From: Pseudomonas azotoformans
GTDB lineage: Bacteria; Pseudomonadota; Gammaproteobacteria; Pseudomonadales; Pseudomonadaceae
Assembly (NCBI RefSeq): GCF_001579805.1
Contig: NZ_CP014546.1
Coordinates: 2,976,001-3,040,000, forward strand
Direction of reading: 5' to 3'
DNA: 64,000 bases
Both the position numbers and the translations under genes were made by a program. Below the pieces are notes generated by a model. That model had not been told where the DNA came from, did no database searches, and saw only the letters and a list, made by a program, of their open reading frames with translations. This document shows, one piece after another, positions 1 through 64,000 of this stretch (within the stretch, counting starts at the first letter, position 1; each line of letters begins with the position of its first letter).

Positions 1-106
1 GGATGTAGATCTTGCCTTCAGCCTGCTCCGGGCCGAAGTGAAAACTGTGAATCTGCCGTGCCGTGCCTGGCACCGGCGCGATCAGTTCATGGACCTGATG
101 ACGCAT
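1..106 (-). CDS. aotO: AotO-like succinylglutamate desuccinylase/aspartoacylase family protein (5' part only)
   Basis: The first 35 codons of a gene read off the left edge, starting MRHQVHELIAPVPGTARQIH. AAGGAG of its ribosome site overlaps the stop codon of the upstream aotM, so the two are translationally close. In P. aeruginosa the aotJQMOP-argR operon has a zinc-carboxypeptidase-like protein of the succinylglutamate desuccinylase/aspartoacylase family in exactly this place; its role in transport is not known. The call rests on position plus the N-terminal residues, since the catalytic zinc motifs lie outside the window. Confidence 0.75.
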   Translation of the reverse strand, partial: MRHQVHELIAPVPGTARQIHSFHFGPEQAEGKIYI

Positions 107-115
107 GAAAACTCC

Positions 116-826
116 TTAATGGCTCGGCCCGAGGAAGGCCAGCCAACGACGCTCCGCCAACCGGAACAGACCGACCAGGGCGAAGGTCACGGTCAGGTAG
201 ATCAGCGCAGCGATTCCGAATGATTGAAAAGTCATGAAGGTCGCCGAGTTGGCATCCCGCGCCACTTTGAGGATGTCGGGGATCGTCGCGGTGAAGGCCA
301 CCGTGGTCGAATGCAACATCAGGATCACTTCATTGCTGTAGTACGGCAACGAACGACGCAACGCCGACGGCATGATCACATAGGCGTAGAGCTTCCAGCC
401 GCTCAAGCCGTAGGCTTTGGCCGCTTCGACTTCACCGTGGGCCATGCTGCGGATCGCCCCGGCAAAAATCTCCGTGGTGTAGGCGCAGGTGTTGAGGGCG
501 AAGGCCAGGATGGTGCAGTTCATCGCGTCGCGAAAGAACGCATCCAGCAACGGTTGTTCGCGCACGGCGGCGAGGCTGTAGATGCCGGTGTAGCAGATCA
601 GCAGCTGGATATAGAGCGGCGTGCCCCGGAACAGGTAGGTGTAGAACTGCACCGGCCAACGCACCAGGCGCTTGCGCGACACACGGGCGATGGACAGCGG
701 GATCGATACCAGAAAGCCGATGACCAGTGCGGCCGTGAGCAACCACATCGTCATCGCCAGGCCGGTGATGTGCTGGCCGTCGCTATAAAGGAAGGGGCGC
801 CAGTATTCCTGCAAGAGTTCGATCAT
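116..826 (-). CDS. aotM: Arginine/ornithine ABC transporter permease AotM
   Basis: A 236-aa inner-membrane permease of the HisM/GlnP polar amino acid family. Hydrophobic segments lie near residues 20-45, 60-80, 95-115, 155-175 and 200-220. The cytoplasmic EAA loop, which contacts the ATPase, reads EAAKAYGLSGWKLYAYVIMP. Its start overlaps the aotQ stop by 4 bases (ATGA), so the two permeases are translationally coupled and probably form a heterodimer. With AotJ they import arginine and ornithine; the ATPase gene aotP should lie just beyond the left edge. The family is certain, and the substrate is inferred from operon order matching P. aeruginosa aotJQMOP. Confidence 0.93.
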   Translation of the reverse strand: MIELLQEYWRPFLYSDGQHITGLAMTMWLLTAALVIGFLVSIPLSIARVSRKRLVRWPVQFYTYLFRGTPLYIQLLICYTGIYSLAAVREQPLLDAFFRDAMNCTILAFALNTCAYTTEIFAGAIRSMAHGEVEAAKAYGLSGWKLYAYVIMPSALRRSLPYYSNEVILMLHSTTVAFTATIPDILKVARDANSATFMTFQSFGIAALIYLTVTFALVGLFRLAERRWLAFLGPSH

Positions 827-1551
827 CGCACGGCCTCCCGGGCGCCAGCGGAGTAGCGACGTTCAAGGCGGCGCAGGACGAAGTTGGACGCGCTGGTGAT
901 CAACAGGTAGATCAACGCCGCGAGTACCAAAAAGTAAAACAGCTGGTAGGTGCTCTTGCCAGCATCCTGGGCGGCTTTGACCAAGTCGGCCAGGCCGATG
1001 ATCGACACCAGCGCCGTGGCCTTGAGCATTACCATCCAGTTATTGCCGATCCCCGGCAGGGCAAAGCGCATCATCTGCGGGAAGGTCACGTAGCGAAACC
1101 GCTGGCCACGCTTGAGGCCGTAGGCTGTGGCGGCTTCCAGTTGGCCACGGGGCACTGCGAGGATCGCGCCGCGAAACGTCTCGGTGAAGTATGCACCGTA
1201 GATAAAACCGAGGGTGATCACCCCGGCGCTGAAGGGGTCGATTTCGATGTATTCCCATTCCATGAAATCGGTCAAACCGGTCAGCCAGGTTTGCAGGCTG
1301 TAGAAAATCAGCAGCATCAGCACCAGGTCGGGCACGCCGCGAATCAAGGTGGTGTAGAGCTGGGCGGGAATGCGCAGGAAGGGCAGGCTGGAGAGTTTGG
1401 CGCTGGCGCCGAGCAGGCCCAGCAACACGCTGACGGCCAGGGACAGCACCGACAACTTGATGGTCATCCAGGTGCCTTGCAGCAACAGCGGGCCGAAACC
1501 CTTCAGGCTGAGCGCGCTCAACCCGAGGGTTTGCAATAATTCTTCGAACAT
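823..1551 (-). CDS. aotQ: Arginine/ornithine ABC transporter permease AotQ
   Basis: A 242-aa HisQ-type permease with five predicted membrane spans and an EAA loop, EAATAYGLKRGQRFRYVTFP, followed by the conserved LPGIGNNW stretch. It pairs with AotM, overlapping it by 4 bases. It is separated from aotJ by a 57-base gap that holds a terminator-like hairpin, so permease expression is probably lower than that of the binding protein, as is usual for such operons. Substrate assignment is by synteny with P. aeruginosa. Confidence 0.93.
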   Translation of the reverse strand: MFEELLQTLGLSALSLKGFGPLLLQGTWMTIKLSVLSLAVSVLLGLLGASAKLSSLPFLRIPAQLYTTLIRGVPDLVLMLLIFYSLQTWLTGLTDFMEWEYIEIDPFSAGVITLGFIYGAYFTETFRGAILAVPRGQLEAATAYGLKRGQRFRYVTFPQMMRFALPGIGNNWMVMLKATALVSIIGLADLVKAAQDAGKSTYQLFYFLVLAALIYLLITSASNFVLRRLERRYSAGAREAVR

Positions 1552-1571
1552 AAATCAGGACCTATGGCGAT

Positions 1572-1602
1572 AAAAAAGCGCCCCTCCAAAGGAAGGGCGC
1601 TC
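1572..1602 (-). terminator. Attenuating terminator between aotJ and aotQ
   Basis: On the minus strand AGCGCCCTTCC and GGAGGGGCGCT pair around a short TTT loop (one wobble or mismatch) and are followed by TTTTTT. Lying inside the operon just after the aotJ stop, it probably lets only part of the transcripts run on, giving excess periplasmic binding protein over permease. Confidence 0.7.
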
Positions 1603-1608
1603 CAGGCA

Positions 1609-2388
1609 TTATTTGCCGCTGTACAGGTTCAGATCGCCAAAGTGTTTCTTCTGGATGGTGGCGTAGGTGCCATCATCGTGTAACGCTTTGATACCTTTAT
1701 CCAAAAGCGCCTTCAGTTCAGTGTTACCTTTTTTGATACCGACGGCGGTTTTCGACGGCAGCAACGGGTCGTCAATGGCCGCGCTGACTTCATAACCGGC
1801 ACCGGCCGGCGACTTCAGGAAGCCCAGTTCGGCTTGCAGCATGTCCTGCACGGAGGCGTCGAGACGGCCAGAGGTCAGGTCGGCGTACACCTGGTCCTGG
1901 TTGGCGTAGGCCTTGGTGGTCACACCGGCTTTATCCAGTACGGCCTTGGCGTAGGCTTCCTGGATGGTGCCTTGCTCGTAGCCCACGGACTTGCCCTTGA
2001 GGGACTCTGGCGTCGAGTAGCCCGCGCCTTTTTTGAACACCAGCGAAGTCGGGCCGGAGAACAGTTCGCTGGAGAAGTCGATGGCCTTTTCACGCACCGG
2101 GGTCACGGTCATGGATGAAATCACGCCGTCGAACTTGTTGGCTTTGAGGCCTGGAATCATGCCGTCGAAGTCACTTTCAACCCACTTGCACTTCACTTTC
2201 AGCTCGGCGCAGATCGCATTGCCCAGGTCGATATCGAAGCCCACCAGGCTGCCGTCGGCGGCCTTGGATTCGAACGGCGCGTAGGACGGATCGACACCAA
2301 AACGCAATTCCTTGTATTCCTTGGCCGTGGCTACACCTGCGGCCATGCACAGGGCCAGTGCAGAAAGGGTCAGCAATGCTTTTTTCAT
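1609..2388 (-). CDS. aotJ: Arginine/ornithine-binding periplasmic protein AotJ
   Basis: A 259-aa solute-binding protein (SBP family 3). The start chosen is MKKALLTLSALALCMAAGVATA, a typical Sec signal cut after residue ~22 (ATA-KEYKELRFGV). An AGGGA ribosome site precedes it; the longer frame would add seven residues before the signal. The mature protein shows the LAO/HisJ hallmarks DPSYAPFESK near its start and GFDIDLGNAICAELKVKCKWV, whose Asp and Glu residues contact basic amino acids. First gene of the aot operon. In P. aeruginosa this operon is controlled by ArgR; I did not identify an ArgR site in the 190 bases upstream. Confidence 0.93.
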   Translation of the reverse strand: MKKALLTLSALALCMAAGVATAKEYKELRFGVDPSYAPFESKAADGSLVGFDIDLGNAICAELKVKCKWVESDFDGMIPGLKANKFDGVISSMTVTPVREKAIDFSSELFSGPTSLVFKKGAGYSTPESLKGKSVGYEQGTIQEAYAKAVLDKAGVTTKAYANQDQVYADLTSGRLDASVQDMLQAELGFLKSPAGAGYEVSAAIDDPLLPSKTAVGIKKGNTELKALLDKGIKALHDDGTYATIQKKHFGDLNLYSGK

Positions 2389-2537
2389 TATGTAATCCCT
2401 GGAAACCAAGATAAGCGCTTGTGGCGCGTTTAGGACTGTTACTGAACGGTGTCAGACGGATCACAAGTAGCAATTTCTGCACCATAGTTCCGAATGAGCG
2501 TTTTAAAAGGTGCGGGAAGGGAGATCTGAGTGTAGGA

Positions 2538-2557
2538 GATGCCCGAAAATGGGCATC
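2538..2557 (-). terminator. Short hairpin downstream of the DNA ligase gene
   Basis: GATGCCC and GGGCATC form a 7-bp stem with a 6-base loop, 20 bases past the ligase stop codon. No T-run follows on the minus strand, so a terminator role is tentative. The rest of 2410-2576 holds the aotJ upstream region, with no further gene visible. Confidence 0.35.
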
Positions 2558-2576
2558 GAAAAATGAGTGCACTGTT

Positions 2577-4211
2577 TCAGGTCAGAAGGTCTTGCAGGGT
2601 GGCGAGGTTGTCGGCTTCCTCGACTTTCTTGTCCTGCCGCCAGCGCAACATCCGTGGAAACCGCACCGCAATCCCACTCTTGTGTCGCTTGGACAAGGCA
2701 ATGCCCTCGAATCCCAGCTCAAACACCATACTTGGCGTCACACTGCTGACCGGGCCGAATTTTTCCACGGTGGTCTTGCGCACAATCGCGTCGACCTTGC
2801 GCATTTCTTCGTCGGTCAGGCCGGAGTAGGCCTTGGCAAACGGCACCAGCGTGCGTTCGCTGCCGGCCGGGCCGTCCCACACGGCGAAGGTGTAGTCGCT
2901 ATACAGGCTGGCGCGTCGGCCATGGCCACGCTGGGCGTAGATCAACACCGCGTCGACGCTGAACGGGTCGACCTTCCACTTCCACCACACGCCCATGTCC
3001 TTGGTGCGGCCGACGCCATACAGGCCATCGCGTGCTTTAAGCATCATGCCTTCCACGCCAAGGCTGCGCGAGGCTTCGCGTTGTTCGGCCAGTTCTTCCC
3101 AAGTCGCGCCGGTCAACAGCGGCGACGCCCGTAATAGCGGCTGGTTGCACTGGGCGATCACCTGTTCAAGCTGCGTACGCCGCTCAGCCTGGGTGTGGTT
3201 GCGCCAATCGTCGCCCTGGTGTTCCAGCAGGTCGTAGGCCAGCACCGCAACCGGGGCGTCCTCCAGCACTTTTTTGCTCAGGGTCTTGCGCCCAATCCGC
3301 TGTTGCAGCAGGGCGAAGGGTTGCACCGCGTCTTTCCACACCACGATTTCGCCATCGATCACCGTGCCATCGGGCAACCCGCTTACCAGGCTGTGCAGTT
3401 CGGGGAAACGCTCGGTCACCAATTCTTCGCCACGGGACCAGATCCACAGGCGGCCGTCGCGTTTCACCAGCTGCGCGCGGATGCCATCCCACTTCCATTC
3501 CACTTGCCACTCAGCGGGAGAGCCCAGCAAATCGTTGAATTGCTCCACTGGTTGCGCCAAACCATGGGCGAGAAAAAACGGATACGGTTGCCCGCCACGT
3601 TGTGCATGTTCGTCGGGGGATTCGGCGGCGATCAGCTTTAAATAGCCCTGGGCTGTAGGACGGTTGGACAGATCGGTGTAGCCCACCAACCGCTGCGCCA
3701 CGCGCTTGCTGTCCAGGTCGGCCATCGCGGCGAGGGCGCGGGTGACCAGCAGCTTGGACACGCCCACGCGAAAGCTGCCGGTGATCAATTTGATGCAGAC
3801 CATCAGGCTGGGCTGATCCAGTTGCGCCCATAACGCCGGCAGGCGCTCGGCCAATTCCAACGGCGGCAGGCCACGCAACGGCAGGAGTTTTTCCTCCAGC
3901 CACACCGCCAGGCCGTCCTGCGAGGTGTAGGTGGATTCCGGCAGCAGCAGGGAAATGGTCTCTGCCAGGTCGCCTACCGATTGGTAGCTTTCTTCAAACA
4001 ACCACGGCTCGATGCCCGACGCTTCGGTGGCCATGTCACGCAGCAGGCGCGTCGGCACAAGTTGCCGAGGGCGTCCGCCGGACAGGAAATACACGGCCCA
4101 GGCCGCATCTTCCGGCGCGGCATCGCGGAAGTAGGCTTGCAACGCCGCCAGCTTGGCGTTGCTGGACGTGGTGGCGTCGAGGTTGGCGTACAACTCGGCA
4201 AAGGCCTTCAT
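2577..4211 (-). CDS. ATP-dependent DNA ligase (LigC-like, exonuclease-associated)
   Basis: A 544-aa ATP-dependent ligase. Residues ~1-200 form the alpha-helical N-terminal DNA-binding domain. The nucleotidyltransferase domain follows, with motif I EWKWDGIRAQ (adenylated Lys240), motif III DGEIVVW, and LEGMMLKA-like motif IV (LGVEGMMLKARDGLYG). The OB domain lies at residues ~410-544. Its ATG overlaps the stop of the MBL exonuclease gene by 4 bases, so the two are translationally coupled. This pair belongs to a bacterial repair cluster (Exo, Lig, Lhr-Core helicase, Pde nuclease) characterised in P. putida; here the last two are absent downstream. Role: sealing nicks during DNA repair, not replication. 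Confidence 0.93.
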   Translation of the reverse strand: MKAFAELYANLDATTSSNAKLAALQAYFRDAAPEDAAWAVYFLSGGRPRQLVPTRLLRDMATEASGIEPWLFEESYQSVGDLAETISLLLPESTYTSQDGLAVWLEEKLLPLRGLPPLELAERLPALWAQLDQPSLMVCIKLITGSFRVGVSKLLVTRALAAMADLDSKRVAQRLVGYTDLSNRPTAQGYLKLIAAESPDEHAQRGGQPYPFFLAHGLAQPVEQFNDLLGSPAEWQVEWKWDGIRAQLVKRDGRLWIWSRGEELVTERFPELHSLVSGLPDGTVIDGEIVVWKDAVQPFALLQQRIGRKTLSKKVLEDAPVAVLAYDLLEHQGDDWRNHTQAERRTQLEQVIAQCNQPLLRASPLLTGATWEELAEQREASRSLGVEGMMLKARDGLYGVGRTKDMGVWWKWKVDPFSVDAVLIYAQRGHGRRASLYSDYTFAVWDGPAGSERTLVPFAKAYSGLTDEEMRKVDAIVRKTTVEKFGPVSSVTPSMVFELGFEGIALSKRHKSGIAVRFPRMLRWRQDKKVEEADNLATLQDLLT

Positions 4212-5212
4212 GCGCTGGCCTCTTCTTCGTCATCACCGTATTCAGTGGTGAAGCCCTGGGCATCCAGGCCTTTTTCCCGCAGATGGCGCACCAATACGCC
4301 GACAGACCCGTGGGTGACCATCACCCGCTCGGCGCCGGTTTGCTCGATGGCCCACAACAGGCCGGGCCAATCGGCGTGATCTGACAGTACAAAACCTCGG
4401 TCCACGCCGCGCCTACGTCGGGTACCGCGCAGGCGCATCCAGCCGCTGGCGAAGGCGTCGCTGTAGTCGCCGAAGCGCTTGATCCAACTGCTGCCGCCGG
4501 CCGAAGGTGGGGCGATGATCAAGGCTTGGCGCAGCAGCGGGTCGGTCTTCTTGAAGTCACCGGCGTAAAGGGTTTCGGGGATGTAGATGCCGGCCTCGCG
4601 GTACACCCGGTTCAACGGTTCGACCGCGCCATGGCTGAGGATCGGGCCGATGCTGGCGTCGATGCCATGCAGGATGCGCTGGGCCTTGCCGAAGGAATAA
4701 CAGAACAACACGCTGGCCTTGCCGGCGGCGATATTCGCCTGCCACCAGTCGTTGATCCCGGCGAAGATCTGCGCCTGGGGCTGCCAGCGGTAGATCGGCA
4801 GGCCGAAGGTCGACTCGGTGATAAAGGTGTGGCAGCGCACCGGCTCAAAGGGCGCGCAGGTGCCGTCGGGTTCGACTTTATAGTCTCCGGATGCGACCCA
4901 GACTTCGCCCTTGTATTCCAGGCGCACTTGGGCCGACCCCAAGACATGCCCGGCCGGATGAAAACTTAAGGTGACGCCGTGGTGCACCAGTTGCTCGCCG
5001 TAAGCCAGGGTTTGCAGGTTGATGTCCTGACCCAGCCGTGAACGCAGGATGCCTTCGCCAGGGGCGGCGGCCAAATAGTGCTGATTGCCGGTGCGGGCGT
5101 GGTCGCCATGGGCATGGGTGATGACCGAGCGTTCGACCGGGCGCCAGGGGTCGATGTAGAAATCTCCGGCGGGGCAGTAGAGGCCTTCGGGGCGGGCGAT
5201 GACAAGGTCCAT
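4208..5212 (-). CDS. Ligase-associated DNA exonuclease (MBL-fold, beta-CASP-like)
   Basis: A 334-aa metallo-beta-lactamase-fold nuclease. Metal-binding motifs are THAHGDHARTGN (residues ~33-44), HPAGHVLGSAQV, ASGDYK, a central ESTFG, SDHADW near residue 283 and VTHGS near the C-terminus; this set is typical of the mRNA 3'-end-processing/SNM1-like nucleases. It ends in an acidic tail (EYGDDEEEASA). It is the first gene of a two-gene operon with the ATP-dependent ligase, and presumably trims DNA ends before ligation. Both motif content and coupling to the ligase support the call. Confidence 0.92.
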   Translation of the reverse strand: MDLVIARPEGLYCPAGDFYIDPWRPVERSVITHAHGDHARTGNQHYLAAAPGEGILRSRLGQDINLQTLAYGEQLVHHGVTLSFHPAGHVLGSAQVRLEYKGEVWVASGDYKVEPDGTCAPFEPVRCHTFITESTFGLPIYRWQPQAQIFAGINDWWQANIAAGKASVLFCYSFGKAQRILHGIDASIGPILSHGAVEPLNRVYREAGIYIPETLYAGDFKKTDPLLRQALIIAPPSAGGSSWIKRFGDYSDAFASGWMRLRGTRRRRGVDRGFVLSDHADWPGLLWAIEQTGAERVMVTHGSVGVLVRHLREKGLDAQGFTTEYGDDEEEASA

Positions 5213-5280
5213 GGACGTGCCGGGGGCGATGGGCTTATCAGGTAGGAGGCGGGCTGGCGAGCGGAAGTTCGATTAACTAT

Positions 5281-5315
5281 TGTAGTGAGCAGGGCAAGCC
5301 CGCTCACCACAGTAA
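5281..5315. repeat. REP element
   Basis: GTGAGC (5285-5290) and GCTCAC (5302-5307) are inverted around AGGGCAAGCCC, the core of the fluorescens-group REP. The block 5297-5315 (AGCCCGCTCACCACAGTAA) recurs exactly at 16957-16975. A degenerate partner (GCGGGCTGGCGAGCG) lies just upstream near 5249, so this may be a decayed REPIN between the exonuclease gene and quiP. Confidence 0.75.
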
Positions 5316-5337
5316 AAGCCAGCCCACGCTTTTCCGG

Positions 5338-7779
5338 TTATTTGCCCGGCGTCAGGGTCAACCGGGTTTTCCCATACACCTTCTCGAAGTTCTGCGGCTG
5401 CATCGGAAAGCTCAGGTATTGCGCCTTGAGCGACGGGTCGATGCCATTGGCATAGTTCGGGCTGGCCGGGTTGCCGGACTGGCCGATGCCACCCTGGCCC
5501 ATCATCGCTTCCACTTGGCCGAAGTCGACGATCATGCGCAGCGCCGGCACCTGGGTGGTGCGGAAGTCCTGGCCCCAGCTGTACGGCGCCGGGTTCAGGG
5601 TGTTGTGGTCACCACCGGAGGCCAGCGGACCGCGAATCACCTGGCCGTTGGTATTTTTCCAGGTGGTGGTGTGCAACTTGCCCCACTGCCAGGCCTTGTG
5701 ATCGGCGCCCAGCTGGCTGTCGCCATTAGTGATTGCGGCGGCCAGGCTGCGGGCGAGGATCGCCGGTTTGTCTTCTTTCTGCGGGGTGCGCACGTCGTCC
5801 CAGAACGGGCTGTCTTCGCGGCCCAGCAAGTGGTCGGCCTGGGCGGCGTAGGACAGGTTGGCATTGCTGACAAACGCCTTCCAGCTGGCACTGTTTTCCG
5901 GGCCGAGTTCGTCGAGGAAGATCTGTTTGGTGCTTTCCTGCAGGAACAGTTCATAGATCGCCGCGTCGGCGGAGGTGGATACCAAGCGGCCGTCAAAAGC
6001 CATCAGGCGGCCCAGTGCTTCACGTGCCTTGGCCTGCTCAGCGGCTGGCAGCGAGTCAATCGCCTGTTTCAGCGGCTGGGCCATGCCTGGCGCTTGGAAC
6101 ATGGTCTTGAGTTTGGCGGCGAAGGTGGTGGTCTGGTCGTACTGCATGGCAATCATGCTGCGGCTGTCATGCTTGCCGGCATTGGCAAGTTGCGCCAGAC
6201 GCTCGCTACGTTCCGGCGCATCCCAAGAGTTGGACAGCTGCATGCCATAACCGCGGGGCGCGGTGCGTTGGTTGGCGGTGCCGATCCAGCCTTGGGCCGG
6301 GTCCTGGTCATACGGGTGCAGCATTGCGTCGGCGTAGCCGTCCCAGTCAAACCGCGTGTCCCAGCCCGGCGACGGCAGCAGGCCTTCGCCTTCGCGACGG
6401 TTGGGGAAGCGTCCGGTGACTTGCCAGCCAATGTTGCTGGCGTCGGCGAAGATCATGTTCAGCGCAATGGCGCGAATTTCGCGGGTGGCGTCCGAGGCCT
6501 TGCCGGCGTTTTTCGCACGGGACAGGTCGAAGAACGCATCCAGGCTCTTGTCGTCCTTGAAGTCGGCGGTTTGCAGCGCCAGGCCCAGGCCGGTGGTCAG
6601 CGCCTGGCTGCTGTTGAGCAGGGCGCCGTGGCGGGTTTCGTACACCACTTCGCGAATGGAGCGTTGGCCTTTGACGAAGAAGGTTTCGTTACGCACCTGG
6701 GCGGGTAACCATTTGCCGTTGTTCTCGTAGTACAACGCGCTGCCCTGGCGTTTGACCTTTTCCAGGAACAGGTCCTGGGTGTCGCCTTTGACCGTGCTCA
6801 TGCTCCACGCGACGTTGCCGTTGAAGCCGGACAACAGCGTCGGCAGGCCGGCAATCGAGGCGCCCACGGCCTGGTATTTAGGTGCGCGGATCTGCACGTA
6901 GCTCCACGGCGACGGCGCTTGCGGCTGGGCGGCAAGGTCGCCGGCCAGCAGGCTTTTACCGCTGCGGCTGCGTTGCGGGCCGATGGCCCAGTTACTTGAG
7001 GTGGTCACTGCCAGCGAATTGAGGCTGCTCAGTTGCTGGCTGACCGCGTCCAGCCCGGCCAGACCTGTGATCTGGCCCAGGTTCACGCCCTTGAGTTTCT
7101 CGGCCTCGGCCAACGGGATCGCTTCGTCCGGCGCGCTAGGCGTGAGCCACGCGAGTTTGTCGACGCCGACTTTCTGCGCCAGCACCAGCGAGGCAATTTC
7201 TTCCTGCAGGTTGGCCGACTCGCTGAAATTCAGCAGGCAGAACAGCAGTGCCGAATCTTCCGGCTTCCAGTACTCGGGCTTGTAGCCGGTCTGGGCCAGG
7301 TCCGGCGGCAGCTTGTCGCGGTAGCGGAACAGGTAGGCGTTGACGCCACGCGCATACACTTCAAAGAAGCGCTTGAGGCGCGGGCTTGAGGCGTTGTACA
7401 GCTCGCCGGCGCTTTTCTTCAGGTTGACCGCGCGCATGAACCGGTCGACATCCAGCACCTCGGGCCCGGACATTTCTGCCAGGCGGCCCTGGGCCAGCAG
7501 GCGCAAGGTGACCATTTGGGTGATGCGATCACTGGCGTGTACATAACCGAGGCTGAACAGCGCATCATGGAAGGTGTTGCTTTCGATCAGCGGCATGCCC
7601 TGGGCATTGCGGCGCACGGAAACATTCTGTGCCAGGCCTTTGATCGGCTGCACGCCGGCGACCGGTGGCAGGGTGTCCTGGGTGCTCTGGAGCTGGCAAC
7701 CGGCCAGGCTTAACGCACTGGCCACTGCCGCGGCAACGCCGAACCGGGGAAGAAAATGTGAGAGGGCTGGCGAGGCCAT
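5338..7779 (-). CDS. quiP: QuiP-like acyl-homoserine lactone acylase family lipoprotein (Ntn hydrolase)
   Basis: An 813-aa penicillin-acylase-family protein that from memory aligns along its length with P. aeruginosa QuiP, which removes the acyl chain of long-chain N-acyl-homoserine lactones. A signal peptide ends in the lipobox LSLAGC (Cys28), so it is probably a lipoprotein. AGGAG precedes the ATG. The autoproteolytic junction lies before Ser261 ([17 protein letters not shown]), which becomes the N-terminal nucleophile of the beta chain. The oxyanion-hole region GTANQRT is present. Oddly, the expected beta-chain NDxH motif (Asn20, His23) reads GDLA, giving Ala at position 23. A loop of ~20 residues near the C-terminus is also shorter than in P. 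aeruginosa. It stands alone in transcription. The family is sure; AHL activity is uncertain. Confidence 0.85.
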
Positions 7780-7881
7780 GGCAAAGCTCCTGCGGGGGGT
7801 AGCGTCAGTAAAGGCGCTACGTTAGTGAGCGCGGCGAAACGACGCAAGCAGGAGCTATGCCTTATTTTCAGGAATTGCGTA

Positions 7882-8526
7882 TCAAGACTTGGGCGGGTTC
7901 ACTTTCTGCACCAGCTCATAGGCACGCACTGTTGCCGGCCGTTCCTTGATGCTGTTGAACCAGCGATGCAGATGTGGGAAATCTTCCAGCCGTTGGCTCT
8001 GCCACTTGTGGGAAACAATCCATGGGTAGATCGCCATGTCGGCAATGCTGTAGGCCTCACCCGCCACGAATGCACGGTCCGCCAAACGTCGGTCCAGCAC
8101 GCCGTACAGGCGGGCGGTTTCGTCCACATAACGTTTGATCGCGTAAGGGATTTTTTCCGGTGCGAACTGGCTGAAGTGGTGATTCTGACCCGCCATCGGC
8201 CCCAGGCCGCCCATTTGCCAGAACAGCCATTGCAGCGCTTCCTGACGACCGCGCAAGTCTGTTGGAAGGAACTGGCCGGTTTTTTCCGCGAGATACAACA
8301 GGATTGCGCCGGATTCAAACAGCGAAATCGGCGCGCCGCCGTCGGTCGGGTTCTGGTCGACGATGGCCGGAATGCGGTTGTTGGGAGCGATCTTCAGGAA
8401 GTCAGGCTTGAACTGGTCGCCCTGGCCGATGTTGATCGGATGCACCTTGTAGGGCAGGCCGGCTTCTTCCAGGAACAGCGATACTTTGTGACCGTTAGGG
8501 GTAGTCCAGTAATACAGGTCGATCAT
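7882..8526 (-). CDS. Nu-class glutathione S-transferase (YfcG/YghU-like disulfide-bond oxidoreductase)
   Basis: A 214-aa cytosolic protein. I start it at MIDLYYWTTPNGHKVSLFLEE (GGAG upstream) rather than 30 codons earlier. It closely matches E. coli YfcG: the thioredoxin-fold half has TTPNGHK, APNNRIPAIVD and the glutathione-binding LFESGAILLYLAEK. The helical half holds LQWLFWQMGGLGPMAGQNHHF and the N-capping box SIADMAIYPW. Nu-class members use a Thr/Asn pair instead of a catalytic Tyr/Ser/Cys and reduce disulfides with two bound glutathiones. It follows quiP on the same strand, but with a 100-base gap and no obvious functional link. Confidence 0.92.
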   Translation of the reverse strand: MIDLYYWTTPNGHKVSLFLEEAGLPYKVHPINIGQGDQFKPDFLKIAPNNRIPAIVDQNPTDGGAPISLFESGAILLYLAEKTGQFLPTDLRGRQEALQWLFWQMGGLGPMAGQNHHFSQFAPEKIPYAIKRYVDETARLYGVLDRRLADRAFVAGEAYSIADMAIYPWIVSHKWQSQRLEDFPHLHRWFNSIKERPATVRAYELVQKVNPPKS

Positions 8527-8631
8527 GAAGCTCTCCAAAAGTGGTGATGCTTGAGCGGATGCCTGTAGGTATAGGTAATGTTGGGTGTGCGAAAATTCAA
8601 TGAAACATTTGCGCATACCCTTAGAAGCAAA

Positions 8632-9417
8632 TCAAAAAGCGCCATCCACCAGCACCTGCAACGATTGCTGCGAACAGCGCTCGATGCGCGCCCGCACGCG
8701 ATACACCTCGGCAAACAGCAGTGGATTGAGCACTTCGTCCGCCGCGCCGCTGGCGTACAAACGTCCCTGGCGCAGCACGGCGATATGGTCGGCGAAGCGC
8801 GCAGCCAGGTTGATGTCGTGCAGCACCACCACGGCGATCAAGTTGTGTTCGCGCACCAGCCCGCGTACGCAGTCCATCACTTTCAGTTGGTAATTGAGGT
8901 CGAGGGCGCTGGTGGGTTCGTCCAGCAGCATCACCTGGGGGCGACGGGCGATGAGCTGCGCGAGGCTGACCAGTTGGCGTTGGCCGCCGGAGAGGGTGCT
9001 CAGCAACTGATCAGCTAAATGCACTATGCCAATGCGCTGCAAGGCGTCGAAGGCTTCACGCAGGCAGGCGTCGCTGGACAAGGGAATGCCCTCGACATTC
9101 GCCACGCGCAGGGCGGCGATCACACTTTCCATCACGCTGAGGCTCAAGCCCGGCGGCAGGTTCTGCGGCATGTAGGTCACGCGTCGTGCACGCTCGGCGA
9201 CGGACATGGCCGACAGGTCGAGGTCACCCAATCGTACAACGCCTTGCATCTTTTCCAGCCCGGCCACGGCACGCAACAGGGTGGACTTGCCGGCGCCATT
9301 GGGGCCGATCAGCGCGGTCAAACTGCCATGGGGCAGGGTAGGCAGGCTCAGGTCGTGCACGATCTGCCGGCGCCCGTAACTTACCTGGGCGTTGTGTACG
9401 CTCAAACCTTCGCTCAT
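8632..9417 (-). CDS. Iron-chelate ABC transporter ATP-binding protein (FepC/HmuV-type)
   Basis: A 261-aa ATPase. Walker A is GPNGAGKST (residues ~38-46), the Q-loop lies at YMPQNLPPG, the signature is LSGGQRQL, Walker B is VMLLDEPTSALD and the switch His is in VLHDINLAARF. It is the last gene of the piuA-piuC-binding protein-permease-ATPase operon, overlapping the permease by 4 bases. It powers inner-membrane uptake of a ferric chelate. The sequence resembles both siderophore and haem transporters, and I cannot choose between them. Confidence 0.93.
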   Translation of the reverse strand: MSEGLSVHNAQVSYGRRQIVHDLSLPTLPHGSLTALIGPNGAGKSTLLRAVAGLEKMQGVVRLGDLDLSAMSVAERARRVTYMPQNLPPGLSLSVMESVIAALRVANVEGIPLSSDACLREAFDALQRIGIVHLADQLLSTLSGGQRQLVSLAQLIARRPQVMLLDEPTSALDLNYQLKVMDCVRGLVREHNLIAVVVLHDINLAARFADHIAVLRQGRLYASGAADEVLNPLLFAEVYRVRARIERCSQQSLQVLVDGAF

Positions 9418-10472
9418 AACTGCCTCCCGCGCTTGAACACCAGCACCACAAAAATCGGCACGCCCACCAACGCGGTGACGATACCCACCGGCACGATCAC
9501 ACCGGGCATGATCAACTTGCTGGCAATCGACGACAGCGCCAGCAGCAACGCGCCGGTCAAGGCGCTGGCCGGCAACAGGAAACGTTGATCGTCACCCACC
9601 AGGATCCGCGCGATATGCGGACCGACCAGGCCGATAAATCCGATGGTGCCTACAAAGGCCACGGCGGTGGCCGACAGCAGGCTGATGCGCAGCAGTGAGA
9701 AAAACCGCAGCCGCTTCACATCCACGCCAAAGCTTTGCGCGCGGTCCTCACCCATGCGCAATAGGGTCAGGCGCGGTGCGGCGGCAAAGGAAAACGGCAT
9801 GACGACCGCCACCACCAGGGCCAGGATGCCGAGCTTGTCCCAGTTGGCGCGGGTCACGCTGCCCAGTGTCCAGAACACCAGTTGTTGCAGCACATCTTCG
9901 GTGGCAACCAGTTGCAGCAAGGCCACCACCGCGTTGCAACTGAACACCAGGGCGATGCCGAACAGCACCAGGCTTTCCACCCCGGCGCCGCGCAGGCGCG
10001 ACATGGCTTGCAGCAAAAACACCGAGGCAGCGGCGAAGATGAAGGCCGAGATGGAAATCGCCGTGTTGGCTGACACCCACAGCGTTGTCACCGGAAACAC
10101 AATCACCAGTGACGCGCCCAACGCTGCCGCCGACGACACGCCCAGCGTGAACGGGCTGGCCAGCGGGTTGTTCAGGATTGCCTGCATCTCGGCCCCGGCC
10201 AACGACAACGCGCAGCCCACCAACACCGCCATCAGCGCGTAGGGCAGGCGCACGTTCCAGATGATCACCTGGTCGGTGGCGCTCAGGTGCGACGGGTGCA
10301 GGATACCGTCGAGCAAGGCCAGCAGGCCCATGCCCGACGGGCCGCTGGCCAGGTCCACCAGAATGGCGCAAACCAGTGCGGTACCGAGCAGGCCTAGCAG
10401 CCAGGTACGCCGCGCCAGCAGGCGGCGGTAGCCGTGGGTGGCGCTGGCGAGGTCGAGGGTCTGGGTGGTCAT
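9414..10472 (-). CDS. FecCD-type iron-chelate ABC permease
   Basis: A 352-aa polytopic membrane protein of the FecCD/BtuC family, with about ten hydrophobic segments. Family landmarks are VRLPYALMAVLVGCALSLAGAEMQAILNNPLASPFTLGVSSAAALGA near residues 75-120 and the ATPase-contact region GFIGLVGPHIARILVGDDQRFLLPAS near residue 275. Only one permease gene is present, so the channel is expected to be a homodimer. Its start overlaps the binding-protein stop and its end overlaps the ATPase start (4 bases each), so the three are translationally coupled. Confidence 0.94.
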   Translation of the reverse strand: MTTQTLDLASATHGYRRLLARRTWLLGLLGTALVCAILVDLASGPSGMGLLALLDGILHPSHLSATDQVIIWNVRLPYALMAVLVGCALSLAGAEMQAILNNPLASPFTLGVSSAAALGASLVIVFPVTTLWVSANTAISISAFIFAAASVFLLQAMSRLRGAGVESLVLFGIALVFSCNAVVALLQLVATEDVLQQLVFWTLGSVTRANWDKLGILALVVAVVMPFSFAAAPRLTLLRMGEDRAQSFGVDVKRLRFFSLLRISLLSATAVAFVGTIGFIGLVGPHIARILVGDDQRFLLPASALTGALLLALSSIASKLIMPGVIVPVGIVTALVGVPIFVVLVFKRGRQL

Positions 10473-11581
10473 TTAGGGGTGTCGATCCAATAGGCACCCT
10501 GCAACGGCATCCCCAGGAACTGCGCGTTGATCTGCGCCATGGTCGCCTGCGGATCCAGCTTGGCGAACAGTTCTGGGTGCACCCATTTGGCCAACGACTC
10601 AATCGCGAGCAGGTTGTACGGCGAGTTGTAGAAGTCATGCCACAGGCCGTGGGCAGTGCCTTCGCGGATGGCGCGAAGGTTGGCGAATTCCGGGCGTGCC
10701 AGCACTCGGTCGAAGGCTTCACGCGCCTCGTCGTTGCTGACGCCAGCCCCCAGGATCAGCCCAGGCTTGTGGTTACCGGTGGCGACATAAATATCCGGAT
10801 CCGCCTTCAGCGCGTACTCCACGCTGATATCCCCCAGCGCCCCCGGCACCACGTCGGCGGCGATGTTGCGCCCGCCCACCAGCTTGATCACTTCACCCAT
10901 GCCGCTTTTGCCGGTGGTGTGCCCCGGCGCTTGCCAGGCCCCGGCCAGCAGTTCGAGGAACACACTCGGGCGCGGCCCCGCCGGCAAGGTGGCGACCGCA
11001 TCGGTGATCACCTTGATGTGCTGGTCATAGAAACCCAGGAACGCTTTGGCCTGGGCTTCACGCCCCAATGCTTGGCCCAGCGCGGTCATGCTGGTGTGAG
11101 TGCCCTGCACCGGATTGATACGGAAGTCGACGAACAGCACGGGAATGCCCGCCTTGGCCAGCACATCGGCGACCGGGCTGTGTTCGGTAGGGCCGTGGCC
11201 GGAAATGCTGAACACCGCCAGGTCAGGTTTCAGCGAGAGGATTTCCTCGGCGCTGACGCTTTGCTCCGACGCTTGGCCGATCAATGGGATGTCTTTCACC
11301 GTGGGAAATTTCGCCACGTAGGCGTTATAGGTGTGCTGGTCCAGCAGCTTCAAATCGTTCTGCCAGCCGACGATGCGTTGGAACGGCGCGTCGCGGTCCA
11401 GCAGGGCAAACGCCGAAATCAACCGGCCTTCACCGAGGACCACGCGTTTTACGTTGTCAGCCACTTCGACCTTGCGGCCCAGCACGTCGGTGACTTCATG
11501 GGCCGCAGCGGTTTCGGCATAGCCGAGGACCAGGGCGCCGAACAGCACGCCCAACTTGAGCAGGTGACGGGGTTTCAACAT
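10469..11581 (-). CDS. Iron-chelate periplasmic binding protein (TroA/FepB superfamily)
   Basis: A 370-aa class III binding protein. The start MLKPRHLLKLGVLFGALVLGYAETAAA gives a good Sec signal and sits 8 bases after GGAG; the longer frame adds 12 residues before the signal. The mature part begins HEVTDVLGRKVEVADNVKRVV, the usual opening of this family, then has LKPDLAVFSISG and GMGEVIKLVGGRNIAADV. It lies 28 bases after piuC in the Fur-controlled operon and hands the ferric chelate taken in by the TonB receptor to the FecCD permease. The ligand is unknown. Confidence 0.9.
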   Translation of the reverse strand: MLKPRHLLKLGVLFGALVLGYAETAAAHEVTDVLGRKVEVADNVKRVVLGEGRLISAFALLDRDAPFQRIVGWQNDLKLLDQHTYNAYVAKFPTVKDIPLIGQASEQSVSAEEILSLKPDLAVFSISGHGPTEHSPVADVLAKAGIPVLFVDFRINPVQGTHTSMTALGQALGREAQAKAFLGFYDQHIKVITDAVATLPAGPRPSVFLELLAGAWQAPGHTTGKSGMGEVIKLVGGRNIAADVVPGALGDISVEYALKADPDIYVATGNHKPGLILGAGVSNDEAREAFDRVLARPEFANLRAIREGTAHGLWHDFYNSPYNLLAIESLAKWVHPELFAKLDPQATMAQINAQFLGMPLQGAYWIDTPK

Positions 11582-11609
11582 GGCAGGGACTCCAGGTGAA
11601 GGCGGCGCA

Positions 11610-12290
11610 TCAGACATCGCTCCAGCGCCGCAACAGGTTGTGATAGGCGCCGCTCAGTTGCAGCAGCGCGTGGTGGTCGGCGTCTTGGACGGTGAGGGTC
11701 TGGATGGCGACGTCCATGTCCAAGAGCAACTGGCGCTGGCTGTCTTCGCGCACCAGGCTTTCGATCCAGAAGAAACTCGCGATGCGTTCACCACGGGTCA
11801 CCGGGTTGATCTTGTGCAGGCTGCTGCCGGGGTAGATCAGCAGGTGGCCGGCGGGCAGCTTCACCGCGTGCTCGCCGAAGGTGTCGCGGATCACCAGTTC
11901 ACCGCCGTCGTAGCTGGCCGGGTCGGCCAGGAACAGCGTGGCGGAGATGTCGGTGCGCACCCGCTCGCGCACGCCCTTGATGCCGCGAATAGCGTTGTCG
12001 ATATGCCAGTCGAACGCTTCACCGCCGCTGTAGCGGTTGAACAGCGGCGGGTAGATGCGCTTGGGCAAGGCGGCCGACATGAACAGCGCGTTGTCCGACA
12101 GCCGCGCCAGAATCTGCTCGCCGATGCGCAGGGCCACTGGCGAATCTTCCGATAACTGTCGGTTGTTTTTCGCCATGGCCGAGCGCTGTCCGGCGGTCAC
12201 CTTGCCGTCAACCCAGGGCTGATCGAGCAAGGTGTCCACGGTGGTTTCGACTTCGCTGGCGCTGAGCAGCGCCGGGATTTCGATCAACAC
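11610..12290 (-). CDS. piuC: PKHD-type Fe(II)/2-oxoglutarate hydroxylase PiuC
   Basis: A 226-aa dioxygenase starting with GTG, three bases after the piuA stop. The facial triad is HxD in [10 protein letters not shown] plus the distal His in [16 protein letters not shown], whose Arg binds 2-oxoglutarate; the double-stranded beta helix surrounds these. Length and the opening [10 protein letters not shown] match the PiuC/YbiX family. In Pseudomonas piuC is co-transcribed with the siderophore receptor piuA and induced by iron starvation; the substrate it hydroxylates is not established. Placement directly behind piuA fixes the orthology. Confidence 0.94.
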
Positions 12291-12293
12291 GGT

Positions 12294-14675
12294 TCAGAAC
12301 TCATAGTCGACGCTGGCGGTGAGGGTGCGCCCGGCACCTGGGATGCCGTAGAGCTGGAAGCCGTCGAGGGACGCGCCGACCTGGCTGTAATAAAACTTGT
12401 TGAACACGTTGTTGAGGTTGAGGTTGACCGTGGTGTCCTTGTTCACCTTGTATTGTGCGGCCAGGTTGCTCAGCCAGTAGCCGGGGGCTTTTTCGTGGTC
12501 GCGGGTGTAGATCGCGTACACGCCGGACGGGCCATTGGCGTAGCTGCTGTTGTTGTTCAAGCCGCCGACGTACTTGTTGTCGGTGTAGCGGCGTCGACCC
12601 ACGTATTGCTCGCCGTAGCTGAGGCTCAGGGCGTCGGTGACGGCGTAGGTGGTCCACAGGTTGGCGGTCAGGTCGGGGACGTTCTTGGCTTCGGCGCCTT
12701 TGTTGATGCCTTTGGTCTGGGTGCTCTTGAGTGCCGAGAACCCGCTGTAGGCGGTCCAGCGCGGGGTGATATTGCCTTGCAGGCCCAGTTCGATGCCGTC
12801 TACACGCTTGGCGGGCAAGGCACGTACCGGGGCGGATTCGCCGTCCTGGTATTCCCAGGCATTGTCCAGTTCGGTACGGAAGATCGCCGCCGTGACGTTG
12901 AGCCTGTCGTGGGCAATGTCCCACTTGGTGCCCAGTTCATAGGTCTTGGACTTGGCCGGGCTGTAGTTGCTGGTGCTGGCCGCGCCGTAGATCTGGTTGT
13001 TGGTCGATGCGCCCAGTGCCGACGGCTGCGCCGCTTCGCTGTAGGACACATAGATACTGCCGTTGGGCAGCGGTTTGAACACCGCGCCAACCCGACCGCT
13101 GACGGCACCGTCAGTGCTGCTGATGCTGGCCTGGCCACGCTGGCTGGTTTGTGCGCGCCAGTTGTCATAGCGCAACGAGCCCAGCACTTGCCACTGATCG
13201 TTGAGGGTGATGGTGTCGCCCAGATAGATCCCGGCGTTGTCGATCACCGAACGCGGGTCGCCATCGCCTTTGGTCACGTAGGTGCTAGCGAAGCTGTGGC
13301 TGGGGTCGTTCATGTCAAACAACATGTCGCCGGCCGGCACCTTGGCGTTGCGTTTCAGGCCGCCGTAGGTCTCGTGATAGAACTCCAGGCCGCTGACCAC
13401 GGCGTGCTGCAGGCTGCCGGTGGTGAGGTTGAAATTGAAGTCGGTCTGGTTGTCGAGGATGGTGTAGCGCTTGGACAAACCGAAGTCACTGCCGCGCAGG
13501 ATGCCGTAGGCGGTATTACTGTTATTTACATAATCGGTGTAGGCATTCACCGTGCTGCCCGGCACTTGGCTGATCGGCCCTACACCGGTGTAGCCCAAGG
13601 TCGCACAGCGGGTGCCGGTGCAGGTCTTCTGGCCGTTGGCATTGGCGGCGAAGAAGCGCGCCGGGGAGAGCACGGCAAAATTGTCGCTGCGTTCCCAACG
13701 GGTCTGGTTGCGCAGGTTGGCGTCATTCCAGTCGAAGTCATGCTCGAAGCGTGCGGTGAGCGAGGTGGTTTTGTTCTCTTGGGTGTAGAGGCTGGAGTCG
13801 CCGTACCAGTTGGAGCGCTTCACGCCGGGCATGCGGTCGCCATTCGTCCCACGCTGGATCGGCACGCCGCCGTCCGGGGTGTTGGTGTCTTTCTGATAGA
13901 AAGTGTCGATGAAGAAGCGCGTGTCAGTACCCAGGCCGAAGCCGAACGAGGTGGCAATGCCCCAGCGGTCGTAGTCCACGTCGTCACGTTCGGCCACCTG
14001 GTTGTAGTGCTTCATCAGGTTGACGCGTACGGCGGTGGTGTCGTTGATCTGTTTATTCAGGTCGGCGGTGAGACGGCGGTAGGCATCGGTGCCGATACCG
14101 GCGGAGACGCGGTTGGCGTCGCCCAAGTGCGCTTCTTTACTCACCAGGTTGACGCTGCCACCCACGGCGGACACGCCGGATTCGATGGAGCCGGTGCCCT
14201 TGAACACTTCCGCCTGTTGCAGGTTGAAGGTGTCGGTACGGGTGGACATGCCCGCATCGCGCACGCCGTCGACGGTCAGACTCTGCTCGGAAGAAAACCC
14301 GCGAATCGAAAACAGGTCGCCCCAGCCCAGGTTGCCCTCGCCGGACATGAAGGTAATGCCCGGCACGTTGCGCAACACTTCCTGCAGGGTCTGCGCGTTC
14401 TGCTCCTTGAGCACCTGCTGCGGCACGATGGTCACGCTTTGCGGGGCGTCCAGCAGCGGTTGGCTGATTTTTGCCGAGGTCACCCGGTCCACCTTGAAGG
14501 TGGAGGTGGCTTCGCCATCAACCTTGATTTCCGGCAGGCTCAGCACCGAGTCATTGGACGTGGCCGTTGGCGCGTCAGCCAAGGCAACCGGTACGACGCT
14601 GCCGGCAGCCAGCAGGCCGAACATCGGCGCCAGAGTAGTGTGCAGCGTGTGGCTGCGAGGTGTGGGCAATGACAT
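12294..14675 (-). CDS. piuA: TonB-dependent siderophore receptor PiuA/Fiu
   Basis: A 793-aa outer-membrane receptor with a signal peptide to residue ~34 (VALA-DAPT). The TonB-box/plug region has LLDAPQSVTIVPQQVLKEQNAQ, LRNVPGITFMSGEGNLGWGD, FSIRGFSSEQSLTVDGVRD and VFKGTGSIESGVSAVGGSVNLV. The 22-stranded barrel follows and ends in a terminal aromatic (SVDYEF), the BAM signal. It resembles PiuA/Fiu receptors, which import catecholate-type ferric chelates and are a route for siderophore-antibiotic conjugates. It heads a five-gene operon. A Fur box lies 19-38 bases upstream of its ATG, so iron starvation should induce it. A divergent two-component system is adjacent. Confidence 0.92.
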   Translation of the reverse strand: MSLPTPRSHTLHTTLAPMFGLLAAGSVVPVALADAPTATSNDSVLSLPEIKVDGEATSTFKVDRVTSAKISQPLLDAPQSVTIVPQQVLKEQNAQTLQEVLRNVPGITFMSGEGNLGWGDLFSIRGFSSEQSLTVDGVRDAGMSTRTDTFNLQQAEVFKGTGSIESGVSAVGGSVNLVSKEAHLGDANRVSAGIGTDAYRRLTADLNKQINDTTAVRVNLMKHYNQVAERDDVDYDRWGIATSFGFGLGTDTRFFIDTFYQKDTNTPDGGVPIQRGTNGDRMPGVKRSNWYGDSSLYTQENKTTSLTARFEHDFDWNDANLRNQTRWERSDNFAVLSPARFFAANANGQKTCTGTRCATLGYTGVGPISQVPGSTVNAYTDYVNNSNTAYGILRGSDFGLSKRYTILDNQTDFNFNLTTGSLQHAVVSGLEFYHETYGGLKRNAKVPAGDMLFDMNDPSHSFASTYVTKGDGDPRSVIDNAGIYLGDTITLNDQWQVLGSLRYDNWRAQTSQRGQASISSTDGAVSGRVGAVFKPLPNGSIYVSYSEAAQPSALGASTNNQIYGAASTSNYSPAKSKTYELGTKWDIAHDRLNVTAAIFRTELDNAWEYQDGESAPVRALPAKRVDGIELGLQGNITPRWTAYSGFSALKSTQTKGINKGAEAKNVPDLTANLWTTYAVTDALSLSYGEQYVGRRRYTDNKYVGGLNNNSSYANGPSGVYAIYTRDHEKAPGYWLSNLAAQYKVNKDTTVNLNLNNVFNKFYYSQVGASLDGFQLYGIPGAGRTLTASVDYEF

Positions 14676-14693
14676 GAGTGGCTTCCGAGTCTA

Positions 14694-14713
14694 AATTACA
14701 ATTACTCTCATTT
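14694..14713 (-). promoter_or_regulatory. Candidate Fur box upstream of piuA
   Basis: The minus strand reads AAATGAGAGTAATTGTAATT, a good match to the Pseudomonas Fur site (AATGAGAATNATTNTCATT type). It lies in the 198-base divergent region between piuA and the response regulator, close enough to piuA to block its promoter when iron is replete. Confidence 0.8.
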
Positions 14714-14873
14714 AGGTTCGGTAGTCTAAAGAGCGATTTCCCCTGCCATACCCCAGGTTTGTATCGCTGATGCGTGATTATGGTTTCCTACAACATTCCA
14801 TTACATTTGCCTGCACGGCTGGCTGAACTTTCGGCTATTTGCTGCGTTTCATTGTTTTTCGGATTGACTGCCC

Positions 14874-15584
14874 ATGGCCAAGCAAGACCACCTGCTGATC
14901 GTTGATGACGATCAGCAAATCCGCCAGTTGCTCTGCGACTACTTGAGCGACGCTGGCTTCCAGGTGTCCACCGCCGCCGACGGCAAGGAAATGCGCCGTC
15001 GTCTGGCGCTGAATGTCATTGACCTGATCGTCCTCGACCTGATGCTGCCCGGCGAAGACGGCCTGAGCCTGTGCCGCGAACTGCGGGTGAACTCCAACAT
15101 CCCGGTGGTGATGCTCACGGCCAAAGGTTCGTTGATCGACCGCATCGTCGGCCTGGAAATTGGCGCCGACGATTACCTGCCCAAACCGTTCGACCCACGC
15201 GAACTGCTGGTGCGGATCAAGGTGGTGCTGCGCCGGGTGCAGAGCTTTCCCGACCGCGCGCGCCTGGATGAAGCACCGAGCATCCGTTTTGCCGGCTGGC
15301 AGCTCGACACGCGGGCGCGACAGTTGCTCTCGCCGGAGGGGGTGGTGGTCAGCCTGGGCAACTCGGATTACCGCGTGTTGCGCCTGTTGTTGCAGCACCC
15401 CAATCGCCCGTTGAGCCGCGACTTTTTACTCAACCACGTGTTCGACAAGGACAGCACGCCGTTCGACCGTTCCATCGACGTGTGCGTCAGCCGCTTGCGC
15501 TCGCAACTGCCGGCCCATTTGATCAAGACCGTGCGCAACGAAGGCTACATGCTCACCGCCGACGACGTGGTGCTGGAGTCGTGA
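14874..15584 (+). CDS. OmpR/PhoB-family response regulator next to piuA
   Basis: A 236-aa two-domain regulator. The receiver domain (residues ~5-120) has the acidic pocket VDDD (10-13), phospho-acceptor Asp55 in VLDLMLPGEDG, Thr in MLTAKG and Lys in DDYLPKPFDP. The winged-helix DNA-binding domain ends in the typical SIDVCVSRLRSQLPAHLIKTVRNEGYML. It is transcribed away from piuA and overlaps the kinase gene by 4 bases. By analogy with PirRS next to PirA in P. aeruginosa it may activate the neighbouring receptor operon in response to the siderophore; that link is inference from position. Confidence 0.92.
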   Translation: MAKQDHLLIVDDDQQIRQLLCDYLSDAGFQVSTAADGKEMRRRLALNVIDLIVLDLMLPGEDGLSLCRELRVNSNIPVVMLTAKGSLIDRIVGLEIGADDYLPKPFDPRELLVRIKVVLRRVQSFPDRARLDEAPSIRFAGWQLDTRARQLLSPEGVVVSLGNSDYRVLRLLLQHPNRPLSRDFLLNHVFDKDSTPFDRSIDVCVSRLRSQLPAHLIKTVRNEGYMLTADDVVLES

Positions 15585-16975
15585 GACTGCTGCCGCGTTC
15601 GTTGTTCGGGCGGCTGGTGCTGATTTTGGTCAGCGGCATGCTCGCGGCGCAGGCGCTGACCAGTAGCATCTGGTACGACCGTCGCCATGGGCAGGTGCTG
15701 GAAATTCCGGCGCGCTTGATCGCCACGCGCCTGGCGGACGTGGTGCGCCTGGTGCACAGCGACCCGCAACAGGCGGACCAGCTGATCAAGATGCTCGACA
15801 CGCCGACCTTCCGCCTGACCCTCAGCGATCAGGCCAGTAATACGCCCAGCACGCTTCACGACAGCGACCGGCCCACCGAACGGTTGATCAAGAAGGTGTT
15901 GTCGGAAAAAACCGGCTACGCCCAGACCCTGATCCTGTTGCGCCTGTCGTTGGTGGATGGTGAGGGGCAAACCGCCGGGCTGTCGACCCTGCTCGGTTCC
16001 AAACCGGTGGTGGGGCAGTTTCTGATCGACCTGCGCCTGCCTGACGGCCGCTGGTTGCAGGTGGATGCCAGCGAAGAACAGGGTTGGACCAGCACTTCAC
16101 CGCTGGACCTGCTGTTCGATTACGTCATGCGCATTTATTTGCTGCGGGTGCTGGTGCTGGTGTTGATCGCGCTGGTGGCGGTGCGCCTGGCGATCCGTCC
16201 GCTCAACGCGCTGGCCAAGGCGGCCGAAGCCCTGGGGCGGGATATCCAGCGCCCGCCGTTATCGGTGGACGGCCCCACCGAAGTACGCCGTGCTGCCCAG
16301 GCGTTCAATGCCATGCAACAGCGGCTGATCGCCAATATTGCCGAGCGCACGCGGTTTCTTGCGGCTATTTCCCACGACCTTCGTTCACCGATCACACGCC
16401 TGCGCCTGCGCACCGAAATGCTGGAAGACAACCGCACCAAGGAGCGTTTTCGCAGTGACTTGGAAGAAATGGAGCACATGGTCTCCAGCACCTTGGACTT
16501 TGTCAGCAGTGGCGAAATCAACGAGGCACGGCAGAACATCGATATCAACGCCTTGCTGCAAAGCTTGCAGGCGGATCTGCAAGATGTGGGCGAAAACGTG
16601 GTGATCGAAGGCCGGGCCAAACAGCCACTGCCGGGTTACGCCCGTAGCCTCAAGCGTTGTGTGCAGAACCTGCTGGAAAACGCGGTGCGCTATGGCAGCG
16701 ATGTGGTGGTTCGCGTCGAGGACCAGGTGGAGAGCTTGAAGATCGTCATCAGCGATCGGGGGCCGGGGATTCCCCAAGAACAGCTGGAGCAGGTGATGGA
16801 GCCGTTTTATCGGGTGGAAGGTTCACGCAATGCCGAGACCGGTGGGTATGGCTTGGGGTTGAGCATCGCTCACACCATCGCCAAGGCGCATGACGGGCGG
16901 TTGAGTTTGCGTAATCGCGAAGGTGGGGGGCTTGAGGTGGCGTTGCTTTTGTGGAGAGCCCGCTCACCACAGTAA
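15581..16975 (+). CDS. Sensor histidine kinase (EnvZ-like) partner of the piuA-linked regulator
   Basis: The start is GTG at 15581, inside the TGA of the regulator gene (GTGA), giving 464 aa. A first membrane span follows the start (LVLILVSGMLAAQAL), then a periplasmic sensor loop of ~140 residues, a second span (YLLRVLVLVLIALVAV), and a HAMP-like linker. The phosphorylated His265 is in FLAAISHDLRSP. The ATPase domain has an N-box (NLLENAVRYG), DRGPGIP and GGYGLGLS. The last residues, WRARSPQ and the stop, are encoded by a REP element, so the native C-terminus may have been altered by repeat insertion. The signal is unknown. Confidence 0.9.
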   Translation: MRLLPRSLFGRLVLILVSGMLAAQALTSSIWYDRRHGQVLEIPARLIATRLADVVRLVHSDPQQADQLIKMLDTPTFRLTLSDQASNTPSTLHDSDRPTERLIKKVLSEKTGYAQTLILLRLSLVDGEGQTAGLSTLLGSKPVVGQFLIDLRLPDGRWLQVDASEEQGWTSTSPLDLLFDYVMRIYLLRVLVLVLIALVAVRLAIRPLNALAKAAEALGRDIQRPPLSVDGPTEVRRAAQAFNAMQQRLIANIAERTRFLAAISHDLRSPITRLRLRTEMLEDNRTKERFRSDLEEMEHMVSSTLDFVSSGEINEARQNIDINALLQSLQADLQDVGENVVIEGRAKQPLPGYARSLKRCVQNLLENAVRYGSDVVVRVEDQVESLKIVISDRGPGIPQEQLEQVMEPFYRVEGSRNAETGGYGLGLSIAHTIAKAHDGRLSLRNREGGGLEVALLLWRARSPQ

Positions 16976-16982
16976 GTGGGCT
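16951..16982. repeat. REP element overlapping the kinase stop codon
   Basis: Contains AGCCCGCTCACCACAGTAA (16957-16975), identical to 5297-5315; its last three bases are the kinase TAA. GAGCCC (16955-16960) and GGGCTC (16978-16983) can pair to form a hairpin between the convergent kinase and SEC-C genes, where it may also stop transcription. Confidence 0.7.
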
Positions 16983-16999
16983 CCTCCGGGGTCAGGGCC

Positions 17000-17200
17000 T
17001 TACGCCCCGTGGCACTTCTTGAATTTCTTTTCGCTGCCGCATGGGCAAGGATCATTGCGACCCACGTCCTTCAAGGCGTTGCGCACTGGCTCCTGGTGAG
17101 CGTGGCCGCAGTTCGGGCCGTGGACATGGCCGTGGTCGTGATCATGGTGATCGTGATCGTGGTTGCAGTCAGGGCCATGGACATGGGGTTGCTGAGTCAT
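17000..17200 (-). CDS. Small His-rich SEC-C metal-binding protein
   Basis: A 66-aa protein in two parts. Residues 1-35 are extremely His/Asp-rich, with 12 His and two copies of HVHGPxC (HVHGPDCNH and HVHGPNCGH) flanking a run of HD repeats. Residues 48-66 form a SEC-C motif ([19 protein letters not shown]), the zinc-binding CxC-x8-CH module also found at the SecA C-terminus. It probably binds zinc or another transition metal. It is the last gene of a four-gene minus-strand cluster, overlapping the LEA-like lipoprotein gene by 4 bases (ATGA). Similar proteins occur in other Pseudomonas; no function is established. Confidence 0.85.
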
Positions 17201-17679
17201 CGATGTCGCTCCGGAATAAAATCGCCGGGGATTATCTCGCCATTGTGGTTCACCTGCACGTCATAACCGATGAATAATCCGGTTTTCAGCTCACCCTCCA
17301 GGCGATATGGCACCGGCCGGTCGGGATTTTTCAGCATCTGCACCACATCGCGGATCTGCGGCCAGAGGTTGGTGCGCACCGACACCCGGAAAAACTTATG
17401 ACTGCGCGGCGGTACGGTGAGCCATTCATTGGACTCGCCTTCGGTCAGCACAAAATCATCCAGGGTGACCTTGTAGATCAGGCCGCGCACGGTCAGGTCG
17501 GCGTCGTCGCGGTTGTCCACGCGAAAGTACAGCTTGAATTTCTGCTCCAGCAACTTGGCGCGCACCACTTCGACTTTGACCAGGGACACGTGGGGCGGCG
17601 GGGAATCATCTTCGAACCACGACGCGCAGCCGGTCAGGCCAAGGGTCAACGCCAGAAGCAAGCTGTACATCCGGAGCAT
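17197..17679 (-). CDS. LEA-type-2-like lipoprotein
   Basis: A 160-aa protein. The start [18 protein letters not shown] was chosen because AAGGA lies 7 bases before it and because it begins a lipoprotein signal (LTGC, Cys18), giving a membrane-anchored periplasmic protein. The body resembles the water-stress/LEA14 beta-sandwich: [41 protein letters not shown], then [15 protein letters not shown]. Members are thought to act in stress tolerance or outer-membrane maintenance, but no molecular role is established. It lies between ychJ (20 bases upstream) and the SEC-C gene (overlapping). Confidence 0.8.
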
Positions 17680-17699
17680 GGCGTTAATCCTTTGAGGGT

Positions 17700-18170
17700 T
17701 TAGAGGTAGCTGGAACAGCACTTCTTGAATTTCTGCCCGCTGCCGCACAGGCAGGCATCGTTACGCCCGGCCTTCACTTCCACTGTCGGGTCGATGAAGT
17801 ACCAGCGCCCGTCATTCTGTACGAAAGAAGACTGCTCGCGGTGGCTATGTTCGCCAGTGCTGTCATGCCAGCGCGCGGTGAAGGTCACGAAAGCGTGTTC
17901 CGGCTGGCCGCCGAACACCTCGGAGCTTTCCACCTCAAGGCCGAGCCAGGTGCTTTGGGCACTCCAGGCGGCGATGGCGTTACGGTCCAGACCGGCCTGT
18001 TGCGCGGGCAGGGTGGTGGCGACCAGGTAGTCCACCAGGCCTAGCACATAGGCGCTGTAGCGCGAGCGCATCAACGCGGTGGCGCAGGGCGCCGGGTGCC
18101 CGGCGTGATAATGGCCGCAGCAGGCATCCAGCAGGTTGCCACTGCCGCAGGGGCAAATGGATGTACTCAT
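17700..18170 (-). CDS. YchJ-family SEC-C/NTF2-like protein
   Basis: A 156-aa UPF0225 (YchJ) protein. The start [18 protein letters not shown] puts a SEC-C motif at the very N-terminus; the longer frame would bury it. A middle NTF2-like domain includes [22 protein letters not shown] and [32 protein letters not shown] second SEC-C motif closes the protein ([18 protein letters not shown]). Two zinc-binding ends around an NTF2 fold are the family hallmark; the function is unknown. It lies 4 bases after the DUF6231 gene, in one operon with a second SEC-C protein. Confidence 0.9.
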
Positions 18171-18174
18171 CGGG

Positions 18175-18672
18175 TTACCACCAATACTTTCCGAAGTTTT
18201 CCGGGTTGGCCCAGAAGCGGGCGTTGAGCCAGTCCGGCACCTGTTTATAGTCAAGCAGATCATAGGTAAACAGCGTCAGAACCTGCTCGTCGCGCTGGAA
18301 GCGCTCGCCAGCCTGCAGGGCCAGGGAGAAGAAGTCGGTGTCCTTCCAGTCGCAGGCGGCCAGGTCCACCAGCACCGCAATGCGGCTGGCATTCAGGTTG
18401 CGGATGCCGCCGAGCAGGGTCAGGCCTTGCGGTTTTGACAGGTGCTCCAGGCAGTCCACCACCAGTGCCAGGTCAAACCGCTGTGCGGCAAGCTCCGTGG
18501 GCAACGCGCCGGGCTGCGCGACGGACACTTGGGTATCCGGGTGGGCTTGTTGAAAAGCCTCCAGCGCCGGGAACTGGCTGGCGCCCAACAGCAACAGGCG
18601 TTTGGGCTGGTGCAGGTCGAGCAAGGCGGCCAAGGCTTGCTGGGGGGTACGGGCAGAAATACCGGCGATCAT
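18175..18672 (-). CDS. DUF6231-like protein (methyltransferase-like fold)
   Basis: A 165-aa protein opening the SEC-C cluster, with a GAGGATC ribosome site. [58 protein letters not shown] reads like a Rossmann-type SAM-dependent methyltransferase core, with the nucleotide-binding glycine loop reduced to GAS and a DCLEHL motif. The C-terminus is aromatic ([20 protein letters not shown]). Similar Pseudomonas proteins are catalogued as DUF6231. No catalytic role is known, and the degenerate motif I suggests it may not be an active methyltransferase. Confidence 0.7.
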
Positions 18673-18862
18673 CAGAGATCCTCACATCAGGACCCTAGAG
18701 ACTAGCGCGGCTGAGCGTGCGGGCCTAGAGCGGGCGGCCGAGAAAAGTCCCATGAATGCGGCGATCGTCAATGAATACAGGGGCGCGGCGTAGTGGCGCA
18801 GATGAAAAGAGCGGTCTTTACTCCACCCATCGGCCCCCGCCGATCCCCTCAGGAGAAATCAG

Positions 18863-19558
18863 ATGAGCATCATGCGGACAGCTCTACCCTTGGTTCTGCT
18901 AACCGGAGTATTGACAGGTTGCGCAGGTTTGCAAAAAACCGATTGGCCCACCTGCGCCGCCCTTGGCGGTGTGACCGGTGCGGCGATCGGTGCTACGGAA
19001 AGTTCGGCCTATGCCGGCGCAGGTGCTCTGCTGATCGGCGGCATGGCGGGTGCGTATTGCTGGGTGCACGGCGATGGCGACGAAGACGGCGATGGTGTGC
19101 CGGACAGCCGTGACAAGTGCCCAGGCACGCCAAAAGGTGTGCAGGTGGATGCCAATGGTTGCCCACCGACACCGCCACCGGCCGTGGTTGAAGAAGTGGT
19201 CGTGGTCAAGGAAGAAACCATCGTGATCCGCGATGTGCACTTCCAGTTCGACTCGGCCAAGCTGACGGCGGCGGATAAAACCAAGCTCGACACCATCGCC
19301 ACGCGCTTGAAACAGGAAGCCCCGAGCGCCCAGTTGCGGGTCAGTGGCCACACCGACAGCGTCGGCAAAGACGCCTACAACCAGAAACTTTCGGAAAAAC
19401 GCGCCCATTCGGTCACGGAGTACCTGATCGGTGCGGGTGTACCGCGCAGTAACTTTGTCTCGGTGACCGGCGCGGGTGAAAGCCATCCGGTAGCCGACAA
19501 CAAAACCGCTGAAGGCCGCGCCCTGAACCGTCGCACGGAAATCCAGATCAACCGCTGA
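18863..19558 (+). CDS. OmpA-family lipoprotein with TSP3-like calcium repeat
   Basis: A 231-aa outer-membrane lipoprotein, with AGGAG 7 bases before the ATG and a lipobox VLTGC (Cys20). A glycine-rich hydrophobic segment (GVTGAAIGATESSAYAGAGALLIGGMAGAYCW) is followed by an acidic thrombospondin-3-type loop DGDEDGDGVPDSRDKCPGTP, a likely Ca2+ site. A short Pro-rich linker leads to the OmpA C-terminal peptidoglycan-binding domain (residues ~125-231): VHFQFDSAKL, VSGHTDSVGKDAYNQKLSEKRAHSV and NRRTEIQI, with the diaminopimelate-binding Asp and Arg in place. It ties the outer membrane to the cell wall. Confidence 0.92.
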   Translation: MSIMRTALPLVLLTGVLTGCAGLQKTDWPTCAALGGVTGAAIGATESSAYAGAGALLIGGMAGAYCWVHGDGDEDGDGVPDSRDKCPGTPKGVQVDANGCPPTPPPAVVEEVVVVKEETIVIRDVHFQFDSAKLTAADKTKLDTIATRLKQEAPSAQLRVSGHTDSVGKDAYNQKLSEKRAHSVTEYLIGAGVPRSNFVSVTGAGESHPVADNKTAEGRALNRRTEIQINR

Positions 19559-19566
19559 CGGCCCTT

Positions 19567-19589
19567 GCCCCTGTGGGATCCACAGGGGC
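19567..19589 (+). terminator. Strong hairpin after the OmpA lipoprotein gene
   Basis: GCCCCTGTGG and CCACAGGGGC form a perfect 10-bp stem with a 3-base loop, 8 bases after the stop codon. No T-run follows, so it is a possible terminator or an mRNA-stabilising hairpin. Confidence 0.5.
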
Positions 19590-19718
19590 ATCGCTGCCAA
19601 TCCTCCCCCTTTATTAACTTTTTTGATCCTTCACTGGCAAAGCGCCTGTGGAAGTCGTTACTGTGCGTCCAAAGAAAAACTAGAAATATTTCTTAAAAGA
19701 ATTCAGGGGAGCTCCACG

Positions 19719-20477
19719 ATGCGTAAGGTTTTACTGCTGGCCCTGTTGGTCAGCCCTGTTGCCCTGGCTCAAAGCGTCAGTGTGGAAACCAACTCGTTGA
19801 TGCGCCTGCCCAGCAGCACCAGCGTGTTGCAACTGGAACGCTTGGAAGTGGCGGATTACGGCACCTTGCTGATCCCTGCCACCATCAGTCAGGTTACGGT
19901 GGATGAACTGCACCTAGGCCGCGACGCGCGCATCGCCATTGTGCCCGGCAACACCGCGCTGCAATTGCAGGTGCGCCATGCGCAGTTGGACCACGGCAGC
20001 CAGATCACCTCGCGCGGCGCGCCTGGCACCCATGAAAAACCGGCCAAGGCCGGGCGTGACCTGACCTTGCGCATCAATTCCCTGTCAGCAGAAGAACTTT
20101 CAGTCGACGCCCGTGGCGGCGCCGGTGCCCAAGGCTATGCCGGGCTGGACGGTGCCAATGGCGTGGACCCAGGTTGCACCTGGGGTTCGGCCGGTCGCGG
20201 TGCCAATGGTGACAACGGCGGTGATGGCTTGCCTGGCGCGTCCGGCGCGCAGGTGCGGGTCGAGTTGCCGCAGGACTTCCCGGCGCAGCAGATCAAGGTC
20301 TGGGTGGACGGTGGTCCCGGCGGTTTGGCCGGCACGGCGGGTAAGCCGGGCAAGGGTGGCCAGTCCAAAGGCTGCCTGGTGTATCGCGCTGATGGCGGCG
20401 AAAAGGGCCGCCCAGGGTTGGAAGGGCAGCCGGGGCCGGCTGGGCCTGCGGGTACTGTGACTATTCAGCGGCTCTAA
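19719..20477 (+). CDS. Secreted collagen-like protein
   Basis: A 252-aa exported protein. The start MRKVLLLALLVSPVALAQ is a clean signal peptide preceded by AGGGGAGC; a longer open frame upstream is not needed. Residues ~19-125 are predicted beta-rich (SVETNSLMRLPSSTSVLQLERLEVADYG), with alternating polar/hydrophobic pattern. From residue ~128 two blocks of Gly-X-Y-like triplets appear: GAGAQGYAGLDGANG with later GANGDNGGDGLPGASG, and GGPGGLAGTAGKPGKGG with GEKGRPGLEGQPGPAGPAG just before the C-terminus. A CTWG and an SKGC Cys could form a disulfide. Bacterial collagen-like segments usually build trimeric surface stalks; no cell-wall or outer-membrane anchor is visible, so its location after export is open. 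Confidence 0.78.
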   Translation: MRKVLLLALLVSPVALAQSVSVETNSLMRLPSSTSVLQLERLEVADYGTLLIPATISQVTVDELHLGRDARIAIVPGNTALQLQVRHAQLDHGSQITSRGAPGTHEKPAKAGRDLTLRINSLSAEELSVDARGGAGAQGYAGLDGANGVDPGCTWGSAGRGANGDNGGDGLPGASGAQVRVELPQDFPAQQIKVWVDGGPGGLAGTAGKPGKGGQSKGCLVYRADGGEKGRPGLEGQPGPAGPAGTVTIQRL

Positions 20478-20540
20478 AGAGCCGCAGTTGTGAGGCACAA
20501 GCTACAAGCCACAAGATAAAGGCTTGCAGCTTGTAGCTTG
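20468..20540. terminator. Two hairpins between the convergent collagen-like and CopD genes
   Basis: First, GCGGCTC-TAAA-GAGCCGC (20468-20485) includes the collagen-like stop codon. Second, CAAGCTACAAGC (20498-20509) pairs perfectly with GCTTGTAGCTTG (20529-20540). The second, built from AAGCTTG-like units common in Pseudomonas intergenic repeats, is a good candidate for stopping transcription in both directions. Confidence 0.55.
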
Positions 20541-20556
20541 AAACTTGCTGCTGCAT

Positions 20557-21021
20557 TCAAAGCATCGGTCGAGCCGAAGCAATCGCCACCACCACCAACC
20601 CCACGATCAAGTTAATTCCCACCAACCGGCGGATCTGCCCCAGCACCGCAGCCCCCGCCGGCCAATCCTCAGCCGCCACCGCCGTGCGCAATTCCGGGAA
20701 TTTCAACGCCTGGATACGGATAAACAACGCCGTCATCACCAGATACAACCCCATCATCACCTGCACATAACGCGGTGCTGTCTCAAAGCCGTTGAAGCGC
20801 AACTGCAGCAGGCCTATGCCGCTGATCGGCAAAATCGCCACCGCGACCCACACCCACACGAAAAAACGTTGAAACACATTCGCCCACAACCTGAGGCGGG
20901 CAGGACCCTCAAGTGCCGCCACAGCGGCGGGGCGCAGGATCATCCAGGCGAAAAACATACCGCCGACCCATACCAGGGCGGCCAATACATGCAGGGTGTA
21001 AGCGAGGCTAAACGCGGTCAT
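20557..21021 (-). CDS. CopD-domain integral membrane protein
   Basis: A 154-aa protein with four hydrophobic segments (residues ~5-27, 50-70, 85-105 and 130-150). TLHVLAALVWVGGMFFAWMILRP near the N-terminus, with the conserved His and WVGGMFF, matches the CopD family found in copper-resistance operons and haem-type membrane proteins. It is transcribed alone, divergent from dinG, so a role in copper handling is not supported by neighbours. Function unknown. Confidence 0.78.
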   Translation of the reverse strand: MTAFSLAYTLHVLAALVWVGGMFFAWMILRPAAVAALEGPARLRLWANVFQRFFVWVWVAVAILPISGIGLLQLRFNGFETAPRYVQVMMGLYLVMTALFIRIQALKFPELRTAVAAEDWPAGAAVLGQIRRLVGINLIVGLVVVAIASARPML

Positions 21022-21120
21022 TGTGGTACTCCGTTCTGCGCGGGATTCATTAGCGGGGTATGATAGCCGCCGATCCGAACCACTGAAAATTTATCCAGCG
21101 TTTTTTGCGCCCGACTATCC

Positions 21121-23265
21121 ATGATCAGCACTGAACTCAAAACCACGATCCAGGGCGCCTATTCGCGTTTTCTCGAAGCCAAGAGCTTGAAACCGCGCTA
21201 TGGCCAACGCCTGATGATCGCCGAAGTGGCCAAGGTCCTCGGGGATATCGACACCGACGACGAAGGTCGCCGCGAGGGTGAGCCCGCGGTCGTGGCCGTC
21301 GAGGCCGGCACCGGTACCGGCAAGACCGTTGCCTACAGCCTGGCTGCGATCCCCACCGCCAAGGCCGCCGGCAAGCGCCTGGTGATCGCCACCGCCACCG
21401 TCGCCCTGCAAGAGCAGATCGTCTACAAAGACCTGCCCGACCTGATGCGCAACAGCGGCCTGAATTTTACCTTCGCCTTGGCCAAGGGCCGTGGGCGCTA
21501 CATGTGCCTGTCCAAGCTTGACGTGCTATTGCAGGAAGGCCACGCGCAAACCGCTACGGCGTCGCTGTTTGAAGAAGAAGGCTTCAAGATCGAGGTGGAT
21601 GAAGTCAGCCAGAAGCTGTTCACCAGCATGATCGAGAAACTCGCCGGTAATAAATGGGACGGCGACCGCGACAGTTGGCCCACTGCCCTGGAGGATGCCG
21701 ACTGGGCACGCCTGACCACCGACCACAGCCAGTGCACCAACCGCCATTGCCCCAACTTCGGTCAGTGCGCTTTCTACAAGGCCCGCGAAGGCATGGGCAA
21801 GGTTGATGTGATCGTCACCAACCACGACATGGTCCTGGCCGACCTGGCCCTGGGCGGCGGCGCCGTGCTGCCCGACCCGCGTGACACCCTCTACGTTTTC
21901 GACGAAGGCCATCACCTTCCCGACAAGGCCATCGGCCATTTCGCCCACTACACGCGCCTGCGTTCCACTGCCGACTGGCTGGAAACCACCGCGAAGAACC
22001 TCACCAAGTTGCTCGCCCAGCACCCGTTGCCCGGCGACCTGGGCAAGCTGATCGAACAGGTGCCGGAGCTGGCGCGGGAGATCAAGACCCAGCAGCAATT
22101 CATGTTCAGCGCCTGCGAGCAGGTGGCGGATTTCAAACCCGGCGAAGACGTCGAAGGCCGTGAGCGGCCGCGCCATCGGTTCGTCGGCGGTTTGATTCCC
22201 GAGCACATGCGCGAAATGGGCATTGAGCTGAAGAAGGGTTTCTCACGCCTGACTGATCTGTTCACCCGCCTCACCGACCTGCTTAAAGAGGGCATGGACG
22301 GCGAGGTCAACATCGGCATCGCCAGCAACCAGGCCGAGGAGTGGTACCCGCTGTTCGGCAGCCTGTTGTCCCGTTCCCAGGGCAACTGGGAATTGTGGAC
22401 AGCCTTCACCGTTGAAGACCCGGAAGACAACCCGCCCATGGCGCGCTGGCTGACCCTGTCGGAAAGCGGTGCGTTGTTCGACATCGAGGTCAATGCCAGC
22501 CCGATCCTGGCGGCCGAGATGCTGCGCCGCAACCTGTGGAACGTGGCCTATGGCTGCCTGGTCACCTCGGCCACGCTGACCGCCCTAGGCACCTTCGACC
22601 GCTTCCGCATGCGTGCCGGCCTGCCGAAAAAGGCTGTCACTGCGGTGGTGCCAAGCCCGTTCCATCACGCCGACGCCGGTGTGTTGCGAGTGCCGGACCT
22701 CAAGGCAGACCCGCGCGACGCGCCAGCGCACACCGCTGCGATCATCCGTGATCTGCCGGAGTTGGTAGAAGGTTCACGCGGAACGCTGGTGCTGTTCTCG
22801 TCGCGCAAACAGATGCAGGACGTGTTCGACGGCCTCGACCGTGACTGGCGCAAGCAGGTGTTTATCCAAGGCAACCTGTCCAAGCAGGAAACCCTGAACA
22901 AACACAAGGCGCGGGTGGATGGCGGGGATTCCAGCGTGCTGTTTGGCCTGGCGAGTTTCGCCGAAGGGGTGGATTTGCCAGGTGCCTACTGTGAGCACGT
23001 GGTGATCGCCAAGATCCCGTTCTCGGTGCCGGATGATCCGGTCGAGGCGGCGTTGGCCGAATGGATCGAAGCACGGGGCGGTAACCCGTTCATGGAAATC
23101 TCGGTGCCGGATGCTTCCTTGAAGCTGGTCCAGGCCTGCGGTCGCTTGCTGCGTACTGAAGAGGACCGAGGCACCATCACCTTGCTCGACCGCCGATTGG
23201 TCACCCAGCGCTATGGCAAGGCTATCCTTAATGCGTTGCCGCCGTTCAGGCGCGAAATTTCTTAA
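21121..23265 (+). CDS. dinG: ATP-dependent DNA helicase DinG
   Basis: A 714-aa XPD-like superfamily 2 helicase. Walker A is EAGTGTGKTVAY (residues ~61-71) and motif II is DEGH in YVFDEGHHLPDKA. Between them lie four cysteines (YMCLSK, then SQCTNRHCPNFGQC) that bind the 4Fe-4S cluster. The C-terminal RecA lobe has VTSATL, FGLASFAEGVDLPG and QACGRLLRTEEDRG. DinG unwinds 5'-to-3' on DNA, R-loop and D-loop substrates and is part of the damage response in E. coli; I could not see a clear LexA box just upstream. It is a single-gene unit with a hairpin after the stop. Confidence 0.95.
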   Translation: MISTELKTTIQGAYSRFLEAKSLKPRYGQRLMIAEVAKVLGDIDTDDEGRREGEPAVVAVEAGTGTGKTVAYSLAAIPTAKAAGKRLVIATATVALQEQIVYKDLPDLMRNSGLNFTFALAKGRGRYMCLSKLDVLLQEGHAQTATASLFEEEGFKIEVDEVSQKLFTSMIEKLAGNKWDGDRDSWPTALEDADWARLTTDHSQCTNRHCPNFGQCAFYKAREGMGKVDVIVTNHDMVLADLALGGGAVLPDPRDTLYVFDEGHHLPDKAIGHFAHYTRLRSTADWLETTAKNLTKLLAQHPLPGDLGKLIEQVPELAREIKTQQQFMFSACEQVADFKPGEDVEGRERPRHRFVGGLIPEHMREMGIELKKGFSRLTDLFTRLTDLLKEGMDGEVNIGIASNQAEEWYPLFGSLLSRSQGNWELWTAFTVEDPEDNPPMARWLTLSESGALFDIEVNASPILAAEMLRRNLWNVAYGCLVTSATLTALGTFDRFRMRAGLPKKAVTAVVPSPFHHADAGVLRVPDLKADPRDAPAHTAAIIRDLPELVEGSRGTLVLFSSRKQMQDVFDGLDRDWRKQVFIQGNLSKQETLNKHKARVDGGDSSVLFGLASFAEGVDLPGAYCEHVVIAKIPFSVPDDPVEAALAEWIEARGGNPFMEISVPDASLKLVQACGRLLRTEEDRGTITLLDRRLVTQRYGKAILNALPPFRREIS

Positions 23266-23271
23266 GCCACC

Positions 23272-23289
23272 GTGGGCGGATTCGCCCAC
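23272..23289 (+). terminator. Hairpin after dinG
   Basis: GTGGGCG-GATT-CGCCCAC, a perfect 7-bp stem just past the stop codon, followed by TTCGTGG without a long T-run. Confidence 0.5.
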
Positions 23290-23354
23290 TTCGTGGTCTA
23301 TCTCACTGTATTTCATCAGGCCATTCATCGGCCGTCTGGGAGAACCTTGCTCGT

Positions 23355-25652
23355 ATGATTCGCACGCTGCCCGCTCTTTTTGCCCTGCTGTTCGCCGCGC
23401 CCTTGCTGGCCGCGCCCGCCGGGCAACAGACCCTGTTCAATTTCGTCCGGCCTGCCGATGTGGTCAAGGTGGCGACCCAGGACGCCAGCCTGCCGCAGTA
23501 CAACGCTGAACAGACACCTGAAGGCGAAGTGCTACGCCGCATCACCTTCAACCCGGCTGCCGAACCCAGCCTGGTGCTCAGCCCGCAGACGGGCGCCTGG
23601 GACTGGTTTCAGTCGGGGGCCATGAGCCTGCGCATCCAGAGTGCGATGGATTGGGCGCTGACGCTCTACGTGAAAGTGCAGAGCAGTGATGGCCGCACTC
23701 TGGTCAGTCGCATCGACCTGCCGGCGGGCCCGGCCCAGACCCTGCTGGTCCCGTTGCAGGCCAACTCGCCGCTGAGCCAGGGCATGAAGGCCGGCCCGCC
23801 GATGCCGATCACCGTAGACGGCCAGCGCGTATTGCTGGCCAGCAGCGCGGGCGAGATCGACCGTAGCCAGGTGGTCTCGGTGACGCTGTCTATGATCAAG
23901 CCCAACGCCGCCCAAAGCATCCTGCTGGAGCGCTTTGGCGTGCAGGACAGCGAGCCGGTCTTGAAGGCCGCCTACAGCGAATTGGTGGATACCTATGGTC
24001 AATCCACCCGTGCCCGCTGGCCGGAAAAAGTCAGCAGCGACGAACAACTCAAGGCCGCAGCAGCCAAGGAGCAACAGCAGCTCCAGGGCTGGCTGGCCAC
24101 GCGAGAGAAATCGTCGCTGGATAAGTTCGGCGGCTGGAACAAAGGCCCGGCCTTCGACGCCAGCGGCTTTTTCCGCACCGAGAAGCGCGACGGGCGTTGG
24201 TACCTGGTGACGCCGGAGGGGCATCCGTTCTATTCGCTGGGCGTTAATACCGTGGCCCCGGACAACAACCAGACCTACGTGTCCGGCCGTGAATGGATGT
24301 TCGCAGCACTGCCCAAGGCTGGCGAACCGTTCGACAAGTATTACGGCAGCGGCGACAACCGCACCGGCAACGGTGCGGGTGAAGGCCGCAGCTTTGGCGC
24401 CGGGCGCTGGTACGATTTCTACGGCGCCAACCTGCAACGCACCTACGGCGGTGACGGGTTTGACCAGAAGCGCTGGACCACTCACACCCTCGATCGCCTG
24501 CAAGCCTGGGGTTTCAACACCGTGGGCAACTGGAGCGACGACGATCTCGCCCGTGCCGATCGCGTGTCCTACACCTTGCCGCTGTCGATCGTCGGCGACT
24601 ACACCAGCATCAGCACCGGCACCGACTGGTGGGGCGGCATGCCCGACCCGTTCGACCCGCGTTTCGCCATGGCCACCGAGCGCGCCGTCGCTATCGCCGC
24701 TCGCGATCACCGTGATGACCCATGGTTGATCGGTTTCTTTGCCGACAACGAGTTGGCCTGGGCCGGCCCTGGTGATGATCCGAAATCCCGCTATGCCTTG
24801 GCCTACGGCACCTTGCGCATGACCACTGACGTTCCGGCCAAGCGCGCGTTCCTCAAGCAACTGCGCGACAAGTACCGCAACGAAGAAGGCCTGTCGAAAG
24901 CCTGGGGCATCGAATTGAAAGGCTGGGAGCTCATGGAAGACCCAGGCTTCGAACCACCGGTGCCCAACCCTGAGCACCCGGAAATCGAAGCGGACTTCAA
25001 ATACTTCCAGAAGACCTTCGCCGATGCTTACTTCAAGACCATTTCCGACTCGCTGAAATGGCATGCGCCCAACCAACTGCTGCTGGGTGGTCGTTTCGCG
25101 GTGAGTACGCCGGAAGCCGTGGCGTCCTGCGCCCAGTATTGCGATGTGCTGAGCTTCAACATGTACACCCTCAAGCCGCAGGACGGTTATGACTTCGCTG
25201 CCCTGCGTGCGCTGGACAAGCCAGTGCTGATCACCGAATTCAACTTCGGCTCGGCTGACCGTGGGCCGTTCTGGGGGGGCGTGACACAGTTGGCCAGGGA
25301 AGAGGATCGCGGTGTGGCGTACGGCAACTTCCTCAAGCAGGCCATGGCTGAACCGTCGATTGTCGGCGTGCATTGGTTCCAATACCTGGATCAGCCGGCA
25401 ACCGGGCGTCTGCTGGACGGCGAAAATGGCCACTTTGGCCTGGTGGGCATCACCGATGTGCCGTTCCAGGGTTTTGTCGACAGCGTGCGCAAAAGCAACC
25501 TGGCGGCGGTCGATCAACTGGGCAAGGAAGCGGAAAAGGCCAAGGCGGCGGGCGCTGTACGTGAAAGCGAAGGCGGCAGGGCCGGGCACGAAGGCAAAGG
25601 CCCGGGGCAGGGCGCTGGGCATGCGGGCGGGCACTCAGGGAATGGTCATTGA
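23355..25652 (+). CDS. Secreted GH50/agarase-like glycoside hydrolase
   Basis: A 765-aa exported enzyme with a signal peptide MIRTLPALFALLFAAPLLAAPA. Residues ~25-220 form a beta-sandwich of carbohydrate-binding type. Residues ~260-720 form a TIM barrel in which WYLVTPEGHPFYSLGVNTV opens the barrel. FFADNELAW holds the probable acid/base Glu466 after Asn465, and VLITEFNFGS holds the probable nucleophile Glu628: the clan GH-A Asn-Glu/Glu pair as in GH50 beta-agarases. The natural substrate is unlikely to be agar in a soil pseudomonad; a secreted or self-made polysaccharide is more plausible. The last ~40 residues are an odd Ala/Lys then Gly/His-rich tail (GHEGKGPGQGAGHAGGHSG). Confidence 0.8.
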   Translation: MIRTLPALFALLFAAPLLAAPAGQQTLFNFVRPADVVKVATQDASLPQYNAEQTPEGEVLRRITFNPAAEPSLVLSPQTGAWDWFQSGAMSLRIQSAMDWALTLYVKVQSSDGRTLVSRIDLPAGPAQTLLVPLQANSPLSQGMKAGPPMPITVDGQRVLLASSAGEIDRSQVVSVTLSMIKPNAAQSILLERFGVQDSEPVLKAAYSELVDTYGQSTRARWPEKVSSDEQLKAAAAKEQQQLQGWLATREKSSLDKFGGWNKGPAFDASGFFRTEKRDGRWYLVTPEGHPFYSLGVNTVAPDNNQTYVSGREWMFAALPKAGEPFDKYYGSGDNRTGNGAGEGRSFGAGRWYDFYGANLQRTYGGDGFDQKRWTTHTLDRLQAWGFNTVGNWSDDDLARADRVSYTLPLSIVGDYTSISTGTDWWGGMPDPFDPRFAMATERAVAIAARDHRDDPWLIGFFADNELAWAGPGDDPKSRYALAYGTLRMTTDVPAKRAFLKQLRDKYRNEEGLSKAWGIELKGWELMEDPGFEPPVPNPEHPEIEADFKYFQKTFADAYFKTISDSLKWHAPNQLLLGGRFAVSTPEAVASCAQYCDVLSFNMYTLKPQDGYDFAALRALDKPVLITEFNFGSADRGPFWGGVTQLAREEDRGVAYGNFLKQAMAEPSIVGVHWFQYLDQPATGRLLDGENGHFGLVGITDVPFQGFVDSVRKSNLAAVDQLGKEAEKAKAAGAVRESEGGRAGHEGKGPGQGAGHAGGHSGNGH

Positions 25653-25734
25653 TTGAGGGCTGACGGGTTCACAAAACCCACCAGTACTGGAACAATGTCG
25701 GCCACTTTTTGCTGTGTTGTCCGAGGGTGTTCAG

Positions 25735-26880
25735 GTGCAGATCCAGGGTCATTACGAACTCCAGTTCGAAGCGGTACGGGAAGCCTTTGCCGCGTTGTTC
25801 GATGACCCGCAGGAGCGTGGTGCCGGGCTGTGTATCCAGATAGGCGGAGAAACCGTCGTCGACCTGTGGGCCGGCACCGCCGACAAGGACGGTGCCGAGG
25901 CCTGGCACAGTGACACCATCGTCAACCTGTTCTCCTGCACCAAGACCTTCACCGCCGTGACGGCGCTGCAATTGGTGGCCGAAGGCAAGTTGCAACTGGA
26001 CGCACCGGTTGCCAACTATTGGCCGGAATTTGCTGCAGCGGGCAAAGAATCCATCACCCTGCGCCAGTTGCTTTGCCACCAGGCCGGGTTGCCGGCAATC
26101 CGCGAAATGCTGCCGACCGAGGCTTTGTACGACTGGCAACTGATGGTCGATACCCTGGCGGCCGAAGCCCCGTGGTGGACACCTGGCCAAGGTCATGGCT
26201 ACGAGGCGATCACCTACGGCTGGCTGGTGGGTGAGTTGCTGCGTCGTGCCGATGGGCGTGGGCCGGGAGAATCCATCGTGGCGCGGGTTGCGCGGCCACT
26301 GGGGCTGGACTTCCATGTGGGCCTGGCGGATGCAGAGTTTTATCGCGTGGCACATATAGCGCGTAGCAAAGGCAATATGGGCGATGAAGCGGCACAACGT
26401 TTACTGCAAGTAATGATGCGTGAACCCACGGCCATGACGACCCGTGCATTTGCTAATCCACCGTCTATTCTGACCAGCACTAACAAACCTGAATGGCGCC
26501 GTATGCAGCAGCCGGCGGCAAATGGTCACGGTAATGCACGTAGCCTGGCGGGCTTTTATAGTGGCTTATTGGACGGTAGTTTGCTCGAAGCCGACATGCT
26601 TGAACAATTGACCCGCGAACACAGTATCGGGCCGGATAAAACATTATTGACACAAACCCGTTTTGGCCTGGGCTGCATGTTGGACCAACCGCAGCTGCCC
26701 AATGCCACCTTTGGCCTTGGCCCGCGTGCATTCGGGCATCCTGGGGCGGGCGGCTCGGTCGGGTTTGCCGACCCAGAGCATGATGTAGCGTTTGGTTTTG
26801 TGACTAATACATTGGGTCCCTATGTACTTATGGACCCGCGGGCACAGAAGTTGGTCGGAATATTGGCCGGTTGTCTGTAA
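25735..26880 (+). CDS. EstB-type serine hydrolase (class C beta-lactamase fold)
   Basis: The start is GTG at 25735, 7 bases after GAGGG, giving (M)QIQGHYELQFEAV and 381 aa; a second GTG seven codons upstream is possible but lacks a ribosome site. The SxxK motif is FSCTK (Ser67, Lys70), and YGWLVGELLRRADGR carries the Tyr of the second motif. HPGAGGSVGFADPEHDVAFGFVTN matches the C-terminal motif region. There is no signal peptide, unlike AmpC, so it is a cytoplasmic esterase/lipase of the EstB group rather than a resistance beta-lactamase. Codons in the second half (from about 26,330) look less GC-rich than in the first. Confidence 0.88.
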   Translation: MQIQGHYELQFEAVREAFAALFDDPQERGAGLCIQIGGETVVDLWAGTADKDGAEAWHSDTIVNLFSCTKTFTAVTALQLVAEGKLQLDAPVANYWPEFAAAGKESITLRQLLCHQAGLPAIREMLPTEALYDWQLMVDTLAAEAPWWTPGQGHGYEAITYGWLVGELLRRADGRGPGESIVARVARPLGLDFHVGLADAEFYRVAHIARSKGNMGDEAAQRLLQVMMREPTAMTTRAFANPPSILTSTNKPEWRRMQQPAANGHGNARSLAGFYSGLLDGSLLEADMLEQLTREHSIGPDKTLLTQTRFGLGCMLDQPQLPNATFGLGPRAFGHPGAGGSVGFADPEHDVAFGFVTNTLGPYVLMDPRAQKLVGILAGCL

Positions 26881-27023
26881 ACCCCTTGCTGTTTCACGTT
26901 TTTTTGTTACAAAGGCAACTATAAGAAGGCGCTGAACGAAACGATGTAACTTTAATGTTCTGTAAGCGTCTGTTTAACGGGTCATCCAGACCCCCGTTTC
27001 TTTTCTCATTTTGTGGATATCTC

Positions 27024-28169
27024 ATGTTATCGAACAAGTCCTTGGCACTGGCGCTATGCCTCACTATTACCGGCTGCGCACAAACTCCACAAAATGATGC
27101 CGAAGGCGGGCATTGGTGGTCATTTGGATCTGATAAGGCCGCCACCAAGGATGCAGTGACCCAAACCGATGCCAAGCCGGACGCTAAACCGGACGCCAAG
27201 CCCGCTGCCGGCGCCAAGCCTGCCGCCCCGGTAGCCGCTGCTGCCGCTCCCGCTCCAGCCGCCAAGGCTGACACCGGTTCCAGCTGGTGGCCGTTCTCTT
27301 CCAAGAGCGCCGACGAAAAGGCCGCCGATGCCAAGGCCGACCTGAAAGCCGACCTCAAGGCCGCCGAGCCAGCCCCTGCCGCTGCCCCAGCTGTCGCCAA
27401 GAACGACACCGAAACCAAATGGTGGTGGCCGTTCGAAAGCAAACCCAAGCCGTTGGCCAAGGTCGACGTGACCAACGTGCCGATGCCGGATCCAAAAATC
27501 ACCCAGGCCTGGCTGGACGACTATGAGCCGCGCCTGCGCGCCGCCATCAAGGACAGCAACCTGCAACTGGAACGTCGCGACAACGTGCTCGTCGTGATTG
27601 CCCCGGTAGACGGTTCCTACAACCCGAAACGCCCAGCCATGTTGCTGCCGGTCACTCTCGGTCCGTTCACCCGTGTTGCCAAGGCCGTTGAAGCCGATCC
27701 GAAGACCGCCGTACTGGTGCTGGGCCACGTTGATGCCACCGGCACCGCCCCGGCCAGCCAGGCGTTGTCCAAGGAACGCGCACAATCCATCGCTTCGATC
27801 TTCAGCCTCAGCGGTCTGAAGCAGGACCGCCTGATGCTGCGTGGCATGGGCGACCTGATGCCACGTGCCGCCAACGACAGCACTCAGGGCCGAGCGCTGA
27901 ACCGTCGCATGGAGATCATGTTCACCCAGCGCACCACCATGTTGGCGCTGCTGAGCAAGTATCAATCGGGCAAAACCCCGCCTGCCGCTGAAATGGTTGC
28001 TGTGCAGGCCGCTCCAGCGCCAGTAGCAGCACCTGCTGCGAAGAAAGCCGCAGCGAAAAAAGCCCCGGCCGCCAAGAAAGCCGCCGCCAAGCCCGCCGCT
28101 AAAAAAGCGCCAGCCAAGCCTGCTGCCAAAAAAGCTGCACCGGCTGCCAACGACCAGGCGAAAAACTGA
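27024..28169 (+). CDS. OmpA-domain lipoprotein with WW repeats and cationic H1-like tail
   Basis: The start MLSNKSLALALCLTITGC (lipobox ITGC) gives 381 aa. Residues ~25-155 are low-complexity Ala/Lys/Asp/Pro spacers carrying three aromatic repeats: HWWSFGS, SWWPFSS and KWWWPFES. Residues ~165-310 resemble an OmpA peptidoglycan-binding domain (VLVLGHVDATGTAPASQALSKERAQSI, ALNRRMEIMF), with Ala/Val changes in the usual GHTD motif. The last ~55 residues are AAKKAAAKKAPAAKK-type repeats like AlgP and histone H1. A lipoprotein with a DNA- or polyanion-like binding tail is unusual; the tail may bind LPS, peptidoglycan or exopolysaccharide. It lies 27 bases before pdxH on the same strand. Confidence 0.85.
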   Translation: MLSNKSLALALCLTITGCAQTPQNDAEGGHWWSFGSDKAATKDAVTQTDAKPDAKPDAKPAAGAKPAAPVAAAAAPAPAAKADTGSSWWPFSSKSADEKAADAKADLKADLKAAEPAPAAAPAVAKNDTETKWWWPFESKPKPLAKVDVTNVPMPDPKITQAWLDDYEPRLRAAIKDSNLQLERRDNVLVVIAPVDGSYNPKRPAMLLPVTLGPFTRVAKAVEADPKTAVLVLGHVDATGTAPASQALSKERAQSIASIFSLSGLKQDRLMLRGMGDLMPRAANDSTQGRALNRRMEIMFTQRTTMLALLSKYQSGKTPPAAEMVAVQAAPAPVAAPAAKKAAAKKAPAAKKAAAKPAAKKAPAKPAAKKAAPAANDQAKN

Positions 28170-28196
28170 TCCGCTGAACCAGAAGGATAAAGCCGC

Positions 28197-28844
28197 ATGA
28201 CCCAGGCACTGGCCGATATGCGCCGTGACTACACACGGGATGGTTTGAGCGAGGCCCAGGCCCCGAGCGAGCCGTTTGCCTTGTTCCACCAGTGGTTTGC
28301 CGACGCGGTGAAAACCGAGCAGCCACCGGTGGAGGCCAATGCCATGACCTTGGCCACGGTCGACCAGGACGGTCGCCCTCACTGCCGCATCCTGTTGCTC
28401 AAGGGCCTGGACGCGCAGGGCTTTACCTTCTTCACCAACTATCAGAGTGCCAAGGGCCAACAGCTTGCGGCGCGGCCGTTCGCGGCCATGACCTTCTTCT
28501 GGCCGACCCTGGAGCGCCAAGTGCGCATCGAGGGGCGGGTGGTCAAGGTCACGGCTCAAGAGTCGGACGCTTATTATCAGGTCCGCCCGCTGGGCAGCCG
28601 CCTGGGCGCCTGGGCGTCTCCGCAGAGCCAGGTCATTCGTGACCGCGAGGAACTGCACGACTTGCTCAAGGCCACCGAACAGCGTTTCAGCGACACCCAG
28701 CCCGACTGCCCCGAGCATTGGGGTGGCTATCGCTTGCTGCCGGAGCGCATCGAGTTCTGGCAAGGTCGTGCCAGCCGCTTGCACGACCGCCTGAACTATC
28801 GCCTGCAAGGGGCCGATTGGACCCGCGAGCGCTTGGCGCCCTGA
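28197..28844 (+). CDS. pdxH: Pyridoxamine 5'-phosphate oxidase
   Basis: A 215-aa FMN enzyme that makes pyridoxal 5'-phosphate from the pyridoxine and pyridoxamine phosphates. FMN- and substrate-binding stretches are seen: [50 protein letters not shown] and [27 protein letters not shown] follows, and the C-terminal signature [14 protein letters not shown] is intact. AAGGATAA precedes the ATG. It is probably cotranscribed with the preceding OmpA lipoprotein gene. Confidence 0.97.
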
Positions 28845-29115
28845 GCTGCACCTTTCGTCACTTCACCTGAATGTTGCCTATCACGCTGAAGTCTCTATAC
28901 CAGAGGCTTCGGGCGTGTAGTGCTGTGTGGTGTTCCTGGCGACTGTCGCGACTACAATCAAAGTAATCCTTGAAGGGGGTACGCTACCGTTCGTCGATTT
29001 TTCTGGTGCGGTCAGTCTGTACTCAGGCTGAATGAAAGCAATTTTCTGCGGTGCTTGCCGTGACAGGCGGCAATCTGCAGCGTTTAATGACCACCTGTCC
29101 TTTGGAGTTGATGCT

Positions 29116-29580
29116 ATGCGTAAGTCCGTTTTACTGGTTGCCTGCTTTACCACGCTGTCGTTGCTGCTGGGTGGCTGCGCCTCGAGTCTGACCGGCGACT
29201 CGTACTCCCGTGACGAAGCGCGTCGTGTACAGACCGTGCGCATGGGCACCATCGAATCCCTGCGTCCTGTGAAGATCGAAGGCACCAAGACCCCAATCGG
29301 CGGCGCTGCCGGCGCAGTCATCGGCGGTGTTGGCGGCAGCGCCATCGGCGGTGGCCGTGGCAGCATCGTGACCGCCGTGATCGGCGCTGTTGCTGGCGGC
29401 CTGTTGGGTTCGGCCACCGAAGAAGGGCTGACCCGCACCCAAGGTGTGGAAATCACCGTCCGCGAAGACGACGGCAGCATGCGCGCCTACGTGCAGGCTG
29501 TGCAGGAGAATGAAATCTTCCGCATTGGTGACCGCGTGCGCATCATGACCGTTGATGGCACCAGCCGCGTTACTCGCTAA
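29116..29580 (+). CDS. Glycine-zipper outer-membrane lipoprotein (SlyB/PcP family)
   Basis: A 154-aa lipoprotein starting MRKSVLLVACFTTLSLLLGGC (lipobox LLGGC, Cys21). A glycine-zipper hairpin at residues ~60-105 (GGAAGAVIGGVGGSAIGGGRGSIVTAVIGAVAGGLLGS) can insert in the membrane. A C-terminal SH3-like part follows (VEITVREDDGSMRAYVQ, EIFRIGDRVRIM). This is the plan of SlyB/Pcp lipoproteins, which stabilise the outer membrane and in enterics answer to PhoPQ. It is transcribed alone, with a good terminator. The 270-base region upstream holds no other gene; TTGCCT (28874) and TATACC (28896), spaced 16 bases apart, might be a promoter. Confidence 0.88.
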   Translation: MRKSVLLVACFTTLSLLLGGCASSLTGDSYSRDEARRVQTVRMGTIESLRPVKIEGTKTPIGGAAGAVIGGVGGSAIGGGRGSIVTAVIGAVAGGLLGSATEEGLTRTQGVEITVREDDGSMRAYVQAVQENEIFRIGDRVRIMTVDGTSRVTR

Positions 29581-29601
29581 GCGCGGGTTGTAGAAACACA
29601 A

Positions 29602-29632
29602 AACTCCAACCGGGTGACTGGTTGGGGTTTTT
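29602..29632 (+). terminator. Rho-independent terminator of the glycine-zipper lipoprotein gene
   Basis: AACTCCAACC pairs with GGTTGGGGTT (one G-T wobble) around an 8-base loop, followed by TTTTTGGTTTT. Confidence 0.85.
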
Positions 29633-29686
29633 GGTTTTCTGAGCGGGCATTTTTAGGTGGCGGCCGGGCTAAATGCAAAAACGCAG

Positions 29687-29725
29687 GCAATAAAAAACCG
29701 CCTTAGTAGGGCGGTTTTTTATTGC
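29687..29725. terminator. Strong bidirectional terminator
   Basis: GCAATAAAAAACCGCC and GGCGGTTTTTTATTGC are perfect 16-base inverted repeats with a 7-base loop, giving T-runs on both strands. It isolates the lipoprotein gene from the 30-kb small-gene region. Confidence 0.9.
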
Positions 29726-29752
29726 ATATCCAGCTAGCAGCTGGGGATGCGA

Positions 29753-29774
29753 CTCAAAGATGCATTGACCTGCA
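29753..29774 (+). repeat. 22-bp direct repeat, copy 1
   Basis: CTCAAAGATGCATTGACC followed by TGCA; an identical copy lies at 30039-30060. The 264 bases between the copies hold no gene I can recognise. They contain pairs of short inverted repeats, including CACGG...CCGTG near 29986-30005 and GCCGGG...CCCGGC around 29951-30034. Confidence 0.8.
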
Positions 29775-30038
29775 GCCCGATATTACCCCTGGTCATACTG
29801 TCATGCAAGGTTGGGAGATGGACCACGAGCGCAGCAAAAACTTGCAATAGATCTCACAAGAGTACTGGATATTTGATCGCTGTTCGTCACACCTTCATTT
29901 GGGATATCCGTTAGGCTCTTCCCTGTTCTACGTTTGTTGCTTTTAGGTGAGCCGGGCACGCGCGCGAATTCTTGGACTGACCGCCACGGGCTAGTAATCC
30001 GTGCCGGATTCACGCGGAAGGCCCATCAACCCGGCCGC

Positions 30039-30060
30039 CTCAAAGATGCATTGACCTGCA
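30039..30060 (+). repeat. 22-bp direct repeat, copy 2
   Basis: Identical to 29753-29774. It contains TTGACC, which could serve as a -35 element, and lies 62 bases before the 32-codon ORF at 30122. A convincing -10 is not seen at the right distance. Confidence 0.8.
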
Positions 30061-30121
30061 TCCAAAGGCCACGTGTTCCGGTAAGTGTGCTGGAGGTAGG
30101 CCCAACGTAAGGGGGCCGAGT

Positions 30122-30220
30122 ATGTCGAAGTTTGCACGACGTATGTGGAACCTCGTAGTGAACTGTCTGCGTGCTTATCACGTATGGAAGTTCCTGCGAG
30201 ACAGCTTCGATGACCTGTAA
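30122..30220 (+). CDS. Unnamed 32-aa amphipathic/membrane-active small protein
   Basis: ATG is 6 bases after a strong AAGGGGG ribosome site and opens a 32-codon frame, MSKFARRMWNLVVNCLRAYH then VWKFLRDSFDDL. The peptide is one predicted helix: a cationic start, an aromatic/aliphatic middle (MWNLVVNCL, AYHVWKFL) and an acidic end. A perfect 11-bp-stem terminator follows 15 bases after the stop, so the unit is a complete tiny transcript. Alternatively it is a regulatory RNA with a short coding part, like PhrS of P. aeruginosa; I found no ANR box like the one that drives PhrS. I do not recognise the peptide. Confidence 0.65.
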   Translation: MSKFARRMWNLVVNCLRAYHVWKFLRDSFDDL

Positions 30221-30234
30221 GGTCTGAGAAGTGG

Positions 30235-30265
30235 AGCCGCCTCGGTCAATCCGAGGCGGCTTTTT
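30235..30265 (+). terminator. Rho-independent terminator of the 32-aa ORF
   Basis: AGCCGCCTCGG-TCAAT-CCGAGGCGGCT, an 11-bp perfect stem, then TTTTT. It also lies just after the nhaA stop of the convergent gene. Confidence 0.92.
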
Positions 30266-30283
30266 GGTTTTCGGTCTGTCAGT

Positions 30284-31471
30284 TCAACCCTGAAGCGTGG
30301 CCTTCTTACGACTCGCCATCGCCGTCACCGCATAACCAATACACGCCGCCAGAATCGATCCCGTCAAAATCCCCATCCGGTCCTCACCGGCAAACTCACT
30401 GGCACCCGGCACAAATGCCAGCGAACCGACAAACAGGCTCATGGTAAAGCCGATCCCACACAGGATCGCCACACCAAACACCTGCCCCCAGTTCGCACCG
30501 CTGGGCAGGGCGGCGAGGCCGGTCTTGATGGCCAGCCAAGTAAGGCCAAACACACCGACGGTCTTGCCGATCAGCAGGCCAGCGGCGATGCCCATGGGCA
30601 CGTGGTGGGTGAAGCTTTCCAGGCTGACGCCGGTCAGGGATACGCCGGCGTTGGCGAAGGCAAACAGCGGCAAGATGCCGTAGGCCACCCATGGGTGCAG
30701 GGCGTGTTCCAGCGTGAGCAGCGGCGAGGGCTCGGCGTTCTTGGTACGCATGGGGATGCAGAAGGCCAATGTCACGCCGGCCAGCGTTGCATGCACGCCG
30801 CTCTTGAGCACGCAGACCCACAGGATCAGTCCGATGATCAGGTAAGGCCCAAGCTTGATGACGCCCAGGCGGTTCATCGCAATCAAGGCAATCAAGCACG
30901 CACCCGCGCCTGCAAGGGCAGCGCCGGACAGGTCGGCGGAGTAGAACACCGCAATCACAATGATCGCGCCCAGGTCGTCAATGATCGCCAGGGTCATCAG
31001 GAACAGCTTCAGCGACACTGGCACGCGCTTGCCGAGCAAGGCCAGCACGCCGAGGGCGAAGGCAATGTCGGTGGCCATGGGGATCGCCCAGCCGGAGAGT
31101 GCGGCGGGGTAATCCTTGTTGATCGCCCAGTAGATCAGCGCCGGCACGACCATGCCGCCGATAGCCGCCGCGCCGGGCAGCACCACTTGCGAGGGCTTGG
31201 ACAGGTGGCCGTCGAGCAGTTCACGCTTGACCTCCAGGCCGATCAGCAGGAAGAACAGGGCCATCAGGCCGTCGTTGATCCACAGCAAGGCCGGCTTGGC
31301 GATTTTCAACGCGCCGACCTGTGCCACCACCGGTACGTCGAGAAACGCCTCGTACAGGTGCGACAAAGGTGAATTGTTGATGATCAACGCCAAGGCGGCA
31401 GCCGCGATCAACAACAGACCGCTGGCGGCTTCCAGCTGGAAGAAACGGGTAAAAGTGCTACGCAGAGGCAA
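30284..31471 (-). CDS. nhaA: Na+/H+ antiporter NhaA
   Basis: A 395-aa, ~12-span antiporter that exports Na+ or Li+ in exchange for protons. It shows the ion-binding Asp pair in [22 protein letters not shown], the other essential Asp in [18 protein letters not shown], and the family opening [27 protein letters not shown]. The pH-sensor region near residues 75-85 ([15 protein letters not shown]) is also present. It is convergent with the 32-aa ORF and divergent from the Cds1-like gene. Confidence 0.96.
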
Positions 31472-31545
31472 GGGATGCTCTCCAATCCAGATTCAATAGG
31501 TGGGTACCCTAACCCGTACCGTTAGTTGTTAAAACAAAAGTTATA

Positions 31546-31564
31546 TTCTTATTTGTTATAAGAA
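31546..31564. promoter_or_regulatory. AT-rich dyad in the nhaA/Cds1 divergent region
   Basis: TTCTTAT and ATAAGAA are inverted around TTGTT in a markedly AT-rich patch (31530-31565) between nhaA and the cysteine-type PLP enzyme gene. It could be an operator (the gene downstream suggests a sulfur regulator such as CysB) or simply promoter DNA. No consensus match is claimed. Confidence 0.4.
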
Positions 31565-31687
31565 GCTGTTTGGCATGACGTTGCGTCTAAGCCTAGCAAT
31601 TGTGTGTCCGATTGAGTCGGTACTGTATCTGTGTGACACGTAGGAAACCCCCTAAAATCAGGGCTTACACCTTCAGAGAAACCCTCC

Positions 31688-32782
31688 ATGAGCGACCACC
31701 GTCCCTGGGCCCGCGAAGCCATTCGCATTATTGAAGCCGACTTCCAGCGCAGTGCCGACACGCACCTGATCCCGTTGCCGCTGCCGGGGTTGCCGGGTAT
31801 CGAGTTGTACTTCAAGGACGAGTCCAGCCACCCCACTGGCAGTCTCAAACACCGACTTGCCCGCTCACTGTTTCTCTACGCGCTGTGTAACGGTTGGCTC
31901 AAGCCGGGCGCGCCGGTGATCGAGGCCTCCAGCGGTTCGACGGCAATTTCCGAAGCCTACTTCGCGCGTTTGCTCGGTTTGCCGTTTATTGCGGTGATGC
32001 CGGCCACCACCTCCCAGGAAAAGATCGCGCAGATTGCCTTCTACGGCGGCAAGAGCCACTTGGTACAGGATCCCACGCAGATCTACGCCGAATCCGAACG
32101 CCTGGCGCGTGAAAGTGGCGGTCACTTCATGGACCAGTTCACCTACGCCGAACGCGCCACTGACTGGCGGGCGAACAACAATATCGCCGAGTCGATCTTC
32201 CAGCAGATGCGCTTCGAGCAGCATCCGGAACCGAGCTGGTTGATCTCCAGCCCCGGCACTGGCGGCACCACCGCGACCCTTGGTCGTTATGTGCGTTATC
32301 GCCAGCACTGCACACGCGTGTTGTGCGCCGATGCCGAGCGTTCAGTGTTCTTTGATTTCTATCAGAGTGGCGACGCCAGCTTGCGCCTGGACTGTGGTTC
32401 ACGCATCGAAGGCATTGGCCGGCCACGGGTCGAGGCGTCGTTTCTGCCCAAGGTGATCGATGCGATGGTCAAGGTGCCGGATGCACTGTCGCTGGCGGCC
32501 ATGCATTACCTGGCTGAGCGGTTGGGGCGGCGGGTCGGTGGTTCCAGCGGGACTAACCTGGTCGGCGCTCTGGTGGCGGCGCAGCAAATGAAAGCGGCGG
32601 GGGAGTCGGGTTCGATTGTGGCGATCTTGTGTGATGGCGGGGAGCGGTATGCCACGACTTACTACGATCAGGCCTGGCTCGACGCCCAGGGCTATGAATT
32701 GGCTGGGTTGATTGCGGCCGTTGCGGCCAGTGTCGAGCGGGGCGAGCCGTTGCCGGACAGCATCCTGCGCGCCAACATTTAA
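31688..32782 (+). CDS. PLP-dependent cysteine synthase-like/cysteine desulfhydrase (Cds1-like)
   Basis: A 364-aa fold-type II PLP enzyme. The cofactor Lys is in [19 protein letters not shown]; the substrate loop is [27 protein letters not shown]; the phosphate-binding glycines are in [15 protein letters not shown]. The C-terminal Ser/Gly motif near the PLP nitrogen is [12 protein letters not shown]. It resembles the Cds1 group (L-cysteine desulfhydrase releasing H2S) more than CysK/CysM, because of PTGSLKHR and the longer C-terminus. It is a single-gene unit with a clear terminator. Whether it makes or breaks cysteine needs an assay. Confidence 0.83.
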
Positions 32783-32787
32783 TCGTC

Positions 32788-32813
32788 TAGAAGCCCGGCG
32801 AGCCGGGCTTCTA
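32788..32813. terminator. Bidirectional hairpin between the convergent Cds1-like and flavoprotein genes
   Basis: TAGAAGCCCGG and CCGGGCTTCTA form a perfect 11-bp stem with a 4-base loop, between the two stop codons. Confidence 0.75.
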
Positions 32814-32825
32814 CAAGAGAATGTG

Positions 32826-34440
32826 TCAGGCCTCGATACCCAACATATCCCGCGCCAACGCCTCGGCAATCCGAATCCCATCCACGCCTGCCGACAGAAT
32901 CCCACCGGCATAACCGGCGCCTTCCCCGGCCGGGAACAGGCCTTTCACGTTCAGGCTCTGCATCGATTCGTTACGGGTGATCCGCAGCGGCGACGAAGTG
33001 CGAGTCTCAATACCCGTCAACACCGCGTCGTGCAGCGAGTAACCCTTGATCTGCTTTTCGAACGCCGGTAAGGCTTCACGGATCGCTTCGATGGCGAAGT
33101 CCGGCAAGGCCAGCGCCAAATCGCCCAGGGACACACCTGGTTTGTAGGACGGTTCCACACTGCCGATCGCCGTCGACGGCTTGCCGGCGATGAAGTCCCC
33201 CACCAGTTGTGCTGGCGCCTCGTAGTTGCTGCCGCCGAGGACGTAGGCGTGGGATTCCAGGCGTTCCTGCAGCTCGATACCCGCCAGCGGGCTACCCGGA
33301 TAATCCACCTCAGGCGTGATGCCGACCACGATGCCGGAGTTGGCATTGCGCTCATTACGCGAGTATTGGCTCATGCCGTTGGTGACCACACGGCCCGGCT
33401 CGGAAGTCGCTGCGACCACGGTGCCGCCTGGGCACATGCAGAAGCTGTAGACCGAACGGCCGTTCTTGGCGTGGTGCACCAGCTTGTAGTCGGGCCGCGC
33501 CGAGTTTCGGGTGGCCGGCGTATTTGCCCAGTCGCGCGGCGTCGATCAAGGATTGCGGGTGTTCGATACGGAAACCCACCGAGAACGGCTTGGCTTCCAT
33601 GTACACACCACGGCCATGGAGCATGCGGAACGTGTCGCGGGCGCTGTGGCCCAGCGCCAGGATCACGTGCTTGGACAGGATCTGTTCGCCGCCATCGACG
33701 ACGACGCCGTTCAACTGGCCGTCTTCGATCAGCACGTCGGTCACGCGCTGTTCGAAGCGCACTTCACCGCCGAGGGCGATGATCTGCTCGCGCATGTTCT
33801 CTACCACGCCGGTCAGGCGGAACGTACCGATGTGCGGCTTGCTGACGTAGAGGATCTCTTCCGGCGCACCGGCCTTTACGAACTCATGCAGGACTTTGCG
33901 GCCGTGGAACTTCGGGTCCTTGATCTGGCTGTACAGCTTGCCGTCGGAAAAAGTCCCGGCGCCCCCTTCACCGAACTGCACGTTGGACTCTGGGTTCAGC
34001 ACGCTTTTGCGCCACAGGCCCCAGGTGTCCTTGGTGCGCTGGCGCACTTCCTTACCGCGCTCAAGGATGATCGGCTTGAAGCCCATCTGCGCCAACAACA
34101 AGCCGGCGAAGATGCCGCACGGGCCGAAACCGACCACGATTGGACGCTCCGTGAGGCCTTCCGGCGCCTGGCCCACGACTTTGTAGCTGACATCCGGCGC
34201 CGGGTTGACGTTGCGGTCATCGGTGAACTTGAGCAGCAGGGCGGCTTCACCCTTCACGTTCAAGTCGATGGTGTAGATGAAGCACAGCTCCGAGGATTTC
34301 TTGCGGGCGTCGTAGCTACGCTTGAACAGGGTGAAATCGAGCAAGTCATCACTGGCGATGCCCAGGCGCTGCACGATGGCGGGCCGCAGGTCTTCTTCGG
34401 GATGGTCGATGGGCAGCTTGAGTTCGGTGATTCGTAACAT
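32826..34440 (-). pseudogene. NAD(P)/FAD-dependent dehydrogenase (COG2509-like), interrupted by a +1 frameshift
   Basis: Two frames together make one protein of ~537 aa. The N-terminal part (from 34440) has RPIVVGFGPCGIFAGLLLAQMG, an FAD-binding GxGxxG near residue 104, then FGEGGAGTFSDGKL and VILALGHSARDTF. After LGKYAGHPKLGAA (residue ~315) it runs out of frame. The C-terminal part continues as DYKLVHHAKNGRSVYSFCMCPGG and ends GAGYAGGILSAGVDGIRIAEAL. One extra G in the GGG at 33492-33494 explains the break. Both halves keep normal codon use and conservation, so the inactivation is very recent or a sequencing error. The family acts as predicted flavin oxidoreductases with a C-terminal Cys motif (FCMCPGG). 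Confidence 0.85.
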
Positions 34441-34546
34441 GACAGGATCCGGTAGGCGGCGGGCTCGGAGGCCGGCTGTTTTGCAAACCGGCGATTATAA
34501 GCCCCAATGGCGGTTTCCCGTCATGTTAAAACAGCACGGCGTGGCG

Positions 34547-35221
34547 TCAGTCGTCGCGCGAGCCGCCGAACGACGCACAACCGCGCTGCACCTGGCCGTT
34601 GACGCGCAGTTCGGCGCTCATGTGTTGCAGGCTGCCGCTGACCGGGTCGACGCAACGCTGCGGGGCCACCCACAATTCCACGTGTTGATTATTGGCCTCG
34701 GTCATCAGGTTGAATCGGCCGTCACCGATTTGTTCTTCCACATAAGGCACCGCCAGTGGCGGCTGGCCTTCGCGTTCCAGCACCAGGCCCTTGGCGGTGA
34801 CGTTCATCACCCAGGTCGGTTTGTGGCCGTTGGCGCGCAGAATCATGCGTTTGAAGTCGGGGTCGTTGCAGGCCGAGGTCGAGCGTTCGACGCGGTAGAG
34901 TTGTTGCAGGTCGACGCTGCCCTGGGTGCCGCTGGCGACCCCGGAGAATTTGCCGCGCAGGTCGGCAAACAACGCGCCTTGCTCGCCGGCCAGAGAAGCC
35001 GCTTCCTGCAGGATGCTGGTGCCGCCGGTGTCGTTGACCACATAGTTGCGTTTGTCGCCACACGGCTGGAACAGCAGTTTGCCGCCGACTGCCGTGAGTT
35101 CGCCCTGCATGCGGGTCAGCCCGGCGATAGAGGGCTTGGCCGGATCGTTATCGAACATCTGGCAGGCGCCAAACAGGGGAAACAAGGCAAGTAGAGCAAG
35201 GGTATGGGCGGCACGCATCAT
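34547..35221 (-). CDS. COG3650-like lipoprotein
   Basis: A 224-aa lipoprotein. Tandem ATGs follow GGAG; I take the first (MMRAAHTLALLALFPLFGACQMF, lipobox FGAC). The body has MQGELTAVGGKLLFQPCGDKRNYVVND and a second half with RMILRANGHKPTWVMNVTAKGLVLE. A C-terminal pair of Cys (PQRCVDP, QRGCASFGG) probably forms a disulfide. These look like the two halves of the YndB/COG3650 envelope-protein family, whose function is unknown. It is transcribed alone, following the flavoprotein region in the same direction. Confidence 0.72.
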   Translation of the reverse strand: MMRAAHTLALLALFPLFGACQMFDNDPAKPSIAGLTRMQGELTAVGGKLLFQPCGDKRNYVVNDTGGTSILQEAASLAGEQGALFADLRGKFSGVASGTQGSVDLQQLYRVERSTSACNDPDFKRMILRANGHKPTWVMNVTAKGLVLEREGQPPLAVPYVEEQIGDGRFNLMTEANNQHVELWVAPQRCVDPVSGSLQHMSAELRVNGQVQRGCASFGGSRDD

Positions 35222-35314
35222 CGAGTCTCCAGACAAGTGCCGCCACGTTACGCAGGCCTGCGTCGCACCACAACCCCGCCCGCGAGGTTCAGGCAATTCT
35301 GACAGGCAGCCTGA

Positions 35315-35914
35315 TCACCCCACGATAAAGGTCTGACCGGTTTGCAGGCCTTCCACGCTTTTTGCGTAGGCCAACGCCACGTCGGCACCCGACGCCGGTT
35401 TGTAGCCACGGAAATACGGCGCGTAGCTGTCCATGGCTTCCAGCAAGACCGTCGGACTCACTGCGTTGACGCGCAGCCCGCGCGGCAACTCGATCGCTGC
35501 GGCTTTGACGAAGGCATCGAGTGCGCCGTTGACCAGTGCCGCCGAGGCGCCAGTGCGGATCGGATCGCGGTTCAGAATGCCGCTGGTGAAGGTGAACGAG
35601 GCGCCATCATTAGCGTACTCGCGGCCGATCAACAGCAGGTTGACCTGGCCCATCAGCTTGTCACGCAAGCCCAGTTCGAAATCGCTTTCGCTCATCTCAC
35701 CCAGCGCTACAAAGTTCACGCTGCCTGCCGCACAGACCAGGGCATCGAACTTGCCGGTCTGTTCGAACAGCTTGCGGATCGACGCGCTGTCGCTGATATC
35801 CACTTGGAAGTCACCGCTGTTGCGGCCGATGCTGATCACGTCGTGACGCTGAGCCAGTTCCGCCTTGACTGCCGAGCCGACAGTGCCGCTGGCGCCAATC
35901 AATAGGATTTTCAT
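35315..35914 (-). CDS. Atypical short-chain dehydrogenase/reductase
   Basis: A 199-aa Rossmann protein. MKILLIGASGTVGSAV is the NAD(P)-binding loop, DISDSASIRKLFEQ the usual Asp region, and LVCAAGSVNF replaces NNAG. FTSGIL holds the catalytic Ser, but the Tyr-x-x-x-Lys pair is missing: the aligned stretch reads GASAALVNGALDAFV (Ala and Asn in place of Tyr and Lys). RVNAVSPTV is intact. It is divergent from a LysR gene, which probably regulates it. Known members of this short SDR group are annotated as dehydrogenases; without Tyr/Lys the chemistry may differ or be absent. Confidence 0.85.
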   Translation of the reverse strand: MKILLIGASGTVGSAVKAELAQRHDVISIGRNSGDFQVDISDSASIRKLFEQTGKFDALVCAAGSVNFVALGEMSESDFELGLRDKLMGQVNLLLIGREYANDGASFTFTSGILNRDPIRTGASAALVNGALDAFVKAAAIELPRGLRVNAVSPTVLLEAMDSYAPYFRGYKPASGADVALAYAKSVEGLQTGQTFIVG

Positions 35915-36018
35915 CGTGCTGTTCCTCCAGGGGGTAAGTGAGGATTCAGTCTAGTGTGGCTTTTTGGGCGGATAAACGCGCTAATAGGCAACCTTTGGTT
36001 TTCAAATGGAAACAATCC

Positions 36019-36927
36019 ATGAGCGAGATGGATGACCTGGCCGCGTTTGCGGTGCTGATCGAAGCCGGCAGTTTTACCGTGGCCGCCGAGCAACTGGACT
36101 GCAGCAAAGGGCAGTTGTCCAAGCGGATCAGCCAGTTGGAAGCGCGGTTTTCCGTGGTCTTGCTGCACCGCACCACGCGCAAACTCAGCCTGACAGCCGC
36201 CGGCGCAGCGTTGCTGCCCCAGGCCCAGGCATTGGTGGTGCAGGTAGATCGGGCCCGGCAGGCATTGGCGCGGCTCAAGGACGACCTGGCCGGGCCGGTG
36301 CGCATGACGGTGCCGGTCTCGTTGGGCGAGACCTTCTTCGACGGGTTGTTGCTGGAATTTTCCAAGCAGTACCCGCAAGTGCAGATCGAGCTGGAGCTCA
36401 ACAATAGTTACCGTGACCTGGCGCGGGATGGGTTTGATTTGGGGGTACGCTCAGGCGCGATTGAAAACGAGCGCCTGGTGGCCAAGCCACTGCTGGCCTG
36501 GCATGAAATGACCTGCGCCAGTCCGGCGTACCTCGAGCAGCATGGTGAGCCACAGACCCCGGCCGACCTGGCAACCCACACCTGCCTGCTCAACAGCCAT
36601 TACAGCGGGCGGGAAGAGTGGCTGTACCACCAGCAGCACGAATTGCTGCGGGTGCGGGTCAGCGGCACCTTTGCGTCCAACCACTACAACCTGTTGAAAA
36701 AAGCCGCGCTGGTGGGCGCCGGTATCGCACGGCTGCCGTCCTATGTGCTTCCAGCAGAATTGGCTGACGGCCGCTTGCGTTGGCTCCTGCGCGATTATCA
36801 GACGCGGAGCCTGCCGATGTACCTGGTGCATCCTTATCAAGGCGGCTTGCCGCGTCGCACCCAGGTGTTGGCCGACTATCTGGTGGACTGGTTCAAGCGC
36901 AGTGGCGAGGCGCTGGATCGGCTTTAA
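36019..36927 (+). CDS. LysR-family transcriptional regulator
   Basis: A 302-aa regulator starting MSEMDDLAAFAVLIEAGSFTVAAEQLDCSKGQLSKRISQLEARFSVVLLHRTTRKLSLTAAG, a clear LTTR winged-helix DNA-binding domain. The co-inducer domain follows (residues ~90-295; VRMTVPVSLGETFFDGLLLEF, LGVRSG). It belongs to the AaeR/DmlR-like group by its opening. It is divergent from the atypical SDR across a ~105-base gap, the usual LTTR-target arrangement. Its stop overlaps the stop of the convergent DoxX gene by 3 bases. Confidence 0.92.
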   Translation: MSEMDDLAAFAVLIEAGSFTVAAEQLDCSKGQLSKRISQLEARFSVVLLHRTTRKLSLTAAGAALLPQAQALVVQVDRARQALARLKDDLAGPVRMTVPVSLGETFFDGLLLEFSKQYPQVQIELELNNSYRDLARDGFDLGVRSGAIENERLVAKPLLAWHEMTCASPAYLEQHGEPQTPADLATHTCLLNSHYSGREEWLYHQQHELLRVRVSGTFASNHYNLLKKAALVGAGIARLPSYVLPAELADGRLRWLLRDYQTRSLPMYLVHPYQGGLPRRTQVLADYLVDWFKRSGEALDRL

Positions 36928-37409
36928 GCGTAGCGACGAGCGATCAGGTGATCGATGGACAGACGCCCCGGCCCTTTGGCCACCAGCAGCAACAGCAGCG
37001 CAATCCAGGTGCCATGGGTTGGGTAGGCGTCCGGGTAGACGAACAGCTGGATCACCAGGGTCATGCCGATCAGGGCCAAGGCCGAGAAGCGCGTGGCGAA
37101 GCCCATCAGGATCAACACCGGGAAAAAATGCTCGGCAAATGCAGCCATAGGCGCTGCGATTTCCGGCGATAACAGCGGCACGTGGTATTCGCTGCGAAAC
37201 AGCGGCAATGTCGAAGCCGCCAGTTTCGGTGCGCCTAGTTGGAAGGTGCCGCTGATCAAATCAATCGCGAAGCCTTCGACTTTGGTTTGCCCGGATTTCC
37301 AGAACACGGCTGCAATGGAGAAGCGTGCGAGAAAGGCGATCAGGCTGTAGGGAATCTGTTCGAAAAGCGCGATGACCCGATTGATCAGGCACGATGGACG
37401 AGTATTCAT
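36924..37409 (-). CDS. DoxX-family membrane protein of the bufferin operon
   Basis: A 161-aa protein with four predicted spans (INRVIALFEQIPYSLIAFLARFSIAAVFWKSGQTKVEGF, then APMAAFAEHFFPVLILMGFATRFSALALIGMTLVIQLFV, and WIALLLLLVAKGPG). The start MNTRPSC overlaps the stop of the BufC gene by 4 bases. DoxX-like proteins often close DUF2282-DUF692-DUF2063 operons; a respiratory-chain or redox partner role has been suggested for the family. Its task here is unknown, and it may supply redox capacity for peptide thiol modification. Confidence 0.85.
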   Translation of the reverse strand: MNTRPSCLINRVIALFEQIPYSLIAFLARFSIAAVFWKSGQTKVEGFAIDLISGTFQLGAPKLAASTLPLFRSEYHVPLLSPEIAAPMAAFAEHFFPVLILMGFATRFSALALIGMTLVIQLFVYPDAYPTHGTWIALLLLLVAKGPGRLSIDHLIARRYA

Positions 37410-38182
37410 GGCGATACCTTTTGTTCTGGTTGCAAATGGGTGATGGCGTTGTGGCTGATCAGCAGCGTCAGACATTGGTGCAGATCGAACTCGGCTGCAG
37501 TTTCAAGCGCCTGCTCCACGGCTTTTTCCAAGGGCGTGCCATGGGCCAGGCTGTCGATAAACGCGACTGAGCCGTGGTCGATAGCAAAGACTTGAACCTC
37601 CAGGCCCTGACGTATGACTAGTGCACCCTGGGCGTGCCAGGGATTCAAAGTGGCCAGGCCACCTTCGGTCTGGTGCGCGGCCCACACGGCCACCACTGCA
37701 TAGGCTGAATTCAAAGTGGCTAGGGAGGGATGCAGTTGCAGGCGCAGTTTCCCCAAGTCTGCCTGGCCTTGCAGTGCCAGGAGAACCGTCTGCTGGTCCA
37801 GCGGCTGGGTATCCGCGGCGTGATAGGCACGCACACGCAAGCGTTCCAGGCGCGCGACATCCGCCAGGTAGGGCACGCTGGCGGCAGGCTCGAAATCCTG
37901 GATAAACGCCGCGAACGCACTGCCGTACTCGCTGATCAACGGGCTGGTGGGTGGGCAAGCCTGTACAAACAGGCAGGCCATCGCTCGGAAGAACTCTTCG
38001 CCTACCAGCTGCAATGTCACGGGATATGCCGTCGCCAACGCGTTGATCAATGAGCTGTGCACATTGTTGCGATACACCACGAAGCGGCTGGCGGGATCGG
38101 CGCCATTGGTGCTGAACAGGCCATCGGGGCAGGCCAGGTCCGGCGCCAATAATGCCTCGGCGAAATTGTCGTGCAGGCTCAT
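37406..38182 (-). CDS. bufC: BufC-like DUF2063 protein, partner of the MNIO enzyme
   Basis: A 258-aa protein starting [15 protein letters not shown], overlapping the BufB stop by 4 bases. The N-terminal DUF2063 domain shows [56 protein letters not shown]. The C-terminal half is an all-alpha/beta domain with [16 protein letters not shown]2063 proteins act as substrate-recognition partners of DUF692 (MNIO) oxygenases in bufferin-type RiPP clusters, holding the precursor peptide. Operon position after BufB supports this. Confidence 0.88.
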
Positions 38183-39057
38183 GCTTTCACCTTCGACAGA
38201 TGCCATTCGGCCTGCTGGGCCTCGGCCAGTAATACGCCGAACGCCGGCACCTGGTTATCCCGCTCGATCAAGGTTGCTACCGAGCCGACGTGTTTAAGTA
38301 CCTTTTCGTACAGCTGCCACACGGCGTTGTCGATAAGTGCGCCGTGATCATCGATCAGCAAGCGATCGCCGAGGCTGTCAGTGTCTTCGGCAAAACCGGC
38401 CAGATGAATCTCGCCCACCGCGTGCAATGGCAACGCGTCGAGGTAGGCAAGTGGATCGCGCCGATGGTTGATGCACGACACATAGACGTTGTTTACATCC
38501 AGCAGCAAACCACAGCCGGTGCGGCGGATGACTTCGCTGATGAAGTCGGTCTCGTCCAGGGTTGAGCGTTGGAATTGCAGATAAGTCGACGGGTTTTCCA
38601 GCAGCATCGCGCGCTTGAGGGTGCTCTGCACCTGATCAACGTGTTCGCACACCCGTTGCAGGGTCGCGCTGTCGTAAGCCAGGGGCAGCAGGTCATTGAG
38701 GAACACCGGGCCATGGCTTGACCAGGCCAGGTGTTCGGAAAAAGAGTGGGGTTGATAGCGTTCAATCAGCGCGGCCAACCGTGCCAGGTGCTCACGGTCC
38801 AGCGGGCCTTCGCCGCCGATGGACAGGCCCACGCCGTGCAAGGACAGCGGGTACTGCTCGCGGATCAACCCCAGGTAATGATGAAACGGGCCGCCGGCCA
38901 CCATGTAGTTTTCGGCGTGCACTTCAAAAAAACCGATGTCGGGCGAGGTCTCCAGCACTTCCATGAAATGCTCGTGCTTGAGCCCCAGCCCGGCCCGGCG
39001 GGGAAGGCCGGGCGCCTGAGCCTGGGAGACGGCTTGCAGGGATGAAAGGGTCATCAT
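38179..39057 (-). CDS. bufB: BufB-like MNIO (DUF692) multinuclear iron oxygenase
   Basis: A 292-aa TIM-barrel enzyme. Metal-site motifs, in order: [36 protein letters not shown] (Glu/Asn), [12 protein letters not shown] (Asp, Asn) and [13 protein letters not shown]; these match the two- or three-iron site of DUF692 proteins. MNIO enzymes modify cysteines of the partner peptide, and bufferin BufB makes thiooxazole-type rings from Cys in BufA. It lies 23 bases after bufA and overlaps bufC by 4 bases. Confidence 0.92.
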
Positions 39058-39080
39058 CAGTACTCAGGTTTTACGAGGTT

Positions 39081-39377
39081 TCAGGACTTGGCGGTGAAGG
39101 CTGCTTCCTGGCCGAAACCGGTCGGCGAGGTGGAGCTTGGGGTCTTGAGGCAGGTGCCGGCAGGGACCAGTTTCCAGGCGTTGGCCTGGTCTTTGACTTT
39201 CGAGGTACCGGCGCAGGAAGTGCCTGCACCCGCGGCGCAATCGTTCTTGCCGGCTTCAGCGACGCCGAAGCATTTCTGCATGTCGTCGGCAGCGTGGGCG
39301 GTGGTGGCCAGGGCGGACAGGCTCAGGGCGGAACCGAGGGCCAGAACGAGGGTGGCGGCGGACAGTTTGGTCGTCAT
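39081..39377 (-). CDS. bufA: Bufferin-type precursor peptide BufA (DUF2282)
   Basis: A 98-aa precursor. A Sec signal [20 protein letters not shown]...TTAHA runs to residue ~29, unusual for a RiPP but typical of bufferins, which are modified in the cytoplasm and exported to bind copper in the periplasm. The core has four Cys: [21 protein letters not shown] and PAGTCLK, matching the DUF2282 pattern, including the AGKNDC and GTSCAGTS motifs. The operon bufA-bufB-bufC-doxX follows. Function is known from Caulobacter bufferin-1 work (copper defence); the peptide here is inferred to act alike. Confidence 0.92.
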
Positions 39378-39434
39378 GGTGTATCTCCAGCAGTGGGTTG
39401 AGGTGGCAGGCTTACATGCCTGCTTACACCTCTA

Positions 39435-39460
39435 GAGACGGTACGGAGAAAATCGTTACA
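39435..39460 (-). promoter_or_regulatory. Candidate ECF sigma-factor promoter of the buf operon
   Basis: On the minus strand TGTAACG (39460-39454) and CGTCTC (39440-39435) are separated by 13 bases, resembling the AAC/CGTC elements of ECF sigma promoters and placed ~55 bases before the bufA ATG. No sigma or anti-sigma gene lies in the cluster. The spacing is a little short, so this is tentative. Confidence 0.45.
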
Positions 39461-39490
39461 AGCGTGTAGGGAAAATCTTTTATTTTTCCC

Positions 39491-39522
39491 AAAAAAATGA
39501 GGAGCTGGTTTCCCAGCTCCTC
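39491..39522 (-). terminator. Terminator of the livHMGF operon
   Basis: GAGGAGCTGG and CCAGCTCCTC form a perfect 10-bp stem, followed on the minus strand by ATTTTTTTGGG. It lies 26 bases past the livF stop, between it and the buf promoter. Confidence 0.9.
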
Positions 39523-39548
39523 TGATGGCTTTCATCAAGGGCCTTTTA

Positions 39549-40250
39549 TCAGCCGCCCAGATACGCCTCGCGCACCTTCGGATCGGTCAGCAACTGCTCG
39601 CCCGTCCCCTGCATCACTACCCGGCCGTTTTCCAGCACATAGGCACGGTCAGCGATTTTCAGCGCCTGGTTGGCGTTCTGCTCCACCAGGAACACCGTCA
39701 CACCGTCCTTGCGCAGCTGTTCGATGATGTCGAAGATCTGCTGGATGATGATCGGTGCCAGGCCCAGTGAAGGTTCGTCCAACAGCAACAGCTTGGGTTT
39801 GCTCATCAGCGCCCGACCGATGGCGAGCATCTGCTGCTCGCCGCCGGACATGGTGCCGCCGCGCTGGCTGAAGCGTTCCTTGAGCCGAGGAAACAGGTGC
39901 AGCACCTTGTCCATCTGCTCCTGGTAGTCGCCCTTGTCGGTGAAGAACCCGCCCATGGCCAGGTTCTCTTCCACGGTCAGGCGCGAGAACACACGACGCC
40001 CTTCCGGCACCACCGCAATGCTCTTGCGCATGATCTGCGAGGATTGCTGACCCACCAGTTCTTCACCCATGTAACGGATGCTGCCGCTGTGGGCCTGGGG
40101 CGAACCGCACAGGGTCATCAACAGGGTCGATTTGCCGGCACCGTTGGCACCGATCAGCGTGACGATCTCACCCTGGCGCACTTCCACGTTGACGCTGTGT
40201 AGGGCCTGGATCTTGCCGTAGAAAGTGGAAACGTTTTCGAATTGCAGCAT
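39549..40250 (-). CDS. livF: Branched-chain amino acid ABC transporter ATPase LivF (BraG)
   Basis: A 233-aa ATPase. Walker A is GANGAGKST, the signature MSGGEQQML and Walker B LLLLDEPSLGLAP. The length is usual for LivF/BraG. It works with LivG as the ATPase pair powering import of leucine, isoleucine, valine and often alanine or threonine. It begins one base after the livG stop and ends the operon, followed by a strong terminator. Confidence 0.95.
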   Translation of the reverse strand: MLQFENVSTFYGKIQALHSVNVEVRQGEIVTLIGANGAGKSTLLMTLCGSPQAHSGSIRYMGEELVGQQSSQIMRKSIAVVPEGRRVFSRLTVEENLAMGGFFTDKGDYQEQMDKVLHLFPRLKERFSQRGGTMSGGEQQMLAIGRALMSKPKLLLLDEPSLGLAPIIIQQIFDIIEQLRKDGVTVFLVEQNANQALKIADRAYVLENGRVVMQGTGEQLLTDPKVREAYLGG

Positions 40251-40251
40251 T

Positions 40252-41019
40252 TTACGCTTCCCCCAAATAGGCTTTGATCACTTCAGGATTGTCGCGGATC
40301 TGCTCCGGCGTCCCGTCGGCCAAAGGCGTGCCCTGGTTGATCACCACGATGTGGTCGGAAATGCTCATGACCAGTTTCATGTCGTGTTCGATCAACAACA
40401 CCGTGGCGTTGTTTTCTTCACGCAACACACTGATCAGCGCCTTGAGGTCTTCGGTTTCCTTGGGGTTCAGGCCAGCCGCGGGTTCGTCGAGCATGAGGAT
40501 CCGCGGGCGGGTCATCATGCAGCGGGCGATTTCCAGGCGACGTTGCTGACCGTAGGCCAGGGTGCCGGCCGGGCGGTTGGCAAACTCGGTCAGGTTGACC
40601 TTGTCCAGCCAGTACTCGGCGTACTCCATGGCCTCGCGCTCGCTCTTGCGGAACGCCGGAGTTTTGAACAGGCCCGCGAAGAAGTTGGTGTTCAAGTGAC
40701 GGTGCTGGGCAATCAACAGGTTCTCGACCGCCGTCATGTCCTTGAACAACCGCACGTTCTGGAAGGTCCGCACCACGCCCTTGCGGGCGATTTCGTGACC
40801 GGCCAGGCCCTGGATCGGCTGGCCGTCCAGCAGGATGCTGCCACCGCTCGGCTTGTAGAAACCGGTGAGGCAGTTGAACACCGTGGTCTTGCCGGCGCCG
40901 TTGGGGCCGATCAACGCTACCACTTGTTTCTCTTTCACGGTCAGGGCCACGCCGTTGACCGCCAGCAAGCCGCCGAAGCGCATGCTCAGATTTTCGACTT
41001 TCAGGATCTCGCGGCTCAT
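40252..41019 (-). CDS. livG: Branched-chain amino acid ABC transporter ATPase LivG (BraF)
   Basis: A 255-aa ATPase with Walker [10 protein letters not shown], the LivG-typical longer insert ([37 protein letters not shown]), signature [16 protein letters not shown] and Walker [14 protein letters not shown]. It overlaps livM by 4 bases. The operon order livH-livM-livG-livF behind braC matches braDEFG of P. aeruginosa. Confidence 0.95.
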
Positions 41020-42269
41020 TTGCGCAGCTCCATGTGTGGACGTTGCATGGGCAGCAGGCCTTGAGGACGCCAGATCATCATCAGCACCATCATGGCGCCG
41101 AACATCAACATGCGGTATTCGCTGAACTCACGCATCATTTCCGGCAGCAGGATCATCACGATCGCCGCCAGGATCACGCCCAGTTGCGAGCCCATGCCAC
41201 CCAGTACCACGATGGCGAGGATGATCGCCGACTCGATGAAGGTGAACGACTCCGGCGTCACCAGGCCTTGGCGAGCGGCGAAGAAGCTGCCGGCGAAACC
41301 GGCAAACGTTGCCCCGAGGGTAAATGCCGAAAGCTTGATGACTGTCGGGTTCATGCCCAGTGCACGGCAGGCGATTTCATCTTCACGCAGCGCTTCCCAC
41401 GCACGGCCGATGGGCATGCGCAGCAGGCGGTTGATCACGAACAATGCAGCCAGTGCCAGCAGCAGCGCCACCAGGTACAGGAACACCACTTTGCTCACCG
41501 GGTTGTAGTCGATCCCGAAGTACTCGTGGAAGGTCTGCATGCCTTCTGCGGCGCTACGGTCGAACGTCAGCCCGAAGAAGGTCGGCTTGGGGATGCTGCT
41601 GATGCCATTGGGCCCGCCAGTGATGTCGGTGAGGTTACGCAGGAACAACCGGATGATTTCACCGAAGCCCAGGGTCACGATCGCCAGGTAGTCACCGCGC
41701 AGGCGCAGCACCGGGAAGCCGAGCAGGAAGCCGAACGTAGCCGCCGCCATGCCCGCCAAGGGCAGGCAGATCCAGAAGCCCCAGCCCAGGTAGTGCGAGA
41801 GCAGCGCGTAGGTGTAGGCACCCACGGCGTAGAAGCCCACGTAACCCAGGTCGAGCAATCCGGCCAGGCCCACCACGATGTTCAGGCCCAGGCCCAGCAA
41901 TACGTAGATCAGGATCAGGGTGGCGATGTCGACCGCACCGCGCGAGCCAAAGAACGGCCAGATCAACGCGGCCACGATCAGGCCGATGATGATGTAGCGC
42001 TGGGTACGCGGCAGGGTCAGGAATTGGCTGACCTTGGGCGATACCAACGGGCCACGGTTGCCCTTGAACAGGGCGCCGACCTGCTGGGTGAACAGCACGC
42101 GCAGGAACATCAGCACCGAACACAGGGCGATGATGGTCAGGGTCACGGGACCGGTGCCATGCACTTCCAGGTTGATGCCGACAATGCTCAGCTTGAGGCC
42201 GAGTACCGGAAAGGCCACGGCCCATACCAGCAAGGCGCTGAAAAACGCCGATTTAAGATATCTGCTCAT
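41016..42269 (-). CDS. livM: Branched-chain amino acid ABC permease LivM (BraE)
   Basis: A 417-aa permease with an N-terminal extension (two hydrophobic spans and a polar linker, residues 1-95) before the conserved core, as in BraE. Core landmarks are [32 protein letters not shown] near residues 125-160, [17 protein letters not shown] and [41 protein letters not shown]. It pairs with LivH and overlaps both neighbours by 4 bases. Confidence 0.95.
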
Positions 42270-43189
42270 ACTTTCTCAACCTCCGGACGGCCCAGGATGC
42301 CGGTCGGACGGAACAACAGCACCAGAACCAACAGGCCGAACGCCACGACGTCCTTGTACTGGTCGCCGAAGATATCGGCGCCAAAGGCTTCGGCCACACC
42401 CAGCACCAGGCCACCCAGCATCGCGCCCGGGATACTGCCGATGCCGCCCAATACCGCCGCAGTAAAGGCCTTGAGGCCTACCAGGAAACCAGCGTTGGGG
42501 TTGATCACGCCGTACTGCATGCTCAGCAGCACCGCCGCAACGGCAGCCAGTGCGGCACCGATCACGAAGGTCAGGGCGATGATGTTGTTGGTGTTGATAC
42601 CCAGCAGGTTGGCCATCTTGATGTCTTCGGCGCAAGCCCGGCAGGCACGCCCCAGACGGGAGCGAGAGATGAACAGGGTCAGGCCCAGCATCGCCACCAG
42701 GGTGACGACAAAGACCAGGATCTGCATATACGAAATCAGCACTTCTTGTGCGCCACCTGGGCCGAAGGAGATGCTCCCCGGGATCAGGTTGGGAATGGAC
42801 TTGTCCTTGGAGTCCTGGGACAGCAATACGGTGTTCTGCAGGAAAATCGACATGCCGATGGCGGAAATCAGCGGAATCAGACGGTTGCTGCCACGCAAGG
42901 GACGGTAGGCAACACGCTCGATACTGTAGCCATAGGCACTGGTCACGACGATCGACGCCAGGAACGCGGCGGTCATCAACAGCGGCAGGGAGTGGATACC
43001 CATCATGGCCAACCCGGCAAGGGCGATAAAGGCCACGTAGGAACCAATCATGTACACCTCGCCATGGGCGAAGTTGATCATTCCAATGATGCCGTAAACC
43101 ATTGTGTAGCCAATGGCTATCAAGGCATAGGTGCTGCCAATGGTCAGGCCATTAACCAGCTGTTGGAAAAAATGATAGATCTCAGGCAT
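42266..43189 (-). CDS. livH: Branched-chain amino acid ABC permease LivH (BraD)
   Basis: A 307-aa permease. [46 protein letters not shown] is the family opening; [42 protein letters not shown] is the ATPase-coupling loop and following helix. The gap of 226 bases to braC contains a terminator-like hairpin, so it is probably made at lower level than the binding protein. Confidence 0.95.
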
Positions 43190-43359
43190 TACAGCGCTCC
43201 TAAAAACCCGATACGCATTTCACTGGTGGAGTCATTTCCGGCCTGTGCCCTGTTCTGTGACCAGGTTGCACAAAGCGTTTGCCAGCGAACCGCTGGTGAC
43301 GGTTTTAAGATTTTCAGGTGAGCCAGCGCCCGGATCGCGGGTGACAGGCCCATAAACCT

Positions 43360-43394
43360 CGTAAAACAAAGCCCACTGCTCTCACAGTGGGCTT
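43360..43394 (-). terminator. Attenuating terminator between braC and livH
   Basis: AAGCCCACTG and CAGTGGGCTT form a perfect 10-bp stem with a 6-base loop. The minus strand continues TTTGTTTTA. It lies 22 bases after the braC stop, and its partial readthrough would favour binding protein over permease. Confidence 0.8.
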
Positions 43395-43415
43395 GTTGGA
43401 CCAGTAACGCCTGGC

Positions 43416-44543
43416 TTACTGAGGGGAAACTTCGGTTTTTGGTTTACCGAAGTGCCATTCGTAGACCACGAATTTGAAGTCCTTCAGGTCGCCCTTGGCG
43501 TCGAAGCTCAGGTCGCCGGTAGGGGTCTTGAAGGTGCCCGCGTGGATGGCGGCTGCCACTTTGGCGGTGTCTTCGCTCTTCGCAGCGGCAATACCGCCGG
43601 CGATCACTTCGATGGCCGAGTAGGCTGGGAACACGAACGGACCGGTTGGGTCCTGCTTGTTCTTGGCGAACTCTTCAACGATGGCTTTGTTGGCCGGGTC
43701 GGTGTCGAAGGACTTAGGCAGGGTCACCAGCAGGCCTTCGGAAGCGCCCTGGGCGATTTGCGAGATGGAGTCGTTGCCGACGCCTTCCGGGCCCATGAAC
43801 TTGGCGTTCAGGCCTTTTTCCTTGGCTTGGCGCAGGATCAGGCCCAACTCAGGGTGGTAGCCGCCGTAGTAGACGAAGTCGACGTTGGCTTGCTTGAGTT
43901 TCTGGATGATCGAGGAGAAGTCTTTGTCGCCGGCGTTCAGGCCTTCGAAGACAGCAACCTTGGTGCCTTTTTTCTCGAGGGTCTGTTTAACGGCGGTGGC
44001 GATGCCTTCACCGTATTGCTGCTTGTCGTGCAGGACGGCAACGATCTTCGGCTTCACGTGGTCGGCAATGTAGTTGCCGGCGGCCGGGCCTTGGGCGCTG
44101 TCCAGGCCGATGGTGCGGAAGATCAGCTTGTAGCCACGGGCGGTGATTTCCGGGCTGGTGGCAGCCGGGGTAATCATGATCACGCCTTCGTCTTCATAGA
44201 TGTCGGAGGCAGGTTGAGTGGAGCTGGAGCAGAGGTGACCGACCACGAACTTGACGCCGTCGTTGACCACTTTGTTGGCGACGGCAACGGCTTGTTTAGG
44301 ATCGCAAGCGTCGTCGTATTCCTTGGCCTCAAGCATTTTGCCGTCGACGCCGCCCTTGGCGTTGATATCGGCGATGGCTTGTTTGGCACCCATGAATTGC
44401 ATGTCGCCGTATTGCGTCACTGGACCGGTCTTAGGCCCTGCGATACCGATCTTGATGGTGTCGGCTGCGAACGAATGGCCGGCAACCCCAGCCAGGACCA
44501 TAGCGGCAAACAGTTTGGAAATCTGCTTAGTAGCCTTATTCAT
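43416..44543 (-). CDS. braC: Branched-chain amino acid-binding protein BraC
   Basis: A 375-aa periplasmic binding protein (type 1 fold). The signal MNKATKQISKLFAAMVLAGVAGHSFA precedes ADTIKIGIAGPKTGPVTQYGDMQFMGAKQAIADINAKGGVDG, the LivJ/BraC opening. CDPKQAVAVANKVVNDGVKFVVGHLCSSSTQPASDIYEDEGVIMITPAATSPEIT carries the ligand-binding loop and the two conserved Cys. P. aeruginosa BraC also binds alanine and threonine. The 340-base upstream region holds a 16-bp palindrome (44646-44661). Confidence 0.95.
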   Translation of the reverse strand: MNKATKQISKLFAAMVLAGVAGHSFAADTIKIGIAGPKTGPVTQYGDMQFMGAKQAIADINAKGGVDGKMLEAKEYDDACDPKQAVAVANKVVNDGVKFVVGHLCSSSTQPASDIYEDEGVIMITPAATSPEITARGYKLIFRTIGLDSAQGPAAGNYIADHVKPKIVAVLHDKQQYGEGIATAVKQTLEKKGTKVAVFEGLNAGDKDFSSIIQKLKQANVDFVYYGGYHPELGLILRQAKEKGLNAKFMGPEGVGNDSISQIAQGASEGLLVTLPKSFDTDPANKAIVEEFAKNKQDPTGPFVFPAYSAIEVIAGGIAAAKSEDTAKVAAAIHAGTFKTPTGDLSFDAKGDLKDFKFVVYEWHFGKPKTEVSPQ

Positions 44544-44645
44544 AGTGCTCCACTCTTACTGTTGTATTTTTTATAGTTCTAGCGGCCTTGTGAGCTGCAG
44601 AACCGGATCAGATATCTCGGATATCCCCCCGGCAGTGCCCTGGCA

Positions 44646-44661
44646 ACTGTACCGGTACAGT
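44646..44661. promoter_or_regulatory. 16-bp perfect palindrome upstream of braC
   Basis: ACTGTACCGGTACAGT is its own reverse complement, ~103-118 bases before the braC ATG. Its form (TGTACC/GGTACA halves) resembles MocR/GntR-type operators. A second dyad, GATATC-TCG-GATATC, lies at 44611-44625. The regulator is not identified in the window. Confidence 0.55.
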
Positions 44662-44883
44662 GTAGAGCGCCGGTTGATCGCTTGAAAAGCTGGCTGCTGG
44701 GGGCAAAACCCGGGTATGTCGCTTAAATGAAAGAAAAAGACAGAATTGCGGCGGGGTGATGCCAGAGTTTCGGGCAATCCTTGGCTTTCCTGACACTTTC
44801 TCTCGGTGACTCATTTGCAACTGGGTTTTTCTACCAGGGCCACGACGTTATGATTGCGCCGTTTTTTACTCAGGTGAATTCCC

Positions 44884-45186
44884 ATGACGCAAGAACCTAG
44901 CACCCTCTATGCCAAGCTGCTTGGTGAAACCGCCGAAATATCCTGGAAGGAGCTTGAGCCGTTCTTCGCAAAGGGTGCCCTATTGTGGGTCGACGCAGGC
45001 CTGGATTTGATCGAAGCCGCCGAGGGAATGGCCGAGGACAACCGCGACAAAGTCGCTGCCTGGCTGGCCTCTGGTAGCCTGGGCGAAGTGTCTGCGACGC
45101 GGGCGCTGGACCTGGTTGAGCGCGATCCGAGTCTGTGGGCGGTGGTGGTTTCACCGTGGATTCTGATCCAGGAAAGGGCGGCGTAA
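44884..45186 (+). CDS. DUF2288 family protein
   Basis: A 100-aa acidic cytoplasmic protein: LYAKLLGETAEISWKELEPFFAKGALLWVDAGLDLIEAAEGMAEDNRDKVAAWLASGSLGEVS then VVVSPWILIQE. It matches the DUF2288 family in length and in its WxxLxxFFAxGxxxxV core and closing VSPWVLIQ motif. No function is established. It is transcribed away from braC and is followed by ~300 bases of intergenic DNA with a REPIN but no gene. Confidence 0.85.
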   Translation: MTQEPSTLYAKLLGETAEISWKELEPFFAKGALLWVDAGLDLIEAAEGMAEDNRDKVAAWLASGSLGEVSATRALDLVERDPSLWAVVVSPWILIQERAA

Positions 45187-45397
45187 GAAAAGCCTGCACG
45201 AAAAAGGTGCACGTTTTTTGCCGAGGGAAGTGTGTAGCGGAGTAACTGCTGAAGCGGTGATGGCATCTTGCCGTAGAGAAAGGTCACAGCCGAGGGTGAC
45301 GTGCGCGTCACGGGAACAGTTGGGCCGTGGTGAAATCACTGGGGAATTGTTTCCAGGTGTGCCAGGGCTATAGATATCTGTTGCCTGGGCTGTTGCT

Positions 45398-45480
45398 TTC
45401 GCGAGCAAGCCCGCTCCCACACTCGACCGCATTCCTACAGGATGCACACCTTCAAGTGTGGGCGCGGGCTTGCTCGCGAA
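45398..45480. repeat. REPIN (two inverted REP sequences)
   Basis: TTCGCGAGCAAGCCCGCTCC (from 45398) and GCGCGGGCTTGCTCGCGAA (to 45480) are inverted around ~35 bases. It belongs to the common fluorescens-group REP family and lies directly after the tubulin-like gene. The rest of 45187-45397 holds short inverted repeats (GTGACG...CGTCAC near 45296-45311) and no gene. Confidence 0.9.
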
Positions 45481-45494
45481 GAGGGCGCCTCGGT

Positions 45495-47672
45495 CTAGGC
45501 GGTCTTGCCGGTGTGGTTATTCAACGAAATAACCTTGGTCTTACCGATGCGGTGACGGTAAATCTCACGCAAGTACTTGATCGCCTTCTTCACGCAATCC
45601 CGCGACAGGCGAATGTCATTGATCGATACGAACTTCTCTTTGTCGTTGATCAGCTCGCGGTACTTCTTCTCATACATCGGCTTGATCGCGTACCAGTTGG
45701 TATCGAGGATCTTCGCCGGATTTTCGAACTCGTTGAGCAGCTCGTCGATATGGGCTTCGTCGAAGTCCTCGTGGATGATGAAATCCAGGATCGAGTTGTC
45801 CAGCGTGTCATCGAACCGGTACGGGTTGCGCGCAAAGCAGCGCTTGATGAAGGCTACGATCAGCGTGAGGAAATCATCCGACAGGCACGGGCTTTTCGCA
45901 ATCAAGGTGGTCAGCGACAAGTTGGCCGAAGCACCGATCACCAGGGCATAGCGCTTGAGGGTGGTGTTGGGGAACAGGCTGTTGAGGTGGGTCTTGAGCC
46001 GGTTCAGGTCCATGTAGGACAGCTTGTAGTCCTTGGGCAACGAGACGATGGACACCACCGACGAGCAGTTCTTGAAGAAGTGCAGGTCATGCAACGCGGC
46101 CGCGTCGTAGCCTGAATTCTTGTACTGCTCCAGCGACGCCTTGTAGCGCTTGGATTCGATCGGCAGCAGGCTGATGCCTTCGATGGCTTGGGTGACTTTG
46201 TTGAAGTGCGGCAGGTCGATGGAGCGAAAGAACAGGTCATCGATGTTCAGGCGTTGCGGCTCTTTCTCGAATACCTTGAATTTGTCGCTCGACGGCGCCG
46301 GGGTTTCCGGGACGACGGACTCGGCGTAGGCAATCGCCACCGGGCCGGCCAGGCTCATGAACAGGTCGTTGGCATCCAGGCGGATGGTTTCGCCGATGTC
46401 GATCCCGGCGCGCCGGAAGTAGTTCTGGTCGTAGTCGGTGGTCACGGCCTGGGCGGTGAGGATGTTGAAAATCTGCTGGGAAATGTACTGGTTGGCGTGT
46501 TTTTCCATGGCATTGACGTCAATGTTCTGGATGTTGCCGTCATCGCTTTCTTCGGCATAACGCATGATGTCGTTGGAGATCAGCATCATCGCGTTCCACG
46601 GCCGGATGCGCCCCTTCACGCTGGCTTCGCTGCTGTCTTCGTTGGCGAAGTTGTACGAGAAATCCCATTCTTCCGACAGGTATTTGCACAGCAGGCGCCC
46701 GGCGTTGATGTGCAGCGCCTCGGACATTTCGCTACGGTGGTCGGAAATGTTCGGCAGCACGCAAATGCCGCTGGTGAAGATCGGCTCGAACACAAAGGCA
46801 TGGCCGCTTTTGCTGTCGTGCTCGTCGGCGGGCTTGGTGTCGAACGTCTTGTTCATGTACGAGTGTTGCTGGGCCAGGCCGAATTCCGAGGCCATGCCCG
46901 AGCCGGTGCCGCCGCCGGCGCTGAAGATCGAGAAGTACAGGCGCGACTGGTTGGCCTTGATGCCGCACGAGTCGATCAGGTACGAGTGGATCATCTTCCA
47001 GTCAGGGCTGGAAAAACGCTGGGTGTCTTTATTGAGGATGATCTTGGCCAGGTACTGGCCGAGGATCGGCGCGTTACCTGCACCACCGGCATGGACTTCA
47101 GACAGGTCCATGATTTTCATCTTGCTGTAGTCGCGCAAAAAGCCGCTTTTTTCGCCCTTGCGCGAGAAGCGGATACGCCCGGCGATGTCCTTGTCCAGGT
47201 CGCCAAGCATTACCAGCGGTTCCACCAGGAACACCGGTTTGCTGGCCTTGCCGCTGCCCAGGCGCAGGTTGTTGCGGATCCACTGGGCCGGGCTGTAACC
47301 CTTGTCCTGTGACTTGTCTTCGTTGCTGAATTCGTTCAAGTAGAACTTGCGCGCGTTGTACACCAGTTCCGCCACGTCGAGCGCGATGTTCGAACCACAG
47401 CGGCCCAGGCCGATCAGGCACACCGAGGGGAATTCCTGCTCGTTGCGCGGATCGTTGTCGCCTTCCAGATGGGGGGCGCGCGGGAACACCATGTCGCGCA
47501 GGCCGTCGAGGTTGTCGAGGATGCGGTCGGTATTGGTTTCGGTGAAATACAGGTATTGCTGGGTGGCCAGCGGGCGGGCGGTGCTCAATGACTTTGAACC
47601 TGAGGGAGTGTCCGCAGGAGCTGGGAGCAACACGTCGGATACCACGGTGGCAGAGTTATTTTTAGAAGTCAT
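45495..47672 (-). CDS. Orphan tubulin/FtsZ-superfamily GTPase-like protein
   Basis: A protein of 725 aa from MTSKNNSATV (a TTG 13 codons upstream is also open but lacks a ribosome site). An N-terminal ~70 residues look flexible. VCLIGLGRCGSNIALDVAELVYNARKFYL near residue 85 is the first nucleotide loop. FSAGGGTGSGMASEFGLAQ near residue 253 is the tubulin/FtsZ signature GGGTGSG that holds the GTP phosphates. A large alpha/beta C-terminal region (~residues 300-725) has no motif I recognise and ends in a cationic, alpha-helical tail (CVKKAIKYLREIYRHRIGKTKV). It resembles Tubulin-like (Tubulin_2) proteins. It has no visible partner gene: DUF2288 and a c-di-GMP protein flank it, with REP DNA downstream. 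Confidence 0.78.
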   Translation of the reverse strand: MTSKNNSATVVSDVLLPAPADTPSGSKSLSTARPLATQQYLYFTETNTDRILDNLDGLRDMVFPRAPHLEGDNDPRNEQEFPSVCLIGLGRCGSNIALDVAELVYNARKFYLNEFSNEDKSQDKGYSPAQWIRNNLRLGSGKASKPVFLVEPLVMLGDLDKDIAGRIRFSRKGEKSGFLRDYSKMKIMDLSEVHAGGAGNAPILGQYLAKIILNKDTQRFSSPDWKMIHSYLIDSCGIKANQSRLYFSIFSAGGGTGSGMASEFGLAQQHSYMNKTFDTKPADEHDSKSGHAFVFEPIFTSGICVLPNISDHRSEMSEALHINAGRLLCKYLSEEWDFSYNFANEDSSEASVKGRIRPWNAMMLISNDIMRYAEESDDGNIQNIDVNAMEKHANQYISQQIFNILTAQAVTTDYDQNYFRRAGIDIGETIRLDANDLFMSLAGPVAIAYAESVVPETPAPSSDKFKVFEKEPQRLNIDDLFFRSIDLPHFNKVTQAIEGISLLPIESKRYKASLEQYKNSGYDAAALHDLHFFKNCSSVVSIVSLPKDYKLSYMDLNRLKTHLNSLFPNTTLKRYALVIGASANLSLTTLIAKSPCLSDDFLTLIVAFIKRCFARNPYRFDDTLDNSILDFIIHEDFDEAHIDELLNEFENPAKILDTNWYAIKPMYEKKYRELINDKEKFVSINDIRLSRDCVKKAIKYLREIYRHRIGKTKVISLNNHTGKTA

Positions 47673-47875
47673 TGTGCGCCATGTGCCTGGGCGGATGGCT
47701 GAAAGTATCAAAGGGCCATCACGGAATGGGAGTTCGCGACTTTACAGTGCGTCCTTGTCCTGGGCGAGTGGGCTAAACCCTAGTGTTTTCGGGGAAAACC
47801 TGGCCGGACTCTGATGAATCGGCCGTTCGTCGGCGTTCTTTAGGCAAATGATGGCGAAATGCCAAAGATTCGGCG

Positions 47876-50155
47876 TCAGCGAATTGGCCTGACGATGGAC
47901 GTGGAGCCTCCACGGCTTGGCGAGGGCTCTTTCGGCGTACGGCTGTCCGTGGTGCTCACCCCGCTTGGTGAGTGGAGCGGATTGCGCATGTTGATGCCTT
48001 GCATTACACCGATGATGTCACTGGCTGGCACCGCAGGACTCAGCAGGTAACCCTGGACGAAATCACAGCCATGTTGGTGCAGCAGCTCGAACTGGGCCTG
48101 GGTTTCCACGCCTTCGGTCACCACTTGCAGGTGTAGGGTGTGGGCCATGCCGATCACCGCCTGGACGATCTCGATATCGGCGGTGGATTTGGGAATATCC
48201 TGGATAAACGAGCGGTCGATCTTCAGGGTGTTGAGGGGCAAGCGCTTGAGGTAAGCGAGGGATGAGTAGCCGGTGCCAAAGTCATCGATGGCCAGTGACA
48301 CACCCAGCGCGCGGATTTGCCGCAGCAACGCCAAAGTACTGCTGATGTTACCCATCAGGGCGTTTTCGGTGACTTCCAGTTCCAGGCGGTTGGCGCCGAT
48401 CCCGCTGAAGCGCAACGCGTCTTCGATTTCATCCGCCAGCTCATCGCGGGCCAGGTTCAGGGCCGAGCAGTTCACCGCCATGGTCAGGTCGGTATAACCC
48501 CGTTCCGACAGCAGGCTCAGGTCATGACAGGCTTGGCGCAGTACCCAGTGGTCCAGTTCGGCAATCAGGCCGTTGCTTTCGGCGATGCCGATAAAGCGGT
48601 CCGGAGCCAGTAGACCGTGCTGTGGGTGTTGCCAGCGTACCAAGGCTTCCAGTCGCGTGACCTTGCCCAGTTTCATGTCGAAGATCGGTTGATAGAACAG
48701 CACCAGTTGGTTACGGGTGCGCAGGGCGCCGCGCAGTTCCTCTTCCAGTTGCAGTTCAAGGAACGCGCGGGTTTTTAGGTTGGAGCTGAAGAAGTTCAGG
48801 CTGTTGCGCCCGGCATCCTTGGACTGATACAGCGCCAGGTCGGCGGTTTTCAACAGCTCTTCGCACGTCAGGCCGTCATCGGGAAACAGGCTGATACCGA
48901 TGCTGGTGGTCATCACCATGCGCCGGCCGGCCAGTTCGATGGGTTCTTTCATCTGTTGCATGATGCGTTGGGCCAGGTGCCGGGCTTCGTCGCGGTGGTG
49001 GATGCTGATCAAGATGCAGAACTCATCGCCGCCAAACCGCGCCACCACATCGGCGTGGCTGCGTACCGAGCCCTTGATGTGCCCGGCCAGCACGGTGAGC
49101 AACTGGTCGCCGGCGTCATGCCCGAGGCTGTCGTTGATGCGTTTGAAGTGGTCGATATCAAGGAAGATCACCGCCATCATGCCGTGGGAGGCGGTTTTTT
49201 CGGCGAGCTTTTCCGCGAAGATCTGGTTGAAGCCTCTTCGGTTGAGCAGGCTGGTCAAGGCGTCGTAGTGGGCCACCTGTTGCAGCGAGGCGCGGGCCTG
49301 ATCGAGTTCGCTGAGCAGCGCATTGACCCGACGTAGATCGCGTTCCTTATGTTGCAGTTTCTTGTCAGCCAGGGCCGCGCTGATGCTGCTGCCGATCACC
49401 AGCAGGGTGATGACGGCGACCGACAAGCCCAGTTGAATCGGATTGTTGTCCAGCGGCAGCGACAAGTCCGCCCCCGTCGGCACCATCAGGCGCATAGCGG
49501 CCATGCCGGTGAAATGCATGCTCAGGATGCCCGCGCCGAGCACCAGACTGGCGGCATATTTAAGCAACTGGTGGAACACCCCGGCACCGTTGCGCAGGTA
49601 ACTCGACAGCAGCAAGGCCGCCAGGCTGGCGCCGATGGCAATGCCGATCGAGGCCATGAACAGTTTTGTTTCGAAATACACCTGTGCCTGGGAACGCATG
49701 GCCGACATGCCGACGTAATGCATCAAGGCGATGCCGATGCCCATCCACACCGACGCCAGCAAATACTGGTGGAAGCGCAGGTGGGGGTGACTCAGGGTTT
49801 GCATGGCGATCAGCGACGCGATCAACGCGATCAGCAAGGACGCGAACGTCATGAGCAGTTCGTAATGGATGGCAATCGGGGCCTGGAAGGCCAGCATGCT
49901 GATGAAATGGGTCGACCAGATCCCGCCCGCCAGGCACCCGGCACCGAGCCAGCGCCAGTGGCGGCGCGCGGTAGGGTCTTCGACATGGCCGACGCGTTCG
50001 GCCATGTCCAGCGTGCCGAAACCCGCCGCGCAGGCGACCAGGTAGGCCAGCAGTACCAAAAAGGGGTTATGACTGCAATTGAGTAATAAGTGCCCGCTCT
50101 CTGGAAGCTCGGTAAAAAAATGCAGACCCAGCCATTCCATAGCATGTCCCGTCAT
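47876..50155 (-). CDS. MHYT-GGDEF-EAL cyclic-di-GMP protein (MucR/NbdA-like)
   Basis: A 759-aa inner-membrane protein. Seven membrane spans (residues ~20-250) contain three MHYT-type motifs (THFISML, MHYVGMSAM and MHFTGMAAM), a proposed sensor for a diatomic gas. GGDEF near residue 375 (VARFGGDEFCILIS) and EAL near residue 502 (LEALVRWQHP) are both canonical, and TSLLNRRGF and DDFGTGYSSLAYL are intact. Both cyclase and phosphodiesterase activity are therefore possible. The same architecture occurs in MucR (alginate control) and NbdA (dispersal) of P. aeruginosa; which of these is its orthologue is not clear. It is upstream of the tubulin-like gene on the same strand but separated by 200 bases. 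Confidence 0.9.
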   Translation of the reverse strand: MTGHAMEWLGLHFFTELPESGHLLLNCSHNPFLVLLAYLVACAAGFGTLDMAERVGHVEDPTARRHWRWLGAGCLAGGIWSTHFISMLAFQAPIAIHYELLMTFASLLIALIASLIAMQTLSHPHLRFHQYLLASVWMGIGIALMHYVGMSAMRSQAQVYFETKLFMASIGIAIGASLAALLLSSYLRNGAGVFHQLLKYAASLVLGAGILSMHFTGMAAMRLMVPTGADLSLPLDNNPIQLGLSVAVITLLVIGSSISAALADKKLQHKERDLRRVNALLSELDQARASLQQVAHYDALTSLLNRRGFNQIFAEKLAEKTASHGMMAVIFLDIDHFKRINDSLGHDAGDQLLTVLAGHIKGSVRSHADVVARFGGDEFCILISIHHRDEARHLAQRIMQQMKEPIELAGRRMVMTTSIGISLFPDDGLTCEELLKTADLALYQSKDAGRNSLNFFSSNLKTRAFLELQLEEELRGALRTRNQLVLFYQPIFDMKLGKVTRLEALVRWQHPQHGLLAPDRFIGIAESNGLIAELDHWVLRQACHDLSLLSERGYTDLTMAVNCSALNLARDELADEIEDALRFSGIGANRLELEVTENALMGNISSTLALLRQIRALGVSLAIDDFGTGYSSLAYLKRLPLNTLKIDRSFIQDIPKSTADIEIVQAVIGMAHTLHLQVVTEGVETQAQFELLHQHGCDFVQGYLLSPAVPASDIIGVMQGINMRNPLHSPSGVSTTDSRTPKEPSPSRGGSTSIVRPIR

Positions 50156-50280
50156 AGCGTCACGTCACTGCCTACGGCGATGACCTATGGGGACCAGTGT
50201 AGACGTGTAGGAGAATTCGCCAAGAAGTAATGGCACTTTGCTCCTCTACGATTTTGGCATGCCACTCATAGCGTTTGATG

Positions 50281-50646
50281 CTAAGCGCTGATAGGCAGCT
50301 CCAGTTCGAACGGTGCTTCCAGCGGCGCCAGGCCAAATGCCGCGCGGGCTGCATCGCAATCGGCGTTGTGCACGCCTTCATACCAGGAGGACTCGAATTC
50401 GCGGCACACACTGGAGCGCTGATCATAGATCGTGCAACGGGTGCCTTGGCCCACTTCCCCTTCAAGGCTGCAGCAGCGTGCCGGTTTCTGGTCGGTGCCG
50501 ATCATCGCCACGCGGGTGTGATTGATCTGCACCACCAGATCATCGGGCACCGTGCCCCCCGATGAGGCGCACTCGCCCCAGAAGAAAGACACGCGAAAGT
50601 GTGAACAGCAGGCACCGCAATTCAGACACGGACTGGCTTCGGACAT
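50281..50646 (-). CDS. YkgJ-family cysteine-cluster protein
   Basis: A 121-aa protein starting MSEASPCLNCGACC, the usual opening; an upstream ATG three codons earlier is also possible. Cysteine clusters are PCLNCGACC, ARCCSLEGEVGQGTRC and SVCREFESSW, then NADCDAAR, the Zn/Fe-chelating pattern of YkgJ (UPF0153). It probably binds zinc or an iron-sulfur cluster, but no function is established. It is a single gene, divergent from the MFS transporter. Confidence 0.88.
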   Translation of the reverse strand: MSEASPCLNCGACCSHFRVSFFWGECASSGGTVPDDLVVQINHTRVAMIGTDQKPARCCSLEGEVGQGTRCTIYDQRSSVCREFESSWYEGVHNADCDAARAAFGLAPLEAPFELELPISA

Positions 50647-50897
50647 GGGCGTCATCGATAAGAAAAGTAGGGGTGGGGTGTTACGGAAGGCTCGCCATTC
50701 TATCCGGGCCATGGCCGTTGGGAAGGGGGGCAGGCACTTATATTTTTGTAGGCCAAGTCCCGTGCTGCCGGGCGAAATCATGCCCTATCAGCTTTACGAA
50801 TCATTACAGACAACCGGGGGCTGGCTGACTATGTTGCAGGTACCGGGCAGGATGCATCGGGCATCGCAGCTCTCATAACTATAAAAGAGACGGACCC

Positions 50898-52244
50898 ATG
50901 CAGAACTCGACCCAAGCGGCGAATGCCTGGCGCATTCTGTTCCTGCTGTTCCTCGCTAATCTGTTCAATTTCTTTGATCGCACGATTCCGGCGATCATCA
51001 TCGAGCCAATCCGCATGGAATGGCACTTGAGCGACTTCCAGCTCGGCATCATCGGCACCGCCTTCACCATCGTCTACGCCATTGCCGGCCTACCCCTCGG
51101 GCGCCTGGCCGATACCGGCTCGCGCAGCAAACTGATGGGTTGGGGCCTGTTCGCCTGGAGCGGGTTGACGGCGGTCAATGGCATGGTCGGCAGTTTCTGG
51201 ACGTTTCTGCTGGTGCGCATGGGAATCGGCATTGGCGAAGCCAGCTATGCGCCGGCGGCCAACTCGCTGATTGGCGACCTGTTCCCGGCGCACCGTCGCG
51301 CGCGGGCCATGGGCATTTTCATGCTGGGCCTGCCGTTGGGGCTGTTGCTGGCGTTCTTCACCATCGGCTGGATGGTCAAGGCGTTCGACAGCTGGCGCGC
51401 ACCGTTCTTTATCGCGGCGGTACCGGGGATGATCCTGGCGGTGTTCATGTTCTATATCAAGGAGCCCAAGCGCGGCGCCGCCGAAACCGTGCAGGTTTCC
51501 CAGGAGCGCGTCGACCGCCCGATCCGCCGCGTACTGGCGGTGCCGACCTTCCTGTGGCTGGTGCTGGCCGGGCTGTGCTTCAACTTTGCGACCTATGCCT
51601 GCAACTCGTTCCTGGTGCCGATGCTGCAGCGTTATTTCCTGATGCCGTTGCAGGAAGCGGCCGTCGCCACGGGCGTCATCGTCGGGTTGACCGGCCTGGT
51701 AGGCCTGACTTTAGGTGGCTGGGTCGCTGACAAGATCCACCAGCGTGTTGCCAATGGTCGCCTGTTGTTCGCCGCGTTCAGCCTGATCATCTCCACCGTG
51801 ACCACCGCCTGGGCGTTGCACGCCGGGCGTATCGAGATTGGTGTGTTTGTGGCGCTGTTCAGCGTGGGTTGGTTGTTCGCCTATAACTTCTACACCTGCG
51901 TGTACACGGCGATCCAGGACGTGGTCGAACCGCGCCTGCGCGCCACGGCCATGGCGCTGTTTTTTGCCGGGCTGTACTTACTGGGCGGTGGGATGGGGCC
52001 GATCGTGGTGGGTGGGCTCTCCGATCATTTCGCCCATTCGGCGATGTATGCGGCCGGGGCGGAGCAGATGACTGAAGCGTATAAAGCGGTGGGGTTGCAT
52101 GACGCCATGTACCTGATCCCGGTGGCGCTGTTCTTGACCATGCTGTTTTTGTTCCAGGCGTCGCGGTGTTTTGTGCGCGATGCCAAGAAGATGAAGGAGG
52201 GGTTGAGTGCGGTGGAGGTGCCGGGTTCGGCGGTGACAGCTTGA
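50898..52244 (+). CDS. Spinster-type MFS transporter
   Basis: A 448-aa, 12-span major facilitator. LLFLANLFNFFDRTIPAIIIEPIRMEWHLSDFQLGIIGTAFTIVYAIAGLPLGRLADTGSRSKLMGWGLFAWSG includes the DRT and G-x-LADxGSR loop motifs. RMGIGIGEASYAPAANSLIGDLFPAHRRARAMG is the second signature. This matches the spinster-like/Spns group of MFS exporters (substrates range from sphingolipids to aromatic acids). No adjacent pathway genes suggest a substrate. It is followed by a REPIN and a terminator. Confidence 0.87.
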   Translation: MQNSTQAANAWRILFLLFLANLFNFFDRTIPAIIIEPIRMEWHLSDFQLGIIGTAFTIVYAIAGLPLGRLADTGSRSKLMGWGLFAWSGLTAVNGMVGSFWTFLLVRMGIGIGEASYAPAANSLIGDLFPAHRRARAMGIFMLGLPLGLLLAFFTIGWMVKAFDSWRAPFFIAAVPGMILAVFMFYIKEPKRGAAETVQVSQERVDRPIRRVLAVPTFLWLVLAGLCFNFATYACNSFLVPMLQRYFLMPLQEAAVATGVIVGLTGLVGLTLGGWVADKIHQRVANGRLLFAAFSLIISTVTTAWALHAGRIEIGVFVALFSVGWLFAYNFYTCVYTAIQDVVEPRLRATAMALFFAGLYLLGGGMGPIVVGGLSDHFAHSAMYAAGAEQMTEAYKAVGLHDAMYLIPVALFLTMLFLFQASRCFVRDAKKMKEGLSAVEVPGSAVTA

Positions 52245-52259
52245 GACCGAGGTGACTCC

Positions 52260-52341
52260 TTCGCGAGCAAGCCCGCTCCCACATTCGACTGCATTCCAAC
52301 GTTGGAACTCGGTCAACTGTGGGAGCGGGCTTGCTCGCGAA
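52260..52341. repeat. REPIN (two inverted REP sequences)
   Basis: TTCGCGAGCAAGCCCGCTCC (from 52260) and GGGAGCGGGCTTGCTCGCGA (to 52340) face each other over ~35 bases, the same family as the REPIN at 45398. Located between the MFS gene and its terminator. Confidence 0.9.
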
Positions 52342-52360
52342 GAGCCCCGAAAGACTAATA

Positions 52361-52392
52361 AAGAAGGTCCGTATTGCGCGGGCCTTCTTTTT
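52361..52392 (+). terminator. Terminator after the MFS transporter gene
   Basis: AAGAAGGTCC pairs with GGGCCTTCTT (one wobble), followed by TTTTTA. It is positioned between the MFS gene and the convergent rapA stop; it may work in both directions. Confidence 0.75.
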
Positions 52393-52393
52393 A

Positions 52394-55240
52394 CTAGCCT
52401 GCGACCAGGACCCGAATCGCTTCCAAGCGCAACGCAGCCTTATCCAGCATCGCCAAGCCTTGCTCACGTTGGGCACGCAAGGCCACCAACTCACTGTCAC
52501 GCACGGTCGGGTTGACCGCTTGCAACGCGGTCAGGCGTGCCAGTTCTTCGTCGGTGTCCGCCGCCAGGCGACGCTTGGCCTCGGCCACGCGCTCGGCATG
52601 TTGCGGGGTGATCTTCTCTTCACCGGCATTGATCCGTGGCGTCAGCTGGTCGCGCTGGGCCTGGATGAACTTGTTGGCGCTGGCCCGTGGCACGCTTTCC
52701 AGCTGGTCGTTGAGGGTCACGAATGACACGCGGCTCGACAGGTCGTTGCCGTTGGCATCCAGCAGGCAGCGCAGGGCGGCCGGCGGCAGGTAGCGGCCCA
52801 GTTGCAGCGAGCGCGGGGCGACCACTTCGCTGACGTAGAGCAGTTCCAGCAACACGGTGCCAGGCTTCAGCGCCTTGTTCTTGATCAGCGCCACGGCGGT
52901 GTTGCCCATGGAACCGGACAGCACCAGGTCCATGCCGCCCTGCACCATTGGATGTTCCCAGGTGATGAACTGCATATCTTCGCGGGACAGCGCCTGGTTA
53001 CGGTCGTAGGTGATGGTCACACCTTCGTCGTCGCCCAGGGGGAAGCTGGCGTCGAGCATTTTTTCGCTGGGCTTGAGGATCAGCGCGTTTTCCGAATGGT
53101 CTTCGCTGTCGATGCCGAATGCGTCGAACAGGGTTTCCATGTAGATCGGCAGGGCGAACTGGTCGTCTTGCTCCAGAATGTCCTCGACCAGCGCATCACC
53201 TTCACCTGCGCCGCCGGAGTTGAGTTCCAGCAGGCGGTCGCGACCAGTGTGCAGCTCTTCTTCAAGACGCTCGCGCTCGGCACGGGCCTCGTCGATCAGG
53301 GCTTGCCACTCGCCGTCGTCGGCGTTTTCCAGCAGCGGCAGCAGGCGTGGGCCGAACTGATGCTGCAAGGCGTTGCCGGTCGGGCAGGTGTTGAGGAAGG
53401 CGTTGAGCGCTTCGTGGTACCACTGGAACAAGCGCTCTTGCGGGCTGGTTTCCAGGTACGGCACGTGCAGTTCGATCACGTGTTTCTGGCCGATCCGGTC
53501 CAGACGGCCGATGCGCTGTTCCAGCAAATCGGGGTGGGACGGCAGGTCGAACAGCACCAGGTGATGGGAGAATTGGAAGTTGCGGCCTTCACTGCCGATT
53601 TCCGAGCAGATCAATACCTGGGCGCCAAACTCTTCATCGGCGAAGTAGGCGGCGGCGCGGTCACGTTCGAGGATGTTCATACCCTCGTGGAACACCGTGG
53701 CCGGAATACCGGAGCGCACGCGCAGCGCGTCTTCCAGGTCCATCGCGGTTTCGGCGTGGGCGCAGATCACCAGGACCTTGGTGCGCTTGAGCATTTTCAG
53801 CTGGTCGATCAGCCACTCGACGCGCGGGTCGAAGCGCCACCAGCGGTTTTCTTCTTCGATGTCCGGTTGCGACTGGAAGCTGACTTCCGGGTACAGCTCG
53901 GCGTGTTCGCCCAGCGGCAACTCCAGGTATTCGTCCGGGTTCGGCAGCGGGTAAGCGTGCAGTTTGCGCTCGGGGAAACCTTGCACTGCGGCGCGGGTGT
54001 TGCGAAACAGCACGCGGCCAGTGCCGTGACGGTCGAGCAGCTCGCGCACCAGGCGTGCGCTGGCTTCGGTGTCGCCATCATTGACGGCGGTCAGCAGGGC
54101 TTCGCCTTCGTCCCCGAGGAAACCCTGGATGGTCTTGTGTGCGGCAGGGGAGAGGCGCCCTTTGTCCAGCAGCTCCTGCACGGCTTCGGCGACCGGGCGA
54201 TAGTTCTCGCTTTCGGCGCGGAAGGCGGCGAGGTCGTGGAAACGGTTCGGGTCGAGCAGGCGCAGGCGTGCGAAGTGACTGTCCTGGCCCAGTTGCTCCG
54301 GGGTGGCGGTCAGCAGCAGCACGCCCGGAATCACTTCGGCCAGTTGCTCGACCAGTGCGTATTCAGGGCTGGCCTTTTCTTCGTGCCACACCAAGTGGTG
54401 GGCTTCGTCGACGACCAGCAGGTCCCAGCCAGCAGCGAACAGTGCGTCCTGGGCCTTCTCGTCGTCCACCAGCCATTCCAGCGCGACCAGGGCGAGTTGG
54501 GTGTCCTCGAACGGGTTGGTGGCATCGCTTTCGATAAAGCGTTCTTCGTCGAACAGCGCAACCTGCAGGTTGAAGCGGCGGCGCATTTCCACCAGCCATT
54601 GGTGCTGCAGGTTTTCCGGGACTAGGATCAGCACGCGGTTGGCGCGGCCCGACAGCAGCTGGCGATGGATCACCAGGCCGGCTTCGATGGTCTTGCCCAG
54701 GCCCACTTCGTCGGCCAGCAATACCCGTGGTGCGATACGGTCAGCGACTTCGCGGGCGATGTGCAGTTGGTGAGCAATAGGTTGCGCACGCACGCCACCC
54801 AGGCCCCACAGCGAGGACTGCAATTGGCGGCTGGTGTGTTCCAGGGTGTGGTAGCGCAGCGAGAACCAGGCCAGCGGGTCGATTTGCCCGGCGAACAGGC
54901 GGTCGCTGGCCAGGCGGAACTGGATGAAGTTGGACAGTTGGGTTTCCGGCAGGGTGACCTGCTCGTTCTGCCCATTGAGGCCGTGGTACACCAGCAGGCC
55001 GTCGACGTCGTCGACTTCCTGTACGGTCATTTTCCAGCCTTCGAAGTGGGTGATGCTGTCACCCGGCGAAAACCTCACACGCGTGAGGGGCGCATTCCGT
55101 AGCGCATACTGGCGAGTGTCGCCAGTGGCCGGATAGAGCACGGTCAACAAGCGGCCGTCCTGTGCCAGAACGGTGCCTAACCCCAGCTCTGCTTCGCTGT
55201 CACTAATCCAGCGTTGCCCCGGTTGATACTGCTGCGCCAT
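52394..55240 (-). CDS. rapA: RNA polymerase-associated ATPase RapA
   Basis: A 948-aa Swi2/Snf2-family ATPase that recycles RNA polymerase. N-terminal Tudor-like domains span residues ~1-105 ([31 protein letters not shown]). Walker A is [19 protein letters not shown] box [12 protein letters not shown], and motif III LTATPEQ. The helicase C lobe has [46 protein letters not shown]. Length and domain order are those of RapA. It is a single-gene unit. Confidence 0.97.
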
Positions 55241-55459
55241 GCTGCCTGACTCCCGCCGTGAAAAAGCCGACTATCTTAACGGAACAAGCCCCCACGCCCA
55301 AGGACTCTGACAAAAACTACTCCGTTTGCGTGGGGGGCCGGAAGCCGAATCGACGGGTGGCGGGCACTTGGGAGTGTCGACTGGGTCACAGCTTGGCGAG
55401 CCTGCGCTCAAGTCGCCCTGCCACCCGCCGACAGCCTGTTGATCAGGAGAATAATCACT

Positions 55460-55801
55460 ATGCTGCCACCCATGCTGCCCGTCAGCGTTGTGCCGGTGAC
55501 GTCACAACTCGATCCGGTGCGACAGAAGCCGGATATCCCGCCCGTGGTGCCAGTTCAGCCGGGCTCCAACGAGAGCACCATCGACCTGAAAAAGGGCGAC
55601 GCCGAGACCTCGGCTTTTTTGCTGCGCGAAGAACAACGCCGTCAGCAGGAACAACAGAAACGTCGGCGTGAAGCCGATGAAGACCCGGAGCAGCACCTGG
55701 CCATTCCGGGCGACATACTCAACGCCGATAACACCGTGCCGGTGGTGCCACTGATCGAAGATGCCCCGCGCCAGGGCTTGTGGGTGGACGTCGAGGTTTA
55801 G
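55460..55801 (+). CDS. Small disordered Pro/Glu-rich conserved protein
   Basis: A 113-aa protein from MLPPMLPVSVVPVTSQL; the ribosome site AGGAG lies 10 bases upstream. The first 40 residues are Pro/Val-rich and unstructured. A charged helical stretch (REEQRRQQEQQKRRREADED) follows, then an acidic Pro-rich tail ending RQGLWVDVEV. Pseudomonas genomes carry close homologues beside rapA, in places mis-annotated as an aspartate-semialdehyde dehydrogenase; there is no such domain here. Its stop overlaps the stop of the convergent aminotransferase gene. Function unknown. Confidence 0.72.
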   Translation: MLPPMLPVSVVPVTSQLDPVRQKPDIPPVVPVQPGSNESTIDLKKGDAETSAFLLREEQRRQQEQQKRRREADEDPEQHLAIPGDILNADNTVPVVPLIEDAPRQGLWVDVEV

Positions 55802-56979
55802 TCGCGCAATTCGCGCAGGGCGGCTAACAACACCTCGATATCCTGCTGGGTATTCAGCGGGCTGACCGAGATCCGCGCCACGCTCTCCAGGCCCCGCGCC
55901 TGCATATCCAGCGGTGTGTAGGCGACGCCATTGGCGCCGATATTGATGCGCTTGAGGCCCAGCCGCCGCTTCAGTTCGAATGCATCCCAGCCCGCCAGGT
56001 TGAAGGCGATCAAGCCTGACTGCTGCGTGCCCAGGTCATGCAGGGTAATGCCTGATATCCCACGCAACGCCTCGCGGATTCGCTCGGCGGTTTGCGACAT
56101 TGTTTCCCAGGCGCGCTCGATGCCCAGATGATTCATCTCTTGCAACGCATTGCCCAGGCCTGCCAGCAAGGCGAAAGAGGTTTCGCTGGTTTCGAAGCGC
56201 CGTGCGTCGTTGCGCAGGTCAAAACCCTGGGCGGTCCAGGGTGCTGAAAATACATCGCGCTGGGTCGGATTCAACCGTTCAAGAAAACCCGGTCGCACAT
56301 ACAACAGCGCGGTGCCCCGTGGGCCGCGCAGGTGTTTGCGGCCGGCCGACTTGAGCACGTCGCACTGCAACGCCTGTACATCCACCGGCACCTGGCCGAC
56401 GGCTTGGCCGGCGTCGATGAAGTAGGGGATGGCATGCCGCCGCGCCACTTCACCGATGGCCTGGGCGGGGTTGATCAGGCCGCCATTGGCTGGGAGCCAG
56501 GTGAGGTCGATCAGCTTGACGTGTGCATCGACCATCGATTCCAACGCCAGCGGGCAGACCGCGCCGGTTTCATCGCAAGGGATGACTTCCACTCGGGCGC
56601 CGGCCTGCACTGCCAGGTCCATGCTGGCCAGGTTGCCGCCCCATTCGTGACGGCCTACCAGAATACGGTCGCCTGGTTGCCAGGGCCCCAAGGCTTGGAA
56701 CGCCAGGCTCCAGGCGGTCGAACCGCTGCTGGCAAAGGCAATCGAAGCGACGGGGGCATTGAGCAGTAGCGCGGCGGCGCGGCGGGCTTTTTCCACCAGC
56801 ACGGCGCCCTGTTCGCCGGCTTCCATCGGGCCGTCGCGGGCCTCGCGTTGCAGTTGTTCGATGATCGCATCAAGGGTCGCCTGGCTGGGCAGGGACGCAC
56901 CGGCAGGGTTGAAGTGCACGATGCCGGATTGGCAGCCCGGCGTGGCGTCCCGCAGGCGCTGGACTTCAAGCGGGCTCAC
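55798..56979 (-). CDS. Class V aminotransferase
   Basis: A 393-aa PLP enzyme. Residues ~86-95 (ASSGSTAWSL) bind the cofactor phosphate, DAGQAVGQVPVDVQALQCDVLKSAGRKHLRGPRGTALLYVRP carries the Asp-x-x-Q motif and the PLP Lys (residue ~215 in GRKHLRGP), and RFETSETSFA is the usual Glu/Thr region. It resembles EgtE/isopenicillin-epimerase-like enzymes and probably cleaves or transaminates a C-S or amino substrate. It overlaps the RidA gene by 4 bases; RidA proteins often pair with PLP lyases to clear the reactive enamine they release, which favours a lyase here. Confidence 0.85.
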   Translation of the reverse strand: MSPLEVQRLRDATPGCQSGIVHFNPAGASLPSQATLDAIIEQLQREARDGPMEAGEQGAVLVEKARRAAALLLNAPVASIAFASSGSTAWSLAFQALGPWQPGDRILVGRHEWGGNLASMDLAVQAGARVEVIPCDETGAVCPLALESMVDAHVKLIDLTWLPANGGLINPAQAIGEVARRHAIPYFIDAGQAVGQVPVDVQALQCDVLKSAGRKHLRGPRGTALLYVRPGFLERLNPTQRDVFSAPWTAQGFDLRNDARRFETSETSFALLAGLGNALQEMNHLGIERAWETMSQTAERIREALRGISGITLHDLGTQQSGLIAFNLAGWDAFELKRRLGLKRINIGANGVAYTPLDMQARGLESVARISVSPLNTQQDIEVLLAALRELRD

Positions 56980-57446
56980 GGGCGTAGCTCGAAAATGGCA
57001 TCAACCTCCACGGCCACACCGGCCGGCAGGCTGGACACACCTACGGCGGTGCGCACGTGCCGGCCTTTTTCACCAAGGGCGTTCACCAGCAGGTTGGACG
57101 CACCATTGGCGACCACGCTTTGCTGTTTGAAATCACCGCTGCTGGCGATGAATACACCCAGGCGCACGGTGCGCACCAGGCGCGATAAGTCATCACTCAA
57201 GGCATTGCTCAATTGCCCCAGCAGGCCCAAAGCCGCCAATTCGGCCGCCTGTGCGCCTTCTTCATCGCTGAGGGATTCGCCCAGGCGACCGATGTAGGCG
57301 GGCTTGCCGTCTACCAGGGGAATTTGTCCGGAAACGAATAACTGGTTTTGGCTGATGACATGGTTGATGTAGTTGGCAATTGGCTGGCTTGGGGTGGGCA
57401 GCGTGAGGCCAAGGGCTTGCACGCGTTGGCGGATGGAGTCGCTCAT
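56976..57446 (-). CDS. RidA-family protein paired with the aminotransferase
   Basis: A 156-aa RidA/YjgF protein starting MSDSIRQRVQALGLTLPTPSQPIANYINHVISQNQLFVSGQIPLVDGKP. GLLGQLSNALSDDLSRLVRTVRLGVFIASSGDF and the C-terminal VSSLPAGVAVEVDAIFELR match the longer chorismate-mutase-like RidA subgroup. The active-site Arg of RidA, in VRTAVGVSSLP, is kept (HVRTAVGV). It hydrolyses enamine/imine products of PLP enzymes. It is translationally coupled to the class V aminotransferase. Confidence 0.9.
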   Translation of the reverse strand: MSDSIRQRVQALGLTLPTPSQPIANYINHVISQNQLFVSGQIPLVDGKPAYIGRLGESLSDEEGAQAAELAALGLLGQLSNALSDDLSRLVRTVRLGVFIASSGDFKQQSVVANGASNLLVNALGEKGRHVRTAVGVSSLPAGVAVEVDAIFELRP

Positions 57447-57536
57447 GATGAATCCTCTGGGTTTTGGAGGTTTCAGCATGTTGGCTGCATCAAGGGGCGA
57501 CAAACGGATAGATCTCACGCGACGTATCGAAATAAC

Positions 57537-58403
57537 TCACGCGTCGGCGCAGGCTTCCTTCAGCCATTGGCTGAAACAGGCGGCGGCTTCAGTGGCGGGG
57601 CCTTCGGGCGCGATGAGCCAGTAGCCGATATCGCTGTGATAGGGCGGCCAGTCGAACGCTTCCACCAGGCTGCCGTCCTGTAGTCGACGTTCTATCAGGC
57701 GATGGCGGCCCATGGCGATACCTTGGCCGGCCACGGCGGCTTCGACCACGATGTTGTAGTCGTGCAGCATTACGCGGGGATGGTGGGTGAGGTCGACCTG
57801 GTAGTGCGCGGACCAGTCGGTCCATTCAAAGGGGCGGTGCGAAGTGGCCATCAGCAGTGGGCTGTCCTGGCGTGCCTTGAACGATGGGCTGCACACCGGG
57901 GAGATGATCTCGGGCATGAGCCGCGTGGCCTGGACATCGGGCCAATCACCCTTGCCGTAACGGATGGCCAGGTCGACTTCGGCGCCCGCGACATCCGCCA
58001 ATTGAATCGCCGGCAACAACTCCACCTGGATATGCGGGTAGCGGTTGAGAAAGCCCGCCAAACGCGGCGCCAGCCACAGCGTGGCGAACGATGCCAGTAA
58101 ACCGATGCGCAACACGGTGGCGCTCGGGGCAACCCGCTGGGCACGCGTGGCGGCGGCGATAGCATCGAGGGCAGGGCGGATTTCGTCGTAGTACTGTTGG
58201 CCGTCGGCGGTCAGATCAATCGCGCGGGTGCGTCGGATGAACAGTGGTTTGCCCAAGTGTTGCTCAAGTTTCTGCACCTGATGACTGAGGGCGCTCTGGG
58301 TCACCGATAACTCGCTGGCGGCTTTGATGAAACTCAAATGCCGCGCCACGGCTTCGAAAGCGCGCAAGGCCAGCAACGGCGGAAGGTCCTTGTGCAGTGC
58401 CAC
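57537..58403 (-). CDS. GcvA-type LysR transcriptional regulator
   Basis: The start is GTG at 58403, 9 bases after AGGAGG, giving (M)ALHKDLPPLLALRAFEAVARHLSFIKAASELSVTQSALSHQVQKLEQHLGKPLFIRRTRAIDLTADG, the GcvA-like LTTR opening; 288 aa. The co-inducer domain follows (VLRIGLLASFATLWLAPRLAGF, DLAIRYGKGDWPDV). It lies ~90 bases upstream of the RidA/aminotransferase pair on the same strand, and is divergent from the lipocalin-like gene; either may be its target. A dyad in the divergent gap (58505-58528) is a candidate operator. Confidence 0.92.
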   Translation of the reverse strand: MALHKDLPPLLALRAFEAVARHLSFIKAASELSVTQSALSHQVQKLEQHLGKPLFIRRTRAIDLTADGQQYYDEIRPALDAIAAATRAQRVAPSATVLRIGLLASFATLWLAPRLAGFLNRYPHIQVELLPAIQLADVAGAEVDLAIRYGKGDWPDVQATRLMPEIISPVCSPSFKARQDSPLLMATSHRPFEWTDWSAHYQVDLTHHPRVMLHDYNIVVEAAVAGQGIAMGRHRLIERRLQDGSLVEAFDWPPYHSDIGYWLIAPEGPATEAAACFSQWLKEACADA

Positions 58404-58504
58404 TTCAGCATGCCTCCTGGGTAGGCCGCAAAAGGCTGATTTTGAGGTAACTCCGGCATATTGTCGCGCGTTGGTTTTACCTTTCAGTCTCATTTCTGGG
58501 ATTT

Positions 58505-58528
58505 TTCCTACATACCATTACGTAGGAA
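58505..58528. promoter_or_regulatory. Dyad between the LysR and lipocalin-like genes
   Basis: TTCCTAC (58505-58511) and GTAGGAA (58522-58528) are inverted over 10 bases, 40 bases before the lipocalin-like ATG, in an AT-rich region. A plausible regulator operator, no match to a known consensus claimed. Confidence 0.4.
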
Positions 58529-58567
58529 TTCACAAAAATTCGCCTCTTTTTTTGAGGTATTGAAACG

Positions 58568-59053
58568 ATGAAGACCTATATGAAGGCCGGTATGGCTGCA
58601 CTCGGTATTGCGATGGGAGGGAGTGCCACCGTACAGGCAAACGAGTCTCCTTTGGTCGGGGCATGGCGGTTGGTGGCCTATCAGGTTGAATCAAAGGATA
58701 CGCTCAAGAAGATTCCAGCCATGGGTGACCATCCTACCGGGCGTGTCATTTTTACCGCGGACCATCGCGTAGCGTTCGTCTTGACCGGCGAGGGGCGAAA
58801 AGGTGGCTCAACCGACGCGGAAAAGGCCATGCTGTTAAATTCCCTCGTCGCCTATACCGGTATCGAACGAGTGGAGGGCAATCAGTGGTGCTCCCAGGTC
58901 GAATCGGCCTGGAACCCGACGTGGGTCGGTACCACGCAGTGCCGCGAGTTTCGCATTGATGGCGACACACTGGAGGTGCTGACTCCATGGCGGGAAATGC
59001 CGAATTGGCCGGGCACGACTCGCTCCATCATTACGTTCGAGCGTGACAAATAG
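58568..59053 (+). CDS. Exported lipocalin-like domain protein
   Basis: A 161-aa protein; GAGGT precedes the ATG. Signal MKTYMKAGMAALGIAMGGSATVQA ends before NESPLVGAWRLVAYQVESKD, the lipocalin GxW motif region. VIFTADHRVAFVLTGEGRK, SLVAYTGIERVEGNQW and GDTLEVLTPWREMPNWPGTTRSIITFERDK are strands of the barrel, as in the Lipocalin_5 domain. Two Cys (WCSQVESA, TQCREF) may form a disulfide. Mature location is probably the periplasm; ligand unknown. Confidence 0.8.
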   Translation: MKTYMKAGMAALGIAMGGSATVQANESPLVGAWRLVAYQVESKDTLKKIPAMGDHPTGRVIFTADHRVAFVLTGEGRKGGSTDAEKAMLLNSLVAYTGIERVEGNQWCSQVESAWNPTWVGTTQCREFRIDGDTLEVLTPWREMPNWPGTTRSIITFERDK

Positions 59054-59153
59054 AGAAAAATCTCGGTGGGGCAGATTTTTTATCCACGGCATTTGCCGAC
59101 TCGTAAGCTAGGCCGCATTATTGAGCCATTCCCTCCACGACGTAAGCCAAGCC

Positions 59154-59315
59154 ATGAGTGAAGACGACAAGCTGATTGATTTGAATGCCGAACGTGCCAA
59201 GCGCGTGCACGACCTCAATGACAAGCGCCTGAATGAAGTGCGCCAGGCATTTGAACAAGCGATGCCGCTCGGCAAAGTGAAGAAAAAGCCGAAGAACAAA
59301 CCGAAAAAGCGTTGA
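59154..59315 (+). CDS. Small conserved basic-tail protein
   Basis: A 53-aa protein from MSEDDKLIDLNAERAKRVHDLNDKRL; a TTG 11 codons upstream is open but has no better ribosome site. It is one charged helix with a Lys-rich end (KVKKKPKNKPKKR). I recall similar short proteins at this position in Pseudomonas, but no function is known. A hairpin follows, then the ccoM unit. Confidence 0.65.
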   Translation: MSEDDKLIDLNAERAKRVHDLNDKRLNEVRQAFEQAMPLGKVKKKPKNKPKKR

Positions 59316-59320
59316 AACAG

Positions 59321-59340
59321 CCTGCATCCCTTGATGCAGG
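59321..59340 (+). terminator. Hairpin after the small basic-tail gene
   Basis: CCTGCATC-CCTT-GATGCAGG, a perfect 8-bp stem directly after the stop codon; no long T-run follows. Confidence 0.55.
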
Positions 59341-59379
59341 TCAGTTATTGCCCTTCTTTACGCCCCGTCGCGGGCGACA

Positions 59380-59393
59380 TTGATCCCCGTCAA
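59380..59393 (+). promoter_or_regulatory. ANR (FNR-type) box upstream of ccoM
   Basis: TTGATCCCCGTCAA matches the TTGAT-N4-ATCAA consensus in all but one base. Its centre lies ~72 bases before the ccoM ATG, so with a -41.5 class II spacing transcription would begin near 59428, leaving a ~30-base leader; TAACTT near 59416 is a weak -10. ANR induces oxidases when oxygen is low. Confidence 0.75.
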
Positions 59394-59458
59394 TTTTCCA
59401 ATTCGCCTTCTCCATTAACTTAGCCCTATCGCAACAGGGCAAGCACAGGAGGCCGGTC

Positions 59459-59575
59459 ATGTTTATCGATAATGTGGTGTTTGCCGGAGTGCTGACTGTA
59501 AGCCTCATGGTGCTGTTTTTTGTAGGGTTTGGAATTTTTATCTGGAAAGACGCGAACAAGCGTAAAAAACCTTAG
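59459..59575 (+). CDS. ccoM: Small cbb3 cytochrome oxidase subunit CcoM
   Basis: A 38-aa protein: MFIDNVVFAGVLTVSLMVLF then FVGFGIFIWKDANKRKKP. AGGAGG lies 7 bases upstream of the ATG. A single membrane span (residues ~8-28), with WKDxxK after it, matches the CcoM subunit found in the P. stutzeri cbb3 oxidase structure, where it stabilises the complex. The gene lies far from ccoNOQP, as is known for ccoM. The ANR box upstream and the strong terminator downstream define a stand-alone unit. The sequence is too short for high statistical support, but length, topology and control agree. Confidence 0.78.
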   Translation: MFIDNVVFAGVLTVSLMVLFFVGFGIFIWKDANKRKKP

Positions 59576-59609
59576 TTTTTCCAGGTTACATGAGCACGCA
59601 AGGCATTTT

Positions 59610-59634
59610 GGGCGACTTCGGTCGCCCTTTTTTT
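59610..59634 (+). terminator. Rho-independent terminator of ccoM
   Basis: GGGCGAC-TTCG-GTCGCCC, a 7-bp stem with the stable UUCG loop, followed by TTTTTTT. Confidence 0.92.
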
Positions 59635-59674
59635 GCCTGTTATTTGAGTCGGCTTCTACAGAAAAACGAACATA

Positions 59675-59710
59675 AAAAAAGGTGCGACCCTCGCGGATCG
59701 CACCTTTTTT
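59675..59710. terminator. Terminator between ccoM and the PiT gene, probably bidirectional
   Basis: AAAAAAGGTGCGA and TCGCACCTTTTTT are 13-base perfect inverted repeats around a 10-base loop. It serves the PiT gene on the minus strand, 16 bases past its stop. Confidence 0.88.
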
Positions 59711-59725
59711 ATTGCAGCGGGGTTA

Positions 59726-61202
59726 TCAACTACCCAGCGCCTTCGACGCCAACCAGAACAACCCGGCCGACAAACCTACCGTCGCCGGCAGGGTCAGCAC
59801 CCAGGCCATCAGGATGGTCTTCACGGTGCCGCCTTGCAGGCCGCTTTTGTTCGCGACCATGGTGCCGGCCACGCCGGAAGACAGCACGTGGGTGGTGGAC
59901 ACCGGCAGGGCGAAGATGTTGGCAAAGCCAATCATGGTCGCGGTGGTGATCTGCGCCGACATGCCTTGGGCATAGGTCATGCCCTGCTTGCCGATCTTCT
60001 CGCCGATGGTCAGCACCACACGCTTCCAGCCCACCATGGTGCCCAGGCCCAAGGCCAGTGCAACGGCGAGAATCACCCAGAACGGGGCGTACTCGGTGGT
60101 GGCAGTGAGGTCTTTGCGCAGCTTATCGAGGTCAGACTTCTCACGCGCATCCAGGCCCGGCAGTTTGCCGACTTTTTTCGCGGTGTCATCCAGGCAGAGC
60201 AAATAGCGACGCACTTCAATACGCTGGTCAGAAGTCAGCGAGTGATAGTCGGACACGCCTTTCAAGGTGTCGACCAGTGCGTTGATGGTCGGCTCGGTCT
60301 GTTGCGGGTTGCACTGGAACTTGCCCGGCAGATCGTTCTTCACGCTTTTGCCCAGTGCCAGGAACTCACCGAGCGTGGCGTTGTTGCGCTGGTAGAACTG
60401 GCTCAAATGCACGGTCGCATCGCGCGTACGTTCGATCTGGTAAGTGGTGCTGCCCAGGTCGAGCACGAACTGCGCGGGCACGATACCGATCAGCACCAGC
60501 ATGATCAGGCCGATGCCTTTCTGGCCGTCGTTGGAACCGTGCACGAAACTCACGGCCATGGCGGAAATCACCAGCACCAGGCGGTTCCAGAACGGCGGGT
60601 GTTTCTTGTCGTCAAGCTTGCGGCGCTGGTCCGGGGTCTTGTGCATCTTCGACAGCGGCCGCCACCACTTCAGGCCAATCAGCACCAGGGCTGCGACCAG
60701 GAAGCCGGCCATGGGCGAGAACACCAGGGAGGCGCCGATATCGATCGCCTTCTGCCAGTTCACACCGTCTGCCAGGGGAATGTCGTTGATCAGGGCATTG
60801 GCCAGGGCCGACACCGAGGATCGAGCCGATCAAGGTGTGGGAACTGGAAGCCGGGATACCGAAGTACCAGGTGCCCAGGTTCCAGGTGATCGCCGCTGCC
60901 AATAAAGAGAAGACCATTGCCAAGCCATGGCCGGTGTTCACATTGATCAGCAACTCCACCGGCAGCAAGTGCACGATGGCGTAGGCGACACCGACACCAC
61001 CGAGCAACACGCCGAGGAAGTTGAACACCCCGGAGAAGAACACGGCCAGGTGCGGCGGCATGGCTTTGGTATAGATGACTGTGGCCACCGCGTTAGCGGT
61101 GTCATGAAAGCCATTGATGAACTCGAAGGCGAGGACAAAGGCCAGGGCGAGCAACAGGCTCACGAGAACCCAAGCATCCAGTCCGCTGAATAAATCGATC
61201 AT
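59726..61202 (-). pseudogene. PiT-family inorganic phosphate transporter, interrupted by a +1 frameshift
   Basis: Two frames together make ~491 aa, the usual PiT length. The N-terminal part has [31 protein letters not shown] and [23 protein letters not shown], the first family motif. After that, near residue 132, one extra G in 60805-60807 shifts the frame, and the second part resumes with [34 protein letters not shown]. The C-terminus has SFVHGSNDGQKGIGLIMLVLIG and FALPVSTTHVLSSGVAGTMVANKSG, the second family motif. Low-affinity phosphate/proton symport. The break matches the flavoprotein's in type and context (GGGCCG), so error in the sequence is a real possibility. Confidence 0.88.
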
Positions 61203-61293
61203 GAAGGTTTTCTGACCCGGTCGTAAGGGGGCGCGATTATGCCAGAAAACCTCAGTAATCGATGCACTAGCTGCTCATCGGTAACAATCTTCA

Positions 61294-61334
61294 CCGAAAA
61301 AAAAACCCAGAAAGGCACGCATCCCAGGGTTTTC
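61294..61334 (-). terminator. Terminator of the 66-aa gene
   Basis: On the minus strand AAAACCC (with an inner GGGATGC...) pairs with GGGTTTT, followed by TTTTTTTTT. A long loop makes the hairpin weaker than its T-run. The rest of 61203-61516 shows no gene. Confidence 0.5.
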
Positions 61335-61516
61335 GGGGCTTTGGCAAGTCTTTGATTTATAAAGCAGAGGGGCCCCGTGGTGGGGTTTTGTCACAAAAAC
61401 GTCACGCCTGAAACATTTGTATGAAATTTTACCGGGGATGGTGGGATTCAAGGTTGCCGGCTGCTAGCTATGTGCCAGCAACCGAGGCAAAAACCTTGGG
61501 GCTCAGACCGGATCGC

Positions 61517-61717
61517 TTATGGCTCTTCGGTTTTGAGCTCTTGTTCAATCTTTTGGATTTCCTGGGCAAATGCCTGGTCGAGCAGGCTGGCTCGCTTGCG
61601 CCATGGTTTGCGTTCAGGTTCAGGCTGGGCGGCGTAAGTGGTGACTTCTCCGCCGTAAACGTCCTTGTAACGTTGCTCCTGGCGCTCAAGTTCCGCGCGC
61701 AGTTCATCTTTCGTCAC
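61517..61717 (-). CDS. Small conserved acidic/basic protein
   Basis: The start is GTG at 61717, 6 bases after TAGGT, giving (M)[43 protein letters not shown] then [22 protein letters not shown]: 66 aa. The long upstream extension of the open frame is AT-rich and not protein-like. It has two charged helices joined by a Pro-rich loop with KPWRKR. I recall close homologues across Pseudomonas; no function is known. Confidence 0.65.
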
Positions 61718-62273
61718 ATCGTTACCTAATTGAGTTGAGTGTAAATACGTTGCAGCGTTATGCCGGAATGCGCCCTCGACGTGTTCCAAGTTGAAGCGCA
61801 GAACGTTCAAGTTGAAATAGGCACGGGCGGCCACTTGTTAGTGGTGCATTCGAGGCGGATAGTTGCGATCGACAATGCACGGTAGGTGCATCATCTGGCG
61901 AGTTCCAGCCCCGCTGATCGAGCCGGGCGGACCTGCGCATAGAGTGCATTATAGCCGTGCATTTGAATAACACTATCAGCATAAAGTTAAAAACCGTCAA
62001 CTTTGTGTGAGCGTTTTGTTACACAGGCGTGGCGGTAATTGCACAAATTCTGGCGCCATAAACTCAACCCAACTTCAGACATTATTAAGCGTGACTTAAT
62101 TTTACTCAGCGCTTCGGGTCGACTCGGCCCAGGTCGCTCGCAAATTGCGATAATCGAATGATTGTCCGATAATCGCACAATGTTGTCGGCGCTGCCTTGT
62201 GCATCCCGGCTGGCACGGCTTGTAATAGCAGCCGAACCCCTCTGCGTTCGACAATAAGAGAAAGGATCCCGAC
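61718..62273. other. Intergenic region upstream of pcaR
   Basis: 556 bases without a convincing gene. 61980-62100 is AT-rich for this genome. 62146-62179 holds the operator motifs listed separately. A weak open frame at 61758-62000 on the minus strand has no ribosome site or protein-like composition. Confidence 0.6.
62146..62179. promoter_or_regulatory. Paired PcaR-type operator motifs upstream of pcaR
   Basis: CGATAATCG occurs at 62148-62156 and 62167-62175, as TTGCGATAATCGAAT and GTCCGATAATCGCACAA, in opposite orientation. GTTCGATAATCGCAC is, from memory, the P. putida PcaR site, to which the second copy agrees in 14 of 15 bases. Site spacing is 19 bases, ~two helical turns. Autoregulation of pcaR is likely. 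Confidence 0.7.
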
Positions 62274-63116
62274 ATGAACGATCAATTGCGCAACTCTTTC
62301 GCGTCAGTGGCGCCGCCGATCGTTGCTTCCCCAGCCAAGCGTATCCAGGCGTTCACCGGCGATCCGGACTTTATGACTTCCCTGGCTCGCGGCCTGGCCG
62401 TGGTGCAGGCGTTCCAGGAACGCAAGCGCCACCTCACCATCGCCCAGATCAGCCACCGCACGGAAATCCCCCGCGCCGCCGTGCGCCGTTGCCTGCACAC
62501 CTTGATCAAGCTCGGCTACGCCACCACCGACGGGCGCACTTATTCGCTGTTGCCCAAAGTGCTGACCCTGGGCCATGCCTATTTGTCGTCCACACCGCTG
62601 GCCGTGTCGGCCCAGCCTTACCTGGACCGCATGAGCGAGCAGCTCCACGAAGCCTGCAACATGGCGACCCTCGAAGGCGACGACATTCTCTACATCGCCC
62701 GTTCGGCCACCACCCAGCGCCTGATTTCCGTGGACCTGTCGGTGGGTGGGCGCTTGCCGGCCTATTGCACCTCCATGGGGCGCATCCTGCTTGCTGCGCT
62801 GGACGACGCCTCGCTGCAGGATTACCTCGACCACGCCGACCTGCAAACCAAGACCAGCCGCACCCTGACCACCGCCGAAGCGCTGTTCGAATGCCTGCAA
62901 CAAGTGCGTCAGCAGGGCTGGTGCATTGTCGACCAGGAGCTGGAGCAGGGCCTGCGTTCCATCGCGGTGCCGGTGTATGACGCCTCGGGTCAGGTGCTGG
63001 CCGCGCTGAACGTCAGTACCCACGCCGGGCGCGTCAGCCGCAGTGAGCTGGAACAGCGCTTCCTGCCGAGCATGCTCAGCGCCAGCCGTGAGTTGAGCGC
63101 GCAACTGTTCGCTTAA
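62274..63116 (+). CDS. pcaR: IclR-family pca regulator PcaR
   Basis: A 280-aa regulator; AGAAAGGA precedes the ATG. The winged-helix domain (residues ~38-98) is SLARGLAVVQAFQERKRHLTIAQISHRTEIPRAAVRRCLHTLIKLGYATTDGRTYSLLP, followed by the effector domain with VGGRLPAYCTSMGRILLAAL and QQGWCIVDQELEQGLRSIAVPVYD. The sequence agrees closely with PcaR of P. putida, which with beta-ketoadipate activates pcaIJ, pcaF, pcaBDC and pcaK. It is followed by pcaK, as in the P. putida pcaRKF cluster. Confidence 0.95.
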   Translation: MNDQLRNSFASVAPPIVASPAKRIQAFTGDPDFMTSLARGLAVVQAFQERKRHLTIAQISHRTEIPRAAVRRCLHTLIKLGYATTDGRTYSLLPKVLTLGHAYLSSTPLAVSAQPYLDRMSEQLHEACNMATLEGDDILYIARSATTQRLISVDLSVGGRLPAYCTSMGRILLAALDDASLQDYLDHADLQTKTSRTLTTAEALFECLQQVRQQGWCIVDQELEQGLRSIAVPVYDASGQVLAALNVSTHAGRVSRSELEQRFLPSMLSASRELSAQLFA

Positions 63117-63119
63117 GCT

Positions 63120-63134
63120 GTTCGGTCACCGCAC
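63120..63134 (+). promoter_or_regulatory. Possible PcaR site upstream of pcaK
   Basis: GTTCGGTCACCGCAC agrees in 11 of 15 bases with the pcaR-proximal GTCCGATAATCGCAC at 62164-62178, and lies ~130 bases before the pcaK ATG. Weak on its own; supported by position. Confidence 0.35.
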
Positions 63135-63261
63135 AGATCCCGGTTTGCTCAATTGACGGTGTTTCCCCCGACTTATTACTGTGCGGCAGCGCTGTTGAAG
63201 CGCCCCAATAATAACGACGGCCGCAGGTCGTCAGCCCGCCATCGGTGTGGAAATAAAAACA

Positions 63262-64000
63262 ATGAATCAGCCTTCTGTCGGTTCCACGTTGGACGTCCAG
63301 TCCTTCATCAACGCCCAGCCCCTGTCACGTTATCAGTGGCGCGTGGTGATCCTGTGTTTCCTGATCGTTTTCCTCGACGGCCTCGACACCGCTGCCATGG
63401 GCTTTATCGCACCGGCACTGTCCCAGGACTGGGGCATTGATCGCGCCAGCCTCGGCCCGGTGATGAGCGCTGCGTTGATCGGCATGGTGTTTGGTGCCCT
63501 CGGTTCCGGCCCGTTGGCCGACCGCTTTGGCCGTAAAGTGGTGCTGGTGGGCGCGGTGCTGGTGTTTGGCGCGTTCAGCTTGGCCTCCGCTTACAGCAGC
63601 AACGTCGATCAGTTGCTGGTGCTGCGTTTTCTCACCGGGCTTGGCCTGGGCGCCGGCATGCCGAATGCCACGACGCTGCTGTCCGAATACACACCGGAAC
63701 GCCACAAATCATTGCTGGTGACCAGCATGTTCTGCGGCTTCAACCTGGGCATGGCCGGTGGCGGGTTTATCTCGGCCAAGCTGATCCCGGCGTTCGGCTG
63801 GCATGCCTTGCTGCTGATCGGCGGCATCCTGCCATTGATTCTGGTGGTGGTGCTGATGCTGTGGCTGCCGGAGTCGGCGCGCTACCTAGTGGTGCGCAAC
63901 CGGGGCACCGACAAGGTGCGCAAAACCCTCTCGCCCATCGAACCCAGCATCGTCGCCCAAGCCAGCAGCTTCAGCGTGCCCGAGCAAAAAACCGTCAAGG
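63262..64000 (+). CDS. pcaK: 4-hydroxybenzoate/protocatechuate MFS transporter PcaK (5' part)
   Basis: The first ~246 codons, running off the right edge. From MNQPSVGSTLDVQSFINAQPL the sequence has membrane spans with VVILCFLIVFLDGLDTAAMGFIAPAL (the DGxD motif essential in PcaK), GPLADRFGRKVVLVGAV (the loop 2-3 motif) and RFLTGLGLGAGMPNATTLLSEY. These mark the aromatic-acid:H+ symporter group. The position straight after pcaR fits pcaRKF. Confidence 0.93.
   Translation, partial: MNQPSVGSTLDVQSFINAQPLSRYQWRVVILCFLIVFLDGLDTAAMGFIAPALSQDWGIDRASLGPVMSAALIGMVFGALGSGPLADRFGRKVVLVGAVLVFGAFSLASAYSSNVDQLLVLRFLTGLGLGAGMPNATTLLSEYTPERHKSLLVTSMFCGFNLGMAGGGFISAKLIPAFGWHALLLIGGILPLILVVVLMLWLPESARYLVVRNRGTDKVRKTLSPIEPSIVAQASSFSVPEQKTVK

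Follow-up and report, generated by a model that had tools for sequence, protein, structure and literature searches.

Makarova and Koonin (2010) described two new families of FtsZ-like proteins, FtsZl1 and FtsZl2 (PMC2875224). The available text of that paper links FtsZl1 to vWA operons and to the remodelling of membranes, and it gives the Pseudomonas protein PFL_1302 as typical of FtsZl2. Members of FtsZl2 have a GGGTG(S/T)G T4 loop, keep T1, T6, T7, and helix H7, and carry a C-terminal region of about 300 amino acids that is mixed alpha/beta and lacks a coiled coil. They occur alongside ordinary FtsZ and are restricted to Proteobacteria, and in the same text no gene association was found for them. 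The Tubulin_2 proteins are treated separately as FtsZ-like (PMC9871819). FtsZl2 is already a published family, and its function is still to be found as far as our literature search shows: among open-licence PubMed Central papers, we recognised no experimental work on FtsZl2 from titles and abstracts. (PMC7327170 contains the string FtsZL272E and is not about this family.)

We analysed a 64,000-nucleotide stretch of Pseudomonas azotoformans DNA (the window). The initial annotation had called an open reading frame for a 725-aa protein there, which is confirmed on the minus strand (Table 1); an alternative TTG start at 47711 would make it longer by 13 amino acids. By its match to the published description, this gene is most likely the FtsZl2 of this Pseudomonas. 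We consider it an orthologue of PFL_1302 because the family description fits and there is one such protein per genome. Its T4 loop is that of the family, T1 and T7 are invariant, and so is the T6 segment (T6 and H7 were placed by eye). No entry is named Pf-5 in the protein lists (the top 120 of 652 and the top 120 of 666) or in the best 80 of 562 loci. With a probability of roughly 80%, we think that this PFL_1302 orthologue is a soluble GTPase that forms end-to-end protofilaments, and not a division ring or a filament for plasmid or phage segregation.

As the initial annotation proposed, the protein looks like a member of the tubulin/FtsZ superfamily. The T1 and T4 loops are invariant, and there are weak matches to PF00091 (19.1 bits, below the cut-off of 33) and to PF13809, Tubulin_2 (18.7 bits, below the cut-off of 27). 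At E up to 1, each of these models matches all 14 members of alignment A1, the window protein counted. A search against Tubulin_2 had been suggested as a check, and the choice between the FtsZ-like families and Tubulin_2 had been left open. The check gave a match, below the cut-off, and the protein belongs by description with FtsZl2 of Makarova and Koonin rather than with FtsZl1. Across the genome, which is a single contig of 6,859,618 bases, the FtsZl2 family profile has one match. The Pfam tubulin models find FtsZ and, weakly, FtsZl2, and all of their remaining matches have E ≥ 0.5. PADLOC gave no match for the protein, and the best E values against PHROGs and NCBIfam were 0.25 and 0.043 (the NCBIfam match has 13.4 bits, with a cut-off of 96). 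Values of dN/dS against four relatives (0.07-0.21) show that purifying selection acts on the gene. Because of this selection, and because the T1 and T4 residues that we checked are the same in 140/140 sequences, the motifs are not due to chance.

Both of the nucleotide loops that were claimed are present: LIGLGRCGSN begins at residue 86 and FSAGGGTGSGMASEFG begins at residue 250. (All invariance counts are for 140 selected sequences, the window protein among them.) Absence of GGGTGSG from close homologues had been set beforehand as grounds for rejection, and the motif is in every one of the 140. From the start of the T1 segment to the start of the T3 segment there are 106 residues in FtsZl2, versus 50 in the same genome's FtsZ. 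The T3-like segment comes from hhalign, which pairs GAGNAPILGQYLA of FtsZl2 with GAGANPEVGRQAA of FtsZ in a match, against this genome's FtsZ alone, that is weak overall (probability 1.9, E = 0.026, Neff 1.8). By eye, we equated the T5-like segment with TRPFPFEG of FtsZ and the T6-like segment with IPNEKLL. In T7, FtsZl2 has R-x-D-x-x-D where FtsZ has N-x-D-x-x-D, so both acidic residues are kept and N is replaced by R.

Table 1. Features of the FtsZl2 gene and its neighbours (coordinates in the window; fractions are of the 140 selected sequences)
Feature	Coordinates	Strand	Remarks
FtsZl2 gene, 725 aa, single copy	45495..47672	-	ATG 47672 to stop 45495
T1 loop GLGRCGSNIA, residues 88-97	47382..47411	-	G88, G90, R91, C92, G93, S94, N95 each 140/140
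Insert of ~100 residues between T1 and T3, residues 96-193	47094..47387	-	Longer than in FtsZ
T3-like segment HAGGAGNAPILGQ, residues 194-206	47055..47093	-	hhalign pairing with FtsZ; match weak overall
T4 loop GGGTGSG, residues 253-259	46896..46916	-	Identical in 140/140
T5-like segment FEPIFTSG, residues 295-302	46767..46790	-	P297, G302 140/140
T6-like segment LISNDIMRY, residues 364-372	46557..46583	-	S366, N367, D368 140/140
Putative core helix H7, residues 393-412	46437..46496	-	Placed by eye; model helix 386-410, low confidence
T7 loop RLDANDLF, residues 431-438	46359..46382	-	R431, D433, D436 140/140
Predicted tubulin/FtsZ-like C-terminal domain, residues 433-600	45873..46376	-	Fold comparison
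C-terminal helical extension, residues 601-725	45498..45872	-	Helices; no known relative found
MHYT-GGDEF-EAL gene, 759 aa, upstream neighbour	47876..50155	-	Pfam; motifs RFGGDEF and EALVRW
DUF2288 gene, 100 aa, convergent downstream neighbour	44884..45186	+	Pfam, 103.8 bits

The C-terminal part of the protein, about 420 residues, had been described as a large region with no recognisable motif. It does hold motifs (T5, T6, H7, and T7), and a fold comparison of the model adds a domain: residues ~433-600 resemble the C-terminal (GTPase-activating) domain of FtsZ, TubZ, and CetZ. Residues ~600-725 stay unexplained, as does the insert of ~100 residues after T1. The structural alignments to 6umk and 6unx start with residue 433 of FtsZl2 opposite residue 209 of E. 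coli FtsZ, where confidence in the model is low. AlphaFold gave a mean pLDDT of 44 for the full-length protein (48 sequences), with residues 335-445, which include T7, below 50. For residues 78-450 (140 sequences), the pLDDT was 36, and with this poor model Foldseek returned 45 matches, none with E < 1. Searches of the sequences of solved structures, by single sequence and by profile, gave no match. Blocks within residues 601-700 have mean pLDDT of 52-86 and lie outside the structural matches. From 445 to 706, the model has strands as well as helices, which fits the mixed alpha/beta region of the FtsZl2 family and, as far as the model shows, its lack of a coiled coil.

The gene is chromosomal and stands apart from division, plasmid, and phage genes, as the initial annotation said. 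On the upstream side, 203 bp from the ATG and on the same strand, is an MHYT-GGDEF-EAL gene, which may be the NbdA orthologue; its product is a candidate for a functional partner of FtsZl2. On the other side, the DUF2288 gene is probably unrelated to FtsZl2, and beyond it is what looks by eye, from the open reading frames, like a branched-chain amino acid transport cluster. Besides FtsZl2 and its two neighbours, the Pfam scan of the window covered the MFS gene at 50898. In P. aeruginosa, proteins with the MHYT-GGDEF-EAL architecture (NbdA and MucR) have a part in NO-linked control of biofilms (PMC11347149). A promoter and terminator scan of 47400-48200 found none on the FtsZl2 strand and one terminator-like site on the opposite strand, with 0.9 expected.

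Searches with the FtsZl2 protein gave 652 and 666 clusters at E ≤ 0.001. Names among the best 120 of each search include Pseudomonas, Rheinheimera, Arsukibacterium, Cellvibrio, Alkalimonas, Catenovulum, and Aestuariibacter. Among genomes of the window's own phylum, to which our genome searches were confined, FtsZl2 was found in 130 of the 199 genomes sampled from the genus (the other 69 have no match), in 23/390 of the order, in 2/369 of the class, and in 9/398 of the phylum; these samples overlap, and each includes the window's own genome. By family, there were matches in 16/120 genomes of f197, 9/101 of f201, 11/12 of f242 (one broken), and 1/3 of f38. FtsZl2 is widespread in the genus, then, though experiments on it were not found in the literature searched, and calling it under-described was fair. 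The family is compact, since 47 relatives in alignment A2 are 55-94% identical to the window protein; the exception is the protein of L182, on a long branch. Relatives were found in none of 72,556 plasmid records and none of 50,697 phage records. Two peptide patterns picked out 85 stretches of viral contigs, none of them a relative.

A few copies are unusual. In genome G1280, FtsZl2 (L164:8904-11729) is fragmented and has stop codons, and inside it is ~1 kb of foreign sequence with a 210-aa open reading frame that by eye is like a GDSL hydrolase. (A suspected EAL gene remnant there was dropped because the EAL profile gave no support.) In 10 of 12 sampled genomes of the same family, FtsZl2 looks intact. 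Two congeners have FtsZl2 residues 380-724 only (G068:C18:346766-347800) or FtsZl2 in two pieces (G076:C620), which may reflect decay or assembly breaks. Finally, a relative with 59% identity to the protein of L137, P0195, carries the label Flavobacterium sp. W21_SRS_FM6. The strain may be mislabelled, because the other names among the matches listed are Gammaproteobacteria or just Pseudomonadota.

A survey of gene neighbourhoods in other Pseudomonas had been suggested, and ours covered 144 loci: 80 from close Pseudomonas (the best 80 of 562 loci), 63 from sampled genomes (including one broken copy), and the window. From the genus, we took 23 of 129 other matches, picked by hand with divergent ones favoured. 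By family, we took 13/13 loci from f207, 9/9 from f201, 2/2 from f195, 1/1 from f38, 11/11 from f242, and 14/16 from f197. For GGDEF domains, we built a profile of our own from four proteins and used it at E of 1e-6 for the main survey and 1e-3 for the f242 loci. In 95 of 144 loci, FtsZl2 has a GGDEF domain no more than 2.2 kb away, and always on its own strand (87 upstream and 8 downstream); both the idea of a GGDEF neighbour and the limit of 2.2 kb were chosen after the data were seen. Close Pseudomonas account for 74 (of 80), and five of the six loci without one have full upstream flanks. The other 64 loci account for 21, made up of 13 of 24 from the window's genus and 8 of 13 from f207. 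There was no GGDEF neighbour in the loci from f197 (14), f201 (9), f242 (10 intact and 1 broken), or f195 (2).

Three architectures adjoin FtsZl2 (Pfam scans covered two or three members of each). MHYT-GGDEF-EAL is upstream in the window's clade and downstream in L167 and L168. NMT1-GGDEF is upstream in L196 and L210 and downstream in L201. Amt-PAS-GGDEF-EAL is upstream in L157, L205, and L208 and downstream in L153, L155, L206, L207, and L209. L153, L155, L157, and L205-L209 look like one locus, with a ppx-like gene on one side and Mnh-antiporter-like genes on the other (named by eye); which of FtsZl2 and the Amt-GGDEF-EAL gene comes first there differs from species to species. In L150, a PAS-GAF-GGDEF-EAL gene is two genes from FtsZl2. 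The f242 loci have a housekeeping setting: in the six of ten fetched loci that were inspected (L213, L215, L217, L218, L221, and L222), FtsZl2 is near sucCD (or topA) and a phosphofructokinase-like gene (names by eye). As for the other family, the authors' response in PMC2875224 places a c-di-GMP phosphodiesterase gene next to FtsZl1 in Pirellula staleyi, which is a possible parallel to the GGDEF neighbours of FtsZl2.

How might FtsZl2 work? We propose that its subunits are soluble GTPases that would join end to end into protofilaments. As in FtsZ, TubZ, and CetZ, GTP would sit in loops T1-T6 of one subunit, with the active site completed by the T7 loop (D433 and D436) of its neighbour in the filament. 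Partners would probably be recruited, or filaments bundled, by the C-terminal helices and the insert after T1, on the side of the filament. We infer GTP hydrolysis, filament formation, and these surface roles; placing the T7 loop and the C-terminal domain makes assembly-dependent GTP hydrolysis directly testable. FtsZl2 is no division ring, because the genome has its own FtsZ and the FtsZl2 gene is missing from 69 of the 199 congeners sampled. Alternatively, FtsZl2 might be a tubulin-derived nucleotide-binding protein that lost polymerisation and serves, as a monomer, as a switch or scaffold. The change from N to R in T7, the large insert, and the C-terminal extension would fit this, and Makarova and Koonin thought that FtsZl1 without filaments was possible, if less likely (PMC2875224, available text). 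We find it unlikely for FtsZl2, as both T7 aspartates are present in 140/140 sequences and would presumably be needless without head-to-tail contacts.

The best lead so far to the cellular role of protofilament-forming FtsZl2 is a scaffold for c-di-GMP enzymes of the membrane. The filament might position or cluster a membrane GGDEF(-EAL) sensor, or the sensor might regulate the filament, with the gene pairs re-forming in different orders. The constant strand in 95 loci and the three architectures that each occur on both sides of FtsZl2 favour such a partnership, and in a tree of 62 rows (without L164, which is broken, and L196), 20 rows are GGDEF-adjacent and the states need 8 changes. Also, a GGDEF gene takes the next position in 6 of ~26 distinct contexts (by eye), versus 0.65 expected at 1.25% per slot (P = 6e-5). 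If architectures are counted instead of contexts, this becomes 3/26 (P ~0.03), for an idea and a distance limit that were post hoc. MFS genes at the next position reach 5 of ~26 contexts (by eye; on the other strand, from three gene clusters), so abundant families can reach such counts. Gaps between FtsZl2 and the GGDEF gene are 58-988 bp, which is no tight operon. GGDEF is not adjacent in 5/13 f207 loci, in 11/24 selected loci of the window's genus, in five window-clade loci that have full upstream flanks, or in f197, f201, f242, and f195, and the f242 neighbours look like sucD or topA and pfkA. We consider the partnership to be doubtful, if somewhat less so than a monomeric FtsZl2.

The adjacency could instead be neutral, the result of common ancestry and of local rearrangement around an ancestral locus, and FtsZl2 would act alone or with partners encoded elsewhere; we give this even odds. 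GGDEF genes are abundant (0.5-1.5% of genes in 14 genomes, if 1.05 kb per gene is assumed), MFS genes do nearly as well by count of contexts, the contexts vary by family and often include housekeeping genes, and Makarova and Koonin saw no gene association in the text available. However, swaps of order at constant strand in three separate gene pairs are unlike simple inheritance. It is a tentative idea, then, that FtsZl2 and a membrane-bound sensor that makes or degrades c-di-GMP form a two-gene module that recurs, with FtsZl2 as its filament. This tubulin-family cytoskeletal polymer would organise the sensor or be under its control. If true, the module would link the tubulin-type cytoskeleton to c-di-GMP signalling. 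The recurrent GGDEF neighbours would be the first hint of a cellular role for FtsZl2, with none in the available text of the 2010 paper, and this neighbourhood is a new lead and a possible clue.

Compared to known systems, FtsZl2 has the loop order of FtsZ (T1-T3-T4-T5-T6-H7-T7, and then a C-terminal domain). FtsZ of this genome has 401 aa, whereas FtsZl2 has 725 aa, with the insert after T1 and a helical C-terminal extension; also, FtsZl2 is adjoined by non-division genes and has no match in those 69 congeners. We rejected a division FtsZ given the PF00091 score and the length of 725 aa, and the genome's own FtsZ, at G000:C1:2593310 (PF00091, 169.4 bits), coexists with FtsZl2. We also rejected TubZ or PhuZ: FtsZl2 is on a chromosomal contig, and no plasmid or phage relative was found. 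On both counts the initial annotation was right. FtsZl1 and Tubulin_2 (PF13809) share tubulin-type GTPase loops and a role outside of division and plasmids. They have a coiled coil and helices, whereas the C-terminal part of the window protein resembles the C-terminal domain of FtsZ. FtsZl1 was rejected because of the score below the PF13809 cut-off and because the adjacent genes (MHYT-GGDEF-EAL and DUF2288) do not form a vWA, kinase, or GTPase operon. Like the type protein PFL_1302, the window protein is from Pseudomonas, keeps T1, T4, T6, T7, and H7, has a mixed C-terminal region, and occurs alongside FtsZ. The difference is the recurrent GGDEF neighbour here, which is unreported in the available text of PMC2875224; the tested features are otherwise the same.
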